A stretch of DNA of 59,940 nt from the IMG/VR virus record IMGVR_UViG_3300027908_000028, positions 1-59,940 of that record; one strand, given 5' to 3'. Both the position numbers and the translations under genes were made by a program. How positions within the stretch are numbered: the stretch's first letter is position 1; each line of letters opens with the position of its first letter. Source of the DNA: a virus. The notes under the pieces were generated by a model, which saw only the letters and a program-made list of their open reading frames with translations, was not told the DNA's origin and did no database searches. Of this stretch, positions 1 through 59,940 are shown one piece after another.

Positions 1-174
1 CACGTCGAGCATGCCGTGGACGAGATCTCGAAGGCCATCCGTCAGGATGTCGATGGCGAAGAGTTGGCCATCGCGGTGAAGGCGCTCCGCACCATCGCGA
101 ACTACGCCCATGCAGACAAGCGCTCCAAAGGGATCGCGCTTGCGGCTATCCGAAAGATGCGCCTCTCGCGCTGA
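1..174 (+). CDS. C-terminal part of an unknown protein (cut by window edge)
   Basis: An open frame enters from the left edge in frame 1 and stops at TGA 172-174, giving 57 visible residues ending in KMRLSR. It is rich in Ala, Lys and Ile, with no Cys and no recognisable motif, and looks like a helical domain. The real start lies upstream of the window. It is followed 19 nt later by the next gene, whose start carries the CGGCATCAC element, so a new transcript may begin there. Confidence 0.6.
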   Translation, partial: HVEHAVDEISKAIRQDVDGEELAIAVKALRTIANYAHADKRSKGIALAAIRKMRLSR

Positions 175-193
175 GACGCGGCATCACGAGACC

Positions 194-364
194 ATGGCAA
201 AGGTCAAAGCGCGCACTCTCGAGGATTCGAGGCGCATCAGAGATGCCGAGAATGTTGTTATCTGGCGCGCACGCATGTTCATCAGGCGAGTCGAAGACGC
301 CTACCGTCTCGATCGCCTTAGAGAAGCCGTTGTCACCTACGAAAAGATGATCGAGGTCAGATGA
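194..364 (+). CDS. Small basic helical protein, unknown function
   Basis: A 56-residue protein beginning MAKVKARTLEDS. The frame is open upstream to 110, but ATG 194 is chosen because it sits 6 nt after the sequence CGGCATCAC, an element seen at six other starts. It is rich in Arg and Glu and probably helical. Its TGA overlaps the ATG of the next gene (ATGA at 361), suggesting translational coupling. No family is recognised. Confidence 0.65.
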   Translation: MAKVKARTLEDSRRIRDAENVVIWRARMFIRRVEDAYRLDRLREAVVTYEKMIEVR

Positions 365-777
365 GTCTTTTGATCCACGAGTTCAGGCCTGTCGGCGAAG
401 GGAAGTCCTACGCGGAGATCCGTTCGGAGATCGCGTTCAAGGAAGCGGAGGAGCGCGGGTGCGTAGTCGTCGTGCCCAAGGCCAACGAACTCTTCGTCGA
501 CATCGACACGAAAGAGCAGTTCGACATGTTCACGCGGTGCCTCGAAGTCCTTCGCCGGACAGAGAAGTGCACTGCGACTTGGACGGAGTCACCTTCAGGC
601 GAGCCGCATCACTTTCACATGATCGTGAGTCTCGAGCGCGACGTGAAGGATCCACTCGAGCGCATCACGCTCCAGGCGTGTCTCGGATCCGATCCCATGC
701 GCGAGATGCTCTCTTGGCAACGCTACAAGTGCGGTGACAACGTGCCTACGCTCTTCTTCGAGAAAAAGCCCACCTGA
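361..777 (+). CDS. Unknown phage protein with a DxD/HxH pattern
   Basis: 138 residues. The visible pattern is a hydrophobic strand ending in FVDIDT (about residues 46-51), a PSGEPHHFHMI stretch (about 79-89), then a helix with RITLQACLGSDPMRE and a C-terminal PTLFFEKK. Proteins with the same LQ-LGSDP-RE and PTLFFE signatures occur as hypothetical proteins in many phages (family memory, not a search). The DxD followed by G-x-x-H-x-x-H is reminiscent of archaeo-eukaryotic primase motifs I and II, but no motif III is clear, so no activity is assigned. Confidence 0.8.
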   Translation: MSLLIHEFRPVGEGKSYAEIRSEIAFKEAEERGCVVVVPKANELFVDIDTKEQFDMFTRCLEVLRRTEKCTATWTESPSGEPHHFHMIVSLERDVKDPLERITLQACLGSDPMREMLSWQRYKCGDNVPTLFFEKKPT

Positions 778-794
778 CGCGGCATCACTAGCCC

Positions 795-1031
795 ATGCCT
801 GTTGGACCCGGAAAGTACGATGACCTAGCCACCCTCGTTCGCAAGACGGTGCACGCCAAGCTCGCAGGCGTTCTCGTCATCGATGGCGACAAGGGGAGCG
901 GCTACTCAATGCACTTTGATGCGCCGTCGCCCGATCTGGAGATCCTCGAGATGATCCCCAAGTTGATGCGCAAGATGGCCGATGCACTCGAAGTCGACAT
1001 CGAAGAGATCCGAAAGGCACGCCCCAAGTGA
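795..1031 (+). CDS. Small conserved phage protein, unknown function
   Basis: 78 residues. The core reads GVLVIDGDKGSGYSMH, followed by a helical, acidic C-terminus. Similar GVLLI-GxRGSGFS proteins are frequent among phage hypothetical proteins. ATG 795 is 6 nt after CGGCATCAC. The stop overlaps the GTG start of the AAA+ ATPase (GTGA at 1028), so the two are probably co-translated. Confidence 0.75.
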   Translation: MPVGPGKYDDLATLVRKTVHAKLAGVLVIDGDKGSGYSMHFDAPSPDLEILEMIPKLMRKMADALEVDIEEIRKARPK

Positions 1032-2683
1032 TCATCAACATCCCCGAAGCACTCGGGCAGGCGATCGGCACGAAGTTCTTCGTTCAGTTCGGTGTTTCGG
1101 ACAACGAGTGGACTTGGCGTGGCGGACAGGTGCTCAATATTGCCAAGTACTCCGACACGCAGATCAAGAAGCTTGAGGATGCGCTTCTCAAGCACGAGGG
1201 TCAGCGCGGCGCGAAGGTCGGTATTCGCGACATTCGGACCTGGAGAAGTGCCAAGACGAACGCCGGAGGTGCTAAGCCGCGCAACCTCAAAGGCTTCATC
1301 TCTCTACTGCGCGAGTACCTTCTCACGATCCCCGGTCCGCGTGTGTACGCCCGCAACGAAGACGAGATGTGGCTTGCGTACTACGTCGAAGAGATCGACT
1401 ACCACTCGGCGGACAAATACAGGACCGAGCGTGTGACGGTGGATCTCGTCTATGACACCATTCAAGGGCGCTACGAAAAGGTCGTCCAATTCTACAAGTC
1501 CGATCTGATCGGGTGCATCTCGGACATCCTTCTCGCCCGCGGTTACTACGTCGAGACCGACGAGCTTCGAGAGATCTACCTCGCAGAGCATGAGCGGCTC
1601 ATGGAGATCTTGCCGAGGATCGGTCGCCAGTGCTTTGCCACGGGAACAGGGATCGAAGATCTCGATGGCAGTAATGCGGATCGATATTGGTGGCGCGAGG
1701 TCAACAAGATCAACTTCGTGCGCGATGGGGAGTCCGCGCGTGTGGTCGTGGACGTGGCCTTCGAGGGCGTCGAGAAAAAAGACGCGTTCAAGCTCAACAC
1801 GACTTTCTGGAAGAGCGAGAACGAAGCCGACGAGGAGGATGACGAAGCCGACGAGGATCGCACTCCCAAGTGGATCGAGATCCCGGTTCATCCGTTCGTC
1901 CCTGTCTTCGATCTCAAGAAACACCTGCGGCTTCGCACGCACGTGGAGAACCTCACTCCGTACGTCTACGACGAGGAGATCTCGGAGAAGCTCGTTCTTC
2001 CAAACGAGATGAAGTCCCTCGTGCAGATGCTTGTTGAGCACAAGGATGCTGGCTTCAAGGACATCGTGCGAGGCAAGTCGGGTGGAGCCGTCGTGCTTCT
2101 CTGCGGACCCCCTGGAACCGGCAAGACGCTCACTGCGGAAGTCTTTGCAGAGAACGAGAAGCGCGCGCTCTACAGCGTGCAGTGCTCTCAGCTCGGAGTG
2201 ACAGCGGAAGATCTCGAGACGGAGCTACTCAAGGTCTTCACGCGCGCCAAGCGCTGGAACGCCGTCCTTCTACTCGACGAAGCGGACGTCTACGTCCACA
2301 AGCGCGGGCAGGACATGATCCAGAATGCGATCGTCGGAGTCTTCCTCCGTGTCCTCGAGTACCAAACAACCGTCATGTTCTTGACCACCAACCGTCCCGA
2401 TGACGTCGATGACGCCGTGGCTTCACGATGCCTCGCGCGCTTGACCTACGATCTCCCGAACAAGGAAGAGCAGTGGCGGATCTGGAAAGTGCTCGCGGCC
2501 AACATGGGAATCTTGGTCGATGAGTCGGTCAAGCGCGACATCGTGCAACAGCACAAGCTTTCGGGTCGCGATGTGAAGAACCTCCTGAAGCTCGCGATCC
2601 TCACGAGCAAAGGCAATCCGAAGATCACCGGCGAGCGAGTCCACTTCTCGATGCAGTTTCATCCCACCTTCGAGAAAGGGTGA
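1028..2683 (+). CDS. AAA+ ATPase
   Basis: 551 residues. The N-terminal 300 residues are unrecognised and include an acidic EADEEDDEADED tract near residue 260. The C-terminal half is an AAA+ module: Walker A GPPGTGKT at residues 360-367, Walker B LLLDEAD with D417/E418, a TTNRPDD sensor-1 region, an SRC element that may hold the arginine finger, and a small helical lid. The start is GTG 1028, overlapping the previous stop. Such phage ATPases may act as remodelling or loading factors; the partner is unknown. It stands alone among accessory genes rather than in the replication block at 49-56 kb. Confidence 0.9.
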   Translation: MIINIPEALGQAIGTKFFVQFGVSDNEWTWRGGQVLNIAKYSDTQIKKLEDALLKHEGQRGAKVGIRDIRTWRSAKTNAGGAKPRNLKGFISLLREYLLTIPGPRVYARNEDEMWLAYYVEEIDYHSADKYRTERVTVDLVYDTIQGRYEKVVQFYKSDLIGCISDILLARGYYVETDELREIYLAEHERLMEILPRIGRQCFATGTGIEDLDGSNADRYWWREVNKINFVRDGESARVVVDVAFEGVEKKDAFKLNTTFWKSENEADEEDDEADEDRTPKWIEIPVHPFVPVFDLKKHLRLRTHVENLTPYVYDEEISEKLVLPNEMKSLVQMLVEHKDAGFKDIVRGKSGGAVVLLCGPPGTGKTLTAEVFAENEKRALYSVQCSQLGVTAEDLETELLKVFTRAKRWNAVLLLDEADVYVHKRGQDMIQNAIVGVFLRVLEYQTTVMFLTTNRPDDVDDAVASRCLARLTYDLPNKEEQWRIWKVLAANMGILVDESVKRDIVQQHKLSGRDVKNLLKLAILTSKGNPKITGERVHFSMQFHPTFEKG

Positions 2684-2689
2684 TAGGCT
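2681..2689 (+). promoter_or_regulatory. Extended -10 promoter giving a possibly leaderless mRNA
   Basis: TGATAGGCT fits TG-n-TAnnnT, and its hexamer ends 7 nt before ATG 2697, so transcription would start at or next to the start codon. No Shine-Dalgarno sequence is present. The same geometry precedes the related gene at 7946 (TGATACGTT). No convincing -35 is seen. Confidence 0.45.
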
Positions 2690-2696
2690 CTTCGAC

Positions 2697-3173
2697 ATGC
2701 CCCGTACCAACGTCGATCAGCTCGCGGACGAAGCTCTCTCGGCCTCCAAACAAGCGCGCATGACGCACGAGCCCGACGATCACAAGGTCGCAGCCGAGGC
2801 GCACAAGAAGGCCGCGCGCACGGCCGATGCTGCAGGGCGCCCTTCACTCGCGTCGTCGCACCTCCAGCAAGCCGCGTGTCACGATCGTGCGCTCAACGAT
2901 CCGGACTCACAAGAGTTCAAGAGCGAGGCCGCTCACATCGCGACCAAGCAAGCGAAGAAGACTGGGCTCGCCAAGGATCACAAGGCAGCGGCCGAGGCGC
3001 ATCAGGACGCAGCGTCCACCGCGGCCGACAACGGCGATCACAAGATGGCGCAGGACCATGCGCGTGCTGCATTCGGACATGAACAGGACTCGCGGGTAGC
3101 CGCTGCCAAGGAAGCGGTCCCCCCGCCCGTGCAGCCGTCTCTCGCGGCTCCGCCTGCCGCGCGCCTGCCGTGA
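2697..3173 (+). CDS. His/Ala-rich helical repeat protein
   Basis: 158 residues, almost all Ala, His, Lys, Asp and Gln. Two helical repeat units of the form HKxAAxAHxxAA-x-A-xx-G-x-HxxxAxxH are visible at about residues 28-65 and 93-130, ending in a Pro/Ala-rich tail. Related units occur in the proteins at 7946 and 8324, so this is a small paralogous family. Function is unknown; a virion-internal or nucleic-acid-associated role is only a guess from the basic helical composition. It probably has a leaderless start. Confidence 0.75.
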   Translation: MPRTNVDQLADEALSASKQARMTHEPDDHKVAAEAHKKAARTADAAGRPSLASSHLQQAACHDRALNDPDSQEFKSEAAHIATKQAKKTGLAKDHKAAAEAHQDAASTAADNGDHKMAQDHARAAFGHEQDSRVAAAKEAVPPPVQPSLAAPPAARLP

Positions 3174-3397
3174 ACGAAGACGCGATCCAGCGCAAGGCAG
3201 AGCGCAAGGCGAAGGCCAAGCTTCTTGCCATCGAGGATCGCATCACGGGGATGCTCGTCAGGCGCGGTGTGCCGTATCATGAACTCGATCACGTGAAGAT
3301 GCGGATCGCGGATCGCCTCAAGAAGCTCACCGCGGTAGGTGACATCAGCTGGCGCGACGTCGAGATCGTGACGAGTATTGTGCTCAAGGAGCAATGA
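3170..3397 (+). CDS. Small basic protein, unknown function
   Basis: 75 residues starting at GTG 3170, which overlaps the previous stop (GTGA). The N-terminus is a Lys/Arg/Glu/Ala helix, followed by a predicted helix-turn-helix-like C-terminus ending EIVTSIVLKEQ. The next ATG begins immediately after its stop, so it belongs to the same transcription unit. No family is recognised. Confidence 0.7.
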   Translation: MNEDAIQRKAERKAKAKLLAIEDRITGMLVRRGVPYHELDHVKMRIADRLKKLTAVGDISWRDVEIVTSIVLKEQ

Positions 3398-3754
3398 ATG
3401 TCGTTCGATCCGTCCACGAATGCCGCGCAGATGCAGGCGCTCATCGCGCGCTGCGACTACGGCCAGTTCACGCTGACCATCACGTCAGGAGTCACGCTCC
3501 TCAACGCGGGTCACCCCTATCAGTCGATGTTCCCCGTCGCGCCGGGGATGGCGCTTTCGGCGATCTTCTGGAGTGGCACTTACCGAGGAGTGAGGCGCAC
3601 CGAGCCTCCGCTCATCATGCAGACTGCGCAGAGTGCACAAGGCCAAGCCGCGGTGCTCCAAGGTGCATCCAACTTGCTCGATCTCGCTGATCTCCACGCG
3701 AGCCAGCAAGGTGCCAACCCAAACACGTACGCACCGAGTGGACACGGTCCCTGA
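3398..3754 (+). CDS. Unknown protein
   Basis: 118 residues. The start ATG 3398 directly follows the upstream stop. The middle has a beta-rich stretch (FTLTITSGVTLLN), followed by a Gln/Ala-rich helix and a Pro/Asn/Gly C-terminus. There is no signal peptide, Cys pair or recognised motif. Its composition resembles small virion proteins, but that is inference. Confidence 0.7.
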   Translation: MSFDPSTNAAQMQALIARCDYGQFTLTITSGVTLLNAGHPYQSMFPVAPGMALSAIFWSGTYRGVRRTEPPLIMQTAQSAQGQAAVLQGASNLLDLADLHASQQGANPNTYAPSGHGP

Positions 3755-3767
3755 CTCACGATAGAAG

Positions 3768-4085
3768 ATGCATCCCGTGAGTCATTCCGACCAACGCGAG
3801 CGCGAAACGCTCGATGAGATCCTTGAAGGAGTCAAATCCATGTCCACTCAGCTCACCGCTCTCCAGGCGCAGGTTGCTCAGAACACCTCCGTCGAACAGT
3901 CCGCCGCGACTCTCATCAACGGACTCGCCTCGCAGCTCGCCGCTGCCATCGCCGCGCAGAACAACGGCGACACCGCGGCTCTCCCCGCGCTTCAGTCGGA
4001 GCTGGCTTCCAGTGCGACCGCGCTCGCAGCGGCCATCACGGCGAACACCCCCGCCGCTCCTCCCGCGCCTCCCGCCGGCTCCTGA
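3768..4085 (+). CDS. Small coiled-coil Ala-rich protein
   Basis: 105 residues. After a polar N-terminus, residues 15-60 form a heptad-like coiled coil (LDEILEGVKSMSTQLTALQ), followed by an Ala-rich segment and a Pro/Ala tail (TANTPAAPPAPPAGS). Proteins with the same LINGLASQLAAA and TANTPA pattern are common, uncharacterised, in phage tail and lysis regions. An internal ATG at 3841 could give a shorter form. A rho-independent terminator follows. Confidence 0.75.
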   Translation: MHPVSHSDQRERETLDEILEGVKSMSTQLTALQAQVAQNTSVEQSAATLINGLASQLAAAIAAQNNGDTAALPALQSELASSATALAAAITANTPAAPPAPPAGS

Positions 4086-4105
4086 TCACTTCAACATTGG
4101 GATTG

Positions 4106-4144
4106 AGCCCCGTTCCTTCTTTGAGGGGACGGGGTTTTCCTTTT
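4106..4144 (+). terminator. Rho-independent terminator
   Basis: A stem built from CCCCGT (4108-4113) and ACGGGG (4129-4134), with additional wobble pairs inside, is followed directly by TTTTCCTTTT. This is the clearest intrinsic terminator in the window and ends the unit that runs up to the gene at 3768. Confidence 0.8.
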
Positions 4145-4160
4145 ACGGCATCATGAGGAC

Positions 4161-4391
4161 ATGGCGGACGACGACAAGGAGGATGAGGATCTGGCGAACT
4201 GCATCGTCGATCGCATCGAGACCCGGCATCGTGATCCGGAGTGTCCGATCGGAAACATCATGCGCGAGATCCAGAAACAGCGTGCGCCTGCAGAGGCGTC
4301 GCGGAGTGGCCCGGCGCAAGTCGCGACTCCCGAGTACCGCAAGAACTGGACGTCGATCTTTGGCGCAAAGCAAGCGGTGGGGCAGGCGTGA
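4161..4391 (+). CDS. Small acidic protein, unknown function
   Basis: 76 residues, starting MADDDKEDEDLANC. ATG 4161 lies 6 nt after the element variant CGGCATCAT, right after the terminator, so this is probably a fresh transcription start. The C-terminus is mildly basic. The stop overlaps the GTG start of the next gene (GTGA at 4388). Confidence 0.65.
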   Translation: MADDDKEDEDLANCIVDRIETRHRDPECPIGNIMREIQKQRAPAEASRSGPAQVATPEYRKNWTSIFGAKQAVGQA

Positions 4392-4675
4392 TCGAGAACG
4401 ATGAAGCGATGGTCGGGATCTTGGATGCGATCCTCGATCCCGAGTCGTCCGGAGCTATCGTGTCCGCCGTCGTGCGTGAGGCGCGTACGCAGGGGGACTC
4501 GCGTCGTTTTCAGGTCAAGTCGGTCACGGTCACCCTGACCGGCGTAGCGATCAAACTTGGAAGCCAGTTCGGTCCATTGTCGGTGGCTCGAATGCGCGAG
4601 GCACGTGTGCTCTTCGGCGCGGTTGCCGCGGATGCTTACTTGCGAGCTACGACGAGAGAAGGATCGAAGCTATGA
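4388..4675 (+). CDS. Small protein, unknown function
   Basis: 95 residues from GTG 4388. The frame is open to 4241, but the GTG overlapping the previous stop matches the coupled style of this genome. The protein looks alpha/beta, with a RFQVKSVTVTLTGVAIKLG strand pair. The stop overlaps the next ATG at 4672. Confidence 0.65.
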   Translation: MIENDEAMVGILDAILDPESSGAIVSAVVREARTQGDSRRFQVKSVTVTLTGVAIKLGSQFGPLSVARMREARVLFGAVAADAYLRATTREGSKL

Positions 4676-5154
4676 AGCCGTGGTGGAAGTTCTGGGAAAA
4701 GTCGAAGCCGCGGTTGGAGTTTGCGCCGATCGACGCTGAGGTTCACGAGAAGATCATCCGGGATGTGCGAGCGCTTATAGATAGCGTCGAATCACTTCAG
4801 GCGCGCACGGCCGATCTGTCAGCGCGCGTCCCCTTCCTCGATCCAGACAACATGGCAGATGCACACGACACGCGTGGCGTAGCGGTGTTCATCAATGGTC
4901 TCTGGAGTCGACTCGAGTCGCTTCACAAGTTCGCTGGAAGCGATGCAGAGCGAGAGGCTTACTACGACGATCTGATCGTGCAATTCGGATCGCAGGTGAA
5001 CATTCTTCGGCGCAAGGCACTTGGACGGGTCAACCGTCAGACCGCGATGGTCCAGGTCAAGGGTACGGAGGAAGTGCATTCGCTCGATGATCCCTGCGTG
5101 CCTGTGATCAAGCTCGACACGCAGCAGGCCAAGAAGCGCGGCTACCATTGGTGA
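4672..5154 (+). CDS. Unknown protein with coiled-coil start
   Basis: 160 residues. The Trp-rich N-terminus MKPWWKFWEKSKPR is followed by helices (VRALIDSVESLQARTADL) and an AEREAYYDDLIVQFGSQVNILRRKALG segment. It ends in RGYHW, and the 22-bp palindrome begins 3 nt after its stop. No family is recognised. Confidence 0.75.
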   Translation: MKPWWKFWEKSKPRLEFAPIDAEVHEKIIRDVRALIDSVESLQARTADLSARVPFLDPDNMADAHDTRGVAVFINGLWSRLESLHKFAGSDAEREAYYDDLIVQFGSQVNILRRKALGRVNRQTAMVQVKGTEEVHSLDDPCVPVIKLDTQQAKKRGYHW

Positions 5155-5156
5155 TT

Positions 5157-5178
5157 GACCGAAAGTCGACTTTCGGTC
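5157..5178. repeat. 22-bp palindrome, copy 1 (perfect)
   Basis: Half-site GACCGAAAGTC followed by its exact reverse complement. It starts 3 nt after the TGA at 5152-5154. One of eleven copies spread over the window. No T-run follows, so it does not look like an intrinsic terminator. Confidence 0.95.
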
Positions 5179-5190
5179 ACGGTCAATCCC

Positions 5191-5550
5191 ATGGGAATTC
5201 AGCTCTGTCCGCACAAGACAAACCCCCTGGCATGTCCGATGTGTTTTCGGAACAAGCCTCCTGAGGTCAAGCCTCCCCCTGCCCATCCTGGCGTGCGTCC
5301 TGGCATCCCCTTGGCCCCCGTCATGGCCGTTGGAGAGGCGACCATGCGCGCTACGCAGGCGCGTGCCATGGCAGCTCAACCCGCAGCAGTCGCCAACGGT
5401 CGAACCTTCAAAGAGCCGTTCAACAGCGGCCATCACTCGCCCCCGCCGGAAGCGTTCAACAGCGAGAAAGTGTGGGAGCCACCCAATCGCAAAGAGCTGA
5501 TCGATCTTCAGCCCAGGCATCCGCACATCGACAAGAGCATCATGAAGTGA
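5191..5550 (+). CDS. Small Pro-rich zinc-binding-type protein
   Basis: 119 residues from ATG 5191. A TTG at 5155 would extend the frame through the palindrome and is not accepted. The N-terminus has C6, H8, C15 and C18 (LCPHKT, CPMC), a small zinc-knuckle pattern, followed by a Pro-rich linker and a polar tail. The stop overlaps the GTG start of the next gene (GTGA at 5547). Function is unknown. Confidence 0.7.
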   Translation: MGIQLCPHKTNPLACPMCFRNKPPEVKPPPAHPGVRPGIPLAPVMAVGEATMRATQARAMAAQPAAVANGRTFKEPFNSGHHSPPPEAFNSEKVWEPPNRKELIDLQPRHPHIDKSIMK

Positions 5551-5978
5551 AGAACCTCTCTCGTCGCCGACTCGTCCCGTATCCTCCGAGGTTCTTCGAG
5601 CTGACGGATGAAGAGACGACGCTTTTCAAAGAGTGCTGGGCCAACACGCGCGGCAACTTCGAACTCGAGGCGTTCCACACCAACTCGCTCCGCGCGAAGG
5701 GCAACGAGTCGCTAGGCGGCTTCCTTGCTCCCACGCGATGGCCCGGACAAGCGATCGGGTGGAGTGGGCTTCTCTTTCCCAAGAAGCTCTTTCTACCGCT
5801 CGACGAGATCGGCAACAGCAAGCTCGAGATCGAAGCCGCTCCCGTGCGCTCTTACCAATTCATTGTCGTGGTTCGACCTGAAGACGCTTCTCGAGCGCTG
5901 ACCGCGATCTTGCGGCATGCCGTGAAAACACTTCGTCTCGCTGAGGTGAATGCTTCTTCGGCAGGATTGATGATCTGA
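5547..5978 (+). CDS. Unknown protein
   Basis: 143 residues from GTG 5547, beginning KNLSRRRLVPYPP; the frame is open further upstream, but this start overlaps the preceding stop. Mixed alpha/beta, with hydrophobic strands YQFIVVV and a C-terminal helix ALTAILRHAVKTLRL. It has no catalytic signature that I recognise. Confidence 0.7.
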   Translation: MKNLSRRRLVPYPPRFFELTDEETTLFKECWANTRGNFELEAFHTNSLRAKGNESLGGFLAPTRWPGQAIGWSGLLFPKKLFLPLDEIGNSKLEIEAAPVRSYQFIVVVRPEDASRALTAILRHAVKTLRLAEVNASSAGLMI

Positions 5979-5994
5979 CGGCATCACTCATGTC

Positions 5995-6555
5995 GTGACG
6001 ATCAAAGTCTTGCTCGAAGTCGATAGCCGAGGGCAGATCACCATCGGCACACCCGCGTACGAAGTCGTTTCGGACGGGAGAGACGCACCCCTCGCACGCT
6101 TCGACCTCTCACTCGAAGACTTGGAGTACATCGTCACGCACGGGGCAGGTCTGCTCGGCAAGACGGTTGCAGAAGACTTCGATTCATCCAAGCTCCCCAC
6201 CCACGAACAGCTTGTGGATGCAGCCGATCAATCCTCGAAGGGGCATCCCTTCGAGCACCTTCTAGGCTTCCCTCGCTTCCTGCAAACGCTAGCCACCCTT
6301 CGCTCGTACATCGCGTGGCTTCCCATGTCTCATCAGCATTCCGTGAAGCTCGAAGTCGACTTTCTCGAGCGACGGGTGGAGGAGCTGGCGCACATCCGAC
6401 AGTTCGTCGCGAGCTTGAAGAAATTCGGACTTGAGCAGATGCGTCCGGATACGTCTGCGCAGATGTTCTATGAGGCGACCATGTTCGTGCGACACTTGAA
6501 CGAACTTGTCGGGATCGATCTCTGGGACGATTACGCCGAAACCACATGGAGATGA
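5995..6555 (+). CDS. Unknown protein
   Basis: 186 residues starting at GTG 5995, 7 nt after CGGCATCAC. An N-terminal beta strand (TIKVLLEVD) is followed by mostly helical sequence rich in Leu, Phe and charged residues. No Cys motif, signal or membrane segment is seen. It is followed closely by the gene at 6562. Confidence 0.75.
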   Translation: MTIKVLLEVDSRGQITIGTPAYEVVSDGRDAPLARFDLSLEDLEYIVTHGAGLLGKTVAEDFDSSKLPTHEQLVDAADQSSKGHPFEHLLGFPRFLQTLATLRSYIAWLPMSHQHSVKLEVDFLERRVEELAHIRQFVASLKKFGLEQMRPDTSAQMFYEATMFVRHLNELVGIDLWDDYAETTWR

Positions 6556-6561
6556 ACTGCG

Positions 6562-6876
6562 ATGGTCGAGATACCCGTAGGCAAACCGGACGACGAAGAG
6601 CGCGTGGAGCGCGCCGTCGAAGCGCTCAAGAAGGGCAGTGGGCGACGGTACGAGGAGATCATGTCCAAAGCCGGCAAGTTCCTCGCCGAGATCAACGCTA
6701 ACCTTCAGAAAGAGATGGTCTACGAGACCGAAGAGGGACGCATCCTCGAGTCACCTGAGCACATCATGGCGATGATGCTCGCGGGCAAGACTCTCCGGCC
6801 GATTGCGCGTCCCGAAGAGAAGCCACTCGTCGTCACCAAGGGACCGATACTCATTCAGGGAGAGAAAAAGCCATGA
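6562..6876 (+). CDS. Small charged protein, unknown function
   Basis: 104 residues. A charged helical N-terminus (DDEERVERAVEALKKG) is followed by KFLAEINANLQKE and a basic Pro-containing C-terminus. The stop overlaps the ATG of the MazG-like gene at 6873, so the two may be made together. No family is recognised. Confidence 0.7.
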   Translation: MVEIPVGKPDDEERVERAVEALKKGSGRRYEEIMSKAGKFLAEINANLQKEMVYETEEGRILESPEHIMAMMLAGKTLRPIARPEEKPLVVTKGPILIQGEKKP

Positions 6877-7382
6877 CGTGGGATCTCGATCAGCTGCAGG
6901 AAGAGCACAAGCCTTGGGTAGCGCACAACTTCGGAGATCGTCCGTCGTGGATGCCGCTTCTTGGACTCGTCGAAGAGACGTGCGACGAGCTGTACACTGC
7001 GATCAAGAAGCCGGATGTCGCGGAGATCAAAGACGCCGCTGCGGATATCGTGATCTTCATGAGCGATTTCTGTACGGCAATGGGCTTTCGCCTTCAGTCG
7101 CTATATGACGCCGCGGTGCGAACGATGGAGTACGAACTCCAATCGCGTAGTATTTGCATCGGTCGTCTTGCACATGCCTACCTGAAGAAGGCGCAGGGTA
7201 TTCGTGGTGATCCCGCGATGCACGACGCGTCCATGCGCACGTCGCTCGAGAACATCTTGCGACATTGCCTCGTCATCGCAGGTGTCAACAACTTCGATCT
7301 TCTCGAGACCGTCCAGGCGACCTGGGAGCAAGTTCGTAAACGCGACTTCGTGCTCTACCCGAAGACAGGTCTACCCTCGTGA
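6873..7382 (+). CDS. MazG-like nucleotide pyrophosphohydrolase
   Basis: 169 residues. The N-terminal 65 residues carry the MazG-like metal-binding pattern: NFGDRPSWMPLLGLVEE with E34, E35, D38 and E39, then EIKDAAADIVIF with E51, D54 and D58. This superfamily removes pyrophosphate from NTPs or dNTPs using Mg2+, and phage copies often modulate nucleotide or alarmone pools. The C-terminal 90 residues are helical and unassigned. It overlaps both neighbours by 4 nt. Confidence 0.85.
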   Translation: MTWDLDQLQEEHKPWVAHNFGDRPSWMPLLGLVEETCDELYTAIKKPDVAEIKDAAADIVIFMSDFCTAMGFRLQSLYDAAVRTMEYELQSRSICIGRLAHAYLKKAQGIRGDPAMHDASMRTSLENILRHCLVIAGVNNFDLLETVQATWEQVRKRDFVLYPKTGLPS

Positions 7383-7675
7383 AAACGACTCGGACGGACT
7401 TGGAGCTGATGACCAAGCTCCTCGAGTATGACGATCTGAGTCGGGGATGCCGCGAGGCCTTCGAGCGGTGGCACGAGGAGCTGACGACGAGGACACGTCG
7501 ACTCCTCACACCCAAGCAACGATCATGGGCAGAGGACGAACTCGACAAGCGCGCACCCGTGTACAAGAACCTCGTGAGCAATGGCATGTGTCCGATCGGC
7601 CGTCCGGTCATCACACCGGACGTGCTTCGTCCTGAGAACCTACCGAAGAAGCCTCCGACTCGGCGCGCGTCCTGA
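7379..7675 (+). CDS. Small helical protein, unknown function
   Basis: 98 residues from GTG 7379, overlapping the MazG-like stop (GTGA). Highly charged helices (LEYDDLSRGCREAFERWHEEL) precede a basic Pro-rich C-terminus. Similar small proteins with an RLLTPKQRxW segment occur in phages, without a known role. Confidence 0.7.
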   Translation: MKTTRTDLELMTKLLEYDDLSRGCREAFERWHEELTTRTRRLLTPKQRSWAEDELDKRAPVYKNLVSNGMCPIGRPVITPDVLRPENLPKKPPTRRAS

Positions 7676-7687
7676 TCGAAAGGGCTC

Positions 7688-7903
7688 GTGAAGTCGATCG
7701 AAGTGTGGTGCTGTGAATCGATGTTGTTTTCAACTTCTCTGATTCGCGAGCCATGGGAATCTGATGCCGAAATCGATCGTAAGGTGCGAGAGATCAATGC
7801 GCGACTTGCGGAGAGAGCATCGGAGCCAGATCTAGAAAGTTTGCATCCACTTCATCCACGCCGTGTCCGTTTGGCTGGGAGTAAGGCTGGCAAAGTGTTC
7901 TAG
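7688..7903 (+). CDS. Small protein, unknown function
   Basis: 71 residues from GTG 7688, which lies inside a recurring AAGGGCTCGT(G)A sequence. It has an acidic helical middle and a basic C-terminus. There is no Shine-Dalgarno sequence and no family is recognised, so the start is uncertain. Confidence 0.5.
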   Translation: MKSIEVWCCESMLFSTSLIREPWESDAEIDRKVREINARLAERASEPDLESLHPLHPRRVRLAGSKAGKVF

Positions 7904-7930
7904 CGAACGGTTGTTCGTCGGAATGTTGGG

Positions 7931-7939
7931 TGATACGTT
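7931..7939 (+). promoter_or_regulatory. Extended -10 promoter, possibly leaderless
   Basis: TGATACGTT (TG-n-TAnnnT) ends 6 nt before the GTG start at 7946, the same geometry as at 2681. No Shine-Dalgarno sequence lies between them. Confidence 0.45.
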
Positions 7940-7945
7940 CTTGGC

Positions 7946-8320
7946 GTGCCCACCAGCAAGTCAAGTTCGACGCATAGCAACGGATCGTCCGGCTCTCATG
8001 AGTCACCTGATCCCCTTGACGACGCGCGCGACGTTGCGGAAGCGGCAACGCTGAAAGCGCAAGCCGCGCAAACGCCCGAGGCTCACAAGGCAGCGGCCGA
8101 CGCGCACAACAAGGCAGCGAAGGAGGCGCTTGCGCAGGGGCACGATCGTCGTGCGAAGAAGCACGAGGCCATGGCGGACTTTCACCGCGGGCAGGCCTCG
8201 AGCGCGTCGTCTGCGGGGTCGACAAGCACCGGCTCTTCGAGTGAGAGCACACCTGTGCCCGACGAGGAGACTTCTCCGAACGCCGATCCGCTTTTGTCTT
8301 GGGTCAATTCGAGAACGTAG
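7946..8320 (+). CDS. His/Ala-rich helical repeat protein (paralogue)
   Basis: 124 residues from GTG 7946. A Ser-rich N-terminus is followed by one helical unit (PEAHKAAADAHNKAAKEAL, then HDRRAKKHEAMADFHRGQ) like those in the protein at 2697, then a Ser/Thr-rich acidic tail ending NADPLLSWVNSRT. A similar DNPLASWARKRR ending occurs in the Ser-rich protein at 33297. Function is unknown. Confidence 0.75.
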   Translation: MPTSKSSSTHSNGSSGSHESPDPLDDARDVAEAATLKAQAAQTPEAHKAAADAHNKAAKEALAQGHDRRAKKHEAMADFHRGQASSASSAGSTSTGSSSESTPVPDEETSPNADPLLSWVNSRT

Positions 8321-8323
8321 GCC

Positions 8324-9025
8324 ATGGCGTTCAACGAAGATGATCACCCGCGCGACCGCGGGAAGTTCACGACGGTCGGTGGCTCGACGCACACGAGCAA
8401 CGCCACGCGTGCAGCGCAGCAAGCGTCCAAGGATGCGCGCGCAAAGGCTCCCGTAGGGCAGGCATCCGCGCATGAGCATGCGGAGCACGCCACGGCCCAC
8501 AATGCCGCTGCAGAGGCCCACAAGGCCGCTGCAGACGTCCATCGCAAGGCAGCGGCCAGGGAGGCCGATCCCTCTCGCCGGAGCCAGCATCAGGCCAATG
8601 CGGCGTCGCACGAGGCCAAGGCGACAGACCACGCCAAACAGTCCTCAAGTGCGAACACCAAGGCAGGGGAGGCTAGTGCCACGGCACGCGGCATCGGCGC
8701 GTGGGTGAACTCCAAGGTGGGGAGCGGCGCGCGCTCTGCCGCTGAAGCGTTCCATGCAACCGCTGAGAAGGTCAGTGAGCGCGGTAAGGAAGTTACCGAG
8801 AAGATGATCGAGGGCAATCCTCTCACACTCCCTCTAGACGCGGCGAAGGTCGGCGGAGGATCGCTCAGCGGAGGCCTTCACAAGGTCATTGGTGGAGGGG
8901 AACACGAGCACGGACGCGAAGGTGGAGGAGAGCACGCGCACGAGCATGGCGGATTGCATGAGCGCGAGGCCCATGGTGGTGGCTACCACGATGATGAGCG
9001 TGACGACGAAGGCGGAGTCGAGTGA
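8324..9025 (+). CDS. HPRDxxGxF-tagged His/Ala/Gly-rich protein
   Basis: 233 residues. The N-terminus carries DDHPRDRGKFTTVGG, matching the HPRDxxGRF motif seen in many phage virion or MuF-associated proteins and in the gene at 56245. Residues 25-120 are helical HAxxA repeats like those at 2697. The C-terminus is extraordinary: Gly/His/Glu-rich (GGGEHEHGREGGGEHAHEH), which could bind metal ions. The ATG is 3 nt after the previous stop. Function is unknown. Confidence 0.75.
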   Translation: MAFNEDDHPRDRGKFTTVGGSTHTSNATRAAQQASKDARAKAPVGQASAHEHAEHATAHNAAAEAHKAAADVHRKAAAREADPSRRSQHQANAASHEAKATDHAKQSSSANTKAGEASATARGIGAWVNSKVGSGARSAAEAFHATAEKVSERGKEVTEKMIEGNPLTLPLDAAKVGGGSLSGGLHKVIGGGEHEHGREGGGEHAHEHGGLHEREAHGGGYHDDERDDEGGVE

Positions 9026-9483
9026 TGGAAGGTCTTTCGTCCTGGACTGACGCGAACGCTCCTCATCGCCAAGAGGCCAAGGAGAAGATTGAAAGCCTGC
9101 CGATGTCTTCCACGGCACACGGCAAGGCAGTCCCCTTCCCCTTCGCGGACAAGACGGAATACAAGAAGGACTTCTCCAACTCCGAGATCAATCAGGCGAT
9201 CACCAACGCTCCCAAGCGCACGATCGCCATCGACGGACTCCACGCGATCCAACACTCTGTCAAAGAGAGCCGCGTCAAGGACTACATCGACTGTCCGAAC
9301 GAGGTTCCCGAAGGACAGCGGCATCCCGTGCACCGCGGCGTGATCGATACGCCGATCGTGATCAGCTACAAGAGCAAGCGCTACATTCACGACGGGCATC
9401 ATCGTCTGACGGGCATGAAGCTCGCGGGCAAGAAGGATGCACTCGTGCGCTACGTGGATCTCGACAACGTGAAGAAGGTCTGA
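9022..9483 (+). CDS. ParB/sulfiredoxin-fold-like protein
   Basis: 153 residues from GTG 9022 or ATG 9025, both overlapping the previous stop. The diagnostic stretch is YIHDGHHRLTGMKLAGKK near residues 113-130, the xxDGHHRxxAxxxxG signature of the ParB N-terminal/Srx fold, followed by a VRYVDLDN strand. Phage members may be nucleases or CTP-binding proteins; nothing here fixes which. It probably works with the tagged protein encoded just upstream. Confidence 0.8.
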   Translation: MMEGLSSWTDANAPHRQEAKEKIESLPMSSTAHGKAVPFPFADKTEYKKDFSNSEINQAITNAPKRTIAIDGLHAIQHSVKESRVKDYIDCPNEVPEGQRHPVHRGVIDTPIVISYKSKRYIHDGHHRLTGMKLAGKKDALVRYVDLDNVKKV

Positions 9484-9489
9484 ACTCTC

Positions 9490-9657
9490 ATGCCGAGCGA
9501 TACCATCCCGTGCCCACGGCCGGACTTTGATGTCTCTGACGATCCGGACCGTACATCGGAAATCGTTTTCGACAGTCCTCCGTCAGGGACGGCATTACTT
9601 CGGGAGTTCGAGATTGATCTTGCCTCGGAGCACCTTGATGACGAATGCGACTGTTGA
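9490..9657 (+). CDS. Small acidic protein, 55 residues
   Basis: A short frame from ATG 9490 to TGA 9655-9657. The product is strongly acidic with Cys at the end (HLDDECDC). It fills the gap between the ParB-like gene and the next gene and overlaps the latter by 20 nt. The acidic composition and close packing support it, but there is no strong Shine-Dalgarno sequence. Confidence 0.5.
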   Translation: MPSDTIPCPRPDFDVSDDPDRTSEIVFDSPPSGTALLREFEIDLASEHLDDECDC

Positions 9658-10000
9658 AACGAAGCTCGACACCTCCCTCTCGAGGAAGTGCGACTCTCTG
9701 AACTGCCCGAATCCGGGGATCTGGCATCCCGTACTTGTCTTCCGTCACAAGAGTCAGGCGAAGGCCGCTGCCATCCGCGGCGTCATCCCCATTCGACTCT
9801 GCGATGACTGTCGCAGGATCGCGCGTCCGGAATCGCTTCTGACTGATGCTCTCTGGAACGAGGTATCTACGAAGCTCTTGGAGACCGGACGTCGCAAGCC
9901 GACACGCTCGTTCACTGAGATCGATTTCACGATCGTCGGTGGTCCAGAGGCGACACGGTTCTTTCGTCAGATCCCCGAGAATCTTCGAGCCCAGATCTGA
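9638..10000 (+). CDS. Zinc-binding-type protein, unknown function
   Basis: 120 residues from ATG 9638, preceded by GGAG. Cysteines C18, C23, C55 and C58 (CDSLNC ... CDDC) form a probable zinc site. The frame is open to 9527, but that extension overlaps the acidic small gene and is basic shadow sequence, so the internal ATG is preferred. Confidence 0.7.
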   Translation: MTNATVETKLDTSLSRKCDSLNCPNPGIWHPVLVFRHKSQAKAAAIRGVIPIRLCDDCRRIARPESLLTDALWNEVSTKLLETGRRKPTRSFTEIDFTIVGGPEATRFFRQIPENLRAQI

Positions 10001-10005
10001 GTTGC

Positions 10006-10188
10006 ATGCTTCCGTTTGCCGAGAAGCTCCAACGCTTCAAAGACAGGGGTTCTCCTCATCGTCGTGGCTGGAAGCCGTGGTCGACTCTGGCGCGCGCTTT
10101 CCGGCGTGAGCTGGCCACCTGGGAGATTGACCGAAGACCCCTCTGGCAGCGCGTCCTAGACGCACGGCAGGGGGGTTGGAAGCCCTGA
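10006..10188 (+). CDS. Possible small basic protein
   Basis: 60 residues, rich in Arg and Trp (RRGWKPW ... QGGWKP). The DNA also holds an imperfect hairpin of about 40 nt (around 10135-10175), and the stop codon is fused to palindrome copy 2. Coding is plausible but weak: there is no Shine-Dalgarno sequence and the composition is unusual. Confidence 0.4.
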   Translation: MLPFAEKLQRFKDRGSPHRRGWKPWSTLARAFRRELATWEIDRRPLWQRVLDARQGGWKP

Positions 10189-10208
10189 CCGAAAGTCGAC
10201 TTTCGATC
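10187..10208. repeat. 22-bp palindrome, copy 2 (one mismatch)
   Basis: Same as copy 1 except that the right arm ends CGATC. The TGA stop of the 10006 frame overlaps its first two bases. A truncated relative, GACCGAAGACC, lies about 60 nt upstream. Confidence 0.9.
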
Positions 10209-10232
10209 GCCCGTCCACGGCATCACGTGGGC

Positions 10233-10604
10233 ATGCGGACTCGAAACCTTGTGATCAACGGCAGGCACATGGGAGAGCTTCGGATCTCCGATGCGCAGGA
10301 CCCCACCATGGCGCGTGAAGAGAACGTCATGCATGCGCGCGACCGCATCGCGGAGGTGATCGAGTTGTGGCCCGACTCTCTTCCTCCGCAGTCGATCCTT
10401 CTCCTCGCCGCACGGCTCCTCTCGGCGGTCATCCGCGGGTGTGACACGATCAACTCGAACTACATGCGGTTCGATCGCGATCTGCTCATGGAGAACGACA
10501 TCGTGACGGCGTACCTCCGTCACTTCGGACTCGAGTCGTGCAAGACGCTCTTCAACAAGATCAGGACGCGCAACCTGATGCATGGCTCGCCGTCCCGTGA
10601 GTGA
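10233..10604 (+). CDS. Helical protein, unknown function
   Basis: 123 residues from ATG 10233, placed 6 nt after CGGCATCAC. The frame is open to 10176, but that would translate the palindrome. Contains a hydrophobic helix (SILLLAARLLSAVIRGC) too polar on one face to be a clear membrane span. It overlaps the next gene by 23 nt. Confidence 0.65.
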   Translation: MRTRNLVINGRHMGELRISDAQDPTMAREENVMHARDRIAEVIELWPDSLPPQSILLLAARLLSAVIRGCDTINSNYMRFDRDLLMENDIVTAYLRHFGLESCKTLFNKIRTRNLMHGSPSRE

Positions 10605-11280
10605 TAACAAGCTCCTCAAGCAGCTCGAGGCACTCTACAAGCTCTCCATTCTTCGACCCGAGGAAGAGAACGATCCGGGCAGACAGAACGAGGCGCGCAC
10701 GAGTGCGTTCCTTCTTCTCAAGAAGGCACGTGAGAATGGCGTAGTGGTCAAGTTCATCGTTCCGACCCAGGCCAAGAATCCGTACGATGTGCCTGACCTC
10801 ACACGGAGCGAAGAAGCCGCACGTCGTTACTGGCGTGCAGATCCATTCGGTGTGTCTCCCGAATACACGACGGCAGATCCATTCGGCGGAGTTGCAGACT
10901 TTTTCACTGACTTCCTCAAGCAGCAAACGGCTCGGATGAATGACGAGGTTCGTCGGCAGGCTGCAGAGACCGCACAAGCGCGGGAGAGGGTACAAGCGCG
11001 GGAGAGGGAATACGCCAAGAGAACGCGTGCGGATCACCCTCCGTCATCGCCCTTCACGCGTCCGCAGTCCCCGGGATACAAAGCGCCTCGCGGGCGCAAT
11101 CGCACGACTCGAGATACACCTCCACTCATTCGAAACAGCTACGAGACGGTGTGTCGCGTTTGCAATCAGAAGATCCCGCTCGGACAAGATGTGTGGTGGA
11201 TCCGCGCCGTAGGCGTGGCTCACAAGGAGTGCGGATACACGGGACTTGTCGACCTCGTAGACGAGCCAGAAGAGGGTTGA
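10582..11280 (+). CDS. DUF2786-like protein with C-terminal zinc motif
   Basis: 232 residues. The N-terminal 50 residues (LLKQLEALYKLS ... NEARTSAFLLLKKARENG) resemble the DUF2786 helical domain found in phage proteins. A long charged region (ETAQARERVQAREREYAKR) is probably a coiled coil. The C-terminus has CRVCNQKIPLGQDVWW and HKEC, a zinc-binding pattern like those beside DNA-binding domains. It may be a nucleic-acid-associated accessory protein. Confidence 0.7.
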   Translation: MARRPVSDNKLLKQLEALYKLSILRPEEENDPGRQNEARTSAFLLLKKARENGVVVKFIVPTQAKNPYDVPDLTRSEEAARRYWRADPFGVSPEYTTADPFGGVADFFTDFLKQQTARMNDEVRRQAAETAQARERVQAREREYAKRTRADHPPSSPFTRPQSPGYKAPRGRNRTTRDTPPLIRNSYETVCRVCNQKIPLGQDVWWIRAVGVAHKECGYTGLVDLVDEPEEG

Positions 11281-11329
11281 AAGGCGAAGGTGTTGTGCGT
11301 GAGTCGAAGTGCCGATACACTTCGACGTC

Positions 11330-12178
11330 ATGACTACTCCGGCGTTTCTGGGACGATTCGGCAAGGGCTATCTTCCGGACACGCACGACAAGAGCAAAGA
11401 TCTCTCTGCGCGCGCTCTCCTCGGCGCAGCAGTCCGAGTGCCTACGGAGTTTTCACTCGAACAGTACATGCTCAAGATCTGGGATCAGGGCCAGACCTCG
11501 AGCTGTGTCGGTTGGGCTTTCATGCAAGCCGTCATGCTCCGCTGTGCTGCGATGGGCAGCCCCATTCCTCCGCCGAGCCCAGAAGCCATCTACGTGCTCG
11601 CACGTGCTATGGCACGCCAGCAAGACGGACAGACGCCGGAGCAATCTCCTCTCGAGGACAACGGTTCGGTGCCCGCGCTCGCCGTCGCAGCGATGCAGCA
11701 ATGGGGCATCCCCTCGATGACTGCTTGGCCCTTCGATCCGGATACGATCGACAATGAGCCCGATCTCGAAGAGCTGGAGGTTGCGAGCGCGTTCCAGCTC
11801 TTGGGCTCAGGCTACGCGCGCATCAACTCGACGGGAGCGCAGCGCGTGGCCGACATCCAACAGGCCATCAGCAGTGGGTACCCTGTCGCCATCGGCACGA
11901 GCGTCGACAAGGCTTTCGAGGACTACACCGGACAAGGGCTGATCACCGCGCCCGATCCAGCGAACCTCCTCGGTGGTCACATGATGCACCTCATCGGCTT
12001 CCGAGCGGACGGCGCTATCCGTGGGGTCAATCAGTGGGGCACGTCGTGGGGAGACAGCGGCCTTTACTGGGCCGATCAGTCGTTCATTCGAAGCGATCTC
12101 CTGACCGATGCATACATTCTCATGGTCAGCGCGACGGGTCACAAAGGCGCGATCCTCCAGAAGCAGAAGTCGGCGTAA
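11330..12178 (+). CDS. Papain-like (C1 family) cysteine peptidase
   Basis: 282 residues from ATG 11330; GTG 11309 would add seven residues. The catalytic signature is WDQGQTSSCVGWAF with Gln53 (oxyanion hole) and Cys59 (nucleophile). GGHMMHLIGF supplies His217, and NQWGTSWGDSG supplies Asn234. There is no signal peptide or propeptide. Family members cleave peptide bonds; in this position, before lipoprotein and muralytic genes, it may process virion or host-surface proteins. A TACACT box 8 nt upstream hints at a near-leaderless mRNA. Confidence 0.9.
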   Translation: MTTPAFLGRFGKGYLPDTHDKSKDLSARALLGAAVRVPTEFSLEQYMLKIWDQGQTSSCVGWAFMQAVMLRCAAMGSPIPPPSPEAIYVLARAMARQQDGQTPEQSPLEDNGSVPALAVAAMQQWGIPSMTAWPFDPDTIDNEPDLEELEVASAFQLLGSGYARINSTGAQRVADIQQAISSGYPVAIGTSVDKAFEDYTGQGLITAPDPANLLGGHMMHLIGFRADGAIRGVNQWGTSWGDSGLYWADQSFIRSDLLTDAYILMVSATGHKGAILQKQKSA

Positions 12179-12195
12179 CGCGAAGGGAGTCTCTG

Positions 12196-12519
12196 ATGAT
12201 TCGATTGGTGCCACTTCTGGCGTGCGCGCTCTTCGCGTGTACGCCGAATCCGAAGACATCGGCGTCGCAGCCCGACGCTTCGGATGCTTCGTTCGTGCTC
12301 GCTCCCACGATCGCGGGACAGTGCGCGCAGGCGTGCACGAACCTACGTTCGCTCGGGTGCGCATCAGGCTTCGGTGTCGATGGCGGACAGTCGTGCGAAG
12401 TCGTGTGCACCAACGCCATGGGCACCACGCCCCCGACGTTCGACATGAACCTCTCATGTCTCATCGGTGCCAAGGACAAGGCGGGAGTGGTCTTCTGCAA
12501 GACGGCGGCGTGCCCATGA
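12196..12519 (+). CDS. Cys-rich secreted lipoprotein
   Basis: 107 residues from ATG 12196, with AGGGAG upstream. The signal peptide MIRLVPLLACALFAC ends in a lipobox (LFAC), so Cys15 is the likely lipidated residue. The mature part has six further Cys in a QCAQACTNLRSLGC ... SCEVVC ... SC ... CKTAAC array, resembling small myxobacterial lipoproteins. Its stop overlaps the next ATG. It could modify the host surface during infection. Confidence 0.8.
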   Translation: MIRLVPLLACALFACTPNPKTSASQPDASDASFVLAPTIAGQCAQACTNLRSLGCASGFGVDGGQSCEVVCTNAMGTTPPTFDMNLSCLIGAKDKAGVVFCKTAACP

Positions 12520-13178
12520 GTGTCGGAGTCGTCAGTCAGGCCAAAGCGTTCTCTTTCGGGATCGACACCGTCACGGTTTGTTCGTCCGATCAGCTCAAGG
12601 CGATGCGCGACGATCCGGTCACGCCGATCAAGTTCGTTGCGCTCTACATGGGCGGAGGCGGGTGGAATCCCACCTACCGCGATCTCATCTTCTCGCTCGG
12701 ACTCGGCATCTCCCCGGTGACCTTCTCGCGTGCTTCCGGGTGGACGCCCTCGAGCCAAGAGGGTGCGGTCGATGGTGCGGGTGACGTGGCTCGCCTGACG
12801 TCTCTCGCGTGTCCGCTCGGAGTGACTGTCTGGACGGATCTCGAGGGGTGCTCGGGTACCGTGCAGACCACGCAGGATTGGTGCAACGCGCGCGGCAAGG
12901 CGCAACAGGCTGGTGGGTGGATGCCGGGGCTCTACGTGGGCGCCGCGCAGGCGCTCAATGGCGTCCAGCTCGCGTCCCTCGTGCAGAGTCGATATTGGGA
13001 GGCTCTCTCGATCATCCGTGCCCCGGGGATGCCCTTGGGGAGCGTCGTGCAGCCGTCGTCCGGCTGGTGTCAGAAGCAACTCCCACATACGACCGTGCTC
13101 GGTGGTGCGACGGTCGATATCAACGTCGTCTTCTACGATTGGCAAAATCGATTGCCGACGATCTGGATGCCAAGCTGA
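12516..13178 (+). CDS. DUF1906-like (glycoside-hydrolase-like) protein
   Basis: 220 residues from ATG 12516, overlapping the lipoprotein stop (ATGA). The sequence follows the TIM-barrel DUF1906/Rv2525c-like pattern: AFSFGIDTVTVCS at the N-terminus, KFVALYMGG, LGLGISPVTFS, VTVWTDLEGC and a final VDINVVFYDW. Such domains are thought to act on cell-wall glycans, so this is a candidate lysin. No signal peptide is present. Confidence 0.75.
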   Translation: MSVGVVSQAKAFSFGIDTVTVCSSDQLKAMRDDPVTPIKFVALYMGGGGWNPTYRDLIFSLGLGISPVTFSRASGWTPSSQEGAVDGAGDVARLTSLACPLGVTVWTDLEGCSGTVQTTQDWCNARGKAQQAGGWMPGLYVGAAQALNGVQLASLVQSRYWEALSIIRAPGMPLGSVVQPSSGWCQKQLPHTTVLGGATVDINVVFYDWQNRLPTIWMPS

Positions 13179-13199
13179 CATCTGCTTTTTGTTGACCCA

Positions 13200-13223
13200 G
13201 GGAGCATGAATGACCATGCTCCC
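13200..13223 (+). promoter_or_regulatory. Hairpin just upstream of the lysozyme-like start
   Basis: GGGAGCAT (13200-13207) and ATGCTCCC (13216-13223) form a perfect 8-bp stem with an 8-nt loop, ending 5 nt before ATG 13229. The GGGAG that could act as a ribosome-binding site is inside the stem. Confidence 0.55.
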
Positions 13224-13228
13224 AGGCC

Positions 13229-13774
13229 ATGAAAACAGCACTCTGTCTCTTCGCGTTTTTGATCGTGTCGTCCATGGCCATCGCTTCACATGCAGATGTG
13301 AGAAGTGACGCGCAGGCTGTCACGGTCGACGAAGTTCTTGCGATGATGAAGGCCGTTCCAGAGAAGGCGCATCCCTCGCGCCCGGGTCGGTACGATCAGG
13401 TGGGCGATGCTCAGGAGATCGCGCGAGGAATTGCCATGGTGGCGCCTCAGAAGGACACTGCCGCGCTTCTCGCGGTCTTCGCTGCCTACGAGTCTTCGAA
13501 TCAGAAGTGTGTCGGAGGTGACAAGAACGCCGCTGGCGAGTTCCAGTCGTGGGGAACATTCCAGCTCCGTGGCGTCTCGATGGACACCGCGTGCAATCCT
13601 GAGCTGGCAGCGGCTTACTGGCTGAAGCTCAAGGCGCAGGCAGAAGCAACGTGCGCAGAGAATCCGATCGATGACAGGCTCGCGCCTCTGACTGGCGGAT
13701 CGTGTGAACGTGGGCGGGCTGTCTCGCGTACGCGTCACCGCATCGCGCGCACGGTTGCCGCCGCGGTACCCTGA
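13229..13774 (+). CDS. Secreted lysozyme/transglycosylase-like protein
   Basis: 181 residues. A signal peptide of about 22 residues (MKTALCLFAFLIVSSMAIASHA) is followed by a mature domain with AAYESSNQKC, a probable catalytic Glu, and SWGTFQLRG, resembling the E-S and GxxQ region of SLT-type lytic transglycosylases. A second conserved part is LTGGSCERGRAVSRTRHR. It would act on peptidoglycan after export and completes the lysis/surface group 11330-13774. Confidence 0.7.
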   Translation: MKTALCLFAFLIVSSMAIASHADVRSDAQAVTVDEVLAMMKAVPEKAHPSRPGRYDQVGDAQEIARGIAMVAPQKDTAALLAVFAAYESSNQKCVGGDKNAAGEFQSWGTFQLRGVSMDTACNPELAAAYWLKLKAQAEATCAENPIDDRLAPLTGGSCERGRAVSRTRHRIARTVAAAVP

Positions 13775-13791
13775 CTGGCATACTGATCGCC

Positions 13792-13801
13792 GGAGGCGCA
13801 C
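13792..13801 (+). promoter_or_regulatory. Recurring RBS cassette GGAGGCGCAC
   Basis: The 19-nt leader GGAGGCGCACAAGCCCATG at 13792-13810 recurs exactly at 30317-30335. The core also occurs at 21347 and 30157. Spacing from GGAGG to ATG is 11 nt. Confidence 0.75.
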
Positions 13802-13807
13802 AAGCCC

Positions 13808-14371
13808 ATGCACAAGAAGCACATCGTTGTTTACGATCCCAAGGGGCAGTGGTGGGAGGGAGCACTTGTCGACGAAGAGCGCGCGCGGCAACTCACTTCG
13901 CGCGATGTCGTGGTGCTCCCTGTCATCCCCGATCTCTTCAAGGTCTCGGGGGTCGGTGGGTATCACAAGCGTTCGTGGGGCGCGGGATGGTCTCTCGATA
14001 GCTCGGTACCGCGCACCGTCTCGCCGATGACGATCTATTGCCTCAAGGATGCGAGTGCCTTCTACTGGGCTGCGCGCATCCTTCCAGAGGCGTCCTTTCT
14101 AGAGGACATGAAGGAAGGTAAGCCGCTCACGGGCTTCGTTCGAATCGTGCCGGACAACAGCCAAGCCATTGTGGCCAAGTGCGGTCTTCAGGCGGAGCAA
14201 CACGTCGAGATCAACACGCTCACGAAGGACAAACTTGTAGGGGACTCGTTCCTTGTTCAAGGAAGCGCGAAGATCAGTGTTCCTGGGGATGGCCACTACG
14301 GCTTTGCGCTCTATGGCTACGCGCCCGGTCTCCGTGTAGTGTGGAGCGCGGTGAGTCAGTCCTTCGAGTGA
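13808..14371 (+). CDS. Unknown protein
   Basis: 187 residues with a mixed beta-rich profile (HIVVYDPKGQWW, DVVVLPVIPDLF, KISVPGDGHYGFALYGYAPG). It uses the duplicated GGAGGCGCACAAGCCC leader. It lies between the lysis-like genes and portal and may be a virion component, but no fold is recognised. Confidence 0.75.
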   Translation: MHKKHIVVYDPKGQWWEGALVDEERARQLTSRDVVVLPVIPDLFKVSGVGGYHKRSWGAGWSLDSSVPRTVSPMTIYCLKDASAFYWAARILPEASFLEDMKEGKPLTGFVRIVPDNSQAIVAKCGLQAEQHVEINTLTKDKLVGDSFLVQGSAKISVPGDGHYGFALYGYAPGLRVVWSAVSQSFE

Positions 14372-14384
14372 TAGGAGTCCTGCG

Positions 14385-14876
14385 ATGAAGTTCCCGGTGA
14401 AGTTCAGTCGGTACAAGGGCGGCTCCGCTGGTCAGCCGGTACTCGGTTCGGACACCATTCCGACGACCAAGCCGGGAACTCAGGACAACTTCGCTCCGCT
14501 GCGATCGGTCAGCAAGAACGGGTGGCCTACCAAGCGTGTCGCGCTCGCAGCGGCCTTTTTCGGATCTGCGGCTACCCCACCCGCTCTCAATGTCAGCGCG
14601 TATGTGTGGGATGATGCTCTTGGGTTCTGGATCCTCTGCACGGGCAGCGCGACGAGCATCACCCCGGGGAACACGACGAGTAACCCCGTGACTCCGACTG
14701 TTCCGACCTTCTTCGACGTGCCTTGCCTAGGCGACTCCGCTCCGACGTACAGCAACATTCAGTCAGGAACCGATCTCGGAACGCTCGGAGTGCTCTTCAT
14801 CGTGAGCGACAACACTGCTGCGAACGGAGAGTATCGATTTGTCGTCGGTCCGGTGCTCAACGAAAAGAGCATCTAG
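14385..14876 (+). CDS. Probable virion structural protein
   Basis: 163 residues from ATG 14385, with AGGAG seven nt upstream. Rich in Gly, Ser, Thr, Pro and Ala with alternating strands (LGVLFIVSDNTAANGEYRFVVGPV), typical of beta-sandwich decoration or fibre-associated proteins. No homologue is recognised. The stop overlaps the next GTG (TAGTG). Confidence 0.7.
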   Translation: MKFPVKFSRYKGGSAGQPVLGSDTIPTTKPGTQDNFAPLRSVSKNGWPTKRVALAAAFFGSAATPPALNVSAYVWDDALGFWILCTGSATSITPGNTTSNPVTPTVPTFFDVPCLGDSAPTYSNIQSGTDLGTLGVLFIVSDNTAANGEYRFVVGPVLNEKSI

Positions 14877-15151
14877 TGTTCCGACAGTGGCTTGGCGAAA
14901 GGCTCATGGCCTTTGCCGTCAAGCTACTCGACGTCGAGAAGATCGTTCGCGAGGTTGAACAAGAGAAGCCGCGAGAGGATGAAGAAGACTGGGACGTTGC
15001 GGTCCATCCCGCGGTCACACTCGGTCCCAAGGCGCTCGCGATGCTCGAGTTCGCGCGCATGCCCGCTCCGCCGGCTAAGCGGAAGACGGTAGTGCCTCTC
15101 CGTGGCAGCTTGCAGGATCGAATCGAGAGGGCTCGCGCGCTTCGTCGCTAA
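14876..15151 (+). CDS. Small charged protein, unknown function
   Basis: 91 residues from GTG 14876 (ATG 14906 is an alternative giving MAFAVKLLDVEK). A charged helix (VREVEQEKPREDEEDWD) is followed by a basic C-terminus (QDRIERARALRR). It may be a small head-associated protein because of its place before portal. Confidence 0.65.
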   Translation: MFRQWLGERLMAFAVKLLDVEKIVREVEQEKPREDEEDWDVAVHPAVTLGPKALAMLEFARMPAPPAKRKTVVPLRGSLQDRIERARALRR

Positions 15152-15188
15152 GGGCTCGTGACACCTAACGGGACTTCTGCCATCTTGG

Positions 15189-15845
15189 ATGCAGATGGCG
15201 CAGGATCGCAATACGACGCGTCCCGAGAGGGCAGCGGTTCCTACTGGATTCAAGCGCCTACCCGCCGAGGCATCGACGGATCAGATCATTCACGCCTTTC
15301 ACGAGATGGCGATTGCCTACGCTACGATCGCAGCCGAGTACACGACTACGATTCCGGAGCTGCAAAAAGACAACGAAGAGATGCGCGTGATCCAGGAAGC
15401 GCATGGAGTGCGACTTGGACGTCTCGAAGTTTGGCGTGCAGAAATGGAAGCGTCGGTACTACCTCCCATGCGAGAAAAGTTCGCGAGTTCAAACGACATC
15501 GCGGCGCACATCGGAGAGGTAGCGGCCAAGCACATCGAGGCCGAGCAGAGGAATGTTTCGACGCCCCCACCCGATGCTGCGAAGATTGCGCAGATCATCG
15601 CCGATCCGGTCAAGATCGCGGTCGACGAGATCAAAGCCGGGTGGTGGGATCGCCTCGAGAAAGAGCGCAAGGATGCGGAGTCGGAGCGTGTCCGGGTGGA
15701 GCTGAAGGCCAAGGAGCAACGCGATGCACTCGCACTCGACAACGAGCGATCGAGGAACAAGACGAAGTGGGCAATTGCTCTCGCAGCGGCGTTGGCCTTG
15801 GGGACACTCATTCGGGAACTCGCCGAGCACTATCTGGTAAGGTAA
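15189..15845 (+). CDS. Coiled-coil protein with C-terminal membrane segment
   Basis: 218 residues. After a polar N-terminus, residues 35-190 are helical and charged with coiled-coil periodicity (LEKERKDAESERVRVELKAKEQRD). A single hydrophobic span, WAIALAAALALGTLI, lies about 15 residues from the C-terminus. This could be a tail-anchored spanin-like or holin-like protein, or a virion-associated protein. It sits directly before portal. Start ATG 15189; a second ATG is two codons later. Confidence 0.75.
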   Translation: MQMAQDRNTTRPERAAVPTGFKRLPAEASTDQIIHAFHEMAIAYATIAAEYTTTIPELQKDNEEMRVIQEAHGVRLGRLEVWRAEMEASVLPPMREKFASSNDIAAHIGEVAAKHIEAEQRNVSTPPPDAAKIAQIIADPVKIAVDEIKAGWWDRLEKERKDAESERVRVELKAKEQRDALALDNERSRNKTKWAIALAAALALGTLIRELAEHYLVR

Positions 15846-15852
15846 CCGGGCC

Positions 15853-17745
15853 ATGCCGATGGGTGAGATGCAGCAAGCGGGAACTACCGCTTTGGGAGAC
15901 GGGGGGACGGGTAGCTCCCGTTTCAGGGCGAAGACGTTCCTTGTCTCGCAGCGCTTCCGCGATCTCGACCGACGGCAGTCCTATTACGACTGCACGCAGA
16001 ACGACTACAAGCGCTTCGACTTCGAAGGGCGCGTCATCTCCTCGGCGGGCGGCATCTCTGCGACGCAGCCACTTCTGAGTTCGGAGAAGTTCGCGCAGTA
16101 CATCCCGCTTCGTTCGCGACGCCCCTCGAGTCCCATCCGGCTCGCGCGCGCGATCGTCAACACCTTCACCAACCTCGTTTTCGGCGAGGGACGCTTTCCG
16201 ACGTTCCAAGTACAGGGCGACGATCAGAGCGAGGACTTCATCGCCACGCTCGTACGCAAGATGTCGCTCCCCGTGAAGATGATCCAGGCGCGTAACCTTG
16301 GCGGCTCGGTCGGCTCCGTTGGATTGTCGTGGTGCTACCTCGAAGGCAAGCCGCGGTGCGAGGTGCACAACACGAAATTTTGCTACGTGCATGAGTGGAC
16401 GGATCGCGAGCAACACATTCCCCGGCACGTCACGGAGCTGAAACAAGAAGCGGTCGACGAATGGGATCCGCAGAAAAAGCAGTACGTCAGAAACGTCTAC
16501 TGGTACCGCCGCGACTGGACTCCAAACGTCGACATCATCTTCGTTCCCGTGCTCGACGAGCCGGGCAAAGATCCGATCTTCGTTCCTGATCTCGCACGCA
16601 GCGAGGAGCACAACGACGGCACGATCCACTTCGTGTGGATCCAGAATACGCCCTGCGACGATATCGACGGACTTCCGGACTACGAGGGTCTTTACGAGCC
16701 GTTCGATGCGCTCGACATCCTCGCCAGCGTGGTGATGAAAGGAGCGACGCTCAACCTCGATCCCACACTCAAGCTCCAGATGGATCCCGACATTGTCAAT
16801 CGGATGGGGATCAAGAAGGGCAGTGACAACGCGCTTATCACGGGCAAGGACGGCGACGCGGATTACCTCGAGCTAAGCGGTCAGTCGATCGAAGCGGGGA
16901 TCAAGCTCATCGAAGCCAAGCGCCGATCCATTCTCGAGGTCGCGCGGTGCGTGATCCCGAACTCCGAAGACGCGACGGCCAACGGCACGTCATCGGTGGC
17001 GATGAAGATGCTCTACGCGCCGTCGCTCGGTGTCTGCGACATCCTTCGCGAGCAGTACGCGCAGGGCATGATCCAGCTTCTCGAGGGGATGACGCAAGTC
17101 GCGCGCATTGCCGCTGCATCGCCGATCTCGATCTACGACAACGACGGCAATGAGCAACAGGTTCAGCGCGTCGTCAATCTTCCTCCGCGCGTGCAACAGG
17201 TCCAGGCTCCTCCTCAGCCCCATGCCCTTCCCGAGCCGACGGAGCCCGGGGAAGAGCCGAGCGAGTCGCAAGAGCCGGATCCGGACAATCCCAATCCCAA
17301 TCAGCCCCCCAAGCCGGAGTTCGACAAGATCGAGCGCACGCCGGGCGAGGGTGGTGAGATTGAGGCGCAGTGGGGTCCGTACTTCCTACCGACTCCGACT
17401 GATCAGCAAGCCGTTGTCACCACGCTTTCGACGGCGCTCGGACCCGGAAACCCTTTCATGTCCCAGCAAACGGCCGTGGAGATCGCGATGCAGGCGTTTG
17501 GGCGTCCCGCGGCCGACGAGCAACAGCGCGTCGCTCAGGAGTCGGCTCAGCAGAAGGCCGATCAGATGCAACAGCTCCAGGGCATCGGGGGAGCGCCTGG
17601 CAAGGATGGTATGCCTCCGGGTGCCAAACCGAAGCCTGGAGGCGGTGGAGCGCCAAAGCCACCCGGGGGCGGCGGAGGTGGGGGTGCGGGCGGAGCGGAC
17701 ACACAGAGCGGCAAGACGAGCGACGACGATGATGCTGAGGTCTAG
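15853..17745 (+). CDS. Portal protein
   Basis: 630 residues. The central part shows the portal pattern: RAIVNTFTNLVFGEGRFP, WCYLEGKPRCEVHNTKFCYV, GLYEPFDALDILASVVMKGATLNLDP and an acidic stem region. It would form the dodecameric DNA channel at the capsid vertex. The C-terminal 200 residues are unusual: Pro/Glu-rich, then Gln-rich, then a Gly/Pro-rich tail (PPGGGGGGGAGG). It is followed by the head-morphogenesis gene after 2 nt. No terminase gene precedes it in the window. Confidence 0.85.
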   Translation: MPMGEMQQAGTTALGDGGTGSSRFRAKTFLVSQRFRDLDRRQSYYDCTQNDYKRFDFEGRVISSAGGISATQPLLSSEKFAQYIPLRSRRPSSPIRLARAIVNTFTNLVFGEGRFPTFQVQGDDQSEDFIATLVRKMSLPVKMIQARNLGGSVGSVGLSWCYLEGKPRCEVHNTKFCYVHEWTDREQHIPRHVTELKQEAVDEWDPQKKQYVRNVYWYRRDWTPNVDIIFVPVLDEPGKDPIFVPDLARSEEHNDGTIHFVWIQNTPCDDIDGLPDYEGLYEPFDALDILASVVMKGATLNLDPTLKLQMDPDIVNRMGIKKGSDNALITGKDGDADYLELSGQSIEAGIKLIEAKRRSILEVARCVIPNSEDATANGTSSVAMKMLYAPSLGVCDILREQYAQGMIQLLEGMTQVARIAAASPISIYDNDGNEQQVQRVVNLPPRVQQVQAPPQPHALPEPTEPGEEPSESQEPDPDNPNPNQPPKPEFDKIERTPGEGGEIEAQWGPYFLPTPTDQQAVVTTLSTALGPGNPFMSQQTAVEIAMQAFGRPAADEQQRVAQESAQQKADQMQQLQGIGGAPGKDGMPPGAKPKPGGGGAPKPPGGGGGGGAGGADTQSGKTSDDDDAEV

Positions 17746-17747
17746 CC

Positions 17748-18797
17748 GTGGCCGATCTTGCGCAACAGGCGCACGCGGTCCTGTCCAAGAACAAGCGTGA
17801 CGCGATCTCTCTTGTCTCTGGGCTAGGCGTTCGCAAGACGCGTGCGCTTCTCGAGACAGCGGCTCGCGATCTCCAGAAGCGGATCGATCAGCGCGTGCGT
17901 GCGCAGACGGGCGAGCCGTTCACGCTCACGCAGCTTCGCACGACGCTCGCTCAGGTGCGCGAGACTATCCGCGAGCTGTCCGATGGTGTGACGGGCGTTA
18001 TTCTCGACACGAGTCACACGGCGGCCGAGCATGCGGTAGAGCACACGGTCGACTATCTGAAGCGGGCAGACAAGGCCTACCGCGGACTCGGAGAACAACC
18101 CCTCGCACTTCGCGAAGCCGCGATGCTCGAAGAATCGATTCAGGGAACTCGTTCGAGCGTTCTTCATCGACTCGCAGCCGATCCAGGGGACGATGATCAT
18201 CCCGCGCGTCCGGGGATCCTTCAGCGCTATGGACTCAACACCATCGACTACTTCGAGAAGACTCTTCAACGCGGTCTCATTGCGCGAAAGACCTGGGGGC
18301 AGATGGAGAAGGACATCACGGAGCAGAGTCCCTTTCTTCAACAGGCTCCCGCGTTCTGGGCTCGTCGTATCGTGGCGACTGAGATTATGGGTGCCTACTC
18401 ACGGAGCACATGGGAGTCGATCCGAGAAGCCGATCAGGACTTGGGTGACATGGTCAAGATCGCAAGCAGCGTTTTTGATGAGAGAACGAGTGCTGATTCG
18501 TACGCTTTGCATGGAGCCATCAGGCGTCCGGAGGAGGCTTTTGAAACCTGGTACGGACCTATGTTACACCCTCCGGACCGTCCGCTAGACAGAGGTATTT
18601 TAGTACCTCACCGCGTTTCGTGGCCCATTCCTCCCTACCTTGTTTGGCGGGATGCAGCGGACATCTTGAAAGCCTGGAGACGCGATGGGCGAAAAGGTTC
18701 ACCTCCTCCGAGACCTCTCATGACGACGGTGCCTCTCAATCAATTCGGACGCGCATCCGATTCGAGTCTCGGCGAAGACATCCGCACGAACGGGTGA
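17748..18797 (+). CDS. Phage head morphogenesis (MuF/SPP1 gp7-like) protein
   Basis: 349 residues from GTG 17748. The N-terminal 200 residues are helical; the C-terminal part has WARRIVATEIMGAYSRSTWES and DERTSADSYALHG, the conserved core of MuF/SPP1 gp7 minor head proteins, which bind portal and enter the head. From about 18460 to the stop, codon choice is noticeably more AT-rich than upstream. Its last 62 nt overlap the 3' end of the antisense HNH gene. Confidence 0.8.
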   Translation: MADLAQQAHAVLSKNKRDAISLVSGLGVRKTRALLETAARDLQKRIDQRVRAQTGEPFTLTQLRTTLAQVRETIRELSDGVTGVILDTSHTAAEHAVEHTVDYLKRADKAYRGLGEQPLALREAAMLEESIQGTRSSVLHRLAADPGDDDHPARPGILQRYGLNTIDYFEKTLQRGLIARKTWGQMEKDITEQSPFLQQAPAFWARRIVATEIMGAYSRSTWESIREADQDLGDMVKIASSVFDERTSADSYALHGAIRRPEEAFETWYGPMLHPPDRPLDRGILVPHRVSWPIPPYLVWRDAADILKAWRRDGRKGSPPPRPLMTTVPLNQFGRASDSSLGEDIRTNG

Positions 18798-19374
18798 TCT
18801 TTCGAAGAAGGTTCGCTCCTCCGACGATGATCCATATTTTGCATGTACAGATGCACATCCATCGGCTCTTGCCGTGGCGATCGTTTTCTACACGCTCCAT
18901 TACGCGCAGACGGTCAAAAATGTCACCCGGGCGGATCTGGGGTCGGTGGTGAGCGAGGAGAGATGGAGTCGACAACGTTCGTTCGACTGACCATCCAAGA
19001 GCAATGCGTCCGTACAAGATGTGACGTTTGATGCCACTGACTTCGGCCCATTCGGCGATCGTTTTGGTCGAACCTTGGTATGTCAGGTGGACGTTGCTTC
19101 TGCGATTACGGGCCTGCTGGCGCCATGTTGCCCATATGCAGTTCGTAGGTTCGTAGTTTCCATTGTTGTCCTTGCGCTCGATGCTGTGCAGACAGCTCGG
19201 GCGGGGACCCATGTCAGAGAAGAATGTATCGAACGCGTGCCACTCTTCGCACACGCGAATGCCGCGCCCGCCATATCGTGGGTAACTCTTGTGATGAGGA
19301 TCCTTGCAACGGGCATGCATGCTCCTCCAGATGCGACGTTCGGCGAGGGCTCTCATCACTTCTGAAGTTATCAT
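18736..19374 (-). CDS. HNH-type homing endonuclease, antisense in the head operon
   Basis: 212 residues from ATG 19374 (GTG 19383 adds three). The N-terminal domain has ARCKDP, YPRYGGRGIRVCEEW, DMGPRP, SIERKDNNGNYEPTNC and ARNRR, the signature of a phage HNH endonuclease family. The middle resembles an IAEWAEVSGI helix-turn-helix or AP2/NUMOD-like DNA-reading segment. The C-terminus has a CICTC ... SCGC Cys cluster. It is the only leftward gene in the head module, is AT-richer than its surroundings and looks recently inserted. It would nick or cut DNA of phages lacking the gene. Confidence 0.85.
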   Translation of the reverse strand: MITSEVMRALAERRIWRSMHARCKDPHHKSYPRYGGRGIRVCEEWHAFDTFFSDMGPRPSCLHSIERKDNNGNYEPTNCIWATWRQQARNRRSNVHLTYQGSTKTIAEWAEVSGIKRHILYGRIALGWSVERTLSTPSLLAHHRPQIRPGDIFDRLRVMERVENDRHGKSRWMCICTCKIWIIVGGANLLRKITRSCGCLRRDSNRMRVRID

Positions 19375-19446
19375 AGAGAACACTACTTGCTCACTTTGGT
19401 ACTGCTGTTGCTTGAGACTAAAGTTCCTGTTACCTCTCTAGGAGCG

Positions 19447-19468
19447 GACCGAAAGTCGACTTTCGGTC
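19447..19468. repeat. 22-bp palindrome, copy 3 (perfect)
   Basis: Lies between the HNH gene and the next rightward gene. Its last base begins the GGAGG ribosome-binding site of the gene at 19481, so protein or RNA structure here could affect initiation. Confidence 0.95.
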
Positions 19469-19480
19469 GGAGGCGTGAAG

Positions 19481-19702
19481 ATGGCCAAGCCCTTCAAGGT
19501 GACCGAGACTTCGAAGACGAACACCAACGAGGTCAAGCCCATCGTTCAGCCGGACATGGGTAAGGCTGTCGTGGAATCCCAGCACACGGGCGAGCCTCTC
19601 CCGGACGGAAGCAAGGACTCGATGCGCGAGCCTCGGATCCCTTGGCCGCAACCCGTTCTAGGCGTAGACCACAAGCCGTTCAAGAACACGAGCAAGAAGT
19701 AG
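19481..19702 (+). CDS. Small polar protein, unknown function
   Basis: 73 residues from ATG 19481, 7 nt after GGAGG (GTG 19475 is in frame two codons earlier). Rich in Lys, Pro, Thr and Ser, probably disordered. Likely a virion accessory protein by position. The next gene starts 10 nt after its stop. Confidence 0.7.
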   Translation: MAKPFKVTETSKTNTNEVKPIVQPDMGKAVVESQHTGEPLPDGSKDSMREPRIPWPQPVLGVDHKPFKNTSKK

Positions 19703-19712
19703 GAGATCCTCC

Positions 19713-20069
19713 ATGGCCAACGACAAAGCAGCTCCCCCCTTCGCGACCTCGGATGGCAAGCCGAAGATGACGGCAAGCACCGGCGGATCGGGCGGACGCG
19801 ACTTCACCAAGGAGAGTCGCCCGCAGAGCGGCGACGAGACCGGCGGGGCTGCGAAAAACAGCAACAACACCGGCGGACGCGACTTCACCAAGGAGAGTCG
19901 CCCGCAGAGTGAGGCGAAGCCCGAAGTCGTCCCCAATCCCCAGGAGATCCCCGCGGGCGGCAAGGTGCTTCAGGCCGATCCCGGTGCGGTGAGCGCGAAG
20001 GTCTCGGGGACGGCGGAGCACACGACTCCTACGTCCAAGCTCCCGGTCAAGGGTCTGAAGAGCTACTAA
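19713..20069 (+). CDS. Disordered repeat-containing protein
   Basis: 118 residues, Gly/Ser/Thr/Lys/Pro-rich. The segment GGRDFTKESRPQS occurs twice, encoded by a 38-bp exact direct repeat (19791-19828 and 19872-19909), a sign of recent internal duplication. It has no Cys and few hydrophobic residues, so it is probably disordered. Function is unknown; position suggests a head-associated role. Confidence 0.7.
   Translation: MANDKAAPPFATSDGKPKMTASTGGSGGRDFTKESRPQSGDETGGAAKNSNNTGGRDFTKESRPQSEAKPEVVPNPQEIPAGGKVLQADPGAVSAKVSGTAEHTTPTSKLPVKGLKSY
19791..19909. repeat. 38-bp direct repeat pair inside the 19713 gene
   Basis: Two identical 38-bp units at 19791-19828 and 19872-19909, offset by 81 bp (27 codons), so copy number can change without breaking the frame. 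Confidence 0.9.
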
Positions 20070-20081
20070 GGCGCGATCCAA

Positions 20082-20486
20082 GTGGGTCTCCAAGTCGTTC
20101 TAACCGCGCAGCTCGTCATCGGGCCGGGACAGGTCTCGGATTCGTACTTTCCGAGCGGCTCGACAACGATTCCGATCTTCCTCAACCCGACACCGAAGAC
20201 GTATGCAGTCGACACGGGACCTCAGCGTCCTCAGGTCAACAGTCCATCGGCGTTTGTGGCTCTCTCAGGAATCGGTTCTGGACAGACGGTGACCCAAGCG
20301 TCTTATTTCTACTTTCGGTGTCAAACCCCCGTTCAGCTGAAGATCACCTACCTGGGTGATGCGACGCAGTACATTCGGTACGTGAACGGTGTCGTGATGG
20401 AGGAGTGCGATCCCACTCATCCAATCACCAGCGTGCAGATCCAGGGGTCCGGTCAAGTCGAATACTGGGCCTGCGGTCTCCAGTAG
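20082..20486 (+). CDS. Probable virion protein, beta-rich
   Basis: 134 residues from GTG 20082. Strand-rich throughout (LQVVLTAQLVIGPGQVSDSYF, YFYFRCQTPVQLKITYLG, VQIQGSGQVEYWACGLQ), like small beta-sandwich decoration or tail-associated proteins. No family is recognised. Confidence 0.7.
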   Translation: MGLQVVLTAQLVIGPGQVSDSYFPSGSTTIPIFLNPTPKTYAVDTGPQRPQVNSPSAFVALSGIGSGQTVTQASYFYFRCQTPVQLKITYLGDATQYIRYVNGVVMEECDPTHPITSVQIQGSGQVEYWACGLQ

Positions 20487-20535
20487 CGGGACTTTGCGGA
20501 CAGGTGTAAGGTCGAGCCACTCAGAGGAGACGACG

Positions 20536-21309
20536 ATGACGGTCAATATCAACTCGATTGCACTCGCGGCAGCTCTCAACACGGCACCTGCCGGTCAGAT
20601 CGCAGACATCATGCGAGCGATCGGTTTCGGATCGATCACCCGTCGGCTGAGCGCAACGCTCCGACGCCAGAATCCCAATGCGCAGACGGCGGGCACTGCG
20701 AGTCCGTACGATCTCGGGACTCTTCAGGTCATCTTCCTTCCGGACGATGCGAAGGCGAAGAGCATCTCTCGCGTTTGCGCTCGCGCGAATGCGGGCAGCG
20801 TCGCAAACGGTGAGCTGACCATCGAGCCGGCATACACCACGCCTTCGACCACTCAGGTTGCGGTGACGCCTTCGGGCAACATCGCTTTCCTGGGCTCCGA
20901 CGAATACAGCGACGTGGACATCGACTACACCCCGGCCGATCAGGACGTGATCGAGGTGACGCTTCCCGTCGTGTCGAACGTCATCGTTCTTCCGACGAGC
21001 ATCGCCGGTACCGCGGGTGCGGGTACTCCGGCTACGTCCACCGCAGCCGCCGTCAACAATGTCGGCAACGCAGTGGGCGTCAACATGATCATGGAGGTCA
21101 CGGCGCTCGCCGGGACCACTACGGGCAACTTCATCGTGATCGCGCCGGGCTCCGCGCCTGGCACGACCAAGGAAGCCAACTTGGATCTCACCAAGAGCAA
21201 GGTCCAGTTCAAGTCCAGCGACGCGGTCACGCTCGCGCGCGTCAAACTCGGAGTCTTCCGCGCGATCGACTTGAACGCGCTCCTCGAAGCTCCCTGCAAC
21301 TTCTTCTGA
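20536..21309 (+). CDS. Probable virion structural protein
   Basis: 257 residues from ATG 20536, preceded by GAGGAG; the frame extends to 20494 without a ribosome-binding site. N-terminal helices (SIALAAALNTAPAGQIADIMRAIG) are followed by beta-rich Thr/Ala/Val sequence. Its position before the scaffold suggests a head decoration or minor capsid protein. No specific family is recognised. Confidence 0.75.
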   Translation: MTVNINSIALAAALNTAPAGQIADIMRAIGFGSITRRLSATLRRQNPNAQTAGTASPYDLGTLQVIFLPDDAKAKSISRVCARANAGSVANGELTIEPAYTTPSTTQVAVTPSGNIAFLGSDEYSDVDIDYTPADQDVIEVTLPVVSNVIVLPTSIAGTAGAGTPATSTAAAVNNVGNAVGVNMIMEVTALAGTTTGNFIVIAPGSAPGTTKEANLDLTKSKVQFKSSDAVTLARVKLGVFRAIDLNALLEAPCNFF

Positions 21310-21328
21310 TCGAAAACACCGCGTGCGC

Positions 21329-21356
21329 GTGAAGCGCACGCTTCACGGAGGCGCAC
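21329..21356 (+). promoter_or_regulatory. Hairpin and RBS cassette before the scaffold gene
   Basis: GTGAAGCG (21329-21336) and CGCTTCAC (21339-21346) form an 8-bp stem abutting the RBS core GGAGGCGCAC (21347-21356), which is followed directly by ATG 21357. Confidence 0.55.
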
Positions 21357-22250
21357 ATGCCGGATCCTGTTGCTACGCCGAAGCCTGGAGAGACACCCCC
21401 GATCGTTCGCGACGCGCACGGTCACGAGGTGTCTCTTCAGCAATCCAAGCTCGCGGAGACCGAAACTCCGCCGGCACCCGCTCCCAAGGTCGAGGCGCCG
21501 AAGCCAGCGACGACTACGCAAGCGGCTCCCGCTCCCACGACGCCTACGGAGCCCAAGCGGGCGCGTGTCGGAGTGGACGATGCGATTCCCGAAGACGCCG
21601 ATCTAATCGAGCTTCCTCGGCGAGCGCTCGATTCGCGTCTTGCGCGTCACACGAAGGCGCAGCTCAAGGACCGATTCGGGACGTCCGATCTCGACGAGAT
21701 CAAAACGAAGCTCGACAGACTCGGAGAGCTGGAGAAGGCGGAGGAGGAGCGCAAGCGGGCAGCGATGTCCGAGCAAGAGCGCGTCACCGCTGATCTCGAG
21801 CGAGAGAGACAACTCCGTGTCGATGCAGAGAGACGCGTCCAGCGCATGCAGGAAGAGAAGGTCATCAACAAGACGAACTCTCGTCTAGGCCAACTCGCCG
21901 TCAAGCACGTGCGTTCGAAGTACTCGGACTACGCACTTGGCAAGCTCGCAGCGCACTTGCGAAACGAGTACACGGATGCGGAGCTGATTCGGCTCAAGGA
22001 CTCCACTCTTGACGAGTGGTTCGCGAACTTCGCGAAGGAAAATCCCGAGCTTGCGCGCAAGCCCGCGGAAGCCGCTGCGCCCGTGCCTCCGAAGAAGGTC
22101 CCGCTGACCAACGGTGGCCGGCCGCGGAAGCCGGAGTCCAGTCCATCGAGCGGCACGTCGCAGGCACGGAGCTTCGCTCCGAGCGCTGAGGCTCCCATGT
22201 CCTCGCAAGAGGCGAAGGCGGAAGCGGCCAAACAGGGATACCGCTGGTGA
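21357..22250 (+). CDS. Capsid scaffolding protein
   Basis: 297 residues. A Pro/Ala/Thr-rich N-terminus leads to a long charged coiled coil (about residues 95-170: LDRLGELEKAEEERKRAAMSEQERV), helices with KDSTLDEWFANFAKENPELA, and a basic, disordered C-terminus. Composition and location immediately before the capsid gene fit a head scaffold. No protease domain is visible in it. Confidence 0.8.
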   Translation: MPDPVATPKPGETPPIVRDAHGHEVSLQQSKLAETETPPAPAPKVEAPKPATTTQAAPAPTTPTEPKRARVGVDDAIPEDADLIELPRRALDSRLARHTKAQLKDRFGTSDLDEIKTKLDRLGELEKAEEERKRAAMSEQERVTADLERERQLRVDAERRVQRMQEEKVINKTNSRLGQLAVKHVRSKYSDYALGKLAAHLRNEYTDAELIRLKDSTLDEWFANFAKENPELARKPAEAAAPVPPKKVPLTNGGRPRKPESSPSSGTSQARSFAPSAEAPMSSQEAKAEAAKQGYRW

Positions 22251-22258
22251 TTGTCCTG

Positions 22259-22280
22259 GACCGAAAGTCGACTTTCGGTC
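22259..22280. repeat. 22-bp palindrome, copy 4 (perfect)
   Basis: Lies 8 nt after the scaffold stop, separating it from the capsid gene leader. Confidence 0.95.
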
Positions 22281-22359
22281 CTAGACAGCCTTCAGTTCGT
22301 CAGTTAGCTTCAGAGTCGTAGCGGCAGAACCCTCCAAACGCGGCACACCGGCGGTAACA

Positions 22360-22448
22360 GGTGGAAACGGCGGGAATGGCTGCGAAGTGAATCGGTAGAC
22401 GCCTATTGCGTCCCGAAGGCCTCGCACCCCTCATCCGGAGTTTCCACC
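22360..22448 (+). promoter_or_regulatory. Structured leader of the major capsid gene
   Basis: GGTGGAAAC (22360-22368) and GTTTCCACC (22440-22448) pair perfectly and close an 89-nt domain that ends 1 nt before ATG 22450. Inside, GACGC (22398-22402) and GCGTC (22408-22412) form a second hairpin. The CCGGAG ribosome-binding site lies at the base of the closing stem. The element has some tRNA-Leu-like wording (GGTAGACGC) but no T-arm. Confidence 0.5.
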
Positions 22449-22449
22449 C

Positions 22450-23844
22450 ATGCCCGGTATCGTTCTCGGAGTCCCCGCGGCGGTGCTCTCCCTTCAACAG
22501 CAAGGTCTGTTGGAGCGAGCGTTCCACGACGGTTTGTTCCCCAACCTCGCGTTCCGCGCCGAAGCGATGCCCGAGGAGTGGCCCGCCAATACGGGTCAGC
22601 AAGTGTTCATGACGAGGCCGGGACTTCTCCCGACCATCGTGACGCCGATCACCCCTGGCACGGATCCGCTTCCCCAGGCGATTCCGTTCGAGCAGTGGAT
22701 CGCGACCCTGAATCAGTTCGCAGGGACGGTCGATACCCACATGCCGACGTCGACCACGGCGAACGCGAACCTGTTCCTTCGGAACCTGCATCAGCTTGGG
22801 CTCCAGGCGGGACAGTCGATCAATCAGATCGCGCGTAACTCGCTCTTCCAAGCGTACCTCTCGGGACAGACGGTCCTGAGCGTGGCAACCGGATCGAGCG
22901 ATCAGGTGATCCAGGTCGCGAGCTGCAACGGCTTCACGGATGTCGTGATCCCGGGCGGCAACGTCGCTCCTCAGCCGGTCAGCGCGCAGTACCCGCTTCC
23001 GATCACCATCGGTACGGGCGCGAGCGCGGTCAGTGCATCGGTCATCGGGTATACCCTCAACAACCCGGCCGATCCGAACGGTCCAGGCACACTGACTCTC
23101 GCTGCAGCGGTCGGATCCGTCATCGCGATCCGCACCCAGGTGGTCAGCGCCTACGCTCCGACCGTCATCCGCTCCGCCCCAGGCGGTTCGGTCGATGCCA
23201 TCGGCGCGGCGGACACCGTCACGCTTCAGCAGGCGATCAACGCGGTCGCCTTCCTTCGCCGCGCGAACGTGCAGCCGCACGACGACGGGTTCTTCCATGC
23301 TCACGTATCCCCTCTGTCCAACGCGCAGTTCTTCGCGGATCCGGTGTTCCAGCGGATCAATCAGAGCCTTCCGGAGCACGTGATCTACAAGGAAGGATTC
23401 ATCGGGACGATCGCCGGGATCATGTTCTTCATGAACACGGAATCTCCCGAGTCGTTCAATAGCGGCACGCTGACGTCCACCGCGCAGAGTGGCATCTACG
23501 CTTCCGGCATCGGAGCGGAGACGACCAACGGAACCGGCGTGAACATCGGACGCGTTCTCATCACGGGCAAGGGCTCGGTGTACGAGAAGTACATCGACGA
23601 GTCTGCGTACGTGACAGAAGCGGGCATCATCGGGAAGATCGGTGAGTTCGACGTGATCAACAACGGGCTCAACATCTTGACGGAGCGCATCCGTCTCGTG
23701 CTTCGTGCACCGATGGACCGTCTCCAGCAGACGGTGAGCGCGTCGTGGTCGATCTCGACGAGCTTCCCCATCCCGAGCGACATCACGGCTCCGAGCGGCT
23801 CTCAACGGTATAAAAGAGCCATCGTGTTGGAACACAGTATCTAG
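22450..23844 (+). CDS. Major capsid protein
   Basis: 464 residues. The protein follows the scaffold and has the pattern of N4-gp56/HK97-fold coats: a helical N-terminus, LQQAINAVAFLRRANVQPHDDGFFHAHVSPLSNAQFFADPVFQ, KEGFIGTIAGIMFFMNTE, and a C-terminal RYKRAIVLEHSI. A strand-rich insertion at about residues 145-240 may be a surface domain. The start is ATG 22450 with CCGGAG upstream. A strong hairpin follows the stop. Confidence 0.85.
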   Translation: MPGIVLGVPAAVLSLQQQGLLERAFHDGLFPNLAFRAEAMPEEWPANTGQQVFMTRPGLLPTIVTPITPGTDPLPQAIPFEQWIATLNQFAGTVDTHMPTSTTANANLFLRNLHQLGLQAGQSINQIARNSLFQAYLSGQTVLSVATGSSDQVIQVASCNGFTDVVIPGGNVAPQPVSAQYPLPITIGTGASAVSASVIGYTLNNPADPNGPGTLTLAAAVGSVIAIRTQVVSAYAPTVIRSAPGGSVDAIGAADTVTLQQAINAVAFLRRANVQPHDDGFFHAHVSPLSNAQFFADPVFQRINQSLPEHVIYKEGFIGTIAGIMFFMNTESPESFNSGTLTSTAQSGIYASGIGAETTNGTGVNIGRVLITGKGSVYEKYIDESAYVTEAGIIGKIGEFDVINNGLNILTERIRLVLRAPMDRLQQTVSASWSISTSFPIPSDITAPSGSQRYKRAIVLEHSI

Positions 23845-23858
23845 TTGCGAGTACGGTT

Positions 23859-23895
23859 GGCCGGGGTGAGTAGGCACTATCCTCTCACCCCGGTC
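23859..23895 (+). terminator. Strong hairpin after the capsid gene
   Basis: CCGGGGTGAG (23861-23870) pairs with CTCACCCCGG (23884-23893), extended by two further pairs, with a 13-nt loop. No T-run follows, so it may be a partial terminator, processing or mRNA-protecting structure for the abundant capsid transcript. Confidence 0.6.
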
Positions 23896-23919
23896 GACGT
23901 GCGCACGATGCGTAAGGCG

Positions 23920-23947
23920 TGTTAGCCTTCCTTTCGGAGGTCAGCAC
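23920..23947 (+). promoter_or_regulatory. Promoter/leader cassette TGTTAGCCT
   Basis: Extended -10 TGTTAGCCT (23920-23928), then a GGAGG-containing leader of 19 nt to ATG 23948. The same box with the same 19-nt spacing and a similar TTTCG-GAGGT leader precedes the gene at 48044. Confidence 0.5.
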
Positions 23948-24295
23948 ATGCGCACCGTAGTCAAGAGATCAGCTGCAGTCACCGCGTCGCACAACGAATC
24001 CACGGATACGTCTCCCATGGTCGGGGGGACCAGTGGACAGCCCGAGGATCCCAACCCGCGCGCGACGCGCATTCACGGGATCGATGACGTGGCTCCTAGC
24101 GGGACCCGAGATGATCGCCCCGTAGTCGAGCCGAAGCGGTATCGAGTGGTCGGCGGTCCCCCTTCAGTGATGTACGGCGGGGGAAGTGTTCGGATGGTGC
24201 TCGGCAAGATCGTCACGGATGCGAGCACCGATGTCGACTTGCTCCGCCGACAAGGTGTGGTGCTCGAAGAGCTGAAGGAAGAGCAAGCGGCGTAA
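23948..24295 (+). CDS. Small virion-region protein, unknown function
   Basis: 115 residues with a strong Shine-Dalgarno sequence (CGGAGG). The polar N-terminus is probably disordered; the C-terminus has KRYRVVGGPPSVMYGGGSVRMVLGKI and a charged helix. Similar small proteins follow capsid genes in several phages, but I do not recognise this one. Confidence 0.75.
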   Translation: MRTVVKRSAAVTASHNESTDTSPMVGGTSGQPEDPNPRATRIHGIDDVAPSGTRDDRPVVEPKRYRVVGGPPSVMYGGGSVRMVLGKIVTDASTDVDLLRRQGVVLEELKEEQAA

Positions 24296-24301
24296 GACGC
24301 G

Positions 24302-24718
24302 ATGATCTCCGAGAACGACAGAGCGCGCGCCCGTGGGCACATGGGGTATCTCCAAGTGCAACAGTCGGCGACCTTCCAACTCGGGATCCCCGCGGGTACG
24401 CAAACGCAGTTCACGATCGAGCTGGCGTTCACGAAGATCCTTCCGAGCGCGGAGAAGAAGTTCCGCGAACTACTTGATCGTCTCGACATGATCGAGGAAC
24501 AGATCGTCGGCGACACGGAGAACGTTGCTGTAGATAAGGTCGACGAGATTGAGCTTCGGAAGGACGAGTTTCGTCAGCTCATTCTTCGCTACCAACATTG
24601 GCAAGGAGCGTTGGCCAACCTCATGGGCATCGTCCCCAACCCCTTCGATCAGCGCCCCTGGCTTGGATCGGGTTGGAACGGCGGTGGCGGGGGAATCAAC
24701 GTCGGAGTTATTCACTAG
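24302..24718 (+). CDS. Unknown virion-region protein
   Basis: 138 residues. Starts with a strand region (ATFQLGIPAGTQTQFTIELAF), then a charged helical hairpin (FRELLDRLDMIEEQIVG ... EIELRKDEFRQLILRYQHW) and a Gly-rich C-terminus. Probably a head or connector accessory protein by position. Confidence 0.75.
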   Translation: MISENDRARARGHMGYLQVQQSATFQLGIPAGTQTQFTIELAFTKILPSAEKKFRELLDRLDMIEEQIVGDTENVAVDKVDEIELRKDEFRQLILRYQHWQGALANLMGIVPNPFDQRPWLGSGWNGGGGGINVGVIH

Positions 24719-24727
24719 GAGGTTCGC

Positions 24728-24991
24728 ATGCTCAGGATTCTCACACTCGTTTCGGTCGTCACCCTCTCGACTTGCAGTCAGCAAGAGGCGAAGTCGATCG
24801 ACAACGCCATCTTCACGGTCGAACAGGGCGCGTGCATCGCGCTCAACGTCGGTGTCTTCGGGGACACCAACGCGGTTCAAGAGCTGGATCAGCTCTGCAA
24901 CATCGCGCCGGCCCTCAACACGCAGGTGCAGAACATGATCAACAGCTTCGGAGCGCAGAAGGCTGCGAAGGAAGCGGCGGCAAAGAAGTAG
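24728..24991 (+). CDS. Small lipoprotein in the connector region
   Basis: 87 residues with AGGAGG upstream. The N-terminus MLRILTLVSVVTLSTC is a short signal peptide ending in a plausible lipobox (LSTC). The mature part is helical with two Cys and a Lys/Ala-rich tail. It could be an outer-membrane spanin-like protein, but no partner gene is evident, and its place among connector genes is odd. Confidence 0.7.
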   Translation: MLRILTLVSVVTLSTCSQQEAKSIDNAIFTVEQGACIALNVGVFGDTNAVQELDQLCNIAPALNTQVQNMINSFGAQKAAKEAAAKK

Positions 24992-25633
24992 ATGGCACGC
25001 ATTCGGGCGCTCTCACCGGAGCAAGCGAAGCGAACGCTTGCGAACAAGCTCGGTGGTCTTACCGATCGAGTTCGTCAGCTCGCTACGAACTTCGGTGTGC
25101 GCCCGTATCGTGTTTTCCTTCGGTGGACGCAGTGGACAGGTACCGAGCGTGGTGAGGGACAGGAAAACGTCATCCTCACCATCGAGATCTTGCCGACACC
25201 GCGACTCACTAATCTCGATTCTCTTTCCTTTTCCTTCTGGCACGCCGGTCAGATCCCCGTCGGCTCCGTGCGACTCGACAGGATCTCGGTTGCGTCGTTC
25301 ACATCGGACATCCTGTTGGGCAAGGCGTTCCCAAACACTGCCATCCTCGAGCGCTACAAGGAATGCGGGATGATTCCACCCGCTCCGCCGCTCGTCGCAC
25401 CACTCCCTGGAATGGATCCGCGTGAGCCACACATCCCCGAGCCCTACGAGTTCTTCTACGAGATCGTCGAAGACGGGCGGGGGGACAATCCCGCCAAGCG
25501 CGCCAAGTTTCGTCCGATGAATCAGCCAATGCGTCGCGCGGGCAAGGTCGACTGGACGATCATGCTCGAACGCGTGAGCCAAGACAGGACGCGAGACGAC
25601 GAGAGTGCCATCGGGACGGGATTGGAAGGTTGA
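24992..25633 (+). CDS. Probable head-tail connector protein
   Basis: 213 residues; ATG directly follows the previous stop. Basic N-terminal helix (RIRALSPEQAKRTLANKLGGLTDRVRQ) and then beta-rich sequence (ENVILTIEILPTPRL). Position between capsid and tail genes suggests head completion or neck. No family is recognised with confidence. Confidence 0.7.
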   Translation: MARIRALSPEQAKRTLANKLGGLTDRVRQLATNFGVRPYRVFLRWTQWTGTERGEGQENVILTIEILPTPRLTNLDSLSFSFWHAGQIPVGSVRLDRISVASFTSDILLGKAFPNTAILERYKECGMIPPAPPLVAPLPGMDPREPHIPEPYEFFYEIVEDGRGDNPAKRAKFRPMNQPMRRAGKVDWTIMLERVSQDRTRDDESAIGTGLEG

Positions 25634-25636
25634 CCC

Positions 25637-26194
25637 ATGCCGGTCTCTTTCACCATTCCCGGCGAGATTCCTTCGTTCAATGCGTGGCTCGACAAGGGCA
25701 TCAAGGAAGGCATGCGTAAGGGCGCTCTTTCTGCCGCTCAGCGCATCGTCGAGATCATCACGACGGAGATCATCCCGGATCAGAACCCCCCGCCTGTCTT
25801 CATGCGGGCATACGCGGCAGGTTGGCATGCAGAGCCGACGGCGGAGGGTGCGGACATCGTCAACTCTGTTCCGTACGCCTCGATCATCGAGTACGGCGCG
25901 CGGGGAGAGAACATCAAGATCGGACGCGCGATGATCGACGCGATCGCTCAGTGGGTTCTTCGCAAAGGCCTCGTCGGCAAGCCGGGAAAGTCAGGATCGG
26001 ATGCCCGTCAGCGACAAGACACCCAAGCGCGTGCCATCGCATGGGCCATCGCTGTCCACATGAAGAAGGTCGGTATCTTCAATCGCGACGGCAAGAAGGG
26101 CCTCCGCATTGGAGAGAAGGCGCTCGACAAGGGACGAGCCGTGGTCGGGGAAGAGATCGCACGTGAGCTGATGAACGCACTGGGGTCGCGATGA
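25637..26194 (+). CDS. HK97 gp10-like tail/neck completion protein
   Basis: 185 residues. The segment YAAGWHAEPTAEGADIVNSVPYASIIEYGARG resembles the conserved NSVPYAxxxExG core of HK97 gp10-like neck proteins, followed by basic helices. Members sit at the head-tail joint. Overlaps the next ATG by 4 nt. Confidence 0.7.
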   Translation: MPVSFTIPGEIPSFNAWLDKGIKEGMRKGALSAAQRIVEIITTEIIPDQNPPPVFMRAYAAGWHAEPTAEGADIVNSVPYASIIEYGARGENIKIGRAMIDAIAQWVLRKGLVGKPGKSGSDARQRQDTQARAIAWAIAVHMKKVGIFNRDGKKGLRIGEKALDKGRAVVGEEIARELMNALGSR

Positions 26195-27009
26195 GTAGCG
26201 GCATCATTCCGCAACAGCTCGTGCCCAATCTCCTCGGCACGCCGTGGGGACAAGTCTTTCCACCGAAGTCGGCGGCTCCCTTCCCTGCGCTCGATGGTCG
26301 TACGGCTGCACTCTACGTGCTCCGAGATTACGTCACTGCGTTGACGTTCTGGCGCTATGCGGGCCCGAGCGCTCCGCCGACTGCGTTCCAGATCAAGCCG
26401 GAAAACTTCTACGTCGAGTGGCCCGACTTCACGGCGGACATGGTGACTCCGAGTGTCGCTATCGTGCACTCCCGCGCAGACTACGACGTCATCGGGCTCG
26501 TCTCGTACATCGAGGAAGAGACGCAAGACGTCTACGCACCGAACACCGTTCTCCAGTGGCAAGCGGAGTACGTCGAGACCATCAACCTCGAGATCTGGAC
26601 TTCCAAGAAGTCCGAGCGGCGTGCGCTTCTTGCGGGCCTCGAGACGGCGTTCTCTCCAACAGAGCAAGCGAGCGGTCTTCGCTTCAAGATGCCGCTCTAC
26701 TACAACGAGCTTGTTGTCTTCACGCTGATGCGGCGAGAGATCATGGACGAGCCCGACGCGGCAAGAAACCGGCGACGTGCGCAGCTCGAGATGGAGATGC
26801 GCTTCAACATCGTGGCACTCGTCAACGTGGTCGATGCCAAGCCCGTCATCAAGGTCAACGTGGATGTTGATCTCGACACCAACATCCCAGTCAATCTCGA
26901 TGTACCGGGGGCTCGCTTGGGTCCCGATCTCCAAGGAAAGTACAACTTCGATCGGGCGATGCAGCCTTCCGGCACACGCCCCAATCCCGCCTTCGATCCC
27001 ACTCCCTAG
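26191..27009 (+). CDS. Probable tail terminator / neck protein
   Basis: 272 residues. Contains VTPSVAIVHSRADYDVIGL, a VETINLEIWTSKKSERRALLAGLETAFS segment and MRFNIVALVNVVDAKP, reminiscent of phage proteins just upstream of the sheath that cap the tail. Assignment rests mainly on position and the alternating strand-helix layout. C-terminus is Pro-rich. Confidence 0.65.
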   Translation: MSSGIIPQQLVPNLLGTPWGQVFPPKSAAPFPALDGRTAALYVLRDYVTALTFWRYAGPSAPPTAFQIKPENFYVEWPDFTADMVTPSVAIVHSRADYDVIGLVSYIEEETQDVYAPNTVLQWQAEYVETINLEIWTSKKSERRALLAGLETAFSPTEQASGLRFKMPLYYNELVVFTLMRREIMDEPDAARNRRRAQLEMEMRFNIVALVNVVDAKPVIKVNVDVDLDTNIPVNLDVPGARLGPDLQGKYNFDRAMQPSGTRPNPAFDPTP

Positions 27010-27080
27010 GAAAGGGCTCGTAAAGTCGGGCCCTATCTGACAGAATCTTCGCAGATCCACCCTCCCCGTAGGAGCGACTC

Positions 27081-29663
27081 ATGGCATCCGTATTCGTAAG
27101 GCGGTTCCTCTTCGATCCCGGGAACAATGTTCTTTTGAACATTGAGAGCGTCAACATCCTGGATCTGACACCGCCGGGATCGATCGCTGGAATCGGAACC
27201 GGAACGGTGCTGATCGTCGGCGAGTTCGAGAACGGACCCTTCAACACGCCAACAGAGGTCAACGGCGCGAGCGACTTGTCCCAGAACTGGGGACTGCTCG
27301 GGTACACCTACGGCGGGGTGCAGGGCTTCAACCCTTGCGCGGCTTCGAGATATGCGGACAACACGCTCGCCGCGGAGAACTGGAACGGCAATGCGTTCGT
27401 TCAGCTGAACGGCAAGCAGTTCGCTCAGCTCGTCGTCTGTCGGGTCAATACCTCCGTGGGTGCGGTGACTCTCACGTCGCGGGCCTTCATCACGGGTAAT
27501 GCCGCATTCCGTTACTTCCTTGCCCCCGGAGATGTGCTCGGGCTCGACGTCGGAGCGGGACCGCAAACAGCGACCTTCACGGCGACCGCTGCAACCGTGA
27601 CCAGCGTCAGCGCAACCTACGCCATGTCGGCGGGGCAGACCGTGACCCTCGGCTACGATGGGGCTCCCAACTTCACGGTCACTTTCCTCGCGAGCGATAC
27701 AACGCAAGCCGCGGTCATCGCGCGGATCAATCAGTACGCTGGATTCACTTTCGCTGCGACGGCGACGGGACAGTTCTCCCTGACCGGCATTCAGCAAGGC
27801 AATCAGGGACAGGTGCGCGTCGTCTCGTCGTCTTCGGGTGGAGTTCTCACGGCACTTGGGCTCACGGTGGGAACGACATTCGGCACGGGCAACGTCGCCA
27901 ACATCCAAGCGGTTACCGAGGCGGAGATTCAGACAGTCGTCCAGGCTGCGGTTTCGAACACGGCCGTCGAGATCGATCCGAACGGCGCGCTCCGGATCTC
28001 CAAGACGACGGCGCTCGCGCAGGACTACGTCTACGTCACGTCAGCGACGACATCGAACGTGCAGACGTCGATGGGATTCGTCCCTGGACAGCAAGGCTCG
28101 AACCTCGGAGTGGGCTTCGTTCTGACGTCCACCGAGACGTACCCGCTCACCAACACGGGAACGATCACCCTCGCGGTCGACGACAACTTCGGTGCGCAGG
28201 GCGTCAACGGCGGAGTTCCTTTCGTTGTCACCATCACGGCGAGCATGGCACTCGCTGCCCTCGTCTCGGCGATCAACACGGCGGCGGGAACTACTGTCGC
28301 ATTCGCAGACTCGACAGGTGGCTTCTCGCTTGTCGGTAAGACCCCCGGCGGACGGATCAACGTTGTCGGCGCGAGCGCGGCCAACGTGCTTTCGCAGATG
28401 GGACTCGCGGTCGGTATCTACAACGGGTCCGGCCTGCCCATCGGGCTCATTCCCGCGGGTACCATCGTTCAGGACGCGTCCGCCGCACACGTCTTCGTGA
28501 CGATGCAGGACGTATCCTTCTCGACTACGGGTGTCACTGTCGGTGGTCTCGTCGCTCCGACGATGGGCCCGTGGTCCGTTCCCATTCGCCACGCGCTCGA
28601 CAACACCCTCGGACTCGGAGCGACGGCGGGAGCCATCGTGGTCCTTCCGAATCCGGTGCTGAGCTACTCCTTGTCGGTCATCAATCCTCAGGTGATCACC
28701 GCAGCACTCTCCGACTCGCAGATCGACGCGCAGTACATCAACGCGCTCAACTCGACGCTCGACATCAACACGGTCGCCAAGACCGTGAACATTCTCTACA
28801 GCGCGCGGCAGTCGAACACGGTTCGCAAGGGTGTGAAGGCGAATGCGCTCAATGCGAGTTCGAACGGGTGCTACGGGCGGGTCGCGGTCATCCGCACGCC
28901 TCTCGGTACGAACAAGAACGTCGCCATGTCGTCCACCGCAGAGCCCGGAGTGGGCGCGTACCGCGATCAGCGCGTCATCTACTGCTGGCCTCAGGGCAAC
29001 ACCTTCGTTCCCATCATCGGTCAGCGGGGGACGGCGGGTGGTCTCGGCTACACGTACAACGGCAACGTGGACGTGGGCGCCGATGGCTTCATGGCCTCGA
29101 TCCTCAGCCAGCTCCCACCCGAGGAGAACCCCGGTCAGGAGACGCCGTTCACCACGGCACTCAACTCACTCGAGTCGAGTCCCAACGCAGCGGGACTGCA
29201 GATCACCGACTACATCAACCTGAAGGCGGCGGGCATCGCTGCCCTCCGGATGGACTCGGGGACGGCGATCTTTCAGTCAGGAGTCACCAGCGTCGATCCG
29301 AACGTCTACCCCTCACTCGTTCGGATCTCGCGTCGGCGCATGGCGGACTTCATTCAGGACAGCCTCGCGCAGCTGGCGAGCGGCTTCGGGAAGAAGCTGT
29401 CTACGAACGCACGCCGTGCGGGGCTCACTTCGGAGATCCGGGCGTTCATGGAACAGCTCTTGAACAAGGGCAATCCGAACGGTCAGCGCATTGCCGGCTA
29501 CACGGTCGACGGTGTCACGGGCAACACGCCGGACACTCTCTCGCTCGGTATCTTCCGGATCATCGTCAACGTCCAAACACTTCCGTCGCTCGACTCGATT
29601 GTTCTTCAGACGACGATCGGCGAGCAAGTCCAAGTGCAAGAGGTCTTTCCCCAGGCGGCGTAG
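27081..29663 (+). CDS. Tail sheath protein with two inserted flagellin-hook-IN-like domains
   Basis: 860 residues, longer than most sheaths (roughly 400-700). The N-terminus has PPGSIAGIGTGTVLIVGEFENGP and the C-terminus DPNVYPSLVRISRRRMADFIQDSL with TLPSLDSIVLQTTIGEQ, both typical of contractile sheaths. Two similar units, around residues 185-270 (AVIARINQYAGFTF ... LTALGLTVG) and 360-455 (ALVSAINTAAGTTV ... LSQMGLAVG), look like flagellin-hook IN motifs and probably decorate the sheath surface. The sheath surrounds the tube and contracts on adsorption. Confidence 0.85.
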   Translation: MASVFVRRFLFDPGNNVLLNIESVNILDLTPPGSIAGIGTGTVLIVGEFENGPFNTPTEVNGASDLSQNWGLLGYTYGGVQGFNPCAASRYADNTLAAENWNGNAFVQLNGKQFAQLVVCRVNTSVGAVTLTSRAFITGNAAFRYFLAPGDVLGLDVGAGPQTATFTATAATVTSVSATYAMSAGQTVTLGYDGAPNFTVTFLASDTTQAAVIARINQYAGFTFAATATGQFSLTGIQQGNQGQVRVVSSSSGGVLTALGLTVGTTFGTGNVANIQAVTEAEIQTVVQAAVSNTAVEIDPNGALRISKTTALAQDYVYVTSATTSNVQTSMGFVPGQQGSNLGVGFVLTSTETYPLTNTGTITLAVDDNFGAQGVNGGVPFVVTITASMALAALVSAINTAAGTTVAFADSTGGFSLVGKTPGGRINVVGASAANVLSQMGLAVGIYNGSGLPIGLIPAGTIVQDASAAHVFVTMQDVSFSTTGVTVGGLVAPTMGPWSVPIRHALDNTLGLGATAGAIVVLPNPVLSYSLSVINPQVITAALSDSQIDAQYINALNSTLDINTVAKTVNILYSARQSNTVRKGVKANALNASSNGCYGRVAVIRTPLGTNKNVAMSSTAEPGVGAYRDQRVIYCWPQGNTFVPIIGQRGTAGGLGYTYNGNVDVGADGFMASILSQLPPEENPGQETPFTTALNSLESSPNAAGLQITDYINLKAAGIAALRMDSGTAIFQSGVTSVDPNVYPSLVRISRRRMADFIQDSLAQLASGFGKKLSTNARRAGLTSEIRAFMEQLLNKGNPNGQRIAGYTVDGVTGNTPDTLSLGIFRIIVNVQTLPSLDSIVLQTTIGEQVQVQEVFPQAA

Positions 29664-29689
29664 TTTCGCCCTGAACAGGAGGATTCAAC

Positions 29690-30142
29690 GTGCCCGCGGT
29701 AAAGAACCCCAGTCAGCGCATCAAAGGTCAGGAAGTCGCCATCCTCATCACACAGGACGGCGCTCTTCAAGACACCCTCGTCGACATCCAGAACTTCAAC
29801 CTGGAATCGCAATTCGAGATCAAGTCGCAGGGCTATCTCGGAGAGAAGACCAACCGGAAGGACTTCATCTACAACGGATGCAAGTTCGACATGGAGCTTC
29901 ACCTGCATAAGCAGGACTGGTTCAACTTCCAGCAGTCGCTCAAGGACAAGGCGCAGCGCACCAACCCGGACTCTCAGTTCAACATCACGGGGGTGTTCTC
30001 GTTTCCCAACGGCGATACTCCGACCGTGCTCATTCCGGATGCATCGTTCGGATCCAACCCGACATCGATCTCTAGTCGTGGCGACTACGTGAAGGTCAAG
30101 CTCGAAGGCGAAGCGGACGACTTCACGGCGACCACCAGCTAG
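29690..30142 (+). CDS. Tail tube protein
   Basis: 150 residues from GTG 29690, with AGGAGG 8 nt upstream. The KNPSQRIKGQEVAILITQDGALQDTLVDIQNFNLESQFEI start and later KVKLEGEADDFT are like short tube proteins of myoviruses encoded directly after the sheath. It would polymerise on the tape measure into the inner tube. Confidence 0.8.
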   Translation: MPAVKNPSQRIKGQEVAILITQDGALQDTLVDIQNFNLESQFEIKSQGYLGEKTNRKDFIYNGCKFDMELHLHKQDWFNFQQSLKDKAQRTNPDSQFNITGVFSFPNGDTPTVLIPDASFGSNPTSISSRGDYVKVKLEGEADDFTATTS

Positions 30143-30156
30143 CCCAAAGACCCACC

Positions 30157-30175
30157 GGAGGCGCACATGCAGTAG
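30157..30175 (+). promoter_or_regulatory. Two-codon minicistron with strong RBS
   Basis: GGAGGCGCAC (30157-30166) is followed at once by ATG CAG TAG (30167-30175), a Met-Gln mini-ORF whose stop abuts palindrome copy 5. The RBS core is identical to the one used by the real gene at 30333, suggesting either a regulatory leader or the scar of a lost gene. Confidence 0.6.
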
Positions 30176-30197
30176 GACCGAAAGTCAACTTTCGGTC
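30176..30197. repeat. 22-bp palindrome, copy 5 (one central mismatch)
   Basis: Differs at the centre (GTCAAC instead of GTCGAC). It begins with the G following the minicistron stop TAG. Confidence 0.9.
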
Positions 30198-30280
30198 GTA
30201 TGAGCTTCCGGCTCGACGCTTTACCGAGTACCTCCCACTCCGTTGTTCGGTCGACGGAGTGAACATGACTCGGGGTGGTT

Positions 30281-30326
30281 GTGCGCCTCCTGCGTTGGGT
30301 CGGAAGCTCTCTCAACGGAGGCGCAC
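30281..30326 (+). promoter_or_regulatory. RBS-sequestering hairpin of the tail chaperone gene
   Basis: GTGCGCCTCC (30281-30290) and GGAGGCGCAC (30317-30326) are exact complements; GTTG (30294-30297) and CAAC (30313-30316) extend the stem. This buries the Shine-Dalgarno of ATG 30333. The same GTGCGCCTCC could instead pair with the identical copy at 30157-30166, giving two exclusive structures. Confidence 0.65.
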
Positions 30327-30332
30327 AAGCCC

Positions 30333-30938
30333 ATGGACAACGAAGAAGCAAAGGTAGATACGAAGCCGCGAACGATCGACGAAGCGTTCGCCGTCATGAG
30401 CGACATCGAAGCGAAGGCGCTCGAAGACGACACCTTCACGCAGGCCGAGGAACTCGGCGCCCCTCCCAAGAAAGAGGATGGCGAGAAGAAGCCCAGTCCT
30501 CTCGAGGAAGTCGGATCGAAGCCCATCCCTGACTTCGTGACCTTCCCTTCCGGTTTCCGTGTGCCGCCGGGAAAGGAAGTCATCGTCATGGTCTTTCGGG
30601 CCAAGTGGACCGACAGGCCGGAGCGAGGTGATCGCTGGTGTCTTCTCTGGTCCCTCTCGGATGCAGACGAAAAGCTCGCTCTCAAGAGGACGCGCGGAGA
30701 ATCCGCTCGATCCATCGGGGAGCTGGCCAAGCAATCGATCCGCCTCATCGATGGCAAGCGCGCGGATTGGACGAAGACGCTCGCAGAGGGCTATGACGTC
30801 GATCGTTTCTGGGACGAGATCGGCGCCAAGTGCCGTCAGCGCGTGGTCGATTTCTACCTCAAGATGCACTCGCTCAAGGCGGAAGAGCTGACGGATTTTT
30901 TCGAGAATTGTCTCTTCGTCAGGAAAGCGGGTGGGTAG
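30333..30938 (+). CDS. Tail assembly chaperone (gpG-like)
   Basis: 201 residues from ATG 30333; the frame extends to 30243 but the GGAGGCGCAC leader decides the start. A charged, Lys/Glu-rich N-terminus precedes a folded part with FVTFPSGFRVPPGKEVIVMVFRAKW and a helical C-terminus ending FFENCLFVRKAGG. It lies between tube and tape measure. Near the end is a TTTTTTC slippery site where a share of ribosomes should shift -1 to make the longer product. Confidence 0.8.
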   Translation: MDNEEAKVDTKPRTIDEAFAVMSDIEAKALEDDTFTQAEELGAPPKKEDGEKKPSPLEEVGSKPIPDFVTFPSGFRVPPGKEVIVMVFRAKWTDRPERGDRWCLLWSLSDADEKLALKRTRGESARSIGELAKQSIRLIDGKRADWTKTLAEGYDVDRFWDEIGAKCRQRVVDFYLKMHSLKAEELTDFFENCLFVRKAGG

Positions 30939-31225
30939 AAGAGGCGTGGCAGACCCCGGATCCGGATCTCGTCGATGACTCGCTCGCAATCCTCGCCGTT
31001 CGAGATGGCTCCGCGGCAGACGTCGTGTGGCATCACATCATCGACATCGATCCGGAAGAGAAGCTCCTCGACACGGCGCGAATGAAGATGGCGCTTGCGC
31101 GTTACGGGCGACAGAGCCTTCTTCAGTGGGACGACGTCCCCGTCAGCGAGATCCGATTCTGGTATGATCGCTTGAAGGAGCTGTTCGAGAACGAGAGATC
31201 CCCAGAAGCCATAAGCGAAGACTGA
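30333..31225 (+). CDS. Tail assembly chaperone, -1 frameshift product (gpGT-like)
   Basis: Translation shifts -1 on T TTT TTC (30896-30902; codons GAT TTT TTC, then CGA GAA in the new frame), joining the 30333 frame to the open frame that ends at 31225. The fusion is about 297 residues. The added part contains DLVDDSLAILAVRDG and a helical C-terminus ending SPEAISED. In lambda and many tailed phages the G/GT ratio set this way controls tape-measure packing. No independent start with a ribosome-binding site exists for the second frame. Confidence 0.8.
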
Positions 31226-31235
31226 GAAACCTCCC

Positions 31236-33239
31236 GTGGCCGAAGAACAACAGCAATCCGCTGAACTCCGACTGAAGCTCGTCATCGACGATCAGACGTC
31301 GGAGACCGTGAATCGGCTGCGGGAGAATCTCGGAGGAGTCGAAGAGCACACCCACGCCATCGCGGGAGGCACCCATGAGATCGCGATGGGTGTCTTTGAG
31401 GGCAATGCCTACTGGGAGGCGATGAAGGTCACGATCGAAGGGATCGAGGAAGGCGTCAAAGCCGTCTTCGAAGTCGCCGAAGATCTGACGAAAGAAGCTG
31501 TCCACGCAGCCGACGAAGCGTCGCGGCAACAGCGTGGCATGACGGGCATGCTCCACCTGATGGATCAGGGGCAGCACTCGATGCAAGCCGTCGCCGACTA
31601 CGCGGGTGAGGTTCGTGAGGAACTCGAGAAGGGAGGACTCGCAGCGGGTGTCTCTACGCAGACGATGACGGAGATGTTTTCGACCATCGTTGAGCGTGGG
31701 CACATGTCGAGCGAGGCTGCGAAAGAGCTGACCCTTCAGATGGCGGAGGTCGGCAAGATCACACGTGGAGGAACGCAAGGTCTCGCCGAGGGCTTCGCGA
31801 TGATGGAGCTGGGGATCGTGCGCGCGCGCAATCCGCTCGTACAGCTCATCGCAACGACGGGCATCCTTCACGGCAATGCGAAGGCGGTTGCTGCGCAGCT
31901 CCAGAAGATGACGCCTGAAGATCAGATGAAGAAGGCGGAAGAAGCTGTCCGCCGGCAAGCCGAGTCGCTCAAGTCGGGCGGTGGTGTGAAGCTCACGATG
32001 GGTGAGTACAGGACGAGCTTCGAGGGGTATCGAGAGATGCTCTTCGAGGCCATCGGCAAGCCGATCAACAACACCCTTCTTCCGATGCTCGGGCGCGTGC
32101 AGGCGTGGCTCGCGGAGCACGCAGAGCAGATCAAGGAGTTCGGTCAGCATGTCGGCGAGAAGGTCGCGGAGTGGATCAACAAGATCGCTCCTCTCCTTGA
32201 GCACGCGTTCGACTTCCTCTACTCGCACACCGACGACATGATGAACGCGCTCGAGAAGGGTGCCACGGCTCTCTACAACGCCGTCGAGTACATCGTCGCA
32301 CACAAGGATCTCATCCTGGCTATCGGTGCCGCGGCAGGCATCGGAAAGGGGGCCGGGGCGCTCGCTGGCGCCCTTCCTGGCATGGGGTCCGCCCTAGGCA
32401 GGGGGGTAGGGGCGGTCGGCGGTGTGGGCTCTGCTGTGGGCCTTGGCGTGGGCGCAGCGGCAAACGCCGTGATCTGGGAGCAAGCGGCGGCACAAGCCCA
32501 TGCCCTCGAGAAGGAGTCCGGTCTTTCGTTCATCGATTCCGTCGGTCACATGCTCGGCGGTATCGTTGGCGCAACGGACGACTTCACAACGGCGAGCAAC
32601 AAGATCCAGAACTTCAACGCGATCATGGAGCGCATGCACGATCCGACGGTCAAGACGTCGGCGGAGATGAAGAGACTTCAGGCGCAGATGATCGCGATGT
32701 CGGACTCCATCGCGCAAGGCGGTGCGTCGGCGGAGATGATGGCGATGATGGAGCATGAGAAGCAACTTGCTCAATCACGCATCGATGCCGCTTCTCAGCT
32801 CGAGGCCTTCACCAAGTCGCTCGAGATGGCAGCAGTCGCGTCATACGACTCGGACTTCGCTGGTCCGCAGATGACCCTCGCGGAGAGATTCGGCGACGTC
32901 TACAAACAGATGGCGGGGACCAATGCAGCGGCGGCCGACGACGCGGCGAAGAAGATCCTCGAAGGCAATGTCGCTCTAGTCGAAGCGCTCGCGGGTACGG
33001 GTGCGGACGTTGGAGCCGCGCTCGAGGCGCTTCACAAGATGGTCAAGGGAGACAGTCTCGCCGGCATTGCGGGACGCGGCGGAGCAAACATCAACTTCAA
33101 TGGGGCATCGTTCCAGATCCATCAGGACTTCAAGGATCAAGATCCCGATCGCGTGATCGTCGCCTTCCGTCGCGATCTCATTCGGCATACCTTCGCGCGC
33201 GTGGACGCCAGAACGAACATGGGCTTCGGTGGGCTCTGA
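31236..33239 (+). CDS. Tape measure protein
   Basis: 667 residues from GTG 31236. Helical and Ala-rich throughout. N-terminal coiled coils (ETVNRLRENLGGVEEHTHAI) are followed by a region with TMTEMFSTIVERGHMSSEAAKELTLQMAEV and a Gly/Ala-rich hydrophobic zone (AIGAAAGIGKGAGALAGALPG ... AVGGVGSAVGLGVGAA) that may insert in a membrane at ejection. At roughly 1.5 Angstrom per residue it would set a tail of about 100 nm, short for a myovirus. Confidence 0.8.
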   Translation: MAEEQQQSAELRLKLVIDDQTSETVNRLRENLGGVEEHTHAIAGGTHEIAMGVFEGNAYWEAMKVTIEGIEEGVKAVFEVAEDLTKEAVHAADEASRQQRGMTGMLHLMDQGQHSMQAVADYAGEVREELEKGGLAAGVSTQTMTEMFSTIVERGHMSSEAAKELTLQMAEVGKITRGGTQGLAEGFAMMELGIVRARNPLVQLIATTGILHGNAKAVAAQLQKMTPEDQMKKAEEAVRRQAESLKSGGGVKLTMGEYRTSFEGYREMLFEAIGKPINNTLLPMLGRVQAWLAEHAEQIKEFGQHVGEKVAEWINKIAPLLEHAFDFLYSHTDDMMNALEKGATALYNAVEYIVAHKDLILAIGAAAGIGKGAGALAGALPGMGSALGRGVGAVGGVGSAVGLGVGAAANAVIWEQAAAQAHALEKESGLSFIDSVGHMLGGIVGATDDFTTASNKIQNFNAIMERMHDPTVKTSAEMKRLQAQMIAMSDSIAQGGASAEMMAMMEHEKQLAQSRIDAASQLEAFTKSLEMAAVASYDSDFAGPQMTLAERFGDVYKQMAGTNAAAADDAAKKILEGNVALVEALAGTGADVGAALEALHKMVKGDSLAGIAGRGGANINFNGASFQIHQDFKDQDPDRVIVAFRRDLIRHTFARVDARTNMGFGGL

Positions 33240-33296
33240 TTCCCATCCTGCCCAGAATCGTGATAGCTACTAAGAGTCATCCTGAGGAGAGACACA

Positions 33297-33551
33297 ATGC
33301 CGACCAGCAATTCGCCCTTTGGCGCCAGCAGTGGATCCGCCGTCGCGTCGGACAGTCCGACGGAGAGTCCGACTCCCAGTAGCACCTCGACTCCCGCGAG
33401 TGCGACGGAGTCCCCCGCGGAGTCGAGTGCTTCGAGCGCGTCTCCGGCTCCGGGTGGCGCTTCGGGCAGCGGCTCAGCGAGTGCGGCTTCGGGAAGTGCG
33501 AGCACGGACAACCCGCTCGCGTCGTGGGCTCGCAAGCGTCGCGGGGAGTAA
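33297..33551 (+). CDS. Ser/Ala-rich low-complexity protein
   Basis: 84 residues, over a third Ser, with Pro/Thr/Ala; disordered. ATG 33297 has GAGGAG upstream and a TGATAGCTA box at 33262. It ends DNPLASWARKRRGE, similar to NADPLLSWVNSRT at the end of the 7946 protein, suggesting a shared C-terminal sorting or binding tag. Function is unknown. Confidence 0.65.
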   Translation: MPTSNSPFGASSGSAVASDSPTESPTPSSTSTPASATESPAESSASSASPAPGGASGSGSASAASGSASTDNPLASWARKRRGE

Positions 33552-33552
33552 C

Positions 33553-33570
33553 CTCCCTCACTCGAGGGAG
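33553..33570 (+). promoter_or_regulatory. RBS-sequestering hairpin before the LysM baseplate gene
   Basis: CTCCCTC (33553-33559) and GAGGGAG (33564-33570) form a 7-bp stem with a 4-nt loop. GGGAG, 7 nt before GTG 33578, is the only ribosome-binding site and is fully inside the stem. Confidence 0.6.
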
Positions 33571-33577
33571 ATGATCC

Positions 33578-34855
33578 GTGGCTCTTGGCACGTACACAAG
33601 CACCCTCGTCATTGAGGAGCTAACCGCCGGAGCGGGATCATCACCTCGTTCGGTCACGCTCAATGGCCCATCTCTGCCTCTCATGGGCGCGGAATGGGCC
33701 ATGAAGGTTGCCGCTGTTACCACGTGGTACCCCGGCAATCCTGACGAGGCGACCCAACAGGTTCTCGGACCTCAAGAGCTTCCTTCGCGGTGGAATGGGG
33801 ATTGGCGTCGCACGATGATCGGGACCAACCCGGTCGGCTACATCGATGACGGCGGCAACGTTCTCCAGCTCGTCGATCCCGCGGACATCCGGGATGCACT
33901 CGAGTCGATTGCACGTGCGGGGCAGCGTCTTCGTGTGACGTGGAATCAGCTCGGAGCCGCGGGCTCAGCGACTCCAGGACAGGCGCAAGAGCAACAGGTC
34001 GCGCTGAAGTCGATGTCCGGGAAGATCGTGCGCGAAGGGCGCATGACGGAGCTGAAGTTCAAGTACACCCGGCTTCAGGATATCGAGTGGGAAATCCAGT
34101 TCGATTGGATGAGTCGCGGGGGAACGGTTGCGCGCACAACGGCGACGCGCGCGAACACCGTTGTTTCTGACTCAGCTGCGTACCTCAACGCGATCCAAGC
34201 ACTCGTCAACGCCAATCAGGATGCTCAAGCACTCGGACAGCTGCCCACCAATCTCACGCTTGGACAACTTGAGGCGTTCGCGAATGCGCCGACGGCGTTG
34301 GTCAACTCGCTCGCGCGCAAGATGCAACAAGTCGTGTCGAACGTGAGTCAGGTGGTATCGATCGCGCAGACCATCGCATCGCAGCCTGTTCAGATCGCGA
34401 ACCGTGCGGTTGATCTTGCACGCGACTCCGTTTCGCAGGTCAATGCGATGTACGACACGCTTTCTGCCATTCCCTACGAGGGCATGAGTACGAAAGCGAA
34501 GGTGGCCGATCTCGTGCGCGCGTGGACGAGCTTTGGAGAACAGAGCGATCTCGCGCAAGGCGCTGCCCACGCGGGGCAGCAGTTCACGACCAAGCTCGAG
34601 ACGAGCGTCCAGGGATACGTTGCAGGTCAGAAGAACACGAGCAAGCTCGCATCTCCGGCATCGCTTCAACAGATCTACGTGGTCAAGGACGGAGACACTC
34701 CGGCTACGATCAGCCAAGCATTCTTCGATACTCCTGATCGTGCGGTCGATATCTTGAAGACCAATGGCTTGTCCTGGTACACACCGACACTGCCACCTGG
34801 AAAGATCATCCTGATCCCGGTGATCCAGACAACCGATCCGACTCAGGGCGTCTGA
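33578..34855 (+). CDS. LysM-domain baseplate/tail protein
   Basis: 425 residues from GTG 33578. The N-terminal 160 residues are strand-rich with WNGDWRRTMIGTN and a KFKYTRLQDIEWEIQFDW segment. A helical Gln/Ala/Val middle follows. The C-terminal 50 residues (YVVKDGDTPATISQAFFDTPDRAVDILKTNGL ... GKIILIPV) are a LysM-like module that would bind peptidoglycan. Overlaps the next ATG (TGATG). Equivalent to baseplate hub accessory proteins found after tape measures. Confidence 0.8.
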   Translation: MALGTYTSTLVIEELTAGAGSSPRSVTLNGPSLPLMGAEWAMKVAAVTTWYPGNPDEATQQVLGPQELPSRWNGDWRRTMIGTNPVGYIDDGGNVLQLVDPADIRDALESIARAGQRLRVTWNQLGAAGSATPGQAQEQQVALKSMSGKIVREGRMTELKFKYTRLQDIEWEIQFDWMSRGGTVARTTATRANTVVSDSAAYLNAIQALVNANQDAQALGQLPTNLTLGQLEAFANAPTALVNSLARKMQQVVSNVSQVVSIAQTIASQPVQIANRAVDLARDSVSQVNAMYDTLSAIPYEGMSTKAKVADLVRAWTSFGEQSDLAQGAAHAGQQFTTKLETSVQGYVAGQKNTSKLASPASLQQIYVVKDGDTPATISQAFFDTPDRAVDILKTNGLSWYTPTLPPGKIILIPVIQTTDPTQGV

Positions 34856-36582
34856 TGCCGAGCGATGACGGTGTTGATCAGTCCTACTACGTCGGCGCTA
34901 AGATCCGACTGACTGTCCGACTCGACGAGTTCGGGGCGACGGGCAAGCTAGCGCCCGCGCCGAAGACTCCGACGAAGAATCTCAAGGGCGTCAAAGATCC
35001 GAACGCTCCGCTGCAGTACCAATCCGATCCGAACAACCCGGGTGCTTACGTTCTCGTGCCCCAGGGATCTTCGGGTGGCTCACAAGCGGCGGGTGATCAG
35101 GCAAGAAGCCCGGACGGACTCACCTTCGATCTCACTATCATTCCCAAGTCGATGAGTTGGAACCTCGTCGGCATTCGGCAAGGCAACACACTGCACGCAA
35201 CCATCAAGTGGATCGATTGTCCGATCGATCCCAGGTGCATCCGTGCGTGCTCGGTCGATGCGTTCATTGGCTCGGTCTCGAGCAAGGCCTATGCGCAGGG
35301 GGTAGCCGGTCAGACCGATTCGGGCTCGTCGGGATCGCAGGGTGCACCGGAGTCGCTCGCGGTCATCCAAGACAATTACATCGATGTGAACAATAATCAG
35401 CGGACCAACCTCCGCTTTCGCGGATGGGTCGACAAGTGGGAGATCGAGTGGACCGATGACGGAGAGCCGGTCATCGAACTCGAGTGCACGGACAATACAC
35501 GGCTCTTCGTCGAGCAAGAGATGCCCCCGAACATCCCGCTCGACATGAACCTTCCGATCGACAAGGCGGTGGCTCAGTACCTCGCCAACTTCTCCCAGTT
35601 CCAAGGACTGAGCGTCCAATACCGCCCTTCATCGGAGACACCTCCGACTCTCAAGGGTCTGCTCATGGGATCGGCGTTTCGCCCGAACCTCGGACCACAA
35701 CCGGCCAAGGGCGGAGGAGCGGACAACAAGCATTCTGTGTGGGACTACTTGACCGACGTGTGCGGATCGATCGGGCGCGCCATTTTCGTGCAGGGTGACA
35801 CGATTGTGATCCAGCGTCCGCGTACGATCACCGATCAGGCGAGCACGCAGACCAACCGTGCCGACGATCCGTTTCAAGGACGCACGGTCAACGGCGAGTC
35901 CTTCAACTATCGTCGCTTCATCTTCGGGCGGAACATCAAAGAGCTTCGCATCCGTCGAAACTACGCACATCAGAAACCGACCAACTATGAGGTTCGTTGC
36001 GTAAACACGGAGAGCAAGCCTCCGCTTCTCGTTGCGCGATTCCCCGAGCCGAAAGATCGCCAGGTCTACGCCATCCCGGGGAGCGCTCAGCCGAATCAGC
36101 AATGGAAGGTGAAGTACGTCTCTGGCGTGAAGGATCTCGCAACGCTCAAGCTCATCGCTCAGGGCTACTACGAGCAGACGGGTAGGAACGAACTCGTTGT
36201 CGAGATCAAGACGCGCAACCTCGCGAGTTGGGGCGGAGGCAACCTCGATCCGGACATCCTCGACATGCAGTTCGGCGACACCTTCGAGCTTCTGGTCAAT
36301 CGCGAGAAGCTCGAGGCATCGACCCTCACCAAGATCGAAAAGGCTCTGACCATTCAGGGAGCCAACGCTGCGCTTCTCGGACGTCTTGGATTCGCGACGG
36401 ACTTCGCGACGGCGTACGGACAGGCCTACTCGAACGTCGGAGTCCCCACGCTCTTCGTGCTCAAGGAGATGCACGTGGAGTGGAACATCGAGCAGGGGAT
36501 CGATCTCACGGTCATCGGCGTGAATTACATCGTTGTGCGTGCGGACAAAGACGACACGGATTCCGGAGCACCTTCGCCATGA
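34855..36582 (+). CDS. Baseplate hub protein (gpD/gp27-like)
   Basis: 575 residues. Its N-terminal half has long strands (YYVGAKIRLTVRLDEFG, LTFDLTIIPKSMSWNLVGIRQGNTLHATIKW, FRGWVDKWEIEWTDDGEPVIELECTDNTRLF), characteristic of late-control gpD-like hubs, then IDKAVAQYLANFSQF and an immunoglobulin-like C-terminus. It would form the trimeric hub joining tube to spike. The next gene starts within its last codons. Confidence 0.8.
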   Translation: MPSDDGVDQSYYVGAKIRLTVRLDEFGATGKLAPAPKTPTKNLKGVKDPNAPLQYQSDPNNPGAYVLVPQGSSGGSQAAGDQARSPDGLTFDLTIIPKSMSWNLVGIRQGNTLHATIKWIDCPIDPRCIRACSVDAFIGSVSSKAYAQGVAGQTDSGSSGSQGAPESLAVIQDNYIDVNNNQRTNLRFRGWVDKWEIEWTDDGEPVIELECTDNTRLFVEQEMPPNIPLDMNLPIDKAVAQYLANFSQFQGLSVQYRPSSETPPTLKGLLMGSAFRPNLGPQPAKGGGADNKHSVWDYLTDVCGSIGRAIFVQGDTIVIQRPRTITDQASTQTNRADDPFQGRTVNGESFNYRRFIFGRNIKELRIRRNYAHQKPTNYEVRCVNTESKPPLLVARFPEPKDRQVYAIPGSAQPNQQWKVKYVSGVKDLATLKLIAQGYYEQTGRNELVVEIKTRNLASWGGGNLDPDILDMQFGDTFELLVNREKLEASTLTKIEKALTIQGANAALLGRLGFATDFATAYGQAYSNVGVPTLFVLKEMHVEWNIEQGIDLTVIGVNYIVVRADKDDTDSGAPSP

Positions 36583-37640
36583 GTGGATCTCGACTCGACG
36601 GCGCATTCAGCTCGACGGACGTTCGCGATCTATTCGCCGCACCGGGTACCGATACGCGGCAGTGGATCTCGATCGGTTGGGTGCAGTCCGATTCCGAGGA
36701 TGGCCATTCCGTTGCTTTCCAAGACGAGAACGGCACACCGCTTCCCAATGGCGTGCGCGTGATGGTGAAACTCGAGCCGTCCGGGTACATCGTGCCTTGC
36801 ATGGTCGGCTCACACGTCTCGGGTGTGGGCGAGTCGGAATATCACCCGATGGGACCGGGCGACATCGTGCTCGTTGCCATCCCTCAAGGCGATGAGCGCG
36901 CCGGGTGCGTGATCATCTGCCGCATCAGCCTCTCGCAGGACACGTTCCCGCAGACCGTTGCGGGAATGGACATCACTCAGAACAACGTCAACTTCAAGCG
37001 CATGTCTCTTCCCTACGTCCTCGAGACGGCGGGCAGCTACTTGATCCGGCACGCGCTTACGGGCGCATCGTGGTCGATCGATCCGTCAGGAAACATCATC
37101 TTCACCGACGGCGAGGGAAATAGCCTCTCGCTCACGCAATCGGTCATCTCCCTCGGAGAGGTGACCAACACGGCGCTTCTCCAGATCGATCCTGCGAAGC
37201 TCACTGTCGCGCTCCAGTCGGGTGCGACATCGCTCGTCTTGGATGACACGGGACAGTCCACGGGCACACCGGGCGTAACCCTCATGACGGGCGGATCGTT
37301 CAACCTCCTGACCTCGGGGGGAGGCTACGCAGCGGGGCACGCAGTCACTCTCGAGCAAGTCCTCAACCTGATCCAAGTCCTCATGTTCGCGATCGCGAGC
37401 AATGCGACGTCGCCCCCAGCGCTCATCTCTTGGCTTGCGAACTGGCTAACCCCCGCGGCACTCGGAGTCCTTGTGCAATCTGCGGCGGAAGGCGTCTCGA
37501 TGCCTCCACTCCCCGCTTCTCCGACCCCCCTTCCGCTCTCCCCCGCCATCACGGCTGCCATTGCAGCGGGACTCGCGGGACAGGTGCCCGATCCGACGGG
37601 ATCTCTGCCTGGAATTGGGCGCACGGGCTTTCTCTACTGA
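36579..37640 (+). CDS. Baseplate spike protein (gpV/gp5-like OB-fold)
   Basis: 353 residues from ATG 36579, overlapping the hub stop. An OB-like N-terminal domain (GWVQSDSEDGHSVAFQDENG ... GVRVMVKL ... MGPGDIVLVAIPQGDERAGCVIICRI) is followed by a repetitive strand region (SIDPSGNIIFTDGEGNSLSL) consistent with a beta-helical needle, then a hydrophobic Ala/Leu/Pro-rich C-terminus that is unusual for spikes. The stop overlaps palindrome copy 6. Confidence 0.75.
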   Translation: MSGSRLDGAFSSTDVRDLFAAPGTDTRQWISIGWVQSDSEDGHSVAFQDENGTPLPNGVRVMVKLEPSGYIVPCMVGSHVSGVGESEYHPMGPGDIVLVAIPQGDERAGCVIICRISLSQDTFPQTVAGMDITQNNVNFKRMSLPYVLETAGSYLIRHALTGASWSIDPSGNIIFTDGEGNSLSLTQSVISLGEVTNTALLQIDPAKLTVALQSGATSLVLDDTGQSTGTPGVTLMTGGSFNLLTSGGGYAAGHAVTLEQVLNLIQVLMFAIASNATSPPALISWLANWLTPAALGVLVQSAAEGVSMPPLPASPTPLPLSPAITAAIAAGLAGQVPDPTGSLPGIGRTGFLY

Positions 37641-37660
37641 TCGAAAGTCGACTTTCGGTC
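37639..37660. repeat. 22-bp palindrome, copy 6 (one mismatch)
   Basis: Left arm begins GATC instead of GACC. The spike TGA stop (37638-37640) shares two bases with it. Confidence 0.9.
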
Positions 37661-37675
37661 CTAGGTCCTGTTCAC

Positions 37676-37697
37676 CTAACCGAAGCTCGGTTAGAGT
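37676..37697 (+). promoter_or_regulatory. Inverted repeat overlapping a -10-like box
   Basis: CTAACCGA (37676-37683) and TCGGTTAG (37687-37694) form a perfect stem with a 3-nt loop. The right arm runs into TAGAGT (37692-37697), a TAnnnT box 12 nt before ATG 37710. It could be an operator or an RNA hairpin. Confidence 0.45.
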
Positions 37698-37709
37698 GAA
37701 GACCCGAAC

Positions 37710-38072
37710 ATGGCGAATCTGCCTCCGTCACCGCCGGGCTTTCCGGGTGGAGTTCCGGGAAGCAACCTTCCCCAGAACTTTCCCCAGCCGGGGACAGTGG
37801 GAGGCGGAGGCATTTCGGCAGGGGTCTCGTTTCCCTCGACTCCGAAGGCGTCGATCTGCGGATTCTCGCTTGGACTGCCCACGTTCAAGTTCGGATTCAA
37901 ACTTCCCTCGATCCAGTTTCCCCCGGCACTTCCCATCCCGTTCATCCACTTCAAGCTCTCGTGCAAGCTCCCCAACCCGGTCGACGTCACTGCGGGCTTG
38001 AACATGCCCTACGGCGGTGGGCGAGAGAACAACGCAGGTGTCGATCCTGACGACTTCTCCGAGGCCGCATGA
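37710..38072 (+). CDS. Gly/Pro-rich small baseplate-region protein
   Basis: 120 residues. The N-terminus is Pro/Gly-rich; the middle has repeated Pro-Phe strands (FSLGLPTFKFGFKLPSIQFPPALPIPFIHFKLSCKLP), which could form a compact beta tip, followed by an acidic tail. Its place directly after the spike suggests a spike-tip or spike-associated role, but no PAAR signature is certain. Overlaps the next ATG (ATGA). Confidence 0.7.
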   Translation: MANLPPSPPGFPGGVPGSNLPQNFPQPGTVGGGGISAGVSFPSTPKASICGFSLGLPTFKFGFKLPSIQFPPALPIPFIHFKLSCKLPNPVDVTAGLNMPYGGGRENNAGVDPDDFSEAA

Positions 38073-39382
38073 CCGTTGAACAGTTTGCGAACCTGGCATC
38101 TTCTACGCTCGTCGGAGCCATCTCCTCGGGAGTCACGTCACTGACGATCGCGACTCCATCTTCGTTTCCGACGGTGCCTCAGTTCCGCATTGTCGTCGAC
38201 AACGAGATCATGCTTGTGACGGGAGTCTCGGGGCTCAACTTCACGGTCACGCGCGGAGCCGAAGGAACGACGGCGGCGGCACACGTCGCAGGTGCGACCG
38301 TGACGTGCGTGCTCACGGTGGCTTCGCTTCTCGCAGCGATCCAGCAATCCGCTGCGGTCTTCGGCACGGCTGCCAATCGGCCTGCGCCTACCGGCTCCGG
38401 GAAGATCTATTACGTGACCGACGTTCCGAACGTCGTCTACATCGATTCGACGGCAACGAGCACGTGGCAACAGATCGTCAACGGCGAGTACACCATTCCG
38501 GCTCCGCCCGTGAGCGCTGCCACGCTTGTTGGAAAGCTCGGAGTCACTCAGCTCGCGGATGTGCTCCGTGCATCGAGCTACAAAAACGAGTTCGAAGTCG
38601 CGAACTGCTGTCTCTGGCCCCAGTCGCTTCCGGGCAATACCCGATGGTCGGTCACACTCGTTGCTTCCATGTCCTTCGCGGACATAAGTGGCTATCCCGA
38701 AGTCGATGTCGTCATCGCGAATGGCGTGACAGCCGGGACATCGAACGCGTACGCCATGGGCGCGTACGCATCGGGTGGTGTCGCGGGACTCTCGGGGAAT
38801 CAATTCACTGTCGCAGGGATCCGCAACGGAGGCGCTCCCTACAATCAGCAGTCCGATGCCGTGAGCAAGATGATGAACGGCTCGCCGCTCCTTCATCTTC
38901 GATTGCTCAACGACGGCACCAACCTCTACATGCAGCAGTCGAATGACGGCTACACATGGAACACGTGGTGGGCGCTCATCAATCCCGGCACGATGTCGTA
39001 CTACGGGTTCCAGGTCGGTCAGTCGGCCAACGCGAGCGGGTACACGATCACCAATGCGATGATCTATGAATGCCTCTACGAGGGGAGCGCAGCTGTCTTG
39101 CAAACGGCGCTGACGGGCTTCAGCGGAGCAACGCTTGGCACAACCCTCACGGTTGCAAGCACGACGGGGTTTCAGACGGGGGATTACGTCGGTATCGCAG
39201 GCGTCACGGGCACTGGCGGGACACTTCCCAATTCGGCAGTCAATGGCGGCACGCAGCCGGGGGCCACGGGGAGCGCGGCATTCACGGTCGAAGTCATCGA
39301 TCAAACGCACCTCTTCATCGCCGGGGTCGACTTCACTGGAACATACGCATCGGGCGGTACCGTGACGCTCGTTGGGCGGTGA
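38069..39382 (+). CDS. Tail fibre/receptor-binding-type protein
   Basis: 437 residues. Begins with a strand-rich attachment-like domain containing IVVDNEIMLVTGVSGLNFTVTRGAEGTTAAAHVAG, a pattern frequent in phage baseplate and tail-fibre proteins. The centre looks like a carbohydrate-binding or concanavalin-like jelly roll (LLHLRLLNDGTNLYMQQSNDGYTW). The C-terminus repeats the SGATLGTTLTVASTTGFQTGDYV theme. Likely host-recognition protein. Confidence 0.75.
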   Translation: MTVEQFANLASSTLVGAISSGVTSLTIATPSSFPTVPQFRIVVDNEIMLVTGVSGLNFTVTRGAEGTTAAAHVAGATVTCVLTVASLLAAIQQSAAVFGTAANRPAPTGSGKIYYVTDVPNVVYIDSTATSTWQQIVNGEYTIPAPPVSAATLVGKLGVTQLADVLRASSYKNEFEVANCCLWPQSLPGNTRWSVTLVASMSFADISGYPEVDVVIANGVTAGTSNAYAMGAYASGGVAGLSGNQFTVAGIRNGGAPYNQQSDAVSKMMNGSPLLHLRLLNDGTNLYMQQSNDGYTWNTWWALINPGTMSYYGFQVGQSANASGYTITNAMIYECLYEGSAAVLQTALTGFSGATLGTTLTVASTTGFQTGDYVGIAGVTGTGGTLPNSAVNGGTQPGATGSAAFTVEVIDQTHLFIAGVDFTGTYASGGTVTLVGR

Positions 39383-39389
39383 GACGACC

Positions 39390-40304
39390 ATGGGGCTCAT
39401 CGGCGGAGAGCTTGGTCGCATCGCGCTCGGCGACTTCGAGCTAGGCGGAGCCCCAAGTCTTGTCGTTCTCTCTGCGCTCGCCATCGCGGAGAACGTCGTT
39501 CAGATCCAGTTCAACCTTCCCGTCTACTACTCGGGTCTCCAAGATCCACCCGACTCTTCGAACTCCGATCTCTACACGCTCACACCCGTCGCGGGGACAG
39601 TGGGCTACGACGGCAACCCGACACGTCCGGTCAGCGTCGCATCCGTTGCTGTCTCTCTGGCGGGACAGACGCTCCCGGCGAATGCCATCGCGGGCACATG
39701 CCTCGATCTCACGCTTGATCGTCCCATGACGCCGTTCCCTTCGCAGTATGTGATCTCCGCAGAGGGACTCTTCTCCGCCGATCTTGGAGAGGCGCTGAGC
39801 GGATCGATGAACAGTGCGCAGCTCTTCGGTCTGTTCAAGGGACTCATCCCTGCGAGCGTCGAGCTGCCCACTCCCACACGCGATTTCTCCAACCCGCAAT
39901 CGCTGGCAGCGGCGCAGAGTAACCTTCCCGTTCCAAGTAACCCGTCTTTCCTTGGTGTCTTCAGTGTCGACGATACGGGCGACTACGCATTCGACTCGGG
40001 AATGATCTCGTTCAAGAAGCGCGTCTACAGGCGCCTCATCACTAACCCTGGTGGCTTCCTCCACCTTGGGCAGAGCTACGGAGTTGGTATCCCGGCGCAG
40101 GGCAAGAAGCTTGCACGTGCCGCCGTCGTGCAAGCGCTCGCGGGCGCGGCAGAGAGTCAGATCGGACAAGAGCCCGAGACTCAAGCCGTCAAGGTGCTTG
40201 TCGCGCTCGATCCGAACAACCCCGGGCTCGTTCGATTCAACATCGCGATTCAGACCAAGGGTGGTCAGAGTCAGAAGTACAGCGCGCCGTTCCAAGCGGG
40301 ATGA
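39390..40304 (+). CDS. Baseplate protein with gp25/gpW-like C-terminus
   Basis: 304 residues from ATG 39390. The N-terminal part is beta-rich and Ig-like (ALAIAENVVQIQFNLPVYYSG). The C-terminal 125 residues contain SFKKRVYRRLITNPGGFLHLGQSYGVGI and VLVALDPNNPGLVRFNIAIQTKGG, matching the layout of gp25-like wedge proteins. If right, this is a fusion of an adhesion-type domain to gp25. Confidence 0.65.
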   Translation: MGLIGGELGRIALGDFELGGAPSLVVLSALAIAENVVQIQFNLPVYYSGLQDPPDSSNSDLYTLTPVAGTVGYDGNPTRPVSVASVAVSLAGQTLPANAIAGTCLDLTLDRPMTPFPSQYVISAEGLFSADLGEALSGSMNSAQLFGLFKGLIPASVELPTPTRDFSNPQSLAAAQSNLPVPSNPSFLGVFSVDDTGDYAFDSGMISFKKRVYRRLITNPGGFLHLGQSYGVGIPAQGKKLARAAVVQALAGAAESQIGQEPETQAVKVLVALDPNNPGLVRFNIAIQTKGGQSQKYSAPFQAG

Positions 40305-40307
40305 CTC

Positions 40308-41417
40308 ATGGCCGATCTACCCACGCGACTCGACCTTTTCTCCCTTGGTGCGGATTACCTCAATCAACGGGCGACCAAGATCGATCCGTCCCAAGTCTTC
40401 GTGCTCGGGAGCGATGCAAACATCTTCGTTGGATCGCAGAGCGTTGTTGCAGACACGATTACCAAGCAGCTCGCGTACTCCTTCGCTCGTCTCTACCTCG
40501 ATGGTGCGACGGGGGATGATCTCGATCGCCTCGCCTTCGATCGATATGGCCTGACGCGCAAGGGTGCATCCGCGGCACTCGGCGCGGTCACCTTCACGCG
40601 CGCGACCTTCGCAGCGGGCGGGGGAAGCATCCCGCTTGGTACGATCCTCACAACGCAGACGGGAGTTCAATACATCACAACGACGGTAGCTACTTTCGGC
40701 AACAGTTCGCTCGGTCCCGCCTTCGCGAACGTGCGCGCGGTGCAAGCTGGGAAGATCTCGCAGGTCGGCGCGAATGCCATCAACGGCTTCGCCACGGCGT
40801 CCGCGCTCTTCGATCCGAGCATCTCCGTGATCAACCCACTGACGACGGCGGGTGGTGAGGATGCGGAAGACGACGACACGTTCCGATCACGCGTCCGCGA
40901 CTTCTGGAACACTGCACGACGTGGAGTGCTTGCGGCTATCGAGCAAGGAGCGCTCACTGTCCCGGGTGTCGTTAGCGCGCAAGCAGTCGAAGTGCTCTCT
41001 GGCCTCGGTCAACCCGCGCGTGTGGTCAATCTCTACATCTCCGACTCGAGTGGCGTTGCCTCGGTGCAGCTCGGTTCTCAGGTGCTCGCGGCTCTCTACG
41101 ACTACAGAGCGGCAGGGATCGCGGTCATTCTCTCGACGTCGATTCCGCTCATCGTTCCGATCCATCTTTCTCTGAGCTTTCAGGCAGGGATCGATACCGC
41201 GGCTCTGTCGACACTCGTCCAGGCAGCGATCTTCAGCTACGTGAACTCACTCCCCGTCAACGGCACGCTACTTCTCTCGGGGCTCTACACTGTCCTTCAG
41301 CGCTTCACGAGCAACGGACTCATTGTCTCCCAAGGAAGCATCATCTCTCCGGCCGGCGATCTGACTCCTCCCATCGGACAGACCATTCGCACCACACTGG
41401 CCTCGATCACTTACTGA
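40308..41417 (+). CDS. Baseplate J-like protein
   Basis: 369 residues. Shows the gpJ-like sequence pattern: DDLDRLAFDRYGLTRKGASAALGAVTFTR, GTILTTQTGVQYITT, NPLTTAGGEDAEDDDTFRSRVRDFWNTARRG and PGVVSAQAVEVLSGLG. J-like proteins form the baseplate periphery with gp25. It follows the gp25-like gene after 3 nt, the usual pairing. Confidence 0.85.
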   Translation: MADLPTRLDLFSLGADYLNQRATKIDPSQVFVLGSDANIFVGSQSVVADTITKQLAYSFARLYLDGATGDDLDRLAFDRYGLTRKGASAALGAVTFTRATFAAGGGSIPLGTILTTQTGVQYITTTVATFGNSSLGPAFANVRAVQAGKISQVGANAINGFATASALFDPSISVINPLTTAGGEDAEDDDTFRSRVRDFWNTARRGVLAAIEQGALTVPGVVSAQAVEVLSGLGQPARVVNLYISDSSGVASVQLGSQVLAALYDYRAAGIAVILSTSIPLIVPIHLSLSFQAGIDTAALSTLVQAAIFSYVNSLPVNGTLLLSGLYTVLQRFTSNGLIVSQGSIISPAGDLTPPIGQTIRTTLASITY

Positions 41418-41425
41418 GTTGCGCG

Positions 41426-43606
41426 ATGGCCGACGACTCGAAAAGCGGACCCCTGACGGTCGACGATCTCGTTGCGGTGTGGACCGCAGCGGTGGATCCG
41501 AGCTACGGACAGGCGTTCATCCAAGCAGGTGAGGGCGGAGGCTTCGAGGCGTATACGCAGGGCTTCGCGCAGTTCGCGCGCGTGTCCCAGGCCATCGACA
41601 TCACCTCGCAGGCTCAGTACATCCTGCCGTCCAGCGCGCAGACCAACGCGCCTGCGATGGGAGAGAACCTTGCGACAGTCACTCTCTCAATCTCGCGCAC
41701 GCTCTACCTCGACAGGCCTCTCGTCATCGGCGCAGGGCTCATCTATTTCCAAGAAGTCGCAAGTGACTGGAGTCCGACGGGACCGACACCCATTCTGACC
41801 GGGCGCCTCTACACGCTCGAAGAAGATCTCGTCTTCCTTCCCGGCGACTCGGGACCTTTCCTCGTGACAGCTGTCGCCGCGGGTCCAGGGTGGGGCTACA
41901 ACAATCCGCAGATCGGGACCATCACGAACATCGTGCAGGTGGGATCGGGCTTCAACAACGATCTGGCGACCGTGACGGATGTGGTCACCGCGACGTCGAT
42001 CATCGTCTCGGTCATTTCGCAGAATGAGCCCGACACCTTCGTCCCCGAGCACATCGGGCAATACATGCTCTTCACGGCGGGCAACAACGCCGGGATCATG
42101 GCGCGCATCATCGGATTCGAGCCGCCTAACCCACCCGTCGCCGGCTCGACCGTGCAGCTCGAGGACTTCGTGTCCGTCGAAGCGTTCAGCGCTATCACGG
42201 GCACCTTCCAAGTCGGCGAGCAAGTCCAGATCAAAAGTGGTGCGACGATCGTAGGGACGGGGCTTCTCAAGGCCGCTCGTGCGGGTGCAGCAGGGCACAC
42301 CAAGATCGGATTCGTGCTCGTCTCCGGTGCGGTCTCTGTCGGAAACACGGTTCACGGAGTCGTTTCCACGGCATCGGCGACTGTGAGCTTCATCCATGCC
42401 GATCCGGCGTTCGTCTCGGAAGCACCTACGGGAAACGTCGGAGGAGCAACATGGGATGTTCTTGATTGGGTCAACGATCTCGGAGTCGTTGTCACCAATA
42501 CCGAACAACCGTCCGGCGGCACGCTCGGAATCCTCGATGCCATTGGTGCTGATCGAAACATCCCTCGTCTGCCGGACGAGACGGACTCCGCGTACCGGAT
42601 CCGGATCTGGCAGATCGCCGACGTGGTGACTCCGAATGCCATCATTCGCGCACTCAATCGGTTGCTAGGTGTCATCCCCTTCTGTTTCCGCGAAGTCGGC
42701 ACGCCGCTTCTCCCTGGCTTCTTCTACGACGGGAACAATCAGTCATCGCTCCAGGTCAACGGCACTTTCACACCGGACGCGTATGACTATGACGTGCTCC
42801 TTTTTCCAGGCACGACGACGAGCGGACAGTTTGCGCCCTGGCCTGTCGTTCCTGGGCTTCAGGGCACCTTCGATGTGACCAACGGAAGCGTCACGGTGCC
42901 CACGACGGCCAATCAAGTAGGCATCGTGTCGGCGGGAGATCAGATCGAGTTCTGGTCTCAACCTGGCATCTTCTACACCGTGCTCGGTGTCGGCTCTTCT
43001 GACATCCTCCTGACGACGGTCTATTCAGGGGTCAACAACACCGCTGCATTGGCGTCGGACATCTCACTCCCGCTCATTGGAAGCACCTACGCGGGCGGGG
43101 GCTTCCAAGAGCCCGTCCAGTATCGCGACGCGTCGGGCAACGTGAAGGCTACGGGGTACCTCGGAAGAATTGCGAGTGGCGTCTTCACGATGATCCGCAA
43201 GTCCGGGCAGGGCTCTCTCGCGAGTCCTGTGGAGTGGGCATCGGGCGACGTCATCGTGGGACTCATCTCGGGAGGAGTGTGGACCACCTCGAGCAACACG
43301 CCGGTCACGACTCCCGCGCAGTTCCGCGAGCATCTCTATCTCGACTACACCGACTTTCGCGCGATGTTCCTCATCGGCGTCCCACGCGTCTCGTATGGCG
43401 AGTTTGGATTCGCGTGGGCAGGGTTGCCCGCGGGCGGACCGGGATCGGAGTTCGGCGCGTACGACGTCGCTTCGATCGACAACTTCTACGACGGCTTCGC
43501 AGTCGGAGCCTCGACGCTCTACCTCAGCGTCTACAATCAGATCAACCGCATCCGGGCAGGTGGAGTTACATTCGATCTCTACATCGAAGACGGTAGCTGT
43601 ACCTGA
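41426..43606 (+). CDS. Large baseplate wedge-type protein
   Basis: 726 residues. The N-terminus (YTQGFAQFARVSQAIDITSQAQYILPSSAQTNAPA) and the later DETDSAYRIRIWQIADVVTPNAIIRALNRLLGVIPFCFREVG resemble wedge/J-family proteins, with long strand-rich middle regions. It may take the place of gpI plus an extension carrying the fibres. The stop overlaps palindrome copy 7. Confidence 0.7.
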   Translation: MADDSKSGPLTVDDLVAVWTAAVDPSYGQAFIQAGEGGGFEAYTQGFAQFARVSQAIDITSQAQYILPSSAQTNAPAMGENLATVTLSISRTLYLDRPLVIGAGLIYFQEVASDWSPTGPTPILTGRLYTLEEDLVFLPGDSGPFLVTAVAAGPGWGYNNPQIGTITNIVQVGSGFNNDLATVTDVVTATSIIVSVISQNEPDTFVPEHIGQYMLFTAGNNAGIMARIIGFEPPNPPVAGSTVQLEDFVSVEAFSAITGTFQVGEQVQIKSGATIVGTGLLKAARAGAAGHTKIGFVLVSGAVSVGNTVHGVVSTASATVSFIHADPAFVSEAPTGNVGGATWDVLDWVNDLGVVVTNTEQPSGGTLGILDAIGADRNIPRLPDETDSAYRIRIWQIADVVTPNAIIRALNRLLGVIPFCFREVGTPLLPGFFYDGNNQSSLQVNGTFTPDAYDYDVLLFPGTTTSGQFAPWPVVPGLQGTFDVTNGSVTVPTTANQVGIVSAGDQIEFWSQPGIFYTVLGVGSSDILLTTVYSGVNNTAALASDISLPLIGSTYAGGGFQEPVQYRDASGNVKATGYLGRIASGVFTMIRKSGQGSLASPVEWASGDVIVGLISGGVWTTSSNTPVTTPAQFREHLYLDYTDFRAMFLIGVPRVSYGEFGFAWAGLPAGGPGSEFGAYDVASIDNFYDGFAVGASTLYLSVYNQINRIRAGGVTFDLYIEDGSCT

Positions 43607-43626
43607 CCGAAAGTCGACTTTCGTTC
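43605..43626. repeat. 22-bp palindrome, copy 7 (one mismatch)
   Basis: Right arm ends CGTTC instead of CGGTC. Begins within the TGA stop (43604-43606) of the wedge protein. Confidence 0.9.
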
Positions 43627-43646
43627 ATTCATAGGAGACGCACACC

Positions 43647-45320
43647 ATGGCCGGCGGACAGAAGAACGTAACGATCAACACTCAAGAGCGCGCGGTCTCT
43701 GTCGACATCAATCGACTCCAGTCCTTCATGAACGCGAGCCAAGCTGAGGCCATGCGTTACCTGATGGACGCGTCTCTCGGATCCGACGATCTGGGTGCGG
43801 GCGGCGTCATCACGGAATACAGCACGCTCAACACACCACTGCAGGCGGAGATCTTGAACGGCATTCAGGTCCAGCCTCAGATCGGATCGCTCAACATCAT
43901 TATCGCTCCGGGTGTCGTGCAGGCCATTGCTCCGGACGGAAGTGAAACACCCGTCGGCTCCCCGGCACTCGGTGACTCGAGCTACTACAAGTACATCCGT
44001 GACGTCGGAGTTCAGACGCTCGGTGCGCTCGCGATGACGCCTAACAGCTCCGGTCAGATCCGGATCGACGTGATCGAGTGTCAGGTTGCAAGCCTTGTCT
44101 CCGAGACCGACAACCGCGACGTCTTCAATCCGTCGACTGGACTCTTCGCAGCGTCAACCGTGACCAAGGCCACCCAAGACGGGCTCTCCTACCGCGTACG
44201 CGCGGGCACACCGGGGAGCGGATTCCCCGGAAGCGTCAACGGTTGGCTCCCCCTGGCCGTTGCGAGCGTTCCGACGGGCACGACCACCAACGACACGATC
44301 ACGTTCTGGGACGTGCGTCCGCTCGTTTCGGCGCGCATCATTCCTCCGTTCAATACGTACCTCAGCACTATCAGCCGTCAGCACGTCACGGGGCGAGTCG
44401 ACTCCACGACGACCGCAGGCAAGTCGCTTCTGATGGCAGCGATGGACGTTCCTGGGATCTTTCCCAGCTCGACACGGCTTGGAGGAGCGTCCGGACGAGG
44501 AACCCCGGGATCGGACATCGGTGGTACACAAGTCGATCTCCAAGATACGGCGAACGTGTCCGGGACGTTCTCCACGGGAGCACCTTGCTACCTCTACTTG
44601 CTCGAGCCGTTCGGACTCCCGCGGTGGGCGCGCTACACCGATGCAGTCAGCGGATCTCGCCTCCCACGCAGTCCACGCGGCATTCTCGTTCTGTCGGCGA
44701 CCAAGCCTACATACAGCGGGATCCCCAGTGCGCCCATTGCGCTTCCGTCTTCGACGGGACTCGCTGGCACGGCGTCATCCGGAGTCTGCGTCGTCGCCGG
44801 ATTCGCCGTCTCGGGCTCGGGTGGGATGGGCAACATCATCATGGATGGCCGCGTGCAGTGGCCATCCACTCCTTGGCCGTCTGCCGCGGGAGCAACGGGC
44901 GCGATCACCGGCACAACGGGTGTCATCTGGAGTCTCGCCGAGAACACAACGCATCCCCCGAATGCGCGCGGGCTTCACATCGGCATCGGAGCAAACCTCA
45001 ACATCTCGGGCTCACCTCCGGCGCTTCTCTTCAATCCTCAGATCCAACTTCAAGACGCGTCCAATCACGTTTTCTGGGAGTCGGGTTACAGCTCGGCGTC
45101 GACTCTATCCGCGATGGCCTTCACGCTTTACGACACGCCCACGTCCACGGGTGGCATCGTGAGCTTCTCGGCGCGTCTGCGGATCCCGCTCATCTCGGAC
45201 TTCCCTTCGCCGTCCGGAGGCCCGTACCAACTCGTTCTCAATTGGAACGCAACGGGCTCCGGATTTGCCGGAGTCGGTTCACCCGCGCTTCTTTGGGTCG
45301 AGGGCTACGAGCTGAACTAG
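43647..45320 (+). CDS. Tail fibre protein
   Basis: 557 residues from ATG 43647, with AGGAGA upstream. Phage-fibre style N-terminal part (INTQERAVSVDINRLQSFMNASQAEAMRYLMDASLGSDDLGAGGV) with LNIIIAPGVVQAIAPDGSETPVG and PLAVASVPTGTTTNDTITFWDVRPLV, then a Gly/Ser/Thr-rich beta region and a jelly-roll-like tip. Last gene of the tail module; the leftward block converges on it 7 nt later. Confidence 0.75.
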   Translation: MAGGQKNVTINTQERAVSVDINRLQSFMNASQAEAMRYLMDASLGSDDLGAGGVITEYSTLNTPLQAEILNGIQVQPQIGSLNIIIAPGVVQAIAPDGSETPVGSPALGDSSYYKYIRDVGVQTLGALAMTPNSSGQIRIDVIECQVASLVSETDNRDVFNPSTGLFAASTVTKATQDGLSYRVRAGTPGSGFPGSVNGWLPLAVASVPTGTTTNDTITFWDVRPLVSARIIPPFNTYLSTISRQHVTGRVDSTTTAGKSLLMAAMDVPGIFPSSTRLGGASGRGTPGSDIGGTQVDLQDTANVSGTFSTGAPCYLYLLEPFGLPRWARYTDAVSGSRLPRSPRGILVLSATKPTYSGIPSAPIALPSSTGLAGTASSGVCVVAGFAVSGSGGMGNIIMDGRVQWPSTPWPSAAGATGAITGTTGVIWSLAENTTHPPNARGLHIGIGANLNISGSPPALLFNPQIQLQDASNHVFWESGYSSASTLSAMAFTLYDTPTSTGGIVSFSARLRIPLISDFPSPSGGPYQLVLNWNATGSGFAGVGSPALLWVEGYELN

Positions 45321-45327
45321 CTCGCGT

Positions 45328-45654
45328 CTAGACCGTCGGGCGTTTTCGTTTCGAGCTGGTTCCCACGATATTGCGTAGCTCATCCAACACATCCCAAAGC
45401 ACCTTGTCGGGGATGTCATCGGCATCTGCGGAATCGTCCCATGCAAGTAGGAGCCGCACCTTGCCAAGAACCTTGTCTAGCGTACCCATTGCGCCGAGTA
45501 CGTCTCCACGGTGCGTATCGAAGTAGGTGCGCAGGGTCTTCATGGCTTCGTCTGCATTCATGGTCTTTATCACTTCTCCAATCTTGCTACTGGCGTGTGA
45601 GCAGTCTCCTAGATCGTTACCGGCGCACGTCCCATCGCACACGAATTGATCCAT
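45328..45654 (-). CDS. Small protein, unknown function
   Basis: 108 residues from ATG 45654, with GAAGGAGG 5 nt upstream; the frame extends to 45717 without need. Cys at the N-terminus (FVCDGTCAGNDLGDCSH) may bind metal, followed by helices (EAMKTLRTYFDTHRGDVLGAMGTLDKVLGKV). Last gene of the leftward block. Confidence 0.75.
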   Translation of the reverse strand: MDQFVCDGTCAGNDLGDCSHASSKIGEVIKTMNADEAMKTLRTYFDTHRGDVLGAMGTLDKVLGKVRLLLAWDDSADADDIPDKVLWDVLDELRNIVGTSSKRKRPTV

Positions 45655-45674
45655 CTTGACCTCCTTCGCGCGCA

Positions 45675-45890
45675 TCAGTTTCGCCCCGCTGCCTCGTCCG
45701 CGAGCCATCGCAGGCACGCTTCGGGGATGATCTGGGTCTCCGGCTCACCAGGGATCCTCACCTCGAAGACACAGTCTCCAGGGTAGACGAGCACGATTTC
45801 ACACATCGTCGGCTTGTCGATGTCGACGCCGCACACGACGTGACCCTGAAGTCGGATGAGGTCACCGGCCTTCAGGTTCATGCAGCCCAT
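45675..45890 (-). CDS. Small beta-barrel-like protein
   Basis: 71 residues from ATG 45890 (ATG 45881 is an alternative). Strand-rich with KAGDLIRLQGHVVCGVDIDKPTMCEIVLVYPGDCVFEVRIPGE, like a small SH3-type barrel. No function is assigned. Confidence 0.65.
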   Translation of the reverse strand: MGCMNLKAGDLIRLQGHVVCGVDIDKPTMCEIVLVYPGDCVFEVRIPGEPETQIIPEACLRWLADEAAGRN

Positions 45891-45948
45891 ATCCTCTAGC
45901 GCGCACGTCGTCCAGCACGGTCCTGGTGTTGTTGCAGGTGTCGCACGG

Positions 45949-46107
45949 CTACCCCACCTGCACAGCGGTTACGTCCTCTGGCAGAGGGTCGATGCGCCGA
46001 CATTCGCCCTCGTGCCCCTTCAGCAGGTAGCAGCGCCACCAGTGTATGGCGTGGTTGGCAAGGTGGTCGCTGTGCAACTCCCGGCAGTACTTCTCGCTGA
46101 CGCCCAT
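45949..46107 (-). CDS. Small His/Cys/Trp-containing protein
   Basis: 52 residues from ATG 46107, preceded by GCGCGAAGGAGG, the same leader wording as the gene at 45654. Cys and His are spaced as YCRELHSDHLANHAIHWWRCYLLKGHEGEC, a possible zinc-binding pattern. The frame extends upstream to 46230, but the ribosome-binding site decides the start. Confidence 0.65.
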   Translation of the reverse strand: MGVSEKYCRELHSDHLANHAIHWWRCYLLKGHEGECRRIDPLPEDVTAVQVG

Positions 46108-46285
46108 CGTCCTCTCCTCCTTCGCGCGCACTAAATCCCTATGTTCCGAAGCCGCCCCGTTAGCCAGTCCGCGAGGCGCACGTGCCACGGATATCCCGGG
46201 CGGTCGAATCTTGTCGCATAGCGCTGACACCGTTTAGACAAGTTCATATGTTTCTCGGCAACTCAAAGCGCGCATTTCTCGGTGT

Positions 46286-46522
46286 CTATCTGTCGAGCAA
46301 TTTTCGGTGCGACGCGACCCTCGAAAGCAACTCGATCAGGTCGTCTATTGGGACGATAACTTCGTGGCGCCCCGCGTTGCTGCCGGATGTGTCGGCGATT
46401 GACACCTTCGCCGACTTCGGATCACCGTCAATCGAGTTGACTATGATGATGTCTGTCTCGGAGTCCCTCTCGTTGCCATGTACGGACACCGTCCACCTTC
46501 GCTCCACCACCTCGTTGATCAT
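46286..46522 (-). CDS. Small protein, unknown function
   Basis: 78 residues, ATG 46522 with AGGAGA upstream. Strands TVSVHGNERDSETDIIIVNSIDG and AGRHEVIVPIDDLIELLSRVASH. The leader and compact alpha/beta profile support coding; no family is recognised. Between it and the gene at 46107 lie 178 nt without a convincing gene. Confidence 0.7.
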   Translation of the reverse strand: MINEVVERRWTVSVHGNERDSETDIIIVNSIDGDPKSAKVSIADTSGSNAGRHEVIVPIDDLIELLSRVASHRKLLDR

Positions 46523-46543
46523 CGAATTTCTCCTATTGGGGCC

Positions 46544-46738
46544 CTACTGACCCGGCTTCCCTTCCGTTTCAAGCAGCCACACCATCGCGGCTCCAAAGCA
46601 GAAGATCGCGATGGCGATACCGACTCCGCGAAGCGCCGGACCGCCCCACTCGTGGTCGTACGCGAGCGCGACGAGAACACTTGGACCGACCCCCAACATG
46701 GCGACCTTGGTCCAGCCCACCAATGCCTTCTGACTCAT
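46544..46738 (-). CDS. Small two-span membrane protein (holin candidate)
   Basis: 64 residues from ATG 46738 with GGGGAG upstream. Two hydrophobic segments, VAMLGVGPSVLVALAY and GVGIAIAIFCFGAAMVWLL, are separated by a short polar loop. Size and topology fit small class II holins, though proof is lacking. The start overlaps the stop of the gene at 47001 (ATGA). Confidence 0.65.
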   Translation of the reverse strand: MSQKALVGWTKVAMLGVGPSVLVALAYDHEWGGPALRGVGIAIAIFCFGAAMVWLLETEGKPGQ

Positions 46739-47001
46739 CGTCGATTCTCCCCAGGAAACACCTTCGTGACCACTCGCCCTTGCTTGGTGTACACCTTGAC
46801 AGGTCCGCCCGTCGTGTCGGCCACAAGCTGAGCGAGCCGCGTGAACGCGCGCCGTACGCCGTCCCACACGCGAGAATCCTCGTCGTCCCGCCACGCGTGG
46901 CGAAGCTTCAGCGCCCCGCCTCCCCGCATCTTCGCCGCAACGTCGTAGCCTTGGAGCGGCAGACCACTGAGCGCTGCGTCTCGTATCTGTTCCTTTTTCA
47001 T
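46735..47001 (-). CDS. Small basic protein, unknown function
   Basis: 88 residues from ATG 47001 with AAAGGA upstream. Begins MKKEQIRDAALSG and carries basic helices ending VFPGENRR. Its leader holds a large multi-branched inverted repeat (47015-47123). Translationally coupled to the membrane protein gene downstream. Confidence 0.7.
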   Translation of the reverse strand: MKKEQIRDAALSGLPLQGYDVAAKMRGGGALKLRHAWRDDEDSRVWDGVRRAFTRLAQLVADTTGGPVKVYTKQGRVVTKVFPGENRR

Positions 47002-47014
47002 GGACAATTCCTTT

Positions 47015-47123
47015 CGTCGCAAGGTGCCCTCGAACCGGGCTCGGTACCCGGACACTACCGGCGCGCCGTGTGTCTACGATCGCGTAGGCTCTTTACCGCT
47101 TCGTTCGGGGGCACCTTGCGACG
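47015..47123 (-). promoter_or_regulatory. Multi-branched inverted-repeat leader (possible structured RNA)
   Basis: Arms 47015-47034 and 47104-47123 are complementary at 19 of 20 positions (core CGTCGCAAGGTGCCC). Between them lie smaller hairpins: CCGGG/CCCGG around 47035-47051 and CTACG/CGTAG around 47074-47087. The transcript of the leftward gene at 47001 would begin with this fold, ending just before its AAAGGA. Confidence 0.6.
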
Positions 47124-47143
47124 GGGCACCCACGTGGGTGCCC
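47124..47143. repeat. 20-bp perfect palindrome
   Basis: GGGCACCCAC followed by its reverse complement, between the lipoprotein gene end and the structured leader. No T-run on either side; it may act as a transcription barrier or binding site. Confidence 0.85.
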
Positions 47144-47191
47144 GCGTCTCTATCGACACATGTCCAGTAGCGTCATTGCCTCCACACCCGG

Positions 47192-47932
47192 TTAGTTGCA
47201 GCAGAGGAGCTGATTGCTCCCGTACGATTGGCAAAGGACCGACACCGGCCACGGCCTGAAGGTCACTCCGCCATCCTCGGCAATCGTGTAGGGCGTCCCG
47301 TTCCAGGTGTTGCATGCCGCTGAGACGCCCCACTTGCTGGGGAGGTAGGCATCGCCGCACGCATCGGTTTGCGGCACGGTCGAGAGACACGCATCACCAC
47401 ACTGATTCGGGATGCCGCTCCCACCGCATGCGGATGTCGCACCGAACGCGCTCGCACATCCATTCAACGTCTTGCCCTGGCTGCAGTCGACGGGGAGCCC
47501 ACCACACGTCACGCCGGGGAGCACACCGCAATTCGCACCACCACGCGCAGGGTTGGCGTCCGCGCATGCTGCTTGGATGCAGGCGCCGTTGGGATCGATT
47601 GCAGTCCCCGAGTCCGGGGCTTCCGAGTCCGGGGCTTGTGCTTCATCCGTGCCGCCATCATCGGCGGGACCGGGGCAGATAACCATACCGTTGATCACCA
47701 CTCGACCCGCGTCCGCACACGATCCGAAGGTCATCCCGTAGCACTCCGGGCCGATGCAGAGCCCTGCCTCGCTGTTGGCCTGCCCAGCGTCTTTCTCGTC
47801 CTGCCCCGCCTCTTGCCCCATCTCAGGGGTACCCCCCTCAGAAGGGCTCGTAGGCGCTCCGGGGACAGAGGTAAACGGCGACCCGCATCCAATCGCGGCC
47901 AAACAGACGAAAACGCTCAGGATCTTCAACAC
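47192..47932 (-). CDS. Cys-rich myxobacterial-type lipoprotein
   Basis: 246 residues from GTG 47932, 9 nt after GGAAGGA; a TTG at 47950 is in frame but less likely. Signal peptide LKILSVFVCLAAIGC with lipobox AIGC. After a Ser/Pro/Glu/Gly linker come Asp/Gly/Ala tracts and about 20 Cys in CxxxC pairs (CIGPEC, CIQAAC, CGGSGIPNQCGDAC), ending LLCCN. This composition is typical of myxobacterial surface lipoproteins and may be host-derived. It contains a tandem 15-bp repeat. Transcribed from the TTGCGA/TAGGTT promoter. Confidence 0.8.
   Translation of the reverse strand: MLKILSVFVCLAAIGCGSPFTSVPGAPTSPSEGGTPEMGQEAGQDEKDAGQANSEAGLCIGPECYGMTFGSCADAGRVVINGMVICPGPADDGGTDEAQAPDSEAPDSGTAIDPNGACIQAACADANPARGGANCGVLPGVTCGGLPVDCSQGKTLNGCASAFGATSACGGSGIPNQCGDACLSTVPQTDACGDAYLPSKWGVSAACNTWNGTPYTIAEDGGVTFRPWPVSVLCQSYGSNQLLCCN
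47608..47637. repeat. Tandem 15-bp repeat in the lipoprotein gene
   Basis: CCGAGTCCGGGGCTT occurs twice head to tail (47608-47622, 47623-47637), encoding repeated Pro-Asp-Ser-Glu-Ala in the linker. Confidence 0.9.
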
Positions 47933-47949
47933 GACGCACCGTCCTTCCA

Positions 47950-47986
47950 ACTCAGAACCTAATCACTGGGACAAGGCTCGCAAGCC
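47950..47986 (-). promoter_or_regulatory. Leftward promoter with internal operator
   Basis: On the minus strand: -35 TTGCGA, 16-nt spacer holding TTGTCCCAGTGA, and -10 TAGGTT, followed by a TGGAAGGACGG leader. The operator-like core on the plus strand is TCACTGGGACAAG at 47963-47975. The same arrangement occurs twice near 58250-58340. Confidence 0.6.
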
Positions 47987-48015
47987 CTCAAGAACTGGTA
48001 TGCCGTCGGAAGCCC

Positions 48016-48043
48016 TGTTAGCCTCGTTTTTCGAGGTGCATAC
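48016..48043 (+). promoter_or_regulatory. Promoter/leader cassette TGTTAGCCT
   Basis: TGTTAGCCT (48016-48024) and a 19-nt leader to ATG 48044 containing CCTCG-TTTTT-CGAGG, a 5-bp hairpin that covers the GAGG ribosome-binding site. Same box and spacing as at 23920. Confidence 0.5.
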
Positions 48044-48508
48044 ATGAAACGACTGTTCATTCTCGCCCTGTTTCTCTTGCCAGCGTACGTCATCCTGACA
48101 CCTGCGCTGGTCTTCGCTCAGGTGATCGTTTCGCCCACGGCACCGCCATCGATTACAGAGGCCTTCGTCGTCGTCACGATCGTCGGCTTCGTCGTTGGCT
48201 TCTTGGCGCAAGGTCTGAAGACCGGAAACCTCTTCGGGATCCTCTTCGTTCCGCAGAAGTGGGCGCCCTATCTCGGAGTCGTGCTGACTTTTCTGACGGG
48301 TGCCGAGCAAGGGCTCAGTGCTTCGACCACGCTGACCGGAGCTGTTTGGCTGAACGTTGTCTTCCTCGGATTCCAAGCGCTCATGACGCAAGGCGGAGCC
48401 GCTGCACTCCACACGCACACGAAGAAAGCGGACGAGGATTCGGGACCACCTTCTTCGGATGCTGCAAAGGCTCCTCCGCTTCCGCGCCCAATCAATCCAG
48501 CGAGTTAG
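48044..48508 (+). CDS. Membrane protein with signal sequence (holin candidate)
   Basis: 154 residues. A signal-like N-terminus (MKRLFILALFLLPAYVILTPALVFA) is followed by spans AFVVVTIVGFVVGFLAQG, LGVVLTFLTGAEQG (weak) and AVWLNVVFLGFQALM, then a polar His/Lys/Pro-rich tail. Topology fits a three-span holin or another phage membrane protein. Its 3' end overlaps the convergent gene at 48492 by 17 nt. Confidence 0.7.
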   Translation: MKRLFILALFLLPAYVILTPALVFAQVIVSPTAPPSITEAFVVVTIVGFVVGFLAQGLKTGNLFGILFVPQKWAPYLGVVLTFLTGAEQGLSASTTLTGAVWLNVVFLGFQALMTQGGAAALHTHTKKADEDSGPPSSDAAKAPPLPRPINPAS

Positions 48509-48701
48509 CGTTTCTCAGCTTCACGACTTCGAACGCGACCGAATCGAGTAGCCGGAGGACTTCGTTCAAGCGAGCGACTTCCTCCGGCATCAGGTCTTTC
48601 ACCGGAGTTTCGTCGAGAATTGCACGAGCTTTTTGAGTGAATGACCGTGCTTGCCCGAGGGCATTGGAAGCACGGTTGGCACAACTTCTCTGAGCACGCA
48701 T
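48492..48701 (-). CDS. Small helical protein, unknown function
   Basis: 69 residues from ATG 48701. On the minus strand the start is 7 nt after CGGCATCAC, which decides it over the longer frame to 48770 that runs through palindrome copy 8. Helical and charged (ARAILDETPVKDLMPEEVARLNEVLRLLDSV). No family is recognised. Confidence 0.65.
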   Translation of the reverse strand: MRAQRSCANRASNALGQARSFTQKARAILDETPVKDLMPEEVARLNEVLRLLDSVAFEVVKLRNANSLD

Positions 48702-48726
48702 GCCCGGAGTGATGCCGTACCCTCGC

Positions 48727-48748
48727 GACCGAAAGTTGACTTTCGGTC
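48727..48748. repeat. 22-bp palindrome, copy 8 (one central mismatch)
   Basis: Centre is GTTGAC. Lies just upstream of the leftward gene at 48701, so unlike most copies it is at a 5' end. Confidence 0.9.
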
Positions 48749-48809
48749 GTCTTTCAAAGTATCCCTTCACGCGCGCGCGTCACTCGCAGGTGCGCAACCG
48801 ACTATGAAT

Positions 48810-49010
48810 GATCACTTAGATCTCATTAGTACTGATCTGTGATCACAGAGAGATCAGTACTGGGACTTCTCTTCGAGAAGTCCTTACGCTTCGCTACGCT
48901 CGCGTGAGACGGATCGAGATCCAAACACTGCGTGAGCGATCCGAGGGAGAAGAGATCCGAGAAGTAAGATCCGGAAATAAGAGATCCAGAAAAAATAAGT
49001 GATTCAAAAG
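48810..49010. other. Candidate replication origin
   Basis: Eleven GATC sites lie in 177 bp (48810-48986). An 11-bp inverted repeat AGTACTGATCT/AGATCAGTACT (48828-48838, 48851-48861) surrounds GTGATCAC, and a 9-bp stem (48863-48883) follows. Five GATCC iterons at 48918, 48938, 48954, 48968 and 48983 have 14-20 bp spacing and lead into an AT-rich stretch (AAATAAGAG, AAAAAATAAG). It sits directly before the replication genes. Function is inferred from architecture only. Confidence 0.55.
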
Positions 49011-49039
49011 ATGGGTCGGCGTCTCGAAAGGAAACTGCC

Positions 49040-49348
49040 ATGGGCATCAAGACAGGAGAGCTGTTCGAGAGTGACGGGATCAGTCACCGCGCGTGGATGG
49101 TGCGATGCCCGGCATGCGATGCGCCCCACTCGTTCGACAAGCGATGGACGTTCGTGAACGGCAATCACGAGGCGCCCACGTTCACCGCGTCGATGCTCGT
49201 GAAGTTCTACGAGGGCGACCCCAAAGATCCGGCGAGCAATCGCGTGTGCCATTCGTACCTGACTGACGGCGTCTGGAACTACCTGAGCGATTGCACGCAC
49301 GCGATGAAGGGACAGAAGATTCCCGCACCGGACTGGATCGCCCCCTGA
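49040..49348 (+). CDS. DUF6527-like small protein
   Basis: 102 residues, ATG 49040 with AAAGGA upstream. CPAC at residues 23-26, WTFVNGNHEAPTFTASM, CHSYLTDGVWNYLSDCTHAMKGQ and a final PDW match a phage/plasmid family of small proteins often called DUF6527. Probably zinc-binding; role unknown. Confidence 0.75.
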   Translation: MGIKTGELFESDGISHRAWMVRCPACDAPHSFDKRWTFVNGNHEAPTFTASMLVKFYEGDPKDPASNRVCHSYLTDGVWNYLSDCTHAMKGQKIPAPDWIAP

Positions 49349-49399
49349 AACGAATTGGCGTGTTGTGGATCGAAGACGGCATTACGGTCTCTGTCCCGA

Positions 49400-52036
49400 A
49401 TGGATTCCGTTCACATCCGCATCGACAACAGGGTCCGCGTCGACACGACGGGACTCGAAGACGTCGTCACCAATGCGCTGAAGGAATCGTTCGACCATTC
49501 CAACCCCGAGTTTCACAAGCGCCAGCACATGGGCTTCGCGACGTGGAACATCCCGCGCGAGATCCGGACCTGGAACGAAAGCAACTCCTGGAATACCAAG
49601 GCGCTCGACTTCCCCCGCGGCGGAGCTGCCCGAGTGCGCGAGGTACTCGATCGCTACGGACTCGATCGCGTGTACGAAGACGCTCGCTGTCTCGGCGCAT
49701 CACTCACGAACGAGATCCCCGATCACAAGGTCGAACTCTGGGACCATCAGAAAGAACTCGTCGACGCCGCGGTCAAGCTCGAGAACTGCATTCTGAAAGC
49801 GCCGACCGGATCGGGAAAAACGACAGTCGCCTTCGCCATCGCTGCCCGCTTGAAGCTTCCGACGCTGGTCATCGTCTCGACGGCGGCACTCTTCAAGCAA
49901 TGGGTCACTCGAGCAGAAAAAGAACTCGGGATCCGAAAGCGCGATCTTGGAATCATCCGCGCGGGCAAGCGCAAGCTCGGAGTACTCACGATTGCGATGC
50001 AGCGCTCTCTCGCCGTCGGAGGGATCGACGGCGATCTCGCGAGGTACTTTGGGTGCGTCATCGCGGACGAATGTTTCGAGTCACACACCCCAGTGTTGAT
50101 GGCGGATGGGACGCACAAGCACATCGAGGACATCGTGGAGGGGGACGAGGTTGCCTTGGGTGGACGGGTGCTTGGCGTGGGGAGTCGCTGGTATGAGGGA
50201 AAGTTGTCGACGTGCGGAGGTAGTCTCGTGACACCCGAGCATCCTGTCTGGACGGAAAGGGGGTGGGTGCCGACAAAGTCTGTTTGCAGCGAAGACAATC
50301 TCAGGCACGATCCGTTGCATGAAGTGCGACGTTTGCAACAAACCTCTTCCAGGACAAAACCGGCGGGGGAGATGTCGTTCCCATGGGATGGGAACGTTCG
50401 ACAAGCAGACGGACGAGTGTCTGTTATGCGGGAGGCAGGTTCCGGCGAAGAAGCGCGGGTATCACGCCTCGACGAAGTGCGAAACTCGGGGGCCTTGGAA
50501 CAAAGGCAAGACGTCCGAGGACTCGCTTTCGGTTCGAGTGGGCGCCGAGAAGCGCAAGGGGCAAGTGCGCACTACGGTAAGCAGGATGTTCCGTCAGCTT
50601 TGGCGCGATCCGAAGAAGCGCGAGCAGTGGACCAAGAGCATGTCTGTAGGGCAGCGCAAACGATTCGAGAAGGACGAGGAACGAAAGGCGTCAAGGGAGC
50701 GTACGTTGGGGCTCATCAAAGAGGGGAAGATGAAGGCGTACGGGGGCAGGACACATGGCAAAGGCGCGATCCCCACTTCCTCGGAGCTGGCACTGTGGAG
50801 GGCGCTGCGCCCACTGGGCTTCAAAAGAGAACTGGTCGTGAGGACCGGGCAGCGGACGCCGACTTACTACGCATTGGACTTCGCGCACGAGGAGACGAAG
50901 TTGGCGTTGGAGATCGACGGGAGCAGTCACCAGCCGAAGGCGAGGAGGGAATCCGACGCGCGGAAGGATGCATTTCTCAAGACGCGTGGGTGGACAGTAA
51001 AGCGCTTCCGGGAGACGTCCGACTCGAGAGACATCGTGGCTTGGTGCGAGCGTTGGATGGTGTCGTTGGCTCGCTGAGGGTTCACAACCTTCAGACTGAA
51101 CGAGGGGTGTACGTGGCAGCCGGGGTGCTCGTACATAACTGTCAGCTCTTCGCAGCCAAGACGTTCATCGAGACCATTGATCCGTTTCCGGCCAAGTACC
51201 GAATCGGGATCTCTGCCGATCACCGCCGCAAGGATCGAAAGGAGTTTCTGATCCATGATCTCTTCGGCAGTGTGGCCGCGGAGGTGAAGCGCCGCGATCT
51301 CATCGACGTGGGCGTCATCGTCGACACGCTCATTCGCGTCGTGCCGACCAACTTCGAGGCGCCTTGGTACGGCAAGCCCGACGACGAACATCCAGCGACC
51401 TTCGAGCAACTTCTGGATGACCGAAAGTCGACTTTCGATCCGTCTGAGATCGCCAAAGAGCTGGACTGGGACAGGTTGCTCGAAGAGATGGCCAACGATG
51501 AAGACAGGCAGCGTCTTGCCGCGTGGTGCGTGAAGGACGGACTACGCGAAGACTCTCAGGTGCTCGTGATGAGTCATCGTCGCGATCACTGTCGCGCGCT
51601 CGATCAAGAGTTCGTGCGCATGGGCCTGACGACAGGCTTTCTCATCGGTGGTGCGGACTACCAACGCGAGTTCGACGCGGTGCGTACACGGTTCGAAAAA
51701 GAAGATCTTCAAGTTGCCATTGGTACATTTCAGGCAATCGGATACGGTATCGACTTACCCAAGGCGTCCGTTGTCGTATGCGTCACCCCCATCGCGTCCA
51801 ATCAGTTTTTCTTCAATCAGGTGCGGGGACGCGTGTGCCGCAAGGCCAAAGGCAAGACGGGCAGCACCATGTTCTACCTCTGGGACGAGAAGCTCTACGG
51901 GGACAAGCATCTCCGGAATCTTCTCCGATGGAATGGTCACGTGGTCGTGTGGGTCGGCGGCAAGTGGATCGGGGCGAAGGAATATCTGCGCGACAAGCGC
52001 GACAAGGCGAAAGCCACTGAAGGGACCGAAACATGA
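49400..52036 (+). CDS. SF2 DEAD/DEAH-type DNA helicase interrupted by an intein
   Basis: 878-residue precursor from ATG 49400. Motif I APTGSGKT at 134-141, motif II split as VIADE | C by the intein (residues 225-580), then CQLFAAKTF, so the spliced motif II reads DECQ. Motif VI QVRGRVCR at 807-814. The mature helicase would be 522 residues, like XPB/UvsW-type phage helicases acting in replication or recombination. Residues encoded by 51419-51440 (DDRKSTFD) come from a palindrome copy. The frame is open to 49355, with ACGGCATTAC upstream. Confidence 0.9.
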   Translation: MDSVHIRIDNRVRVDTTGLEDVVTNALKESFDHSNPEFHKRQHMGFATWNIPREIRTWNESNSWNTKALDFPRGGAARVREVLDRYGLDRVYEDARCLGASLTNEIPDHKVELWDHQKELVDAAVKLENCILKAPTGSGKTTVAFAIAARLKLPTLVIVSTAALFKQWVTRAEKELGIRKRDLGIIRAGKRKLGVLTIAMQRSLAVGGIDGDLARYFGCVIADECFESHTPVLMADGTHKHIEDIVEGDEVALGGRVLGVGSRWYEGKLSTCGGSLVTPEHPVWTERGWVPTKSVCSEDNLRHDPLHEVRRLQQTSSRTKPAGEMSFPWDGNVRQADGRVSVMREAGSGEEARVSRLDEVRNSGALEQRQDVRGLAFGSSGRREAQGASAHYGKQDVPSALARSEEARAVDQEHVCRAAQTIREGRGTKGVKGAYVGAHQRGEDEGVRGQDTWQRRDPHFLGAGTVEGAAPTGLQKRTGREDRAADADLLRIGLRARGDEVGVGDRREQSPAEGEEGIRRAEGCISQDAWVDSKALPGDVRLERHRGLVRALDGVVGSLRVHNLQTERGVYVAAGVLVHNCQLFAAKTFIETIDPFPAKYRIGISADHRRKDRKEFLIHDLFGSVAAEVKRRDLIDVGVIVDTLIRVVPTNFEAPWYGKPDDEHPATFEQLLDDRKSTFDPSEIAKELDWDRLLEEMANDEDRQRLAAWCVKDGLREDSQVLVMSHRRDHCRALDQEFVRMGLTTGFLIGGADYQREFDAVRTRFEKEDLQVAIGTFQAIGYGIDLPKASVVVCVTPIASNQFFFNQVRGRVCRKAKGKTGSTMFYLWDEKLYGDKHLRNLLRWNGHVVVWVGGKWIGAKEYLRDKRDKAKATEGTET
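50072..51139 (+). other. Intein (356 residues) in helicase motif II
   Basis: Starts at Cys225 (intein Cys1) and ends with His-Asn before Cys596-equivalent (+1 Cys). Block A: CFESHTPVLMADGTHKHIED with GDEV; block B: LVTPEHPVW with Thr54 and His57; block F: VHNLQTERGVYVAAG; block G: VLVHN then C. No LAGLIDADG or in-frame HNH domain. Intein residues about 83-335 are low-complexity Arg/Gly/Glu-rich because that DNA encodes the nuclease in the +1 frame. Confidence 0.9.
50319..51077 (+). CDS. Vsr-like EDxHD homing endonuclease nested out of frame in the intein
   Basis: 252 residues in the +1 frame relative to the helicase, ending 3 nt before block F. N-terminal zinc-finger pairs (C3, C6, C19, H22; C34, C37, H49, C54), a GPWNKGK NUMOD-like motif, a basic helical linker and a C-terminal PD-(D/E)xK nuclease: E156, D187, EID 198-200, H204 and D213/D217. 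This is the EDxHD pattern of Vsr-like homing endonucleases such as I-Bth0305I. The upstream frame is closed by TGA at 50229. No clear ribosome-binding site precedes ATG 50319. Confidence 0.85.
   Translation: MKCDVCNKPLPGQNRRGRCRSHGMGTFDKQTDECLLCGRQVPAKKRGYHASTKCETRGPWNKGKTSEDSLSVRVGAEKRKGQVRTTVSRMFRQLWRDPKKREQWTKSMSVGQRKRFEKDEERKASRERTLGLIKEGKMKAYGGRTHGKGAIPTSSELALWRALRPLGFKRELVVRTGQRTPTYYALDFAHEETKLALEIDGSSHQPKARRESDARKDAFLKTRGWTVKRFRETSDSRDIVAWCERWMVSLAR
51419..51440. repeat. 22-bp palindrome, copy 9, inside the helicase gene
   Basis: Right arm ends CGATC (one mismatch). Here the element is translated in frame as part of LLDDRKSTFDPS. It is the only copy inside a well-supported gene. Confidence 0.9.
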
Positions 52037-52818
52037 GAAAGCGAAGCGACGTTCAAGCAGCGGCAGATCCGAGACAGACAGCCATTCCAGGGACCGAAAC
52101 TCCCAAAGCCGTGCCTGATCCCCCGCCGAGCAGTCCTCGCCCGAAGTCTTCGACCTCGTCCGCGCCCGACCACGTCACGGTCGACAACGGGATCGTTTTC
52201 ATCAAGTGCATCGATTGTGGTCTCAATCAGTCTGCGGCAACCGGCAAGCTCGTCGAGATGCCCAATGGCAAGAAGCTTCTGCACTGCGTTCGGTGCAATG
52301 GCCTTCTCGATCCGGACGAGGAGCTGACTCCGGAGTTTCTCGAGAAGCTCAAGGCGCAGTCGGGCAAAGCCGCTACCCCGGCTCCCGCACAACCGCCTCC
52401 CAAGGCAGCCGCTCCGGCTCCGAAGCCTACTCCCGCGCAGAGCGCCCCGAATACGAGTGGTCCCAAGTGCGTCAAGTGCGGAGTCACAATGACGCAGACT
52501 TCGAGTGGTCTCTTCGCTCCGTGCGGACACCCGCAGACGACCACGGCACCGAGCGCGACTCCTGTCACGGGTGCCGAGGGAGAGACCGTGACTGCGTGCT
52601 ACGGCGAGGAGAAGTTCTCTCCGCGGCAGTATCAGAGTTTCGGGATCGGGCCGTTCTTCCGGACGACTCGTCTTCAGCCCGGTGAGAACGCTTCCCAAGC
52701 GCTCGCACGCGCCAGCTCCGAGCTTCGCACCTTCGCTCAGATCGAGTTCGAGCAGAAGGCGAAGGACTTCCTGTCCAAGCTAGAGTGGCTCGATGCGAAG
52801 CTTGGGGGTGGCAAGTGA
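52033..52818 (+). CDS. Zinc-ribbon protein of the replication module
   Basis: 261 residues, ATG overlapping the helicase stop. Two Cys4-type sites: C59/C62 with C85/C88, and KCVKC near 148-152 followed by APCGH. A Pro/Ala-rich linker separates them. The C-terminus (YGEEKFSPRQYQSFGIGPFFRTTRLQPGENASQALARA) is a domain seen in phage replication neighbourhoods. Possibly a ssDNA-binding or helicase-accessory protein; inferred. Confidence 0.75.
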   Translation: MRKRSDVQAAADPRQTAIPGTETPKAVPDPPPSSPRPKSSTSSAPDHVTVDNGIVFIKCIDCGLNQSAATGKLVEMPNGKKLLHCVRCNGLLDPDEELTPEFLEKLKAQSGKAATPAPAQPPPKAAAPAPKPTPAQSAPNTSGPKCVKCGVTMTQTSSGLFAPCGHPQTTTAPSATPVTGAEGETVTACYGEEKFSPRQYQSFGIGPFFRTTRLQPGENASQALARASSELRTFAQIEFEQKAKDFLSKLEWLDAKLGGGK

Positions 52819-53327
52819 GCACCGTTCCGGAATCGCTATTCGACGTCGATCCCCCCGAAGGCAAGGATCGTGAGTTGGCGGACAAGATGGTCCGCACCTT
52901 CCTGGGATCGAAGATGGAACCCAAGAAGACGGCCAAGACGATCAGTGACTCGGTGTGGAACAAGCTCCTTCGCGAGGTCGATGTTTGGATGCGCACGGGC
53001 GATTGGCGCAACGCGGGTCCGCGTCATCTCGTCGCTCTCTACGAGATGCTTCACACACGCATCTACGAGGTGAAGCCCGTGGAGCTGGGACCGACGACGC
53101 GTCTGCATGCAACAGGTGCCGCCGCGCGTCTGCTCGATCGGGAGTTCGACGGCAACATCTCCGAGATGGTCGATTTCATGCGCTGGACGTGGATGCGGGA
53201 AGAGGATCGCGAGAAGTGGCGCCGCGCGAACAATCGCGACGGGGGCCACATCGGTTGGAAGTACCAGTTCTGCGGAACTATCTTGACGGAGTACCGTCTC
53301 GCCAACGTGCGCAAGGCCGCGCGGTGA
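52815..53327 (+). CDS. Unknown replication-module protein
   Basis: 170 residues from GTG 52815 (GTGA overlap). Helical, with DKMVRTFLGSKMEPKKTAKTISDSVWNKLLREVD and FMRWTWMREEDREKWRRANNR. The final part resembles DNA-binding extensions of phage replication initiators. No definite family is recognised. Confidence 0.7.
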   Translation: MSTVPESLFDVDPPEGKDRELADKMVRTFLGSKMEPKKTAKTISDSVWNKLLREVDVWMRTGDWRNAGPRHLVALYEMLHTRIYEVKPVELGPTTRLHATGAAARLLDREFDGNISEMVDFMRWTWMREEDREKWRRANNRDGGHIGWKYQFCGTILTEYRLANVRKAAR

Positions 53328-53527
53328 GACGCTGGGATCGTGTTCGGATGGGGCGGGGAGACCCGCTCGATCCGACGATCTACGAATGCTTCGATCCCCC
53401 GTGGTGGCGCCTCGATCGTTGGATCTGGTGGCTACTCACTTCGCGTCGGACGACTCCCAAGGGACTCATCACGATCGAGGGTCGAAGCATCCGAGCAAAA
53501 GCAGTCGGTAGACCCACCCGCGCTTAG
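53324..53527 (+). CDS. Small Trp-rich basic protein
   Basis: 67 residues from GTG 53324, overlapping the previous stop (GTGA). Contains YECFDPPWWRLDRWIWWLLTSRR, an amphipathic Trp cluster that may touch membrane, followed by a basic tail. Small, but the coupled start and gap-free packing support it. Confidence 0.6.
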   Translation: MRRWDRVRMGRGDPLDPTIYECFDPPWWRLDRWIWWLLTSRRTTPKGLITIEGRSIRAKAVGRPTRA

Positions 53528-53545
53528 TTCGAAAAGGTTCTCATC

Positions 53546-55078
53546 ATGCGACGGCGCAGCGATGTATCGGGAGACGTGTTGCCTAAAGCGACGAGTGAAC
53601 TCGTCGTCAAAGTCGACCTAGTCAATGAGCAAGTTATCATCACCGCGACCATTGTCTCGCTTTGCAGTGACGATTCGGGTCCGGCGTATCGGCTTCTCGA
53701 CAGACTCCCGCCCGAGGTCTTTACTGACGATCGCGCGGCGATCTGGGCTGCACTTCGAGCGATGCGCCAGAGGCGGCTTGCCTACGATCCAGCGACACTC
53801 CAGTCCATTGCGGGTGACAAGGTTCGCATCTCCCTCCTCGCGGAGTGGGTGACGGCGCGTCCCGAGTTCCCCGAGAACATCGAGCATCATGTTGATTCTC
53901 TCCTCTGGGACCGCAAGCGCTCGCAAGCGGTCAAGGGTCCACTCGCATCGCTTCTCGAGGCAATCAAGAACCCACTCGAGACACCCGAGCGAGTCAATGC
54001 GCTCGCACGCGGCATCGTCGATGCCCTTTCAGGACACGAGCGACAATACATCTACGATCCTGCCGCGATCGTCGCTGAGCAGATGGCTGAGATCCGCAAG
54101 CGACTCGAGGGGCAAGCGGTCTACCCCTTCGGGCTCGATGGCCTCGACTACTACGAAGCGGACATCCAAGCGCACCGCCCACGGCGGATGATCCCCGGCA
54201 CGGCTCCAGGCCACGTCACGGTCATCACGGCTGTTCCCGGTGCGGGAAAGAGCACTCTCGCCGCACGTATCGCGCTCGGACTCGGAGTCACCAATCACCG
54301 CCGGGTTGCGTATGGCGCGTGGGAGGTCAAGGGTCCGATGACCCTTGAGATCATGGCATGCATGTCGCTCGGGTGGAGTCGTACCGATCTGCTCGATCCT
54401 CAGGGAGCACTGAAGAAGGGCAAGCCGCTCACTCCCGAGCTTCTCGTGCAGCTCGAGGAGAAGATGCACGAGATCGCTCGATGGGTGACGTTCATCAAGA
54501 ACCCTTTCCGGCGACGTGCCTCCGAGCGCAAGAGCGCCAAGAGCAATGAGGCGAATCTCGATCTCGTTCAGTCACTCGTTTCGGAGTCCGGGTGCGAGGT
54601 CTTCATCGCTGATCTCTGGGCACGGTGTCTCGCGTCGCGCGATCCCGGCGACGAAGAAGAGGCGCTCTTTCGGCAACAGGCGATGCTCGAAGAGATGGGC
54701 GTCCACGGGATCCTCGTGCATCAGCAACGGCACAAGGACATTGAGCTACGAAACGACAAGCGGCCTACGCGCGAAGGGCTCAAAGGATCGGGCGCGTATC
54801 TCGAGACGGCCGACAACTTGATCGGCGTCCACCGTCCGGCACAATGGCGGAAGGTCGAAGACGACAAGATGGAGCTTTTCATCCTGAAACAACGATCGGG
54901 CGAAGAGCGCATTGGCATCGAGTTCGATTGGAATCCTGAGACCGGAGAGATCAGGGGTGGACGATCCATCGATTATGATCCGATGGGCGATGCGTCGGCT
55001 CGATTGGGTGACTCGTTCACGCGCCCGAATACGACGTCGGACATCTCTTCAGAGAAACGGTCGAAACGTGGTCGCTGA
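53546..55078 (+). CDS. DnaB-like replicative helicase
   Basis: 510 residues. An N-terminal DnaB-type helical domain (about 25-140) precedes a RecA-like ATPase: Walker A PGAGKS with K235, a VAYGAWEVKG region, a CEVFIADLW Walker-B strand, HGILVHQQRHKDIE and a LKGSGAYLETADNLIGVHR segment like the SGxIEQxAD motif. It would unwind DNA at the fork with the primase encoded next. Start ATG 53546 is consistent with the domain limits. Confidence 0.85.
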   Translation: MRRRSDVSGDVLPKATSELVVKVDLVNEQVIITATIVSLCSDDSGPAYRLLDRLPPEVFTDDRAAIWAALRAMRQRRLAYDPATLQSIAGDKVRISLLAEWVTARPEFPENIEHHVDSLLWDRKRSQAVKGPLASLLEAIKNPLETPERVNALARGIVDALSGHERQYIYDPAAIVAEQMAEIRKRLEGQAVYPFGLDGLDYYEADIQAHRPRRMIPGTAPGHVTVITAVPGAGKSTLAARIALGLGVTNHRRVAYGAWEVKGPMTLEIMACMSLGWSRTDLLDPQGALKKGKPLTPELLVQLEEKMHEIARWVTFIKNPFRRRASERKSAKSNEANLDLVQSLVSESGCEVFIADLWARCLASRDPGDEEEALFRQQAMLEEMGVHGILVHQQRHKDIELRNDKRPTREGLKGSGAYLETADNLIGVHRPAQWRKVEDDKMELFILKQRSGEERIGIEFDWNPETGEIRGGRSIDYDPMGDASARLGDSFTRPNTTSDISSEKRSKRGR

Positions 55079-56042
55079 CGTCGAGGCTGTCCTGCGTGTG
55101 CTCGAGATCAAAACCGAGCGACGCGAGCGCGCTGGGTGCCTCTGGGGACTTTGTCCGTTTCACGCGGATACCTCGCCAAGCTGGCGCATTCGTGTCGATC
55201 CCGATCATGAGCGCTACGGGCAGCACCACTGTTTCGCGTGTCAGTCAGGGGGAACGCTCGCGGAACTGGTCTCGCACGTGCGCGGCATCACGCTCTCTGG
55301 CGCGTACGACTGGCTAGACGAATTCAACGAGAAGGTTCACGTTGTTCAGCGAGAGGTCCCTGGCGTGCGTGTCGAGATGACGACGGCAGAGCGCGTCTTT
55401 CGAATGCCGCCGGAAGTGATCTTCGCGCGCTGGGAAGATTGGGTCTCTCCTGCGCGCAAGTACCTCGAAGAGCGCGGTGTCACGAAGAGGCAAGTCGACA
55501 TGTTCGGGATCGGCTACGCGGTCGACGGCCGACTTGCCGGACGCATCGTGTTCACGGTTCTTGATCCCGCGACGATGTCCCCTGTCTCGTACATGGCGCG
55601 CGACTTCTCGGGAAGCCGTCGTGCGAAGCGTTACCTCTGGCCAGCATCGGAGGAGAATGCCGACTCTGACATGATGTTTGGTGAGCATCTCTGGACGTTT
55701 CCGGCGTACCGGACAGATATCGTAGTCACCGAGGGAGCCTTCAATGCGCTCGCGGTCGAGCGCGCACTACTCGGACCCAATAGGGTCACGGTCGGTGCCT
55801 TGGGAACCTCGGCACTTCGCGACGAGCATGCGGGGAAGCTTGCGACTTTCAAGCGTGTGATTGTCCTGACTGATGCCGATCCAGCGGGTGACAAGGCTGC
55901 GAACGAATTGCATACCGCGCTCGCGCGCCACACGCGCGTCACTCGTGTTAGATTGGCTACTGGCAAGGACGCAAACGATCTCTCTGTCGAAGATCTCCGA
56001 GCATCGCTATGGCCCGCCCTCATCACTCCACCTCCTACCTGA
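55068..56042 (+). CDS. DnaG-type primase (zinc finger plus TOPRIM)
   Basis: 324 residues from GTG 55068, overlapping the helicase end. CHC2-type zinc site C29, H32, C55 and C58; a middle RNA-polymerase-like part; TOPRIM motifs VVTEGAFNAL with E222 and LTDADPAGD with D269 and D271. It makes RNA primers for the DnaB-like helicase encoded just before. A 3' overlap of 34 nt with the HTH gene occurs. Confidence 0.85.
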   Translation: MVADVEAVLRVLEIKTERRERAGCLWGLCPFHADTSPSWRIRVDPDHERYGQHHCFACQSGGTLAELVSHVRGITLSGAYDWLDEFNEKVHVVQREVPGVRVEMTTAERVFRMPPEVIFARWEDWVSPARKYLEERGVTKRQVDMFGIGYAVDGRLAGRIVFTVLDPATMSPVSYMARDFSGSRRAKRYLWPASEENADSDMMFGEHLWTFPAYRTDIVVTEGAFNALAVERALLGPNRVTVGALGTSALRDEHAGKLATFKRVIVLTDADPAGDKAANELHTALARHTRVTRVRLATGKDANDLSVEDLRASLWPALITPPPT

Positions 56043-56248
56043 ACGAGTTGCACGCGCGCGATCCCGCAGAGCTGAAGGAAGCGATCCGAACGGCGATCTT
56101 CCAAAGCGCTGGATCTGTCACGGAAGCCGCGAGGATTCTCGACGTGTCCCATCTGTGCTTGATTCGGTGGCTGCATCGGATGGGCATGATTCACGAGCCG
56201 AGGATCGTCCGTAAGGAGATGGCGGGACGTTTCCGCCTGACGGCATGA
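56009..56248 (+). CDS. Fis-type helix-turn-helix protein
   Basis: 79 residues. ELKEAIRTAIFQSAGSVTEAARILDVSHLCLIRWLHRMGM is a Fis/NtrC-C type HTH. A small DNA-binding regulator or replication accessory factor. ATG 56009 lies within the primase 3' end, and its stop overlaps the next ATG. Confidence 0.75.
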   Translation: MARPHHSTSYLNELHARDPAELKEAIRTAIFQSAGSVTEAARILDVSHLCLIRWLHRMGMIHEPRIVRKEMAGRFRLTA

Positions 56249-56787
56249 GCGACTTCGCCGACAAGCACCCGCGCGACGAGCACGGGCGATTCACCTCGGG
56301 GGGAGGTGAGCTAGGTCTCTGGGCCACCTCGCGCGCACCGAAGACCGCGGGCAGCCTTCTCCAACGCGCAGAGAAGGCGGGTGGCTACAGCTATCGGCCG
56401 GACGATCCCCACCCGACGACGGGCTACATGGTCAGCTTGCCGACCAGCGCCGGAGCGAATCACGTCGTTGACATCAAGGAGATGATGTCTCGCACGCCTC
56501 CGCCCACGCGCGCAGAGGCGCGAGCCGAGCTGAAGAAACAGATCGCCGGGTTTCTGAAGGCGAACTTGCCGAAGCTTCAATCCATGCCCAAAGATCACTA
56601 CCTAGGTGGGTGGGTAGAACGGCATAACGGAGACAAGGACGGCACTCCCATCGCCATGCACTTCGACATCTCTCAGCGAATGCCCGATCGTGAAAAGGCT
56701 CTGCAAGCCGGCAGGGAGCGCAATCAGCTTGCGGTCTGGCACCTCGACAAACAGGAAGAGATCTCGACGGGAGGTACCGGGCGATGA
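56245..56787 (+). CDS. HPRDxxGRF-tagged protein of unknown function
   Basis: 180 residues. N-terminal DKHPRDEHGRFTSGGG tag as in the 8324 protein. The C-terminal part (HYLGGWVERHNGDKDGTPIAMHFDISQRMPDREKALQAGRERNQLAVWHLDKQEEISTGGTG) matches a domain recurring in phage virion-linked or MuF-associated proteins, whose activity is unknown. Overlaps both neighbours by 4 nt. Confidence 0.75.
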   Translation: MSDFADKHPRDEHGRFTSGGGELGLWATSRAPKTAGSLLQRAEKAGGYSYRPDDPHPTTGYMVSLPTSAGANHVVDIKEMMSRTPPPTRAEARAELKKQIAGFLKANLPKLQSMPKDHYLGGWVERHNGDKDGTPIAMHFDISQRMPDREKALQAGRERNQLAVWHLDKQEEISTGGTGR

Positions 56788-56945
56788 CTACTCCCAAGAA
56801 GGCGCGTAAGCCGGTGATCATCGTTCACCCGAACGAGCTGAAGACGAAGAAGCAACAGGATGCCTTCGTCGACAAGGCGACCGACACGATGATGGGGCTC
56901 CTAGACGAATACGCTCGGAAGACTGGCACCGCGCCACTCAAGTGA
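56784..56945 (+). CDS. Small basic protein, 53 residues
   Basis: ATG 56784 overlaps the previous stop and the frame ends at TGA 56943-56945. The product is Lys/Thr-rich (TTPKKARKPVIIVHPNELKTKKQQDAF) with a helical C-terminus. The coupled start and lack of a gap support it. Confidence 0.6.
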   Translation: MTTPKKARKPVIIVHPNELKTKKQQDAFVDKATDTMMGLLDEYARKTGTAPLK

Positions 56946-56960
56946 CGGCATAACGAAGGC

Positions 56961-57470
56961 GTGGGATTCCCGGTGACCAAGGTCGACGAACTGTTGGCGC
57001 AGACGCGCGAGGCCGGCGAGCGCCTCGACGAAGTGCGTACCGATGCGGTGGATGGCGCCGTGATGGCGCTCCGCGAGCTAGAGACGAAGGTCCAGGAAGC
57101 CCTCGGCGAGGACACACTTCGAGGGATGGTCGACCTTGTCCCCGGCGCTTCAGAGCGCTGCTACGGGGCTCAGCTCAGCGCGAAGAAGTATGGCGTCGAT
57201 ACGGAGCTACCCGACGACGGGCGCGAAGTGCTGTGTATGAACAAGGCCGGGTGCGTCGTGTGGATGCGTCGCATTTCAACGCCCGCGGCGTGGGGCGCGC
57301 GTCCGCTCAAGGATGACGAGATCCGCGCCGAGTTCCTCGAGCCGGCAACGCGCGCCGTGCAGACCATTCTCGAGCGCCACCTTGCGCGCACGGCGCGCAC
57401 GCACGCGAACTATGAAGCCGTGGCCCAGCTGAGCGCGAAGCTCGCCGGTGCCATCGGCTTCAAGCTCTGA
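56961..57470 (+). CDS. Helical protein, unknown function
   Basis: 169 residues from GTG 56961, 6 nt after the element variant CGGCATAAC. A coiled-coil N-terminus (KVDELLAQTREAGERLDEVRTDAVDGAVMALRELETKVQE) precedes a compact domain with CVVWMRRISTPAAW. The stop overlaps palindrome copy 10. Confidence 0.7.
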   Translation: MGFPVTKVDELLAQTREAGERLDEVRTDAVDGAVMALRELETKVQEALGEDTLRGMVDLVPGASERCYGAQLSAKKYGVDTELPDDGREVLCMNKAGCVVWMRRISTPAAWGARPLKDDEIRAEFLEPATRAVQTILERHLARTARTHANYEAVAQLSAKLAGAIGFKL

Positions 57471-57490
57471 CCGAAAGTCGACTTTCGGTC
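57469..57490. repeat. 22-bp palindrome, copy 10 (perfect)
   Basis: Sits exactly at the convergent junction: it overlaps the stop of the rightward gene (57468-57470) and the stop region of the leftward gene ending at 57489. Confidence 0.95.
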
Positions 57491-57809
57491 AGCCCTTTGT
57501 AGCAGTGCCTTTGAGCACTTCGATCGCGGCGTCAAGTCCCTCCGCGCGTCCGCGGAAGAAGTCGCGATCCTCTGGAGACATCTCTTTCGAATGGGCGCTG
57601 ATATCCGCGAGCTTGCTGAACGTTCGGAGCTGACGAATGCACTTGTCAGCAAACGCCACCTTTGGGGCTACGCGCACGGCGACGACAGTCATCCCGCCGT
57701 CTGCGCATCCCTGACACACACGAGCCCCGCGTCGCTTCCCGTTCGAGTCGAACAAGATCACGATCGCGCCCTTCCTGTACTCCTTGCCACATCCCGGACA
57801 TGTCTTCAT
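57489..57809 (-). CDS. Zinc-binding-type small protein
   Basis: 106 residues from ATG 57809 with GGGAA upstream. N-terminal zinc ribbon CPGC (4-7) and CQGC, then a helical C-terminus (EDRDFFRGRAEGLDAAIEVLKG). Third gene of the leftward trio controlled from 58245. Confidence 0.7.
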   Translation of the reverse strand: MKTCPGCGKEYRKGAIVILFDSNGKRRGARVCQGCADGGMTVVAVRVAPKVAFADKCIRQLRTFSKLADISAHSKEMSPEDRDFFRGRAEGLDAAIEVLKGTATKG

Positions 57810-57832
57810 GGTCGTTCCCTTTCTTGCTTCGG

Positions 57833-58015
57833 TCACACTACTCGTCGGTATCCTCGCTCTTTTGCAAGGGCCGCGAGCCACTCGTCGCTTACGTCGCGAA
57901 GAAGATCCATCGCTTCGTTGTATTCATTGCTGCCAGGTTTGCAGCTGAGGGCGTAGGTGCGGAGGTTGTCCGCCTTGATCCGCAACTCCTGAGCCGTGGG
58001 TTTGTCGGTGCTCAT
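57833..58015 (-). CDS. Small helical protein, unknown function
   Basis: 60 residues from ATG 58015, 3 nt after the upstream stop. Charged helices (AQELRIKADNLRTYAL ... EAMDLLRDVSDEWLAALAKERG). No family is recognised. Confidence 0.65.
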   Translation of the reverse strand: MSTDKPTAQELRIKADNLRTYALSCKPGSNEYNEAMDLLRDVSDEWLAALAKERGYRRVV

Positions 58016-58018
58016 GTT

Positions 58019-58195
58019 TCAGAACTTGCTCGGCTCGAAGGCCGCGTAGTCGTAGAAGTCGACCTCAGGACCCTCAACCGTGTGGGTCACTTCGTAGAAG
58101 GCATCGCACTCCGCGGCGAACCGCGCGGCTTCCTCCACCGTGGCGAAGGACTTGGTGAACTCGGCGACGCAAGTCTCGTAGTTGACCTTGAACAT
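58019..58195 (-). CDS. Small acidic protein, unknown function
   Basis: 58 residues from ATG 58195 with GGGAG upstream; the frame extends into the promoter region and is not used. Single alpha/beta unit (FKVNYETCVAEFTKSFATVEEAARFAAECDAFYEV) resembling short phage regulatory-type folds. First gene of the leftward trio. Confidence 0.65.
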   Translation of the reverse strand: MFKVNYETCVAEFTKSFATVEEAARFAAECDAFYEVTHTVEGPEVDFYDYAAFEPSKF

Positions 58196-58235
58196 GACTC
58201 CCGTTCTTTCCGGAGGGACGCATCCCTCACGAGTC

Positions 58236-58270
58236 AGATCATAGTCACTAGGACAACCGGCGCAAGGGAT
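58236..58270 (-). promoter_or_regulatory. Leftward promoter with internal operator
   Basis: On the minus strand: -35 TTGCGC, 16-nt spacer with TTGTCCTAGTGA, -10 TATGAT. Plus-strand operator core TCACTAGGACAAC at 58245-58257. Drives the leftward trio. Confidence 0.65.
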
Positions 58271-58289
58271 CTCGCGCAAGTGCGCGATG

Positions 58290-58302
58290 TCACTAGGACA
58301 AG
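58290..58302 (+). promoter_or_regulatory. Third operator copy between divergent promoters
   Basis: TCACTAGGACAAG, same orientation as the copy at 58245, without an evident -35/-10 pair of its own; may help cooperative repression. Confidence 0.55.
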
Positions 58303-58310
58303 ATCACCCC

Positions 58311-58362
58311 TTGCGCGGCTTGTCCCAGTGATTATCTTGAGTGCTGGAAGGACGGCGCAACG
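58311..58362 (+). promoter_or_regulatory. Rightward promoter with internal operator and leader
   Basis: -35 TTGCGC (58311-58316), 16-nt spacer containing the operator CTTGTCCCAGTGA (58319-58331), -10 TATCTT (58333-58338), then a CTGGAAGGACGGCGC leader to ATG 58363. The leader closely matches that of the lipoprotein gene at 47932. Confidence 0.7.
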
Positions 58363-58803
58363 ATGACGACGACATGGGAGAGCAAGTTTGCAGCAGTGCT
58401 CGGAGCTTCGGCCAAGAAGGCGGGAATGAGCCTGGACGGTCTGAAGTGGGAGCGGTGCACCACGGATGCTACCTGGGGCGATCGGTGTGGACTCGTCTTC
58501 TTCGGCGCGTCTCCCGAGATCAACAAGCGCGCTGCCAAGTTCTTCGAGGCATGGGCCGCTCTGAACTTGCGCAAGGCCGGCATTGTCGGCGACTACAATG
58601 CTCAGGAGTCGATCCGGTTCGAGGGCCTCTTTCACTACCTCGCGTACAACAACGGTGCGCGGGGTTGGTACCGTGGCGCGGACCTCGAGAGTCTCAAGGT
58701 GGGCGACGTCAAGTACACGCTGAGCAACGGCTTCGATCTGGCGCTCACGGAGAAGCGCGACGGCTTCGCAACGAGCTATGTCTACTACCCCTGCGGGGAT
58801 TGA
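58363..58803 (+). CDS. Unknown protein
   Basis: 146 residues, GGAAGGA upstream. Mixed fold with WESKFAAVLGASAKKAGM, CGLVFFGASPEINKRAAKFFEAWAALN and VYYPCGD. No family is recognised. Expressed from the operator-bearing rightward promoter, so probably a regulated early or accessory gene. Confidence 0.75.
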   Translation: MTTTWESKFAAVLGASAKKAGMSLDGLKWERCTTDATWGDRCGLVFFGASPEINKRAAKFFEAWAALNLRKAGIVGDYNAQESIRFEGLFHYLAYNNGARGWYRGADLESLKVGDVKYTLSNGFDLALTEKRDGFATSYVYYPCGD

Positions 58804-58815
58804 AGGAGAACAGCG

Positions 58816-59013
58816 ATGATGAAGGTGACCATGTTTCGTGAGGGCCACACGATGTACGGCTTCGAGCCTGAAGATGCGGAGACGGCTGGGGAGCTTCGGA
58901 TGCACTTCCCGGATGCCACGTGGCTTGGTCGCGTGATGTACGCCGATCAGCACTACGCTCAGGGGGTTGTGAACGTCCTAGAGGATTTCGGCGTCGAGAT
59001 CGACGTCGTCTGA
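58816..59013 (+). CDS. Small protein, unknown function
   Basis: 65 residues, ATG 58816 with AAGGAGA upstream. Starts MMKVTMFREGHTMYGFEPEDAETAGELRMHF and ends in an acidic strand. Co-transcribed with the gene at 58363. The stop overlaps palindrome copy 11. Confidence 0.7.
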   Translation: MMKVTMFREGHTMYGFEPEDAETAGELRMHFPDATWLGRVMYADQHYAQGVVNVLEDFGVEIDVV

Positions 59014-59033
59014 CCGAAAGTCGACTTTCGGTC
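59012..59033. repeat. 22-bp palindrome, copy 11 (perfect)
   Basis: Overlaps the TGA stop at 59011-59013 and is followed by CTCTTCGCTTCTTGACTTC, a possible -35 region for the next gene. Confidence 0.95.
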
Positions 59034-59119
59034 CTCTTCGCTTCTTGACTTCAGCGCCACCAAGGCGCAATAACAGTTCGACAACGCAACGGGCTGCGGC
59101 CCTGGAAAGGAAGAGCGAC

Positions 59120-59940
59120 ATGCTCACGCATCATGACGGAAGGGACTACAACGTCGCGGCGAGTGAAGCTGCGAAGCACGCGCGTGGCATCATGGAGGCT
59201 CGCATCGCGGAAGGTCGCGCGAGTGCCGTCCACCTGATGGAGACGGTCAACTCCAAGATCCCGGCCGACTACATCGCCCGGGGCAACGGGATGAAGTTCA
59301 TTGCAGACGCGGAGGTCGAGGATCACGGCGTGATGGTCAACACTTCGTGCCTGGCCGTCGAGCTGAAGAATCTGAGCGGCCCGGCGTTCGGGATCCACGC
59401 TCACGCGCTTCAGCAGATCTGTACGAAGGCAGGCGTTCCCTACGCCTACCTTTCGGAGTTGGTCCGAGCCAAGGAACCCTGGGCTCGCGCGATGGCGGCA
59501 CACATCCTGAACGAGCACTACAATCAGAAGCGCGACGACAAGGGCGAGAACCTCTCGACATCGCGCAACCTCGTCCGCGCGGTTGACGGTCAGGTTCGCG
59601 GCTTCCTCTCGGACCGCTACCGCCGACTCGACTCTCGTCCTCTGCTCGACACCTTCGCGCGGAGCTGCCAGAAGTACGGCGCGGTTCCCGTCGAAGGTGT
59701 GGTGACCGATACGCGCCTCGCGCTCAAGGCGTACCTCCCGCTCGTCTTCGAGCCGGTTCCGAACGAGGTGATGCTCTTCGGGGTCGAGTGGAGCAATTCC
59801 GACTTCGGCGCTGGCAAACACGCAGTGCGCGCGATCATGCTTCGCCTGTGGTGTACCAACAAGGCGACGCTCGAGGACTCACTCTCCCAGGTCCACATCG
59901 GCGGACGCCTCTCTGAGGACGTCGAGGTTTCGGAGAAGAC
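59120..59940 (+). CDS. DUF932-like protein (cut by window edge)
   Basis: At least 273 residues from ATG 59120 (GGAAAGGAAGAG upstream) with no stop before the window end. Contains VNTSCLAVELKNLSGPAFGIHAHALQQICTKAGVPYAYL, RNLVRAVDGQVRGFLSDRYRRLDSRPLLDTF and GFGVEW-like strands, the pattern of DUF932/phage-plasmid primase-adjacent proteins. Members are widespread and uncharacterised. The C-terminus is missing. Confidence 0.75.
   Translation, partial: MLTHHDGRDYNVAASEAAKHARGIMEARIAEGRASAVHLMETVNSKIPADYIARGNGMKFIADAEVEDHGVMVNTSCLAVELKNLSGPAFGIHAHALQQICTKAGVPYAYLSELVRAKEPWARAMAAHILNEHYNQKRDDKGENLSTSRNLVRAVDGQVRGFLSDRYRRLDSRPLLDTFARSCQKYGAVPVEGVVTDTRLALKAYLPLVFEPVPNEVMLFGVEWSNSDFGAGKHAVRAIMLRLWCTNKATLEDSLSQVHIGGRLSEDVEVSEK

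Follow-up and report, generated by a model that had tools for sequence, protein, structure and literature searches.

Few large uncultivated phages have had their replication origins located, and the stretch at positions 48771-49039 of the viral record studied here raises the question of whether replication starts there, as a preliminary description had proposed on account of its GATC cluster, inverted repeats, GATCC iterons and AT-rich sequence. The window, by which we mean the whole stretch of DNA analysed, is the entire viral record of 59,940 bases, with structural genes (portal, major head protein, baseplate) occupying its left and centre. No end repeats are recognisable in the window, and since the relative G001 measures 99,644 bases and its gene order continues across its ends, about one third of the window phage's genome is probably absent from the record. 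For the region from 48 to 55 kb there was no match to described phages at the DNA level; the major head protein shares 31-33% identity with its counterparts in Streptomyces phage Kromp and in two Komagataeibacter phages. The interval between the tail and the replication genes (45.3-48.8 kb) contains a holin-like membrane ORF on the plus strand (48044-48508) together with several ORFs on the minus strand. The ORFs tested in this interval gave no family matches, and orf92 (48492-48770, minus strand) carries no coding signal.

The stretch lies directly 5' of a replication operon, which bears out its description as immediately preceding the replication module. From 49 kb onwards the plus strand encodes orf102 (phrog_3362, 49040-49348), an intein-interrupted SF2 DNA helicase with ResIII/DEAD and Helicase_C domains (49355-52036), orf261 (52033-52818), orf180 (52785-53327), a DnaB-type replicative helicase (53546-55078) and a DnaG-type primase with zinc ribbon and Toprim domains (54912-56042). 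The product of orf180 is predicted with confidence to be all-helical (mean pLDDT 87.7), and the gene adjoins DnaB in 15 of the 16 loci examined. Searches with orf180 returned no family, no PDB sequence match and no convincing fold match, which does not imply a new fold, and its identification as a known loader was accordingly rejected. No initiator protein was recognised either; going by position, our guess is that this conserved helical protein without recognised relatives, to which the present work points, is a candidate helicase loader or initiator. The intein of the SF2 helicase (about 50081-51121) is located at the DE box, and an ORF for a 252-aa DUF559/Vsr-like nuclease (50319-51077, plus strand) falls within its coding span in a different frame, so that the nuclease appears to be nested out of frame inside the intein. 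The helicases of the loci L025, L027 and L036 carry their interruptions elsewhere, those of L027 and L036 at the Walker A motif (PTGC/SGKT). In L026 (2068-4647) orf261 is apparently fused to the SF2 helicase, which suggests that the two proteins work together.

The composition of the stretch sets it apart from the rest of the window. Its AT content is 50.2% as compared to about 40%, a level reached by 10 of 5968 windows of the same size, and the ORFs running across it have poor or marginal coding scores, so that the earlier statements that it is much AT-richer than its surroundings and holds no gene are both correct. A simple gene caller nevertheless took an antisense ORF (48826-49050) as a gene, and most of its calls near the locus in the relative G016 were antisense frames; for this reason the gap lists of the gene caller were used for gap matching only. 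The 100 bp of lowest duplex stability in the whole window fall at 48796-48895 (nearest-neighbour sum 129.4 versus a mean of 154.0), and a purine-rich flank of 60% AT (48961-49037) reaches as far as the ribosome-binding site. The stretch stops at the ATG at 49040, which is preceded by a plausible ribosome site, GAAAGGAAACTGCCATG.

Three strong inverted repeats are packed into 60 bp at the locus, and those claimed earlier are real. The first, of 34 bp (48828-48861), consists of the arms AGTACTGATCT and AGATCAGTACT (48828-48838 and 48851-48861, 11 of 11 positions paired) around a central palindrome (48836-48849, with CTGTGATCACAG at 48837-48848). It is followed by a hairpin in the fold, GGACTTCTC-TTC-GAGAAGTCC (48863-48883), with arms at 48863-48871 and 48875-48883 that pair at 9 of 9 positions. 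The 34-bp inverted repeat, the central palindrome and the AGATCC-AT stretch are each unique to the locus within the window, and an exact search of viral contigs with the 34-bp repeat gave no match. These single-copy elements differ in this respect from the dispersed palindrome that adjoins them, a copy of which, CGACCGAAAGTTGACTTTCGGTCG (48726-48749), forms the left border of the locus. Its consensus GACCGAAAGTCGACTTTCGGTC is present in the window in 11 near-perfect copies (5158, 10188, 19448, 22260, 30177, 37640, 43606, 48728, 51420, 57470 and 59013), mostly intergenic and in many cases overlapping a stop codon. A palindrome particular to the contig, likewise often intergenic, occurs 10-25 times in many relatives (G001-G006, G008, G010, G011, G014 and G015; for example AAAAGCGCTTTT, AAACCCGGGTTT, TGGATCGATCCA and GAGGTCGACCTC).

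The GATC cluster comprises exactly the eleven sites in 177 bp that had been counted (48810-48986, with starts at 48810, 48819, 48834, 48841, 48852, 48912, 48918, 48938, 48954, 48968 and 48983) and is the densest GATC stretch of the window, the runner-up having seven. The window as a whole is rich in GATC (681 sites versus 487 expected, 1.4 times), and given this density a scan maximum of at least 11 has a probability of P = 0.0115; the cluster is thus above chance, though to call it far above chance was generous. Among the best clusters of all 256 tetramers that of GATC ranks as the 12th most extreme, 11 others reaching equal strength at some point of the window, and taken together these two figures mean that the cluster alone proves little. 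Five short GATCC repeats on the plus strand (48916-48988), four of them of the form AGATCCR, start at 48918, 48938, 48954, 48968 and 48983. Five within 70 bp is likewise more than expected (P = 0.009), but as they have only 5-7 bp in common and are irregularly spaced (20, 16, 14 and 15 bp), iterons is a loose word for them. Triplets of AGATCCR proved too common in viral contigs to be informative as a search motif. We also rejected AGAGATC as a common binding motif (8 occurrences in five loci versus 0.24 expected), because the five loci had partly been picked for GATC and most relatives lack it.

It is the comparison with relatives that lifts the locus above chance. A DnaB profile search retrieved 16 contigs, of which 15 are viral contigs and one belongs to a Methylocystis genome bin; 15 of the 16 were analysed in full. 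In most relatives, as in the window, the arrangement is tail, gap, helicase, DnaB and primase, and the operon of helicase, orf261, orf180, DnaB and primase is conserved, while no homologue of orf102 was found in the relatives' loci. In G001, the sole relative searched directly, the gap ahead of the helicase shows no sequence conservation. An easily melted site at this position does recur across the family: in the 15 relatives, with the window excluded, the 700 bp preceding the helicase gene are easier to melt than gap-matched controls, namely windows taken from the same contigs ahead of other genes that follow a gap of 150 bp or more (combined P = 2e-5). In 4 of 16 contigs, the window being counted among them, the stability minimum of the entire contig, taken over 100 bp, falls before the helicase (G002, G008, G016 and the window; P = 7e-6), and in G003, G005, G007, G010 and G015 the best stretch of the gap is in the lowest 0.3% for stability. 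No marked minimum is found within 700 bp before the helicase in G001, G004, G006, G009, G011, G012 and G014; some relatives without a minimum have other genes close before the helicase, as inspected in L027. The gap-matched melting test thus provides a concrete, testable position in a phage family with contigs of 65-103 kb.

The GATC cluster recurs in a smaller part of the family. In G002 (10 sites in 180 bp) and G003 (6 sites) no other GATC cluster of the contig is as strong as the one before the helicase, and with the window left out GATC ranks first among the 256 tetramers for this behaviour. Family-wide there is no enrichment of GATC before the helicase (87 sites observed versus 82 expected), and G001, the closest relative in DnaB, lacks both a GATC cluster and a melting minimum at this place. 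The Methylocystis-bin contig, L037 (JAMBEQ010000266.1, 103,476 bp), is a member of the phage family with a D12-type (Dam-like) methylase of its own. The curated cut-off for D12 is passed in G007, in G010 and in the genome behind L037, and N6/N4 methylases are encoded by several relatives.

GC skew, proposed in the preliminary description as a check, has a minimum at the locus in the window and in several relatives, its sign switches nearby in the window and in many relatives, and in 7 of 16 contigs the detrended minimum falls within 1 kb of the helicase start. At four-fold degenerate sites, however, the shift is gone from the window and from G001 and has no consistent direction elsewhere, the count being 7 contigs up and 8 down, from which it follows that it mainly reflects the amino-acid composition of the proteins. 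Skew was therefore rejected as evidence for an origin. The window contains no DnaA box (TTWTNCACA).

Probably this locus switches on replication, or at any rate the replication genes. We give about an even chance to the reading that it acts as an origin of replication in addition to controlling the replication operon. An initiator, either phage-encoded (perhaps the orf180 product) or supplied by the host, would bind at 48810-48988, where the palindrome and the short repeats with their GATC sites lie, the adjacent DNA of low stability would then melt, and the DnaB-type helicase and the primase encoded downstream would be loaded at the melted site. The stretch would accordingly combine a cis-acting replication start site with the leader of the replication operon. 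The proposal of a candidate origin thus stands as regards meltability, place before the operon and recurrence in relatives; that the locus fires as an origin we infer.

Nearly as likely is a promoter/operator region and leader of an early replication operon without origin activity, in which the GATC palindromes would be operators and the AT-rich stretch the promoter. Such a region would look much alike. Counting against an origin are the loss of the skew signal at four-fold sites, the failure to find a DnaA box or recognise an initiator, the lack of family-wide GATC enrichment and the absence of both features from G001. In favour of the promoter reading, a long plus-strand operon follows directly, the palindromes are operator-sized, a purine-rich leader ends in a ribosome site, and the adjoining copy of the dispersed palindrome contains TTGACT. 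On the other hand, no sigma-70-type promoter was found at the locus or in two relatives, although the promoter type of the host may differ. We prefer the origin because other gaps of the same genomes, some of which are expected to hold promoters, are harder to melt than the locus.

A more specific proposal, which we regard as improbable, is that in part of the family the origin is methylation-sensitive, with GATC sites in the melting zone tying the start to the adenine-methylation state of the phage DNA, in the manner of P1 oriR and bacterial oriC, though through an initiator not recognised here, perhaps the orf180 product. No D12 methylase is encoded in the 60-kb window, and a link to Dam-type methylases was discarded, as neither D12 nor N6/N4 methylases clearly track the GATC cluster. 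We hold it to be very unlikely that the hairpins work in the mRNA, as an attenuator or RNase site in a structured leader with incidental GATC sites: the RNA fold of the locus is stable (z = -4.1, no shuffle being equally stable), but it matches no Rfam family, includes no intrinsic terminator, and its sequence is not conserved in the one relative directly searched, whereas DNA meltability is conserved. That an AT-rich gap arose by chance in a GATC-rich genome is least credible of all, for although the scan P is only about 0.01 and other tetramers cluster equally strongly, the same place stands out in the gap-matched test of the relatives and GATC comes first among the tetramers there.

Returning to the origin reading, the locus shares features with several known systems. 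P1 oriR (AF234172) packs five Dam (GATC) sites into 55 bp, beside the initiator sites and adjoining the initiator gene, and its repeats read on the other strand as AGATCCA/AGATCCC, resembling the AGATCCR found here; a GATC cluster in repeated heptamers of the P1 type is thus present. P1 oriR also has 19-bp RepA iterons and a DnaA site, whereas 48700-49060 holds no direct repeat array of such length, and no RepA was found in the window phage. Lacking long iterons and a DnaA box, the locus does not belong with P1 oriR, and the apparent likeness rests on a 6-7 bp motif and GATC density. In the lambdoid origin (ori-lambda), short repeats are followed by an AT-rich tract and adjoin the replication genes (PMC7466680). 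An AT-rich, low-stability tract beside repeats is present here too, but the lambda iterons are longer, regular and located inside gene O, while the repeats here are short, irregular and intergenic, and no O-like protein was recognised in the window phage. The Cluster O mycobacteriophages (Corndog) have an AT-rich element beside complex repeats that was proposed as a possible origin, and they also carry unexplained dispersed palindromes (PMC4351075), which those of the window phage and its relatives resemble. Although phage group and sequences differ, the Corndog phages thus combine an AT-rich candidate origin with dispersed palindromes, as is the case here.

Follow-up and report, generated by a model that had tools for sequence, protein, structure and literature searches.

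The helicase gene of a 59,940-base virus record, which was analysed at full length and is called the window here, raises the question of how one segment of DNA can serve as a protein-splicing element in one frame and as a nuclease gene in another. The open reading frame (ORF) at 49400-52036 encodes a single helicase, with no stop anywhere within, and an intein of 356 residues (50072-51139) sits in it after helicase residue 224 (...VIADE). A second ORF in the +1 frame (50319-51077) encodes a protein of 252 aa. The original prediction saw in this arrangement an intein whose homing endonuclease is nested out of frame, and our analysis leads to the same reading, to which we give a probability of about 0.87: a mobile intein whose homing endonuclease is not fused to it as a domain but encoded by an overlapping gene of its own, with splicing, internal initiation, cleavage and homing as predicted steps. 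The sequence evidence for this is very strong for the family as a whole and good for the window. The locus is composed as follows:

49400-50071, + strand: N-extein, comprising the N-terminal portion of an SF2 (XPB/ResIII-like) helicase as far as ...VIADE in motif II (Pfam ResIII/DEAD, PHROG helicase families, PDB RAD25/XPB)
50072-50329, + strand: N-terminal splicing half of the intein, with Cys1, block A (CFESHTPVLMADG) and block B TPEH, H57 lying at 50240-50242 (profile, AF2, Foldseek)
50319-51077, + strand: nested +1 gene, stop included, with zinc-finger motifs, GPWNKGK and a DUF559/EDxHD core (PF04480, invariant residues, AF2/Foldseek)
50330-51073, + strand: dual-coding stretch, a disordered stop-free filler in the helicase frame and the nuclease in +1 (stop counts, AF2, neutral host-frame ratio)
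51074-51139, + strand: C-terminal splicing half of the intein, with blocks F and G (VHNLQTERGVYVAAGVLVHN), the penultimate His and the terminal Asn (profile, invariant residues, AF2)
51140-52036, + strand: C-extein, with Cys+1 (DE/CQLFAAK, the slash marking the junction) and the remaining helicase (Pfam Helicase_C; PHROG 16 helicase, E 2.7e-39)

The intein starts with Cys1 and ends in VHN, and the next extein residues are Cys-Gln-Leu (QLFAAK follows Cys+1), so that the junctions read DE/C...HN/C and removal of the insert restores helicase motif II as DECQ. Elsewhere in the window, a 551-aa ORF (1028-2683) matches phrog_29662, a phage family with the label ATP-dependent protease (E 8.4e-77).

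In a tblastn search, the nested protein matched 40 phage records, the features concerned being mostly annotated as helicase, P-loop hydrolase or coil-containing protein. In all nine loci that were opened, the nuclease is unannotated and lies at +1 within an ATPase/helicase ORF that has no interruption and contains intein blocks. No viral relative came up with P0002 as the only query; alignment queries were used instead, and the collection scans gave 306 confirmed relatives in viral contigs, 80 of which were kept. In 93 loci, a single ORF contains both splicing halves and the nuclease is at +1, and six further loci with divergent blocks, found by hand, are also nested, which brings the total to 99 contiguous +1 loci. 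Some of these are identical or near-identical; at 90% nuclease identity 71 non-redundant loci remain, including two split ones, and the 69 contiguous ones were used for stop counts. The host frame is broken in three loci (L050, L052 and L053), which are candidate split inteins with their halves on separate ORFs, an organisation seen in these loci only and not in the window. The nuclease is in frame in two loci only (L057 and L058), which are alike and represent one intein, a share that is valid only for this nuclease family because the collection was made with the nested nuclease as query. In these two, a DUF559 nuclease is fused in frame within the intein of a UvrD-type helicase; the conventional layout is thus possible, and rare in the sample.

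The nested design is found in about 100 loci, in phages and in bacteria, across several genes and bacterial phyla. The hosts of the element are SF2 helicases, DnaX (Bacteroides, Lachnospiraceae), a terminase-like protein and SNF2/methylase polyproteins; the extein junction is DE/CH in 73 of the listed loci, the others being mostly different Walker B or DExx sites. The inteins in DnaX, the clamp loader, are nested at +1 in a Bacteroides and a Lachnospiraceae contig (L105:3481-4395 and L109:3394-4440) and have clear AAAGGAG-type Shine-Dalgarno (SD) sequences ahead of the nested ATG. A single indel in relatives that fuses the two frames, or an assembly error, had been named as grounds for rejecting the prediction. 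No such indel was found, the 99 loci sharing the +1 offset, and assembly error is excluded because the nesting recurs in isolated, sequenced phages (CP-T1, phi673, MR14 and many Vibrio phages). The nesting is therefore real, although what had looked like a single odd case is one member of a widespread class.

The +1 protein carries zinc-finger-like Cys pairs and matches Pfam DUF559 (PF04480) above cutoff (E 1.5e-11). Its core is modelled by AF2 with pLDDT mostly at 80-96, and the best meaningful Foldseek matches of this core are 3hrl (DUF559) and 3r3p, the catalytic domain of I-Bth0305I, the latter with a probability of 1.00. These matches bear out the proposal of a zinc-finger/EDxHD nuclease in the +1 frame with a PD-(D/E)xK/Vsr-like core. 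Across 64 nuclease sequences, D187, E198, D200, H204, D213 and K216 are invariant. The list of EDxHD residues first put forward thus holds for D187, E198, D200, H204 and D213 but not for E156 as a strict catalytic acid, since this position is E or Q among relatives, with Q as the consensus. Nor is the nested stop ahead of block F, as in the window, the rule, because in most relatives the nested gene runs through block F; in 48 of the 69 loci the nuclease gene ends at most 29 nt from the end of the intein.

The overlapping nuclease probably spreads the insert. An intein that splices next to a nuclease that has become an inactive relic, homing having been lost in this phage, is unlikely: the window gene has a weak SD and a long branch, and no close relative was found with which current selection on this copy could be tested (a search with the window helicase gave none in viral contigs, and only distant helicases), yet all of the invariant catalytic residues are intact and stops are absent from the helicase frame.

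How the nested gene might be expressed is suggested by the relatives, in which SD-like sequences precede the nested start, often a GAGGT derived from the D-E-V codons after block B. These sequences are in excess when compared to host-synonymous shuffles (mean score -7.1 vs -3.4, KS P about 2e-15), and the requirement for a start codon may account for part of the excess. In the window, the SD upstream of 50319 is weak (P 0.58), which makes the exact nested start and its expression uncertain. The absence of a strong SD from some copies, the window included, together with an offset that is always +1, would also suit programmed +1 frameshifting where block B ends, with a fusion of N-extein, Hint-N and nuclease as the product. 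We consider this route distinctly improbable, since many relatives have a strong-SD ATG just past block B with the nuclease beginning at the zinc finger (MKC...), and since the +1 gene is retained between the halves in the split loci.

In order to measure the constraint on the helicase frame, the nuclease protein was held fixed, its synonymous codons were shuffled and stops were counted in the helicase frame. The window has none, when 8.3 are expected from the shuffles (9.3 with extein codon usage), and the frame was open in 0 of 2000 shuffles. Over the 69 contiguous non-redundant loci, which span 33-66% GC, there are again no helicase-frame stops, compared to about 581 expected with the within-gene shuffle and 654 with extein codon usage, while the third frame contains 954 stops against 900 expected (split loci included). 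The controls behave differently, with 35 helicase-frame stops in L050 (34.7 expected) and 30 in L053 (28.1 expected), both split, and stops in the corresponding frame in 16 of 16 free-standing DUF559 genes. The window has many long spurious ORFs and its GC content is 59-60% in this region, so one could suppose that the helicase frame is open merely from GC-richness and that the intein is really split or dead. Hardly any weight can be given to this, as the shuffles predict 8.3-9.3 stops for the window and about 580-650 for the 69 loci, the split and free-standing controls contain stops, and the splicing catalytic residues are invariant; at 33-45% GC, a chance open frame of such length is out of the question. 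For the family, a frame open by chance is refuted by the stop counts and the controls.

Selection also acts strongly on the nested frame, where an absence of constraint would have counted against the prediction. The nuclease dN/dS ranges from 0.05 to 0.40, as pairwise counts with one frame held fixed and at the level of the family, not of the window's own copy. In the pooled linker, the ratio is 0.34 for the nuclease and 1.01 for the host; where blocks F and G are overlapped, the pooled ratios flip to 0.17 for the host and 0.71 for the nuclease. These ratios indicate that the host frame, where it overlies the nuclease, encodes filler that need only stay open, and the true dual constraint lies where the nuclease tail crosses block F. 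The proposal that one DNA segment is both kept open and made to encode a nuclease is hence supported, since the host frame avoids stops and the nuclease is under purifying selection, both frames being under selection at the family level; the linker's own amino acid sequence is neutral in the helicase frame except in blocks F and G.

The insert is a genuine Hint intein as judged from conserved residues and structure models, and is predicted to splice. Blocks A, B, F and G were recognised in the helicase frame at the outset, and an alignment of 65 inteins agrees, with C1, block B H57 and H355-N356 invariant and T54 nearly so; the window itself has C1, T54-x-x-H57, H355-N356 and Cys+1. Against profiles of relatives, the N-half scores E ~5e-19 and the C-half E 1.9e-12, the window being among the seeds of both profiles, and in relatives PF14890 (Intein_splicing) is found above cutoff. 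In the AF2 model of the window intein, pLDDT is 89-97 for residues 1-80 and about 87-97 for residues 331-356, while residues 96-326 are coil at about 34-53, almost without secondary structure. Foldseek matches this model to the Mtu RecA and MchDnaB-1 inteins with probability 1.00, and the matches to RecA, DnaB and gp41-1 inteins (probability 0.99-1.00, E 0.005-0.03) identify a Hint fold. Partial disorder in the models keeps the Foldseek E-values of both products modest (0.002-0.03); the probabilities are 0.99-1.00.

An RNA intron, or an insertion that does not splice and resembles an intein by accident, merits next to no credence, for although an out-of-frame endonuclease in an open, non-splicing insertion has a precedent in the ShiLan domain (PMC11855218), the locus has blocks A, B, F and G with the invariant C1, H, H and N, a modelled Hint fold, Foldseek matches to solved inteins and relatives with PF14890 above cutoff, and an Rfam search over it for group I or group II introns gave no match at gathering score.

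The mobility of the insert can be judged from its alleles. Closely related Vibrio phages carry three states at one DE/C site, namely empty (141O35-1, L122), a mini-intein (K389, L123, about 150 residues with no nuclease) and the nested intein (K391, L010), with near-identical exteins among them. This set of alleles is the signature of a mobile element. The comparison of helicases with and without the insert, proposed as a check, could thus be made in the Vibrio phages, where empty (L122) and nested (L010) alleles define a precise insertion, but not for the window, for which only distant helicases are available. Mini-inteins of about 150 aa without a nuclease occupy the DE/C site of the nested inteins in L123, L124 and L127 (Vibrio phages K389, K453 and 268E42.1). 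In Vibrio phage PS65A.1 (L125), one helicase has two inserts, a larger intein-like one in Walker A (GGGKT) and a mini-intein at DE/C.

In a tree of the nucleases, which has few columns and deep forks without resolution and so gives no direction as to whether the in-frame or the nested state is ancestral, the window falls in a group with the nested L011 and L014. The split loci make up a single clade that lies among nested loci, and a few free-standing viral copies (L078, L081 and L084) are likewise placed inside. The free-standing copy at L081:3983-4663 is sister to the nested nuclease of L083; its would-be host frame has stops, no Rfam intron was found for L081, and the copy is possibly an escaped homing gene.

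The three loci with a broken host frame (L050:3412-4386, L052 and L053:747-1721) are AT-rich (27% GC) viral loci and candidate natural split inteins. Their N-half stops just past block B and is followed by the +1 nuclease and by a C-half with its own candidate starts. A stop arising in the linker frame, with an internal start that rescues the C-half, would lead to such a fractured gene. We tentatively propose, at somewhat less than even odds, that the +1 overprinted inteins are a widespread, previously undescribed dual-coding class and the evolutionary source of split inteins with an EDxHD gene between their halves.

For the nested intein of the window, the following course of events is conceivable. 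Translation in the helicase frame would give a precursor made of the N-helicase, a Hint half, about 230 disordered filler residues, the second Hint half and the C-helicase; the Hint halves would come together and remove the insert, which would restore motif II (DE-C). On the same mRNA, ribosomes would start independently in +1 just after block B and produce the zinc-finger/EDxHD nuclease, whose targets would be the conserved motif II codons of helicase genes that lack the intein; with an occupied copy as the template for repair, the whole element would be inserted. As the sequence of the filler is irrelevant and only has to be stop-free, synonymous choices in the nuclease gene are policed by the splicing frame.

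To our knowledge, intein homing endonucleases have been described as fused domains. Here, a whole family has the nuclease as a second overlapping gene, so that splicing holds a single stretch of DNA open and nuclease function shapes it. With such an overlap, the dosage of the nuclease is uncoupled from that of the precursor, and the two frames are locked to each other. In phages and in bacterial DnaX alike, motif II of P-loop ATPases is the usual insertion site. In the records opened, the nuclease is unannotated and the entry shows just a helicase, or a hypothetical protein, bearing an odd insertion, and censuses of inteins and homing genes have therefore probably missed the whole class. Nested inteins provide a concrete path by which split inteins could arise, and they are a natural system for measuring and perturbing the constraint on either frame; tolerance of long disordered fillers is of practical interest in an intein, and natural small inteins may be of use too.

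Several known systems resemble the locus in part. In bifunctional inteins (e.g. PI-SceI), the precursor includes a LAGLIDADG or HNH nuclease as a domain in the same frame. The window intein shares with them a Hint fold interrupted by a homing endonuclease and a precise insertion in a conserved motif, but its nuclease is offset by +1, a separate overlapping gene, and the precursor carries disordered filler instead. The 'fractured genes' of Dassa and colleagues (2009) are reportedly split inteins with a free-standing EDxHD gene; the same nuclease class lies between intein halves here, and their layout is present in L050, L052 and L053, while in the window and 98 other loci the halves share one ORF, with which the nuclease overlaps. 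I-Bth0305I belongs to a group I intron. The window nuclease has the catalytic fold of this Vsr-like EDxHD enzyme (3r3p) and a modular DNA-binding N-terminus, yet its gene lies within an intein, and the first acid (E156) is variable among relatives.

In the literature searched, which covered few subscription papers, no intein with an out-of-frame endonuclease is described, and the only comparable case is the ShiLan domain/Pacc40 insertion, in which an insertion in a phage methylase carries an HNH gene out of frame (Arsenault, Gosselin, Gogarten 2025, PMC11855218). The statement that no standard example exists thus holds for inteins, although the idea of the overlap itself has a predecessor in ShiLan (PMC11855218). 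Both systems have an out-of-frame endonuclease, an open host ORF, an in-frame reading predicted to be poorly ordered and the distribution of a mobile element, and both are found in phage genes (PMC11855218). The ShiLan insertion lacks splicing motifs, and its authors conclude that it is neither intein nor intron (PMC11855218). It has an HNH nuclease and occurs in a few phage methylases (PMC11855218), whereas the element of the window has its splicing blocks in place and combines a Hint intein with a DUF559/EDxHD nuclease, a design that recurs in about 100 loci.
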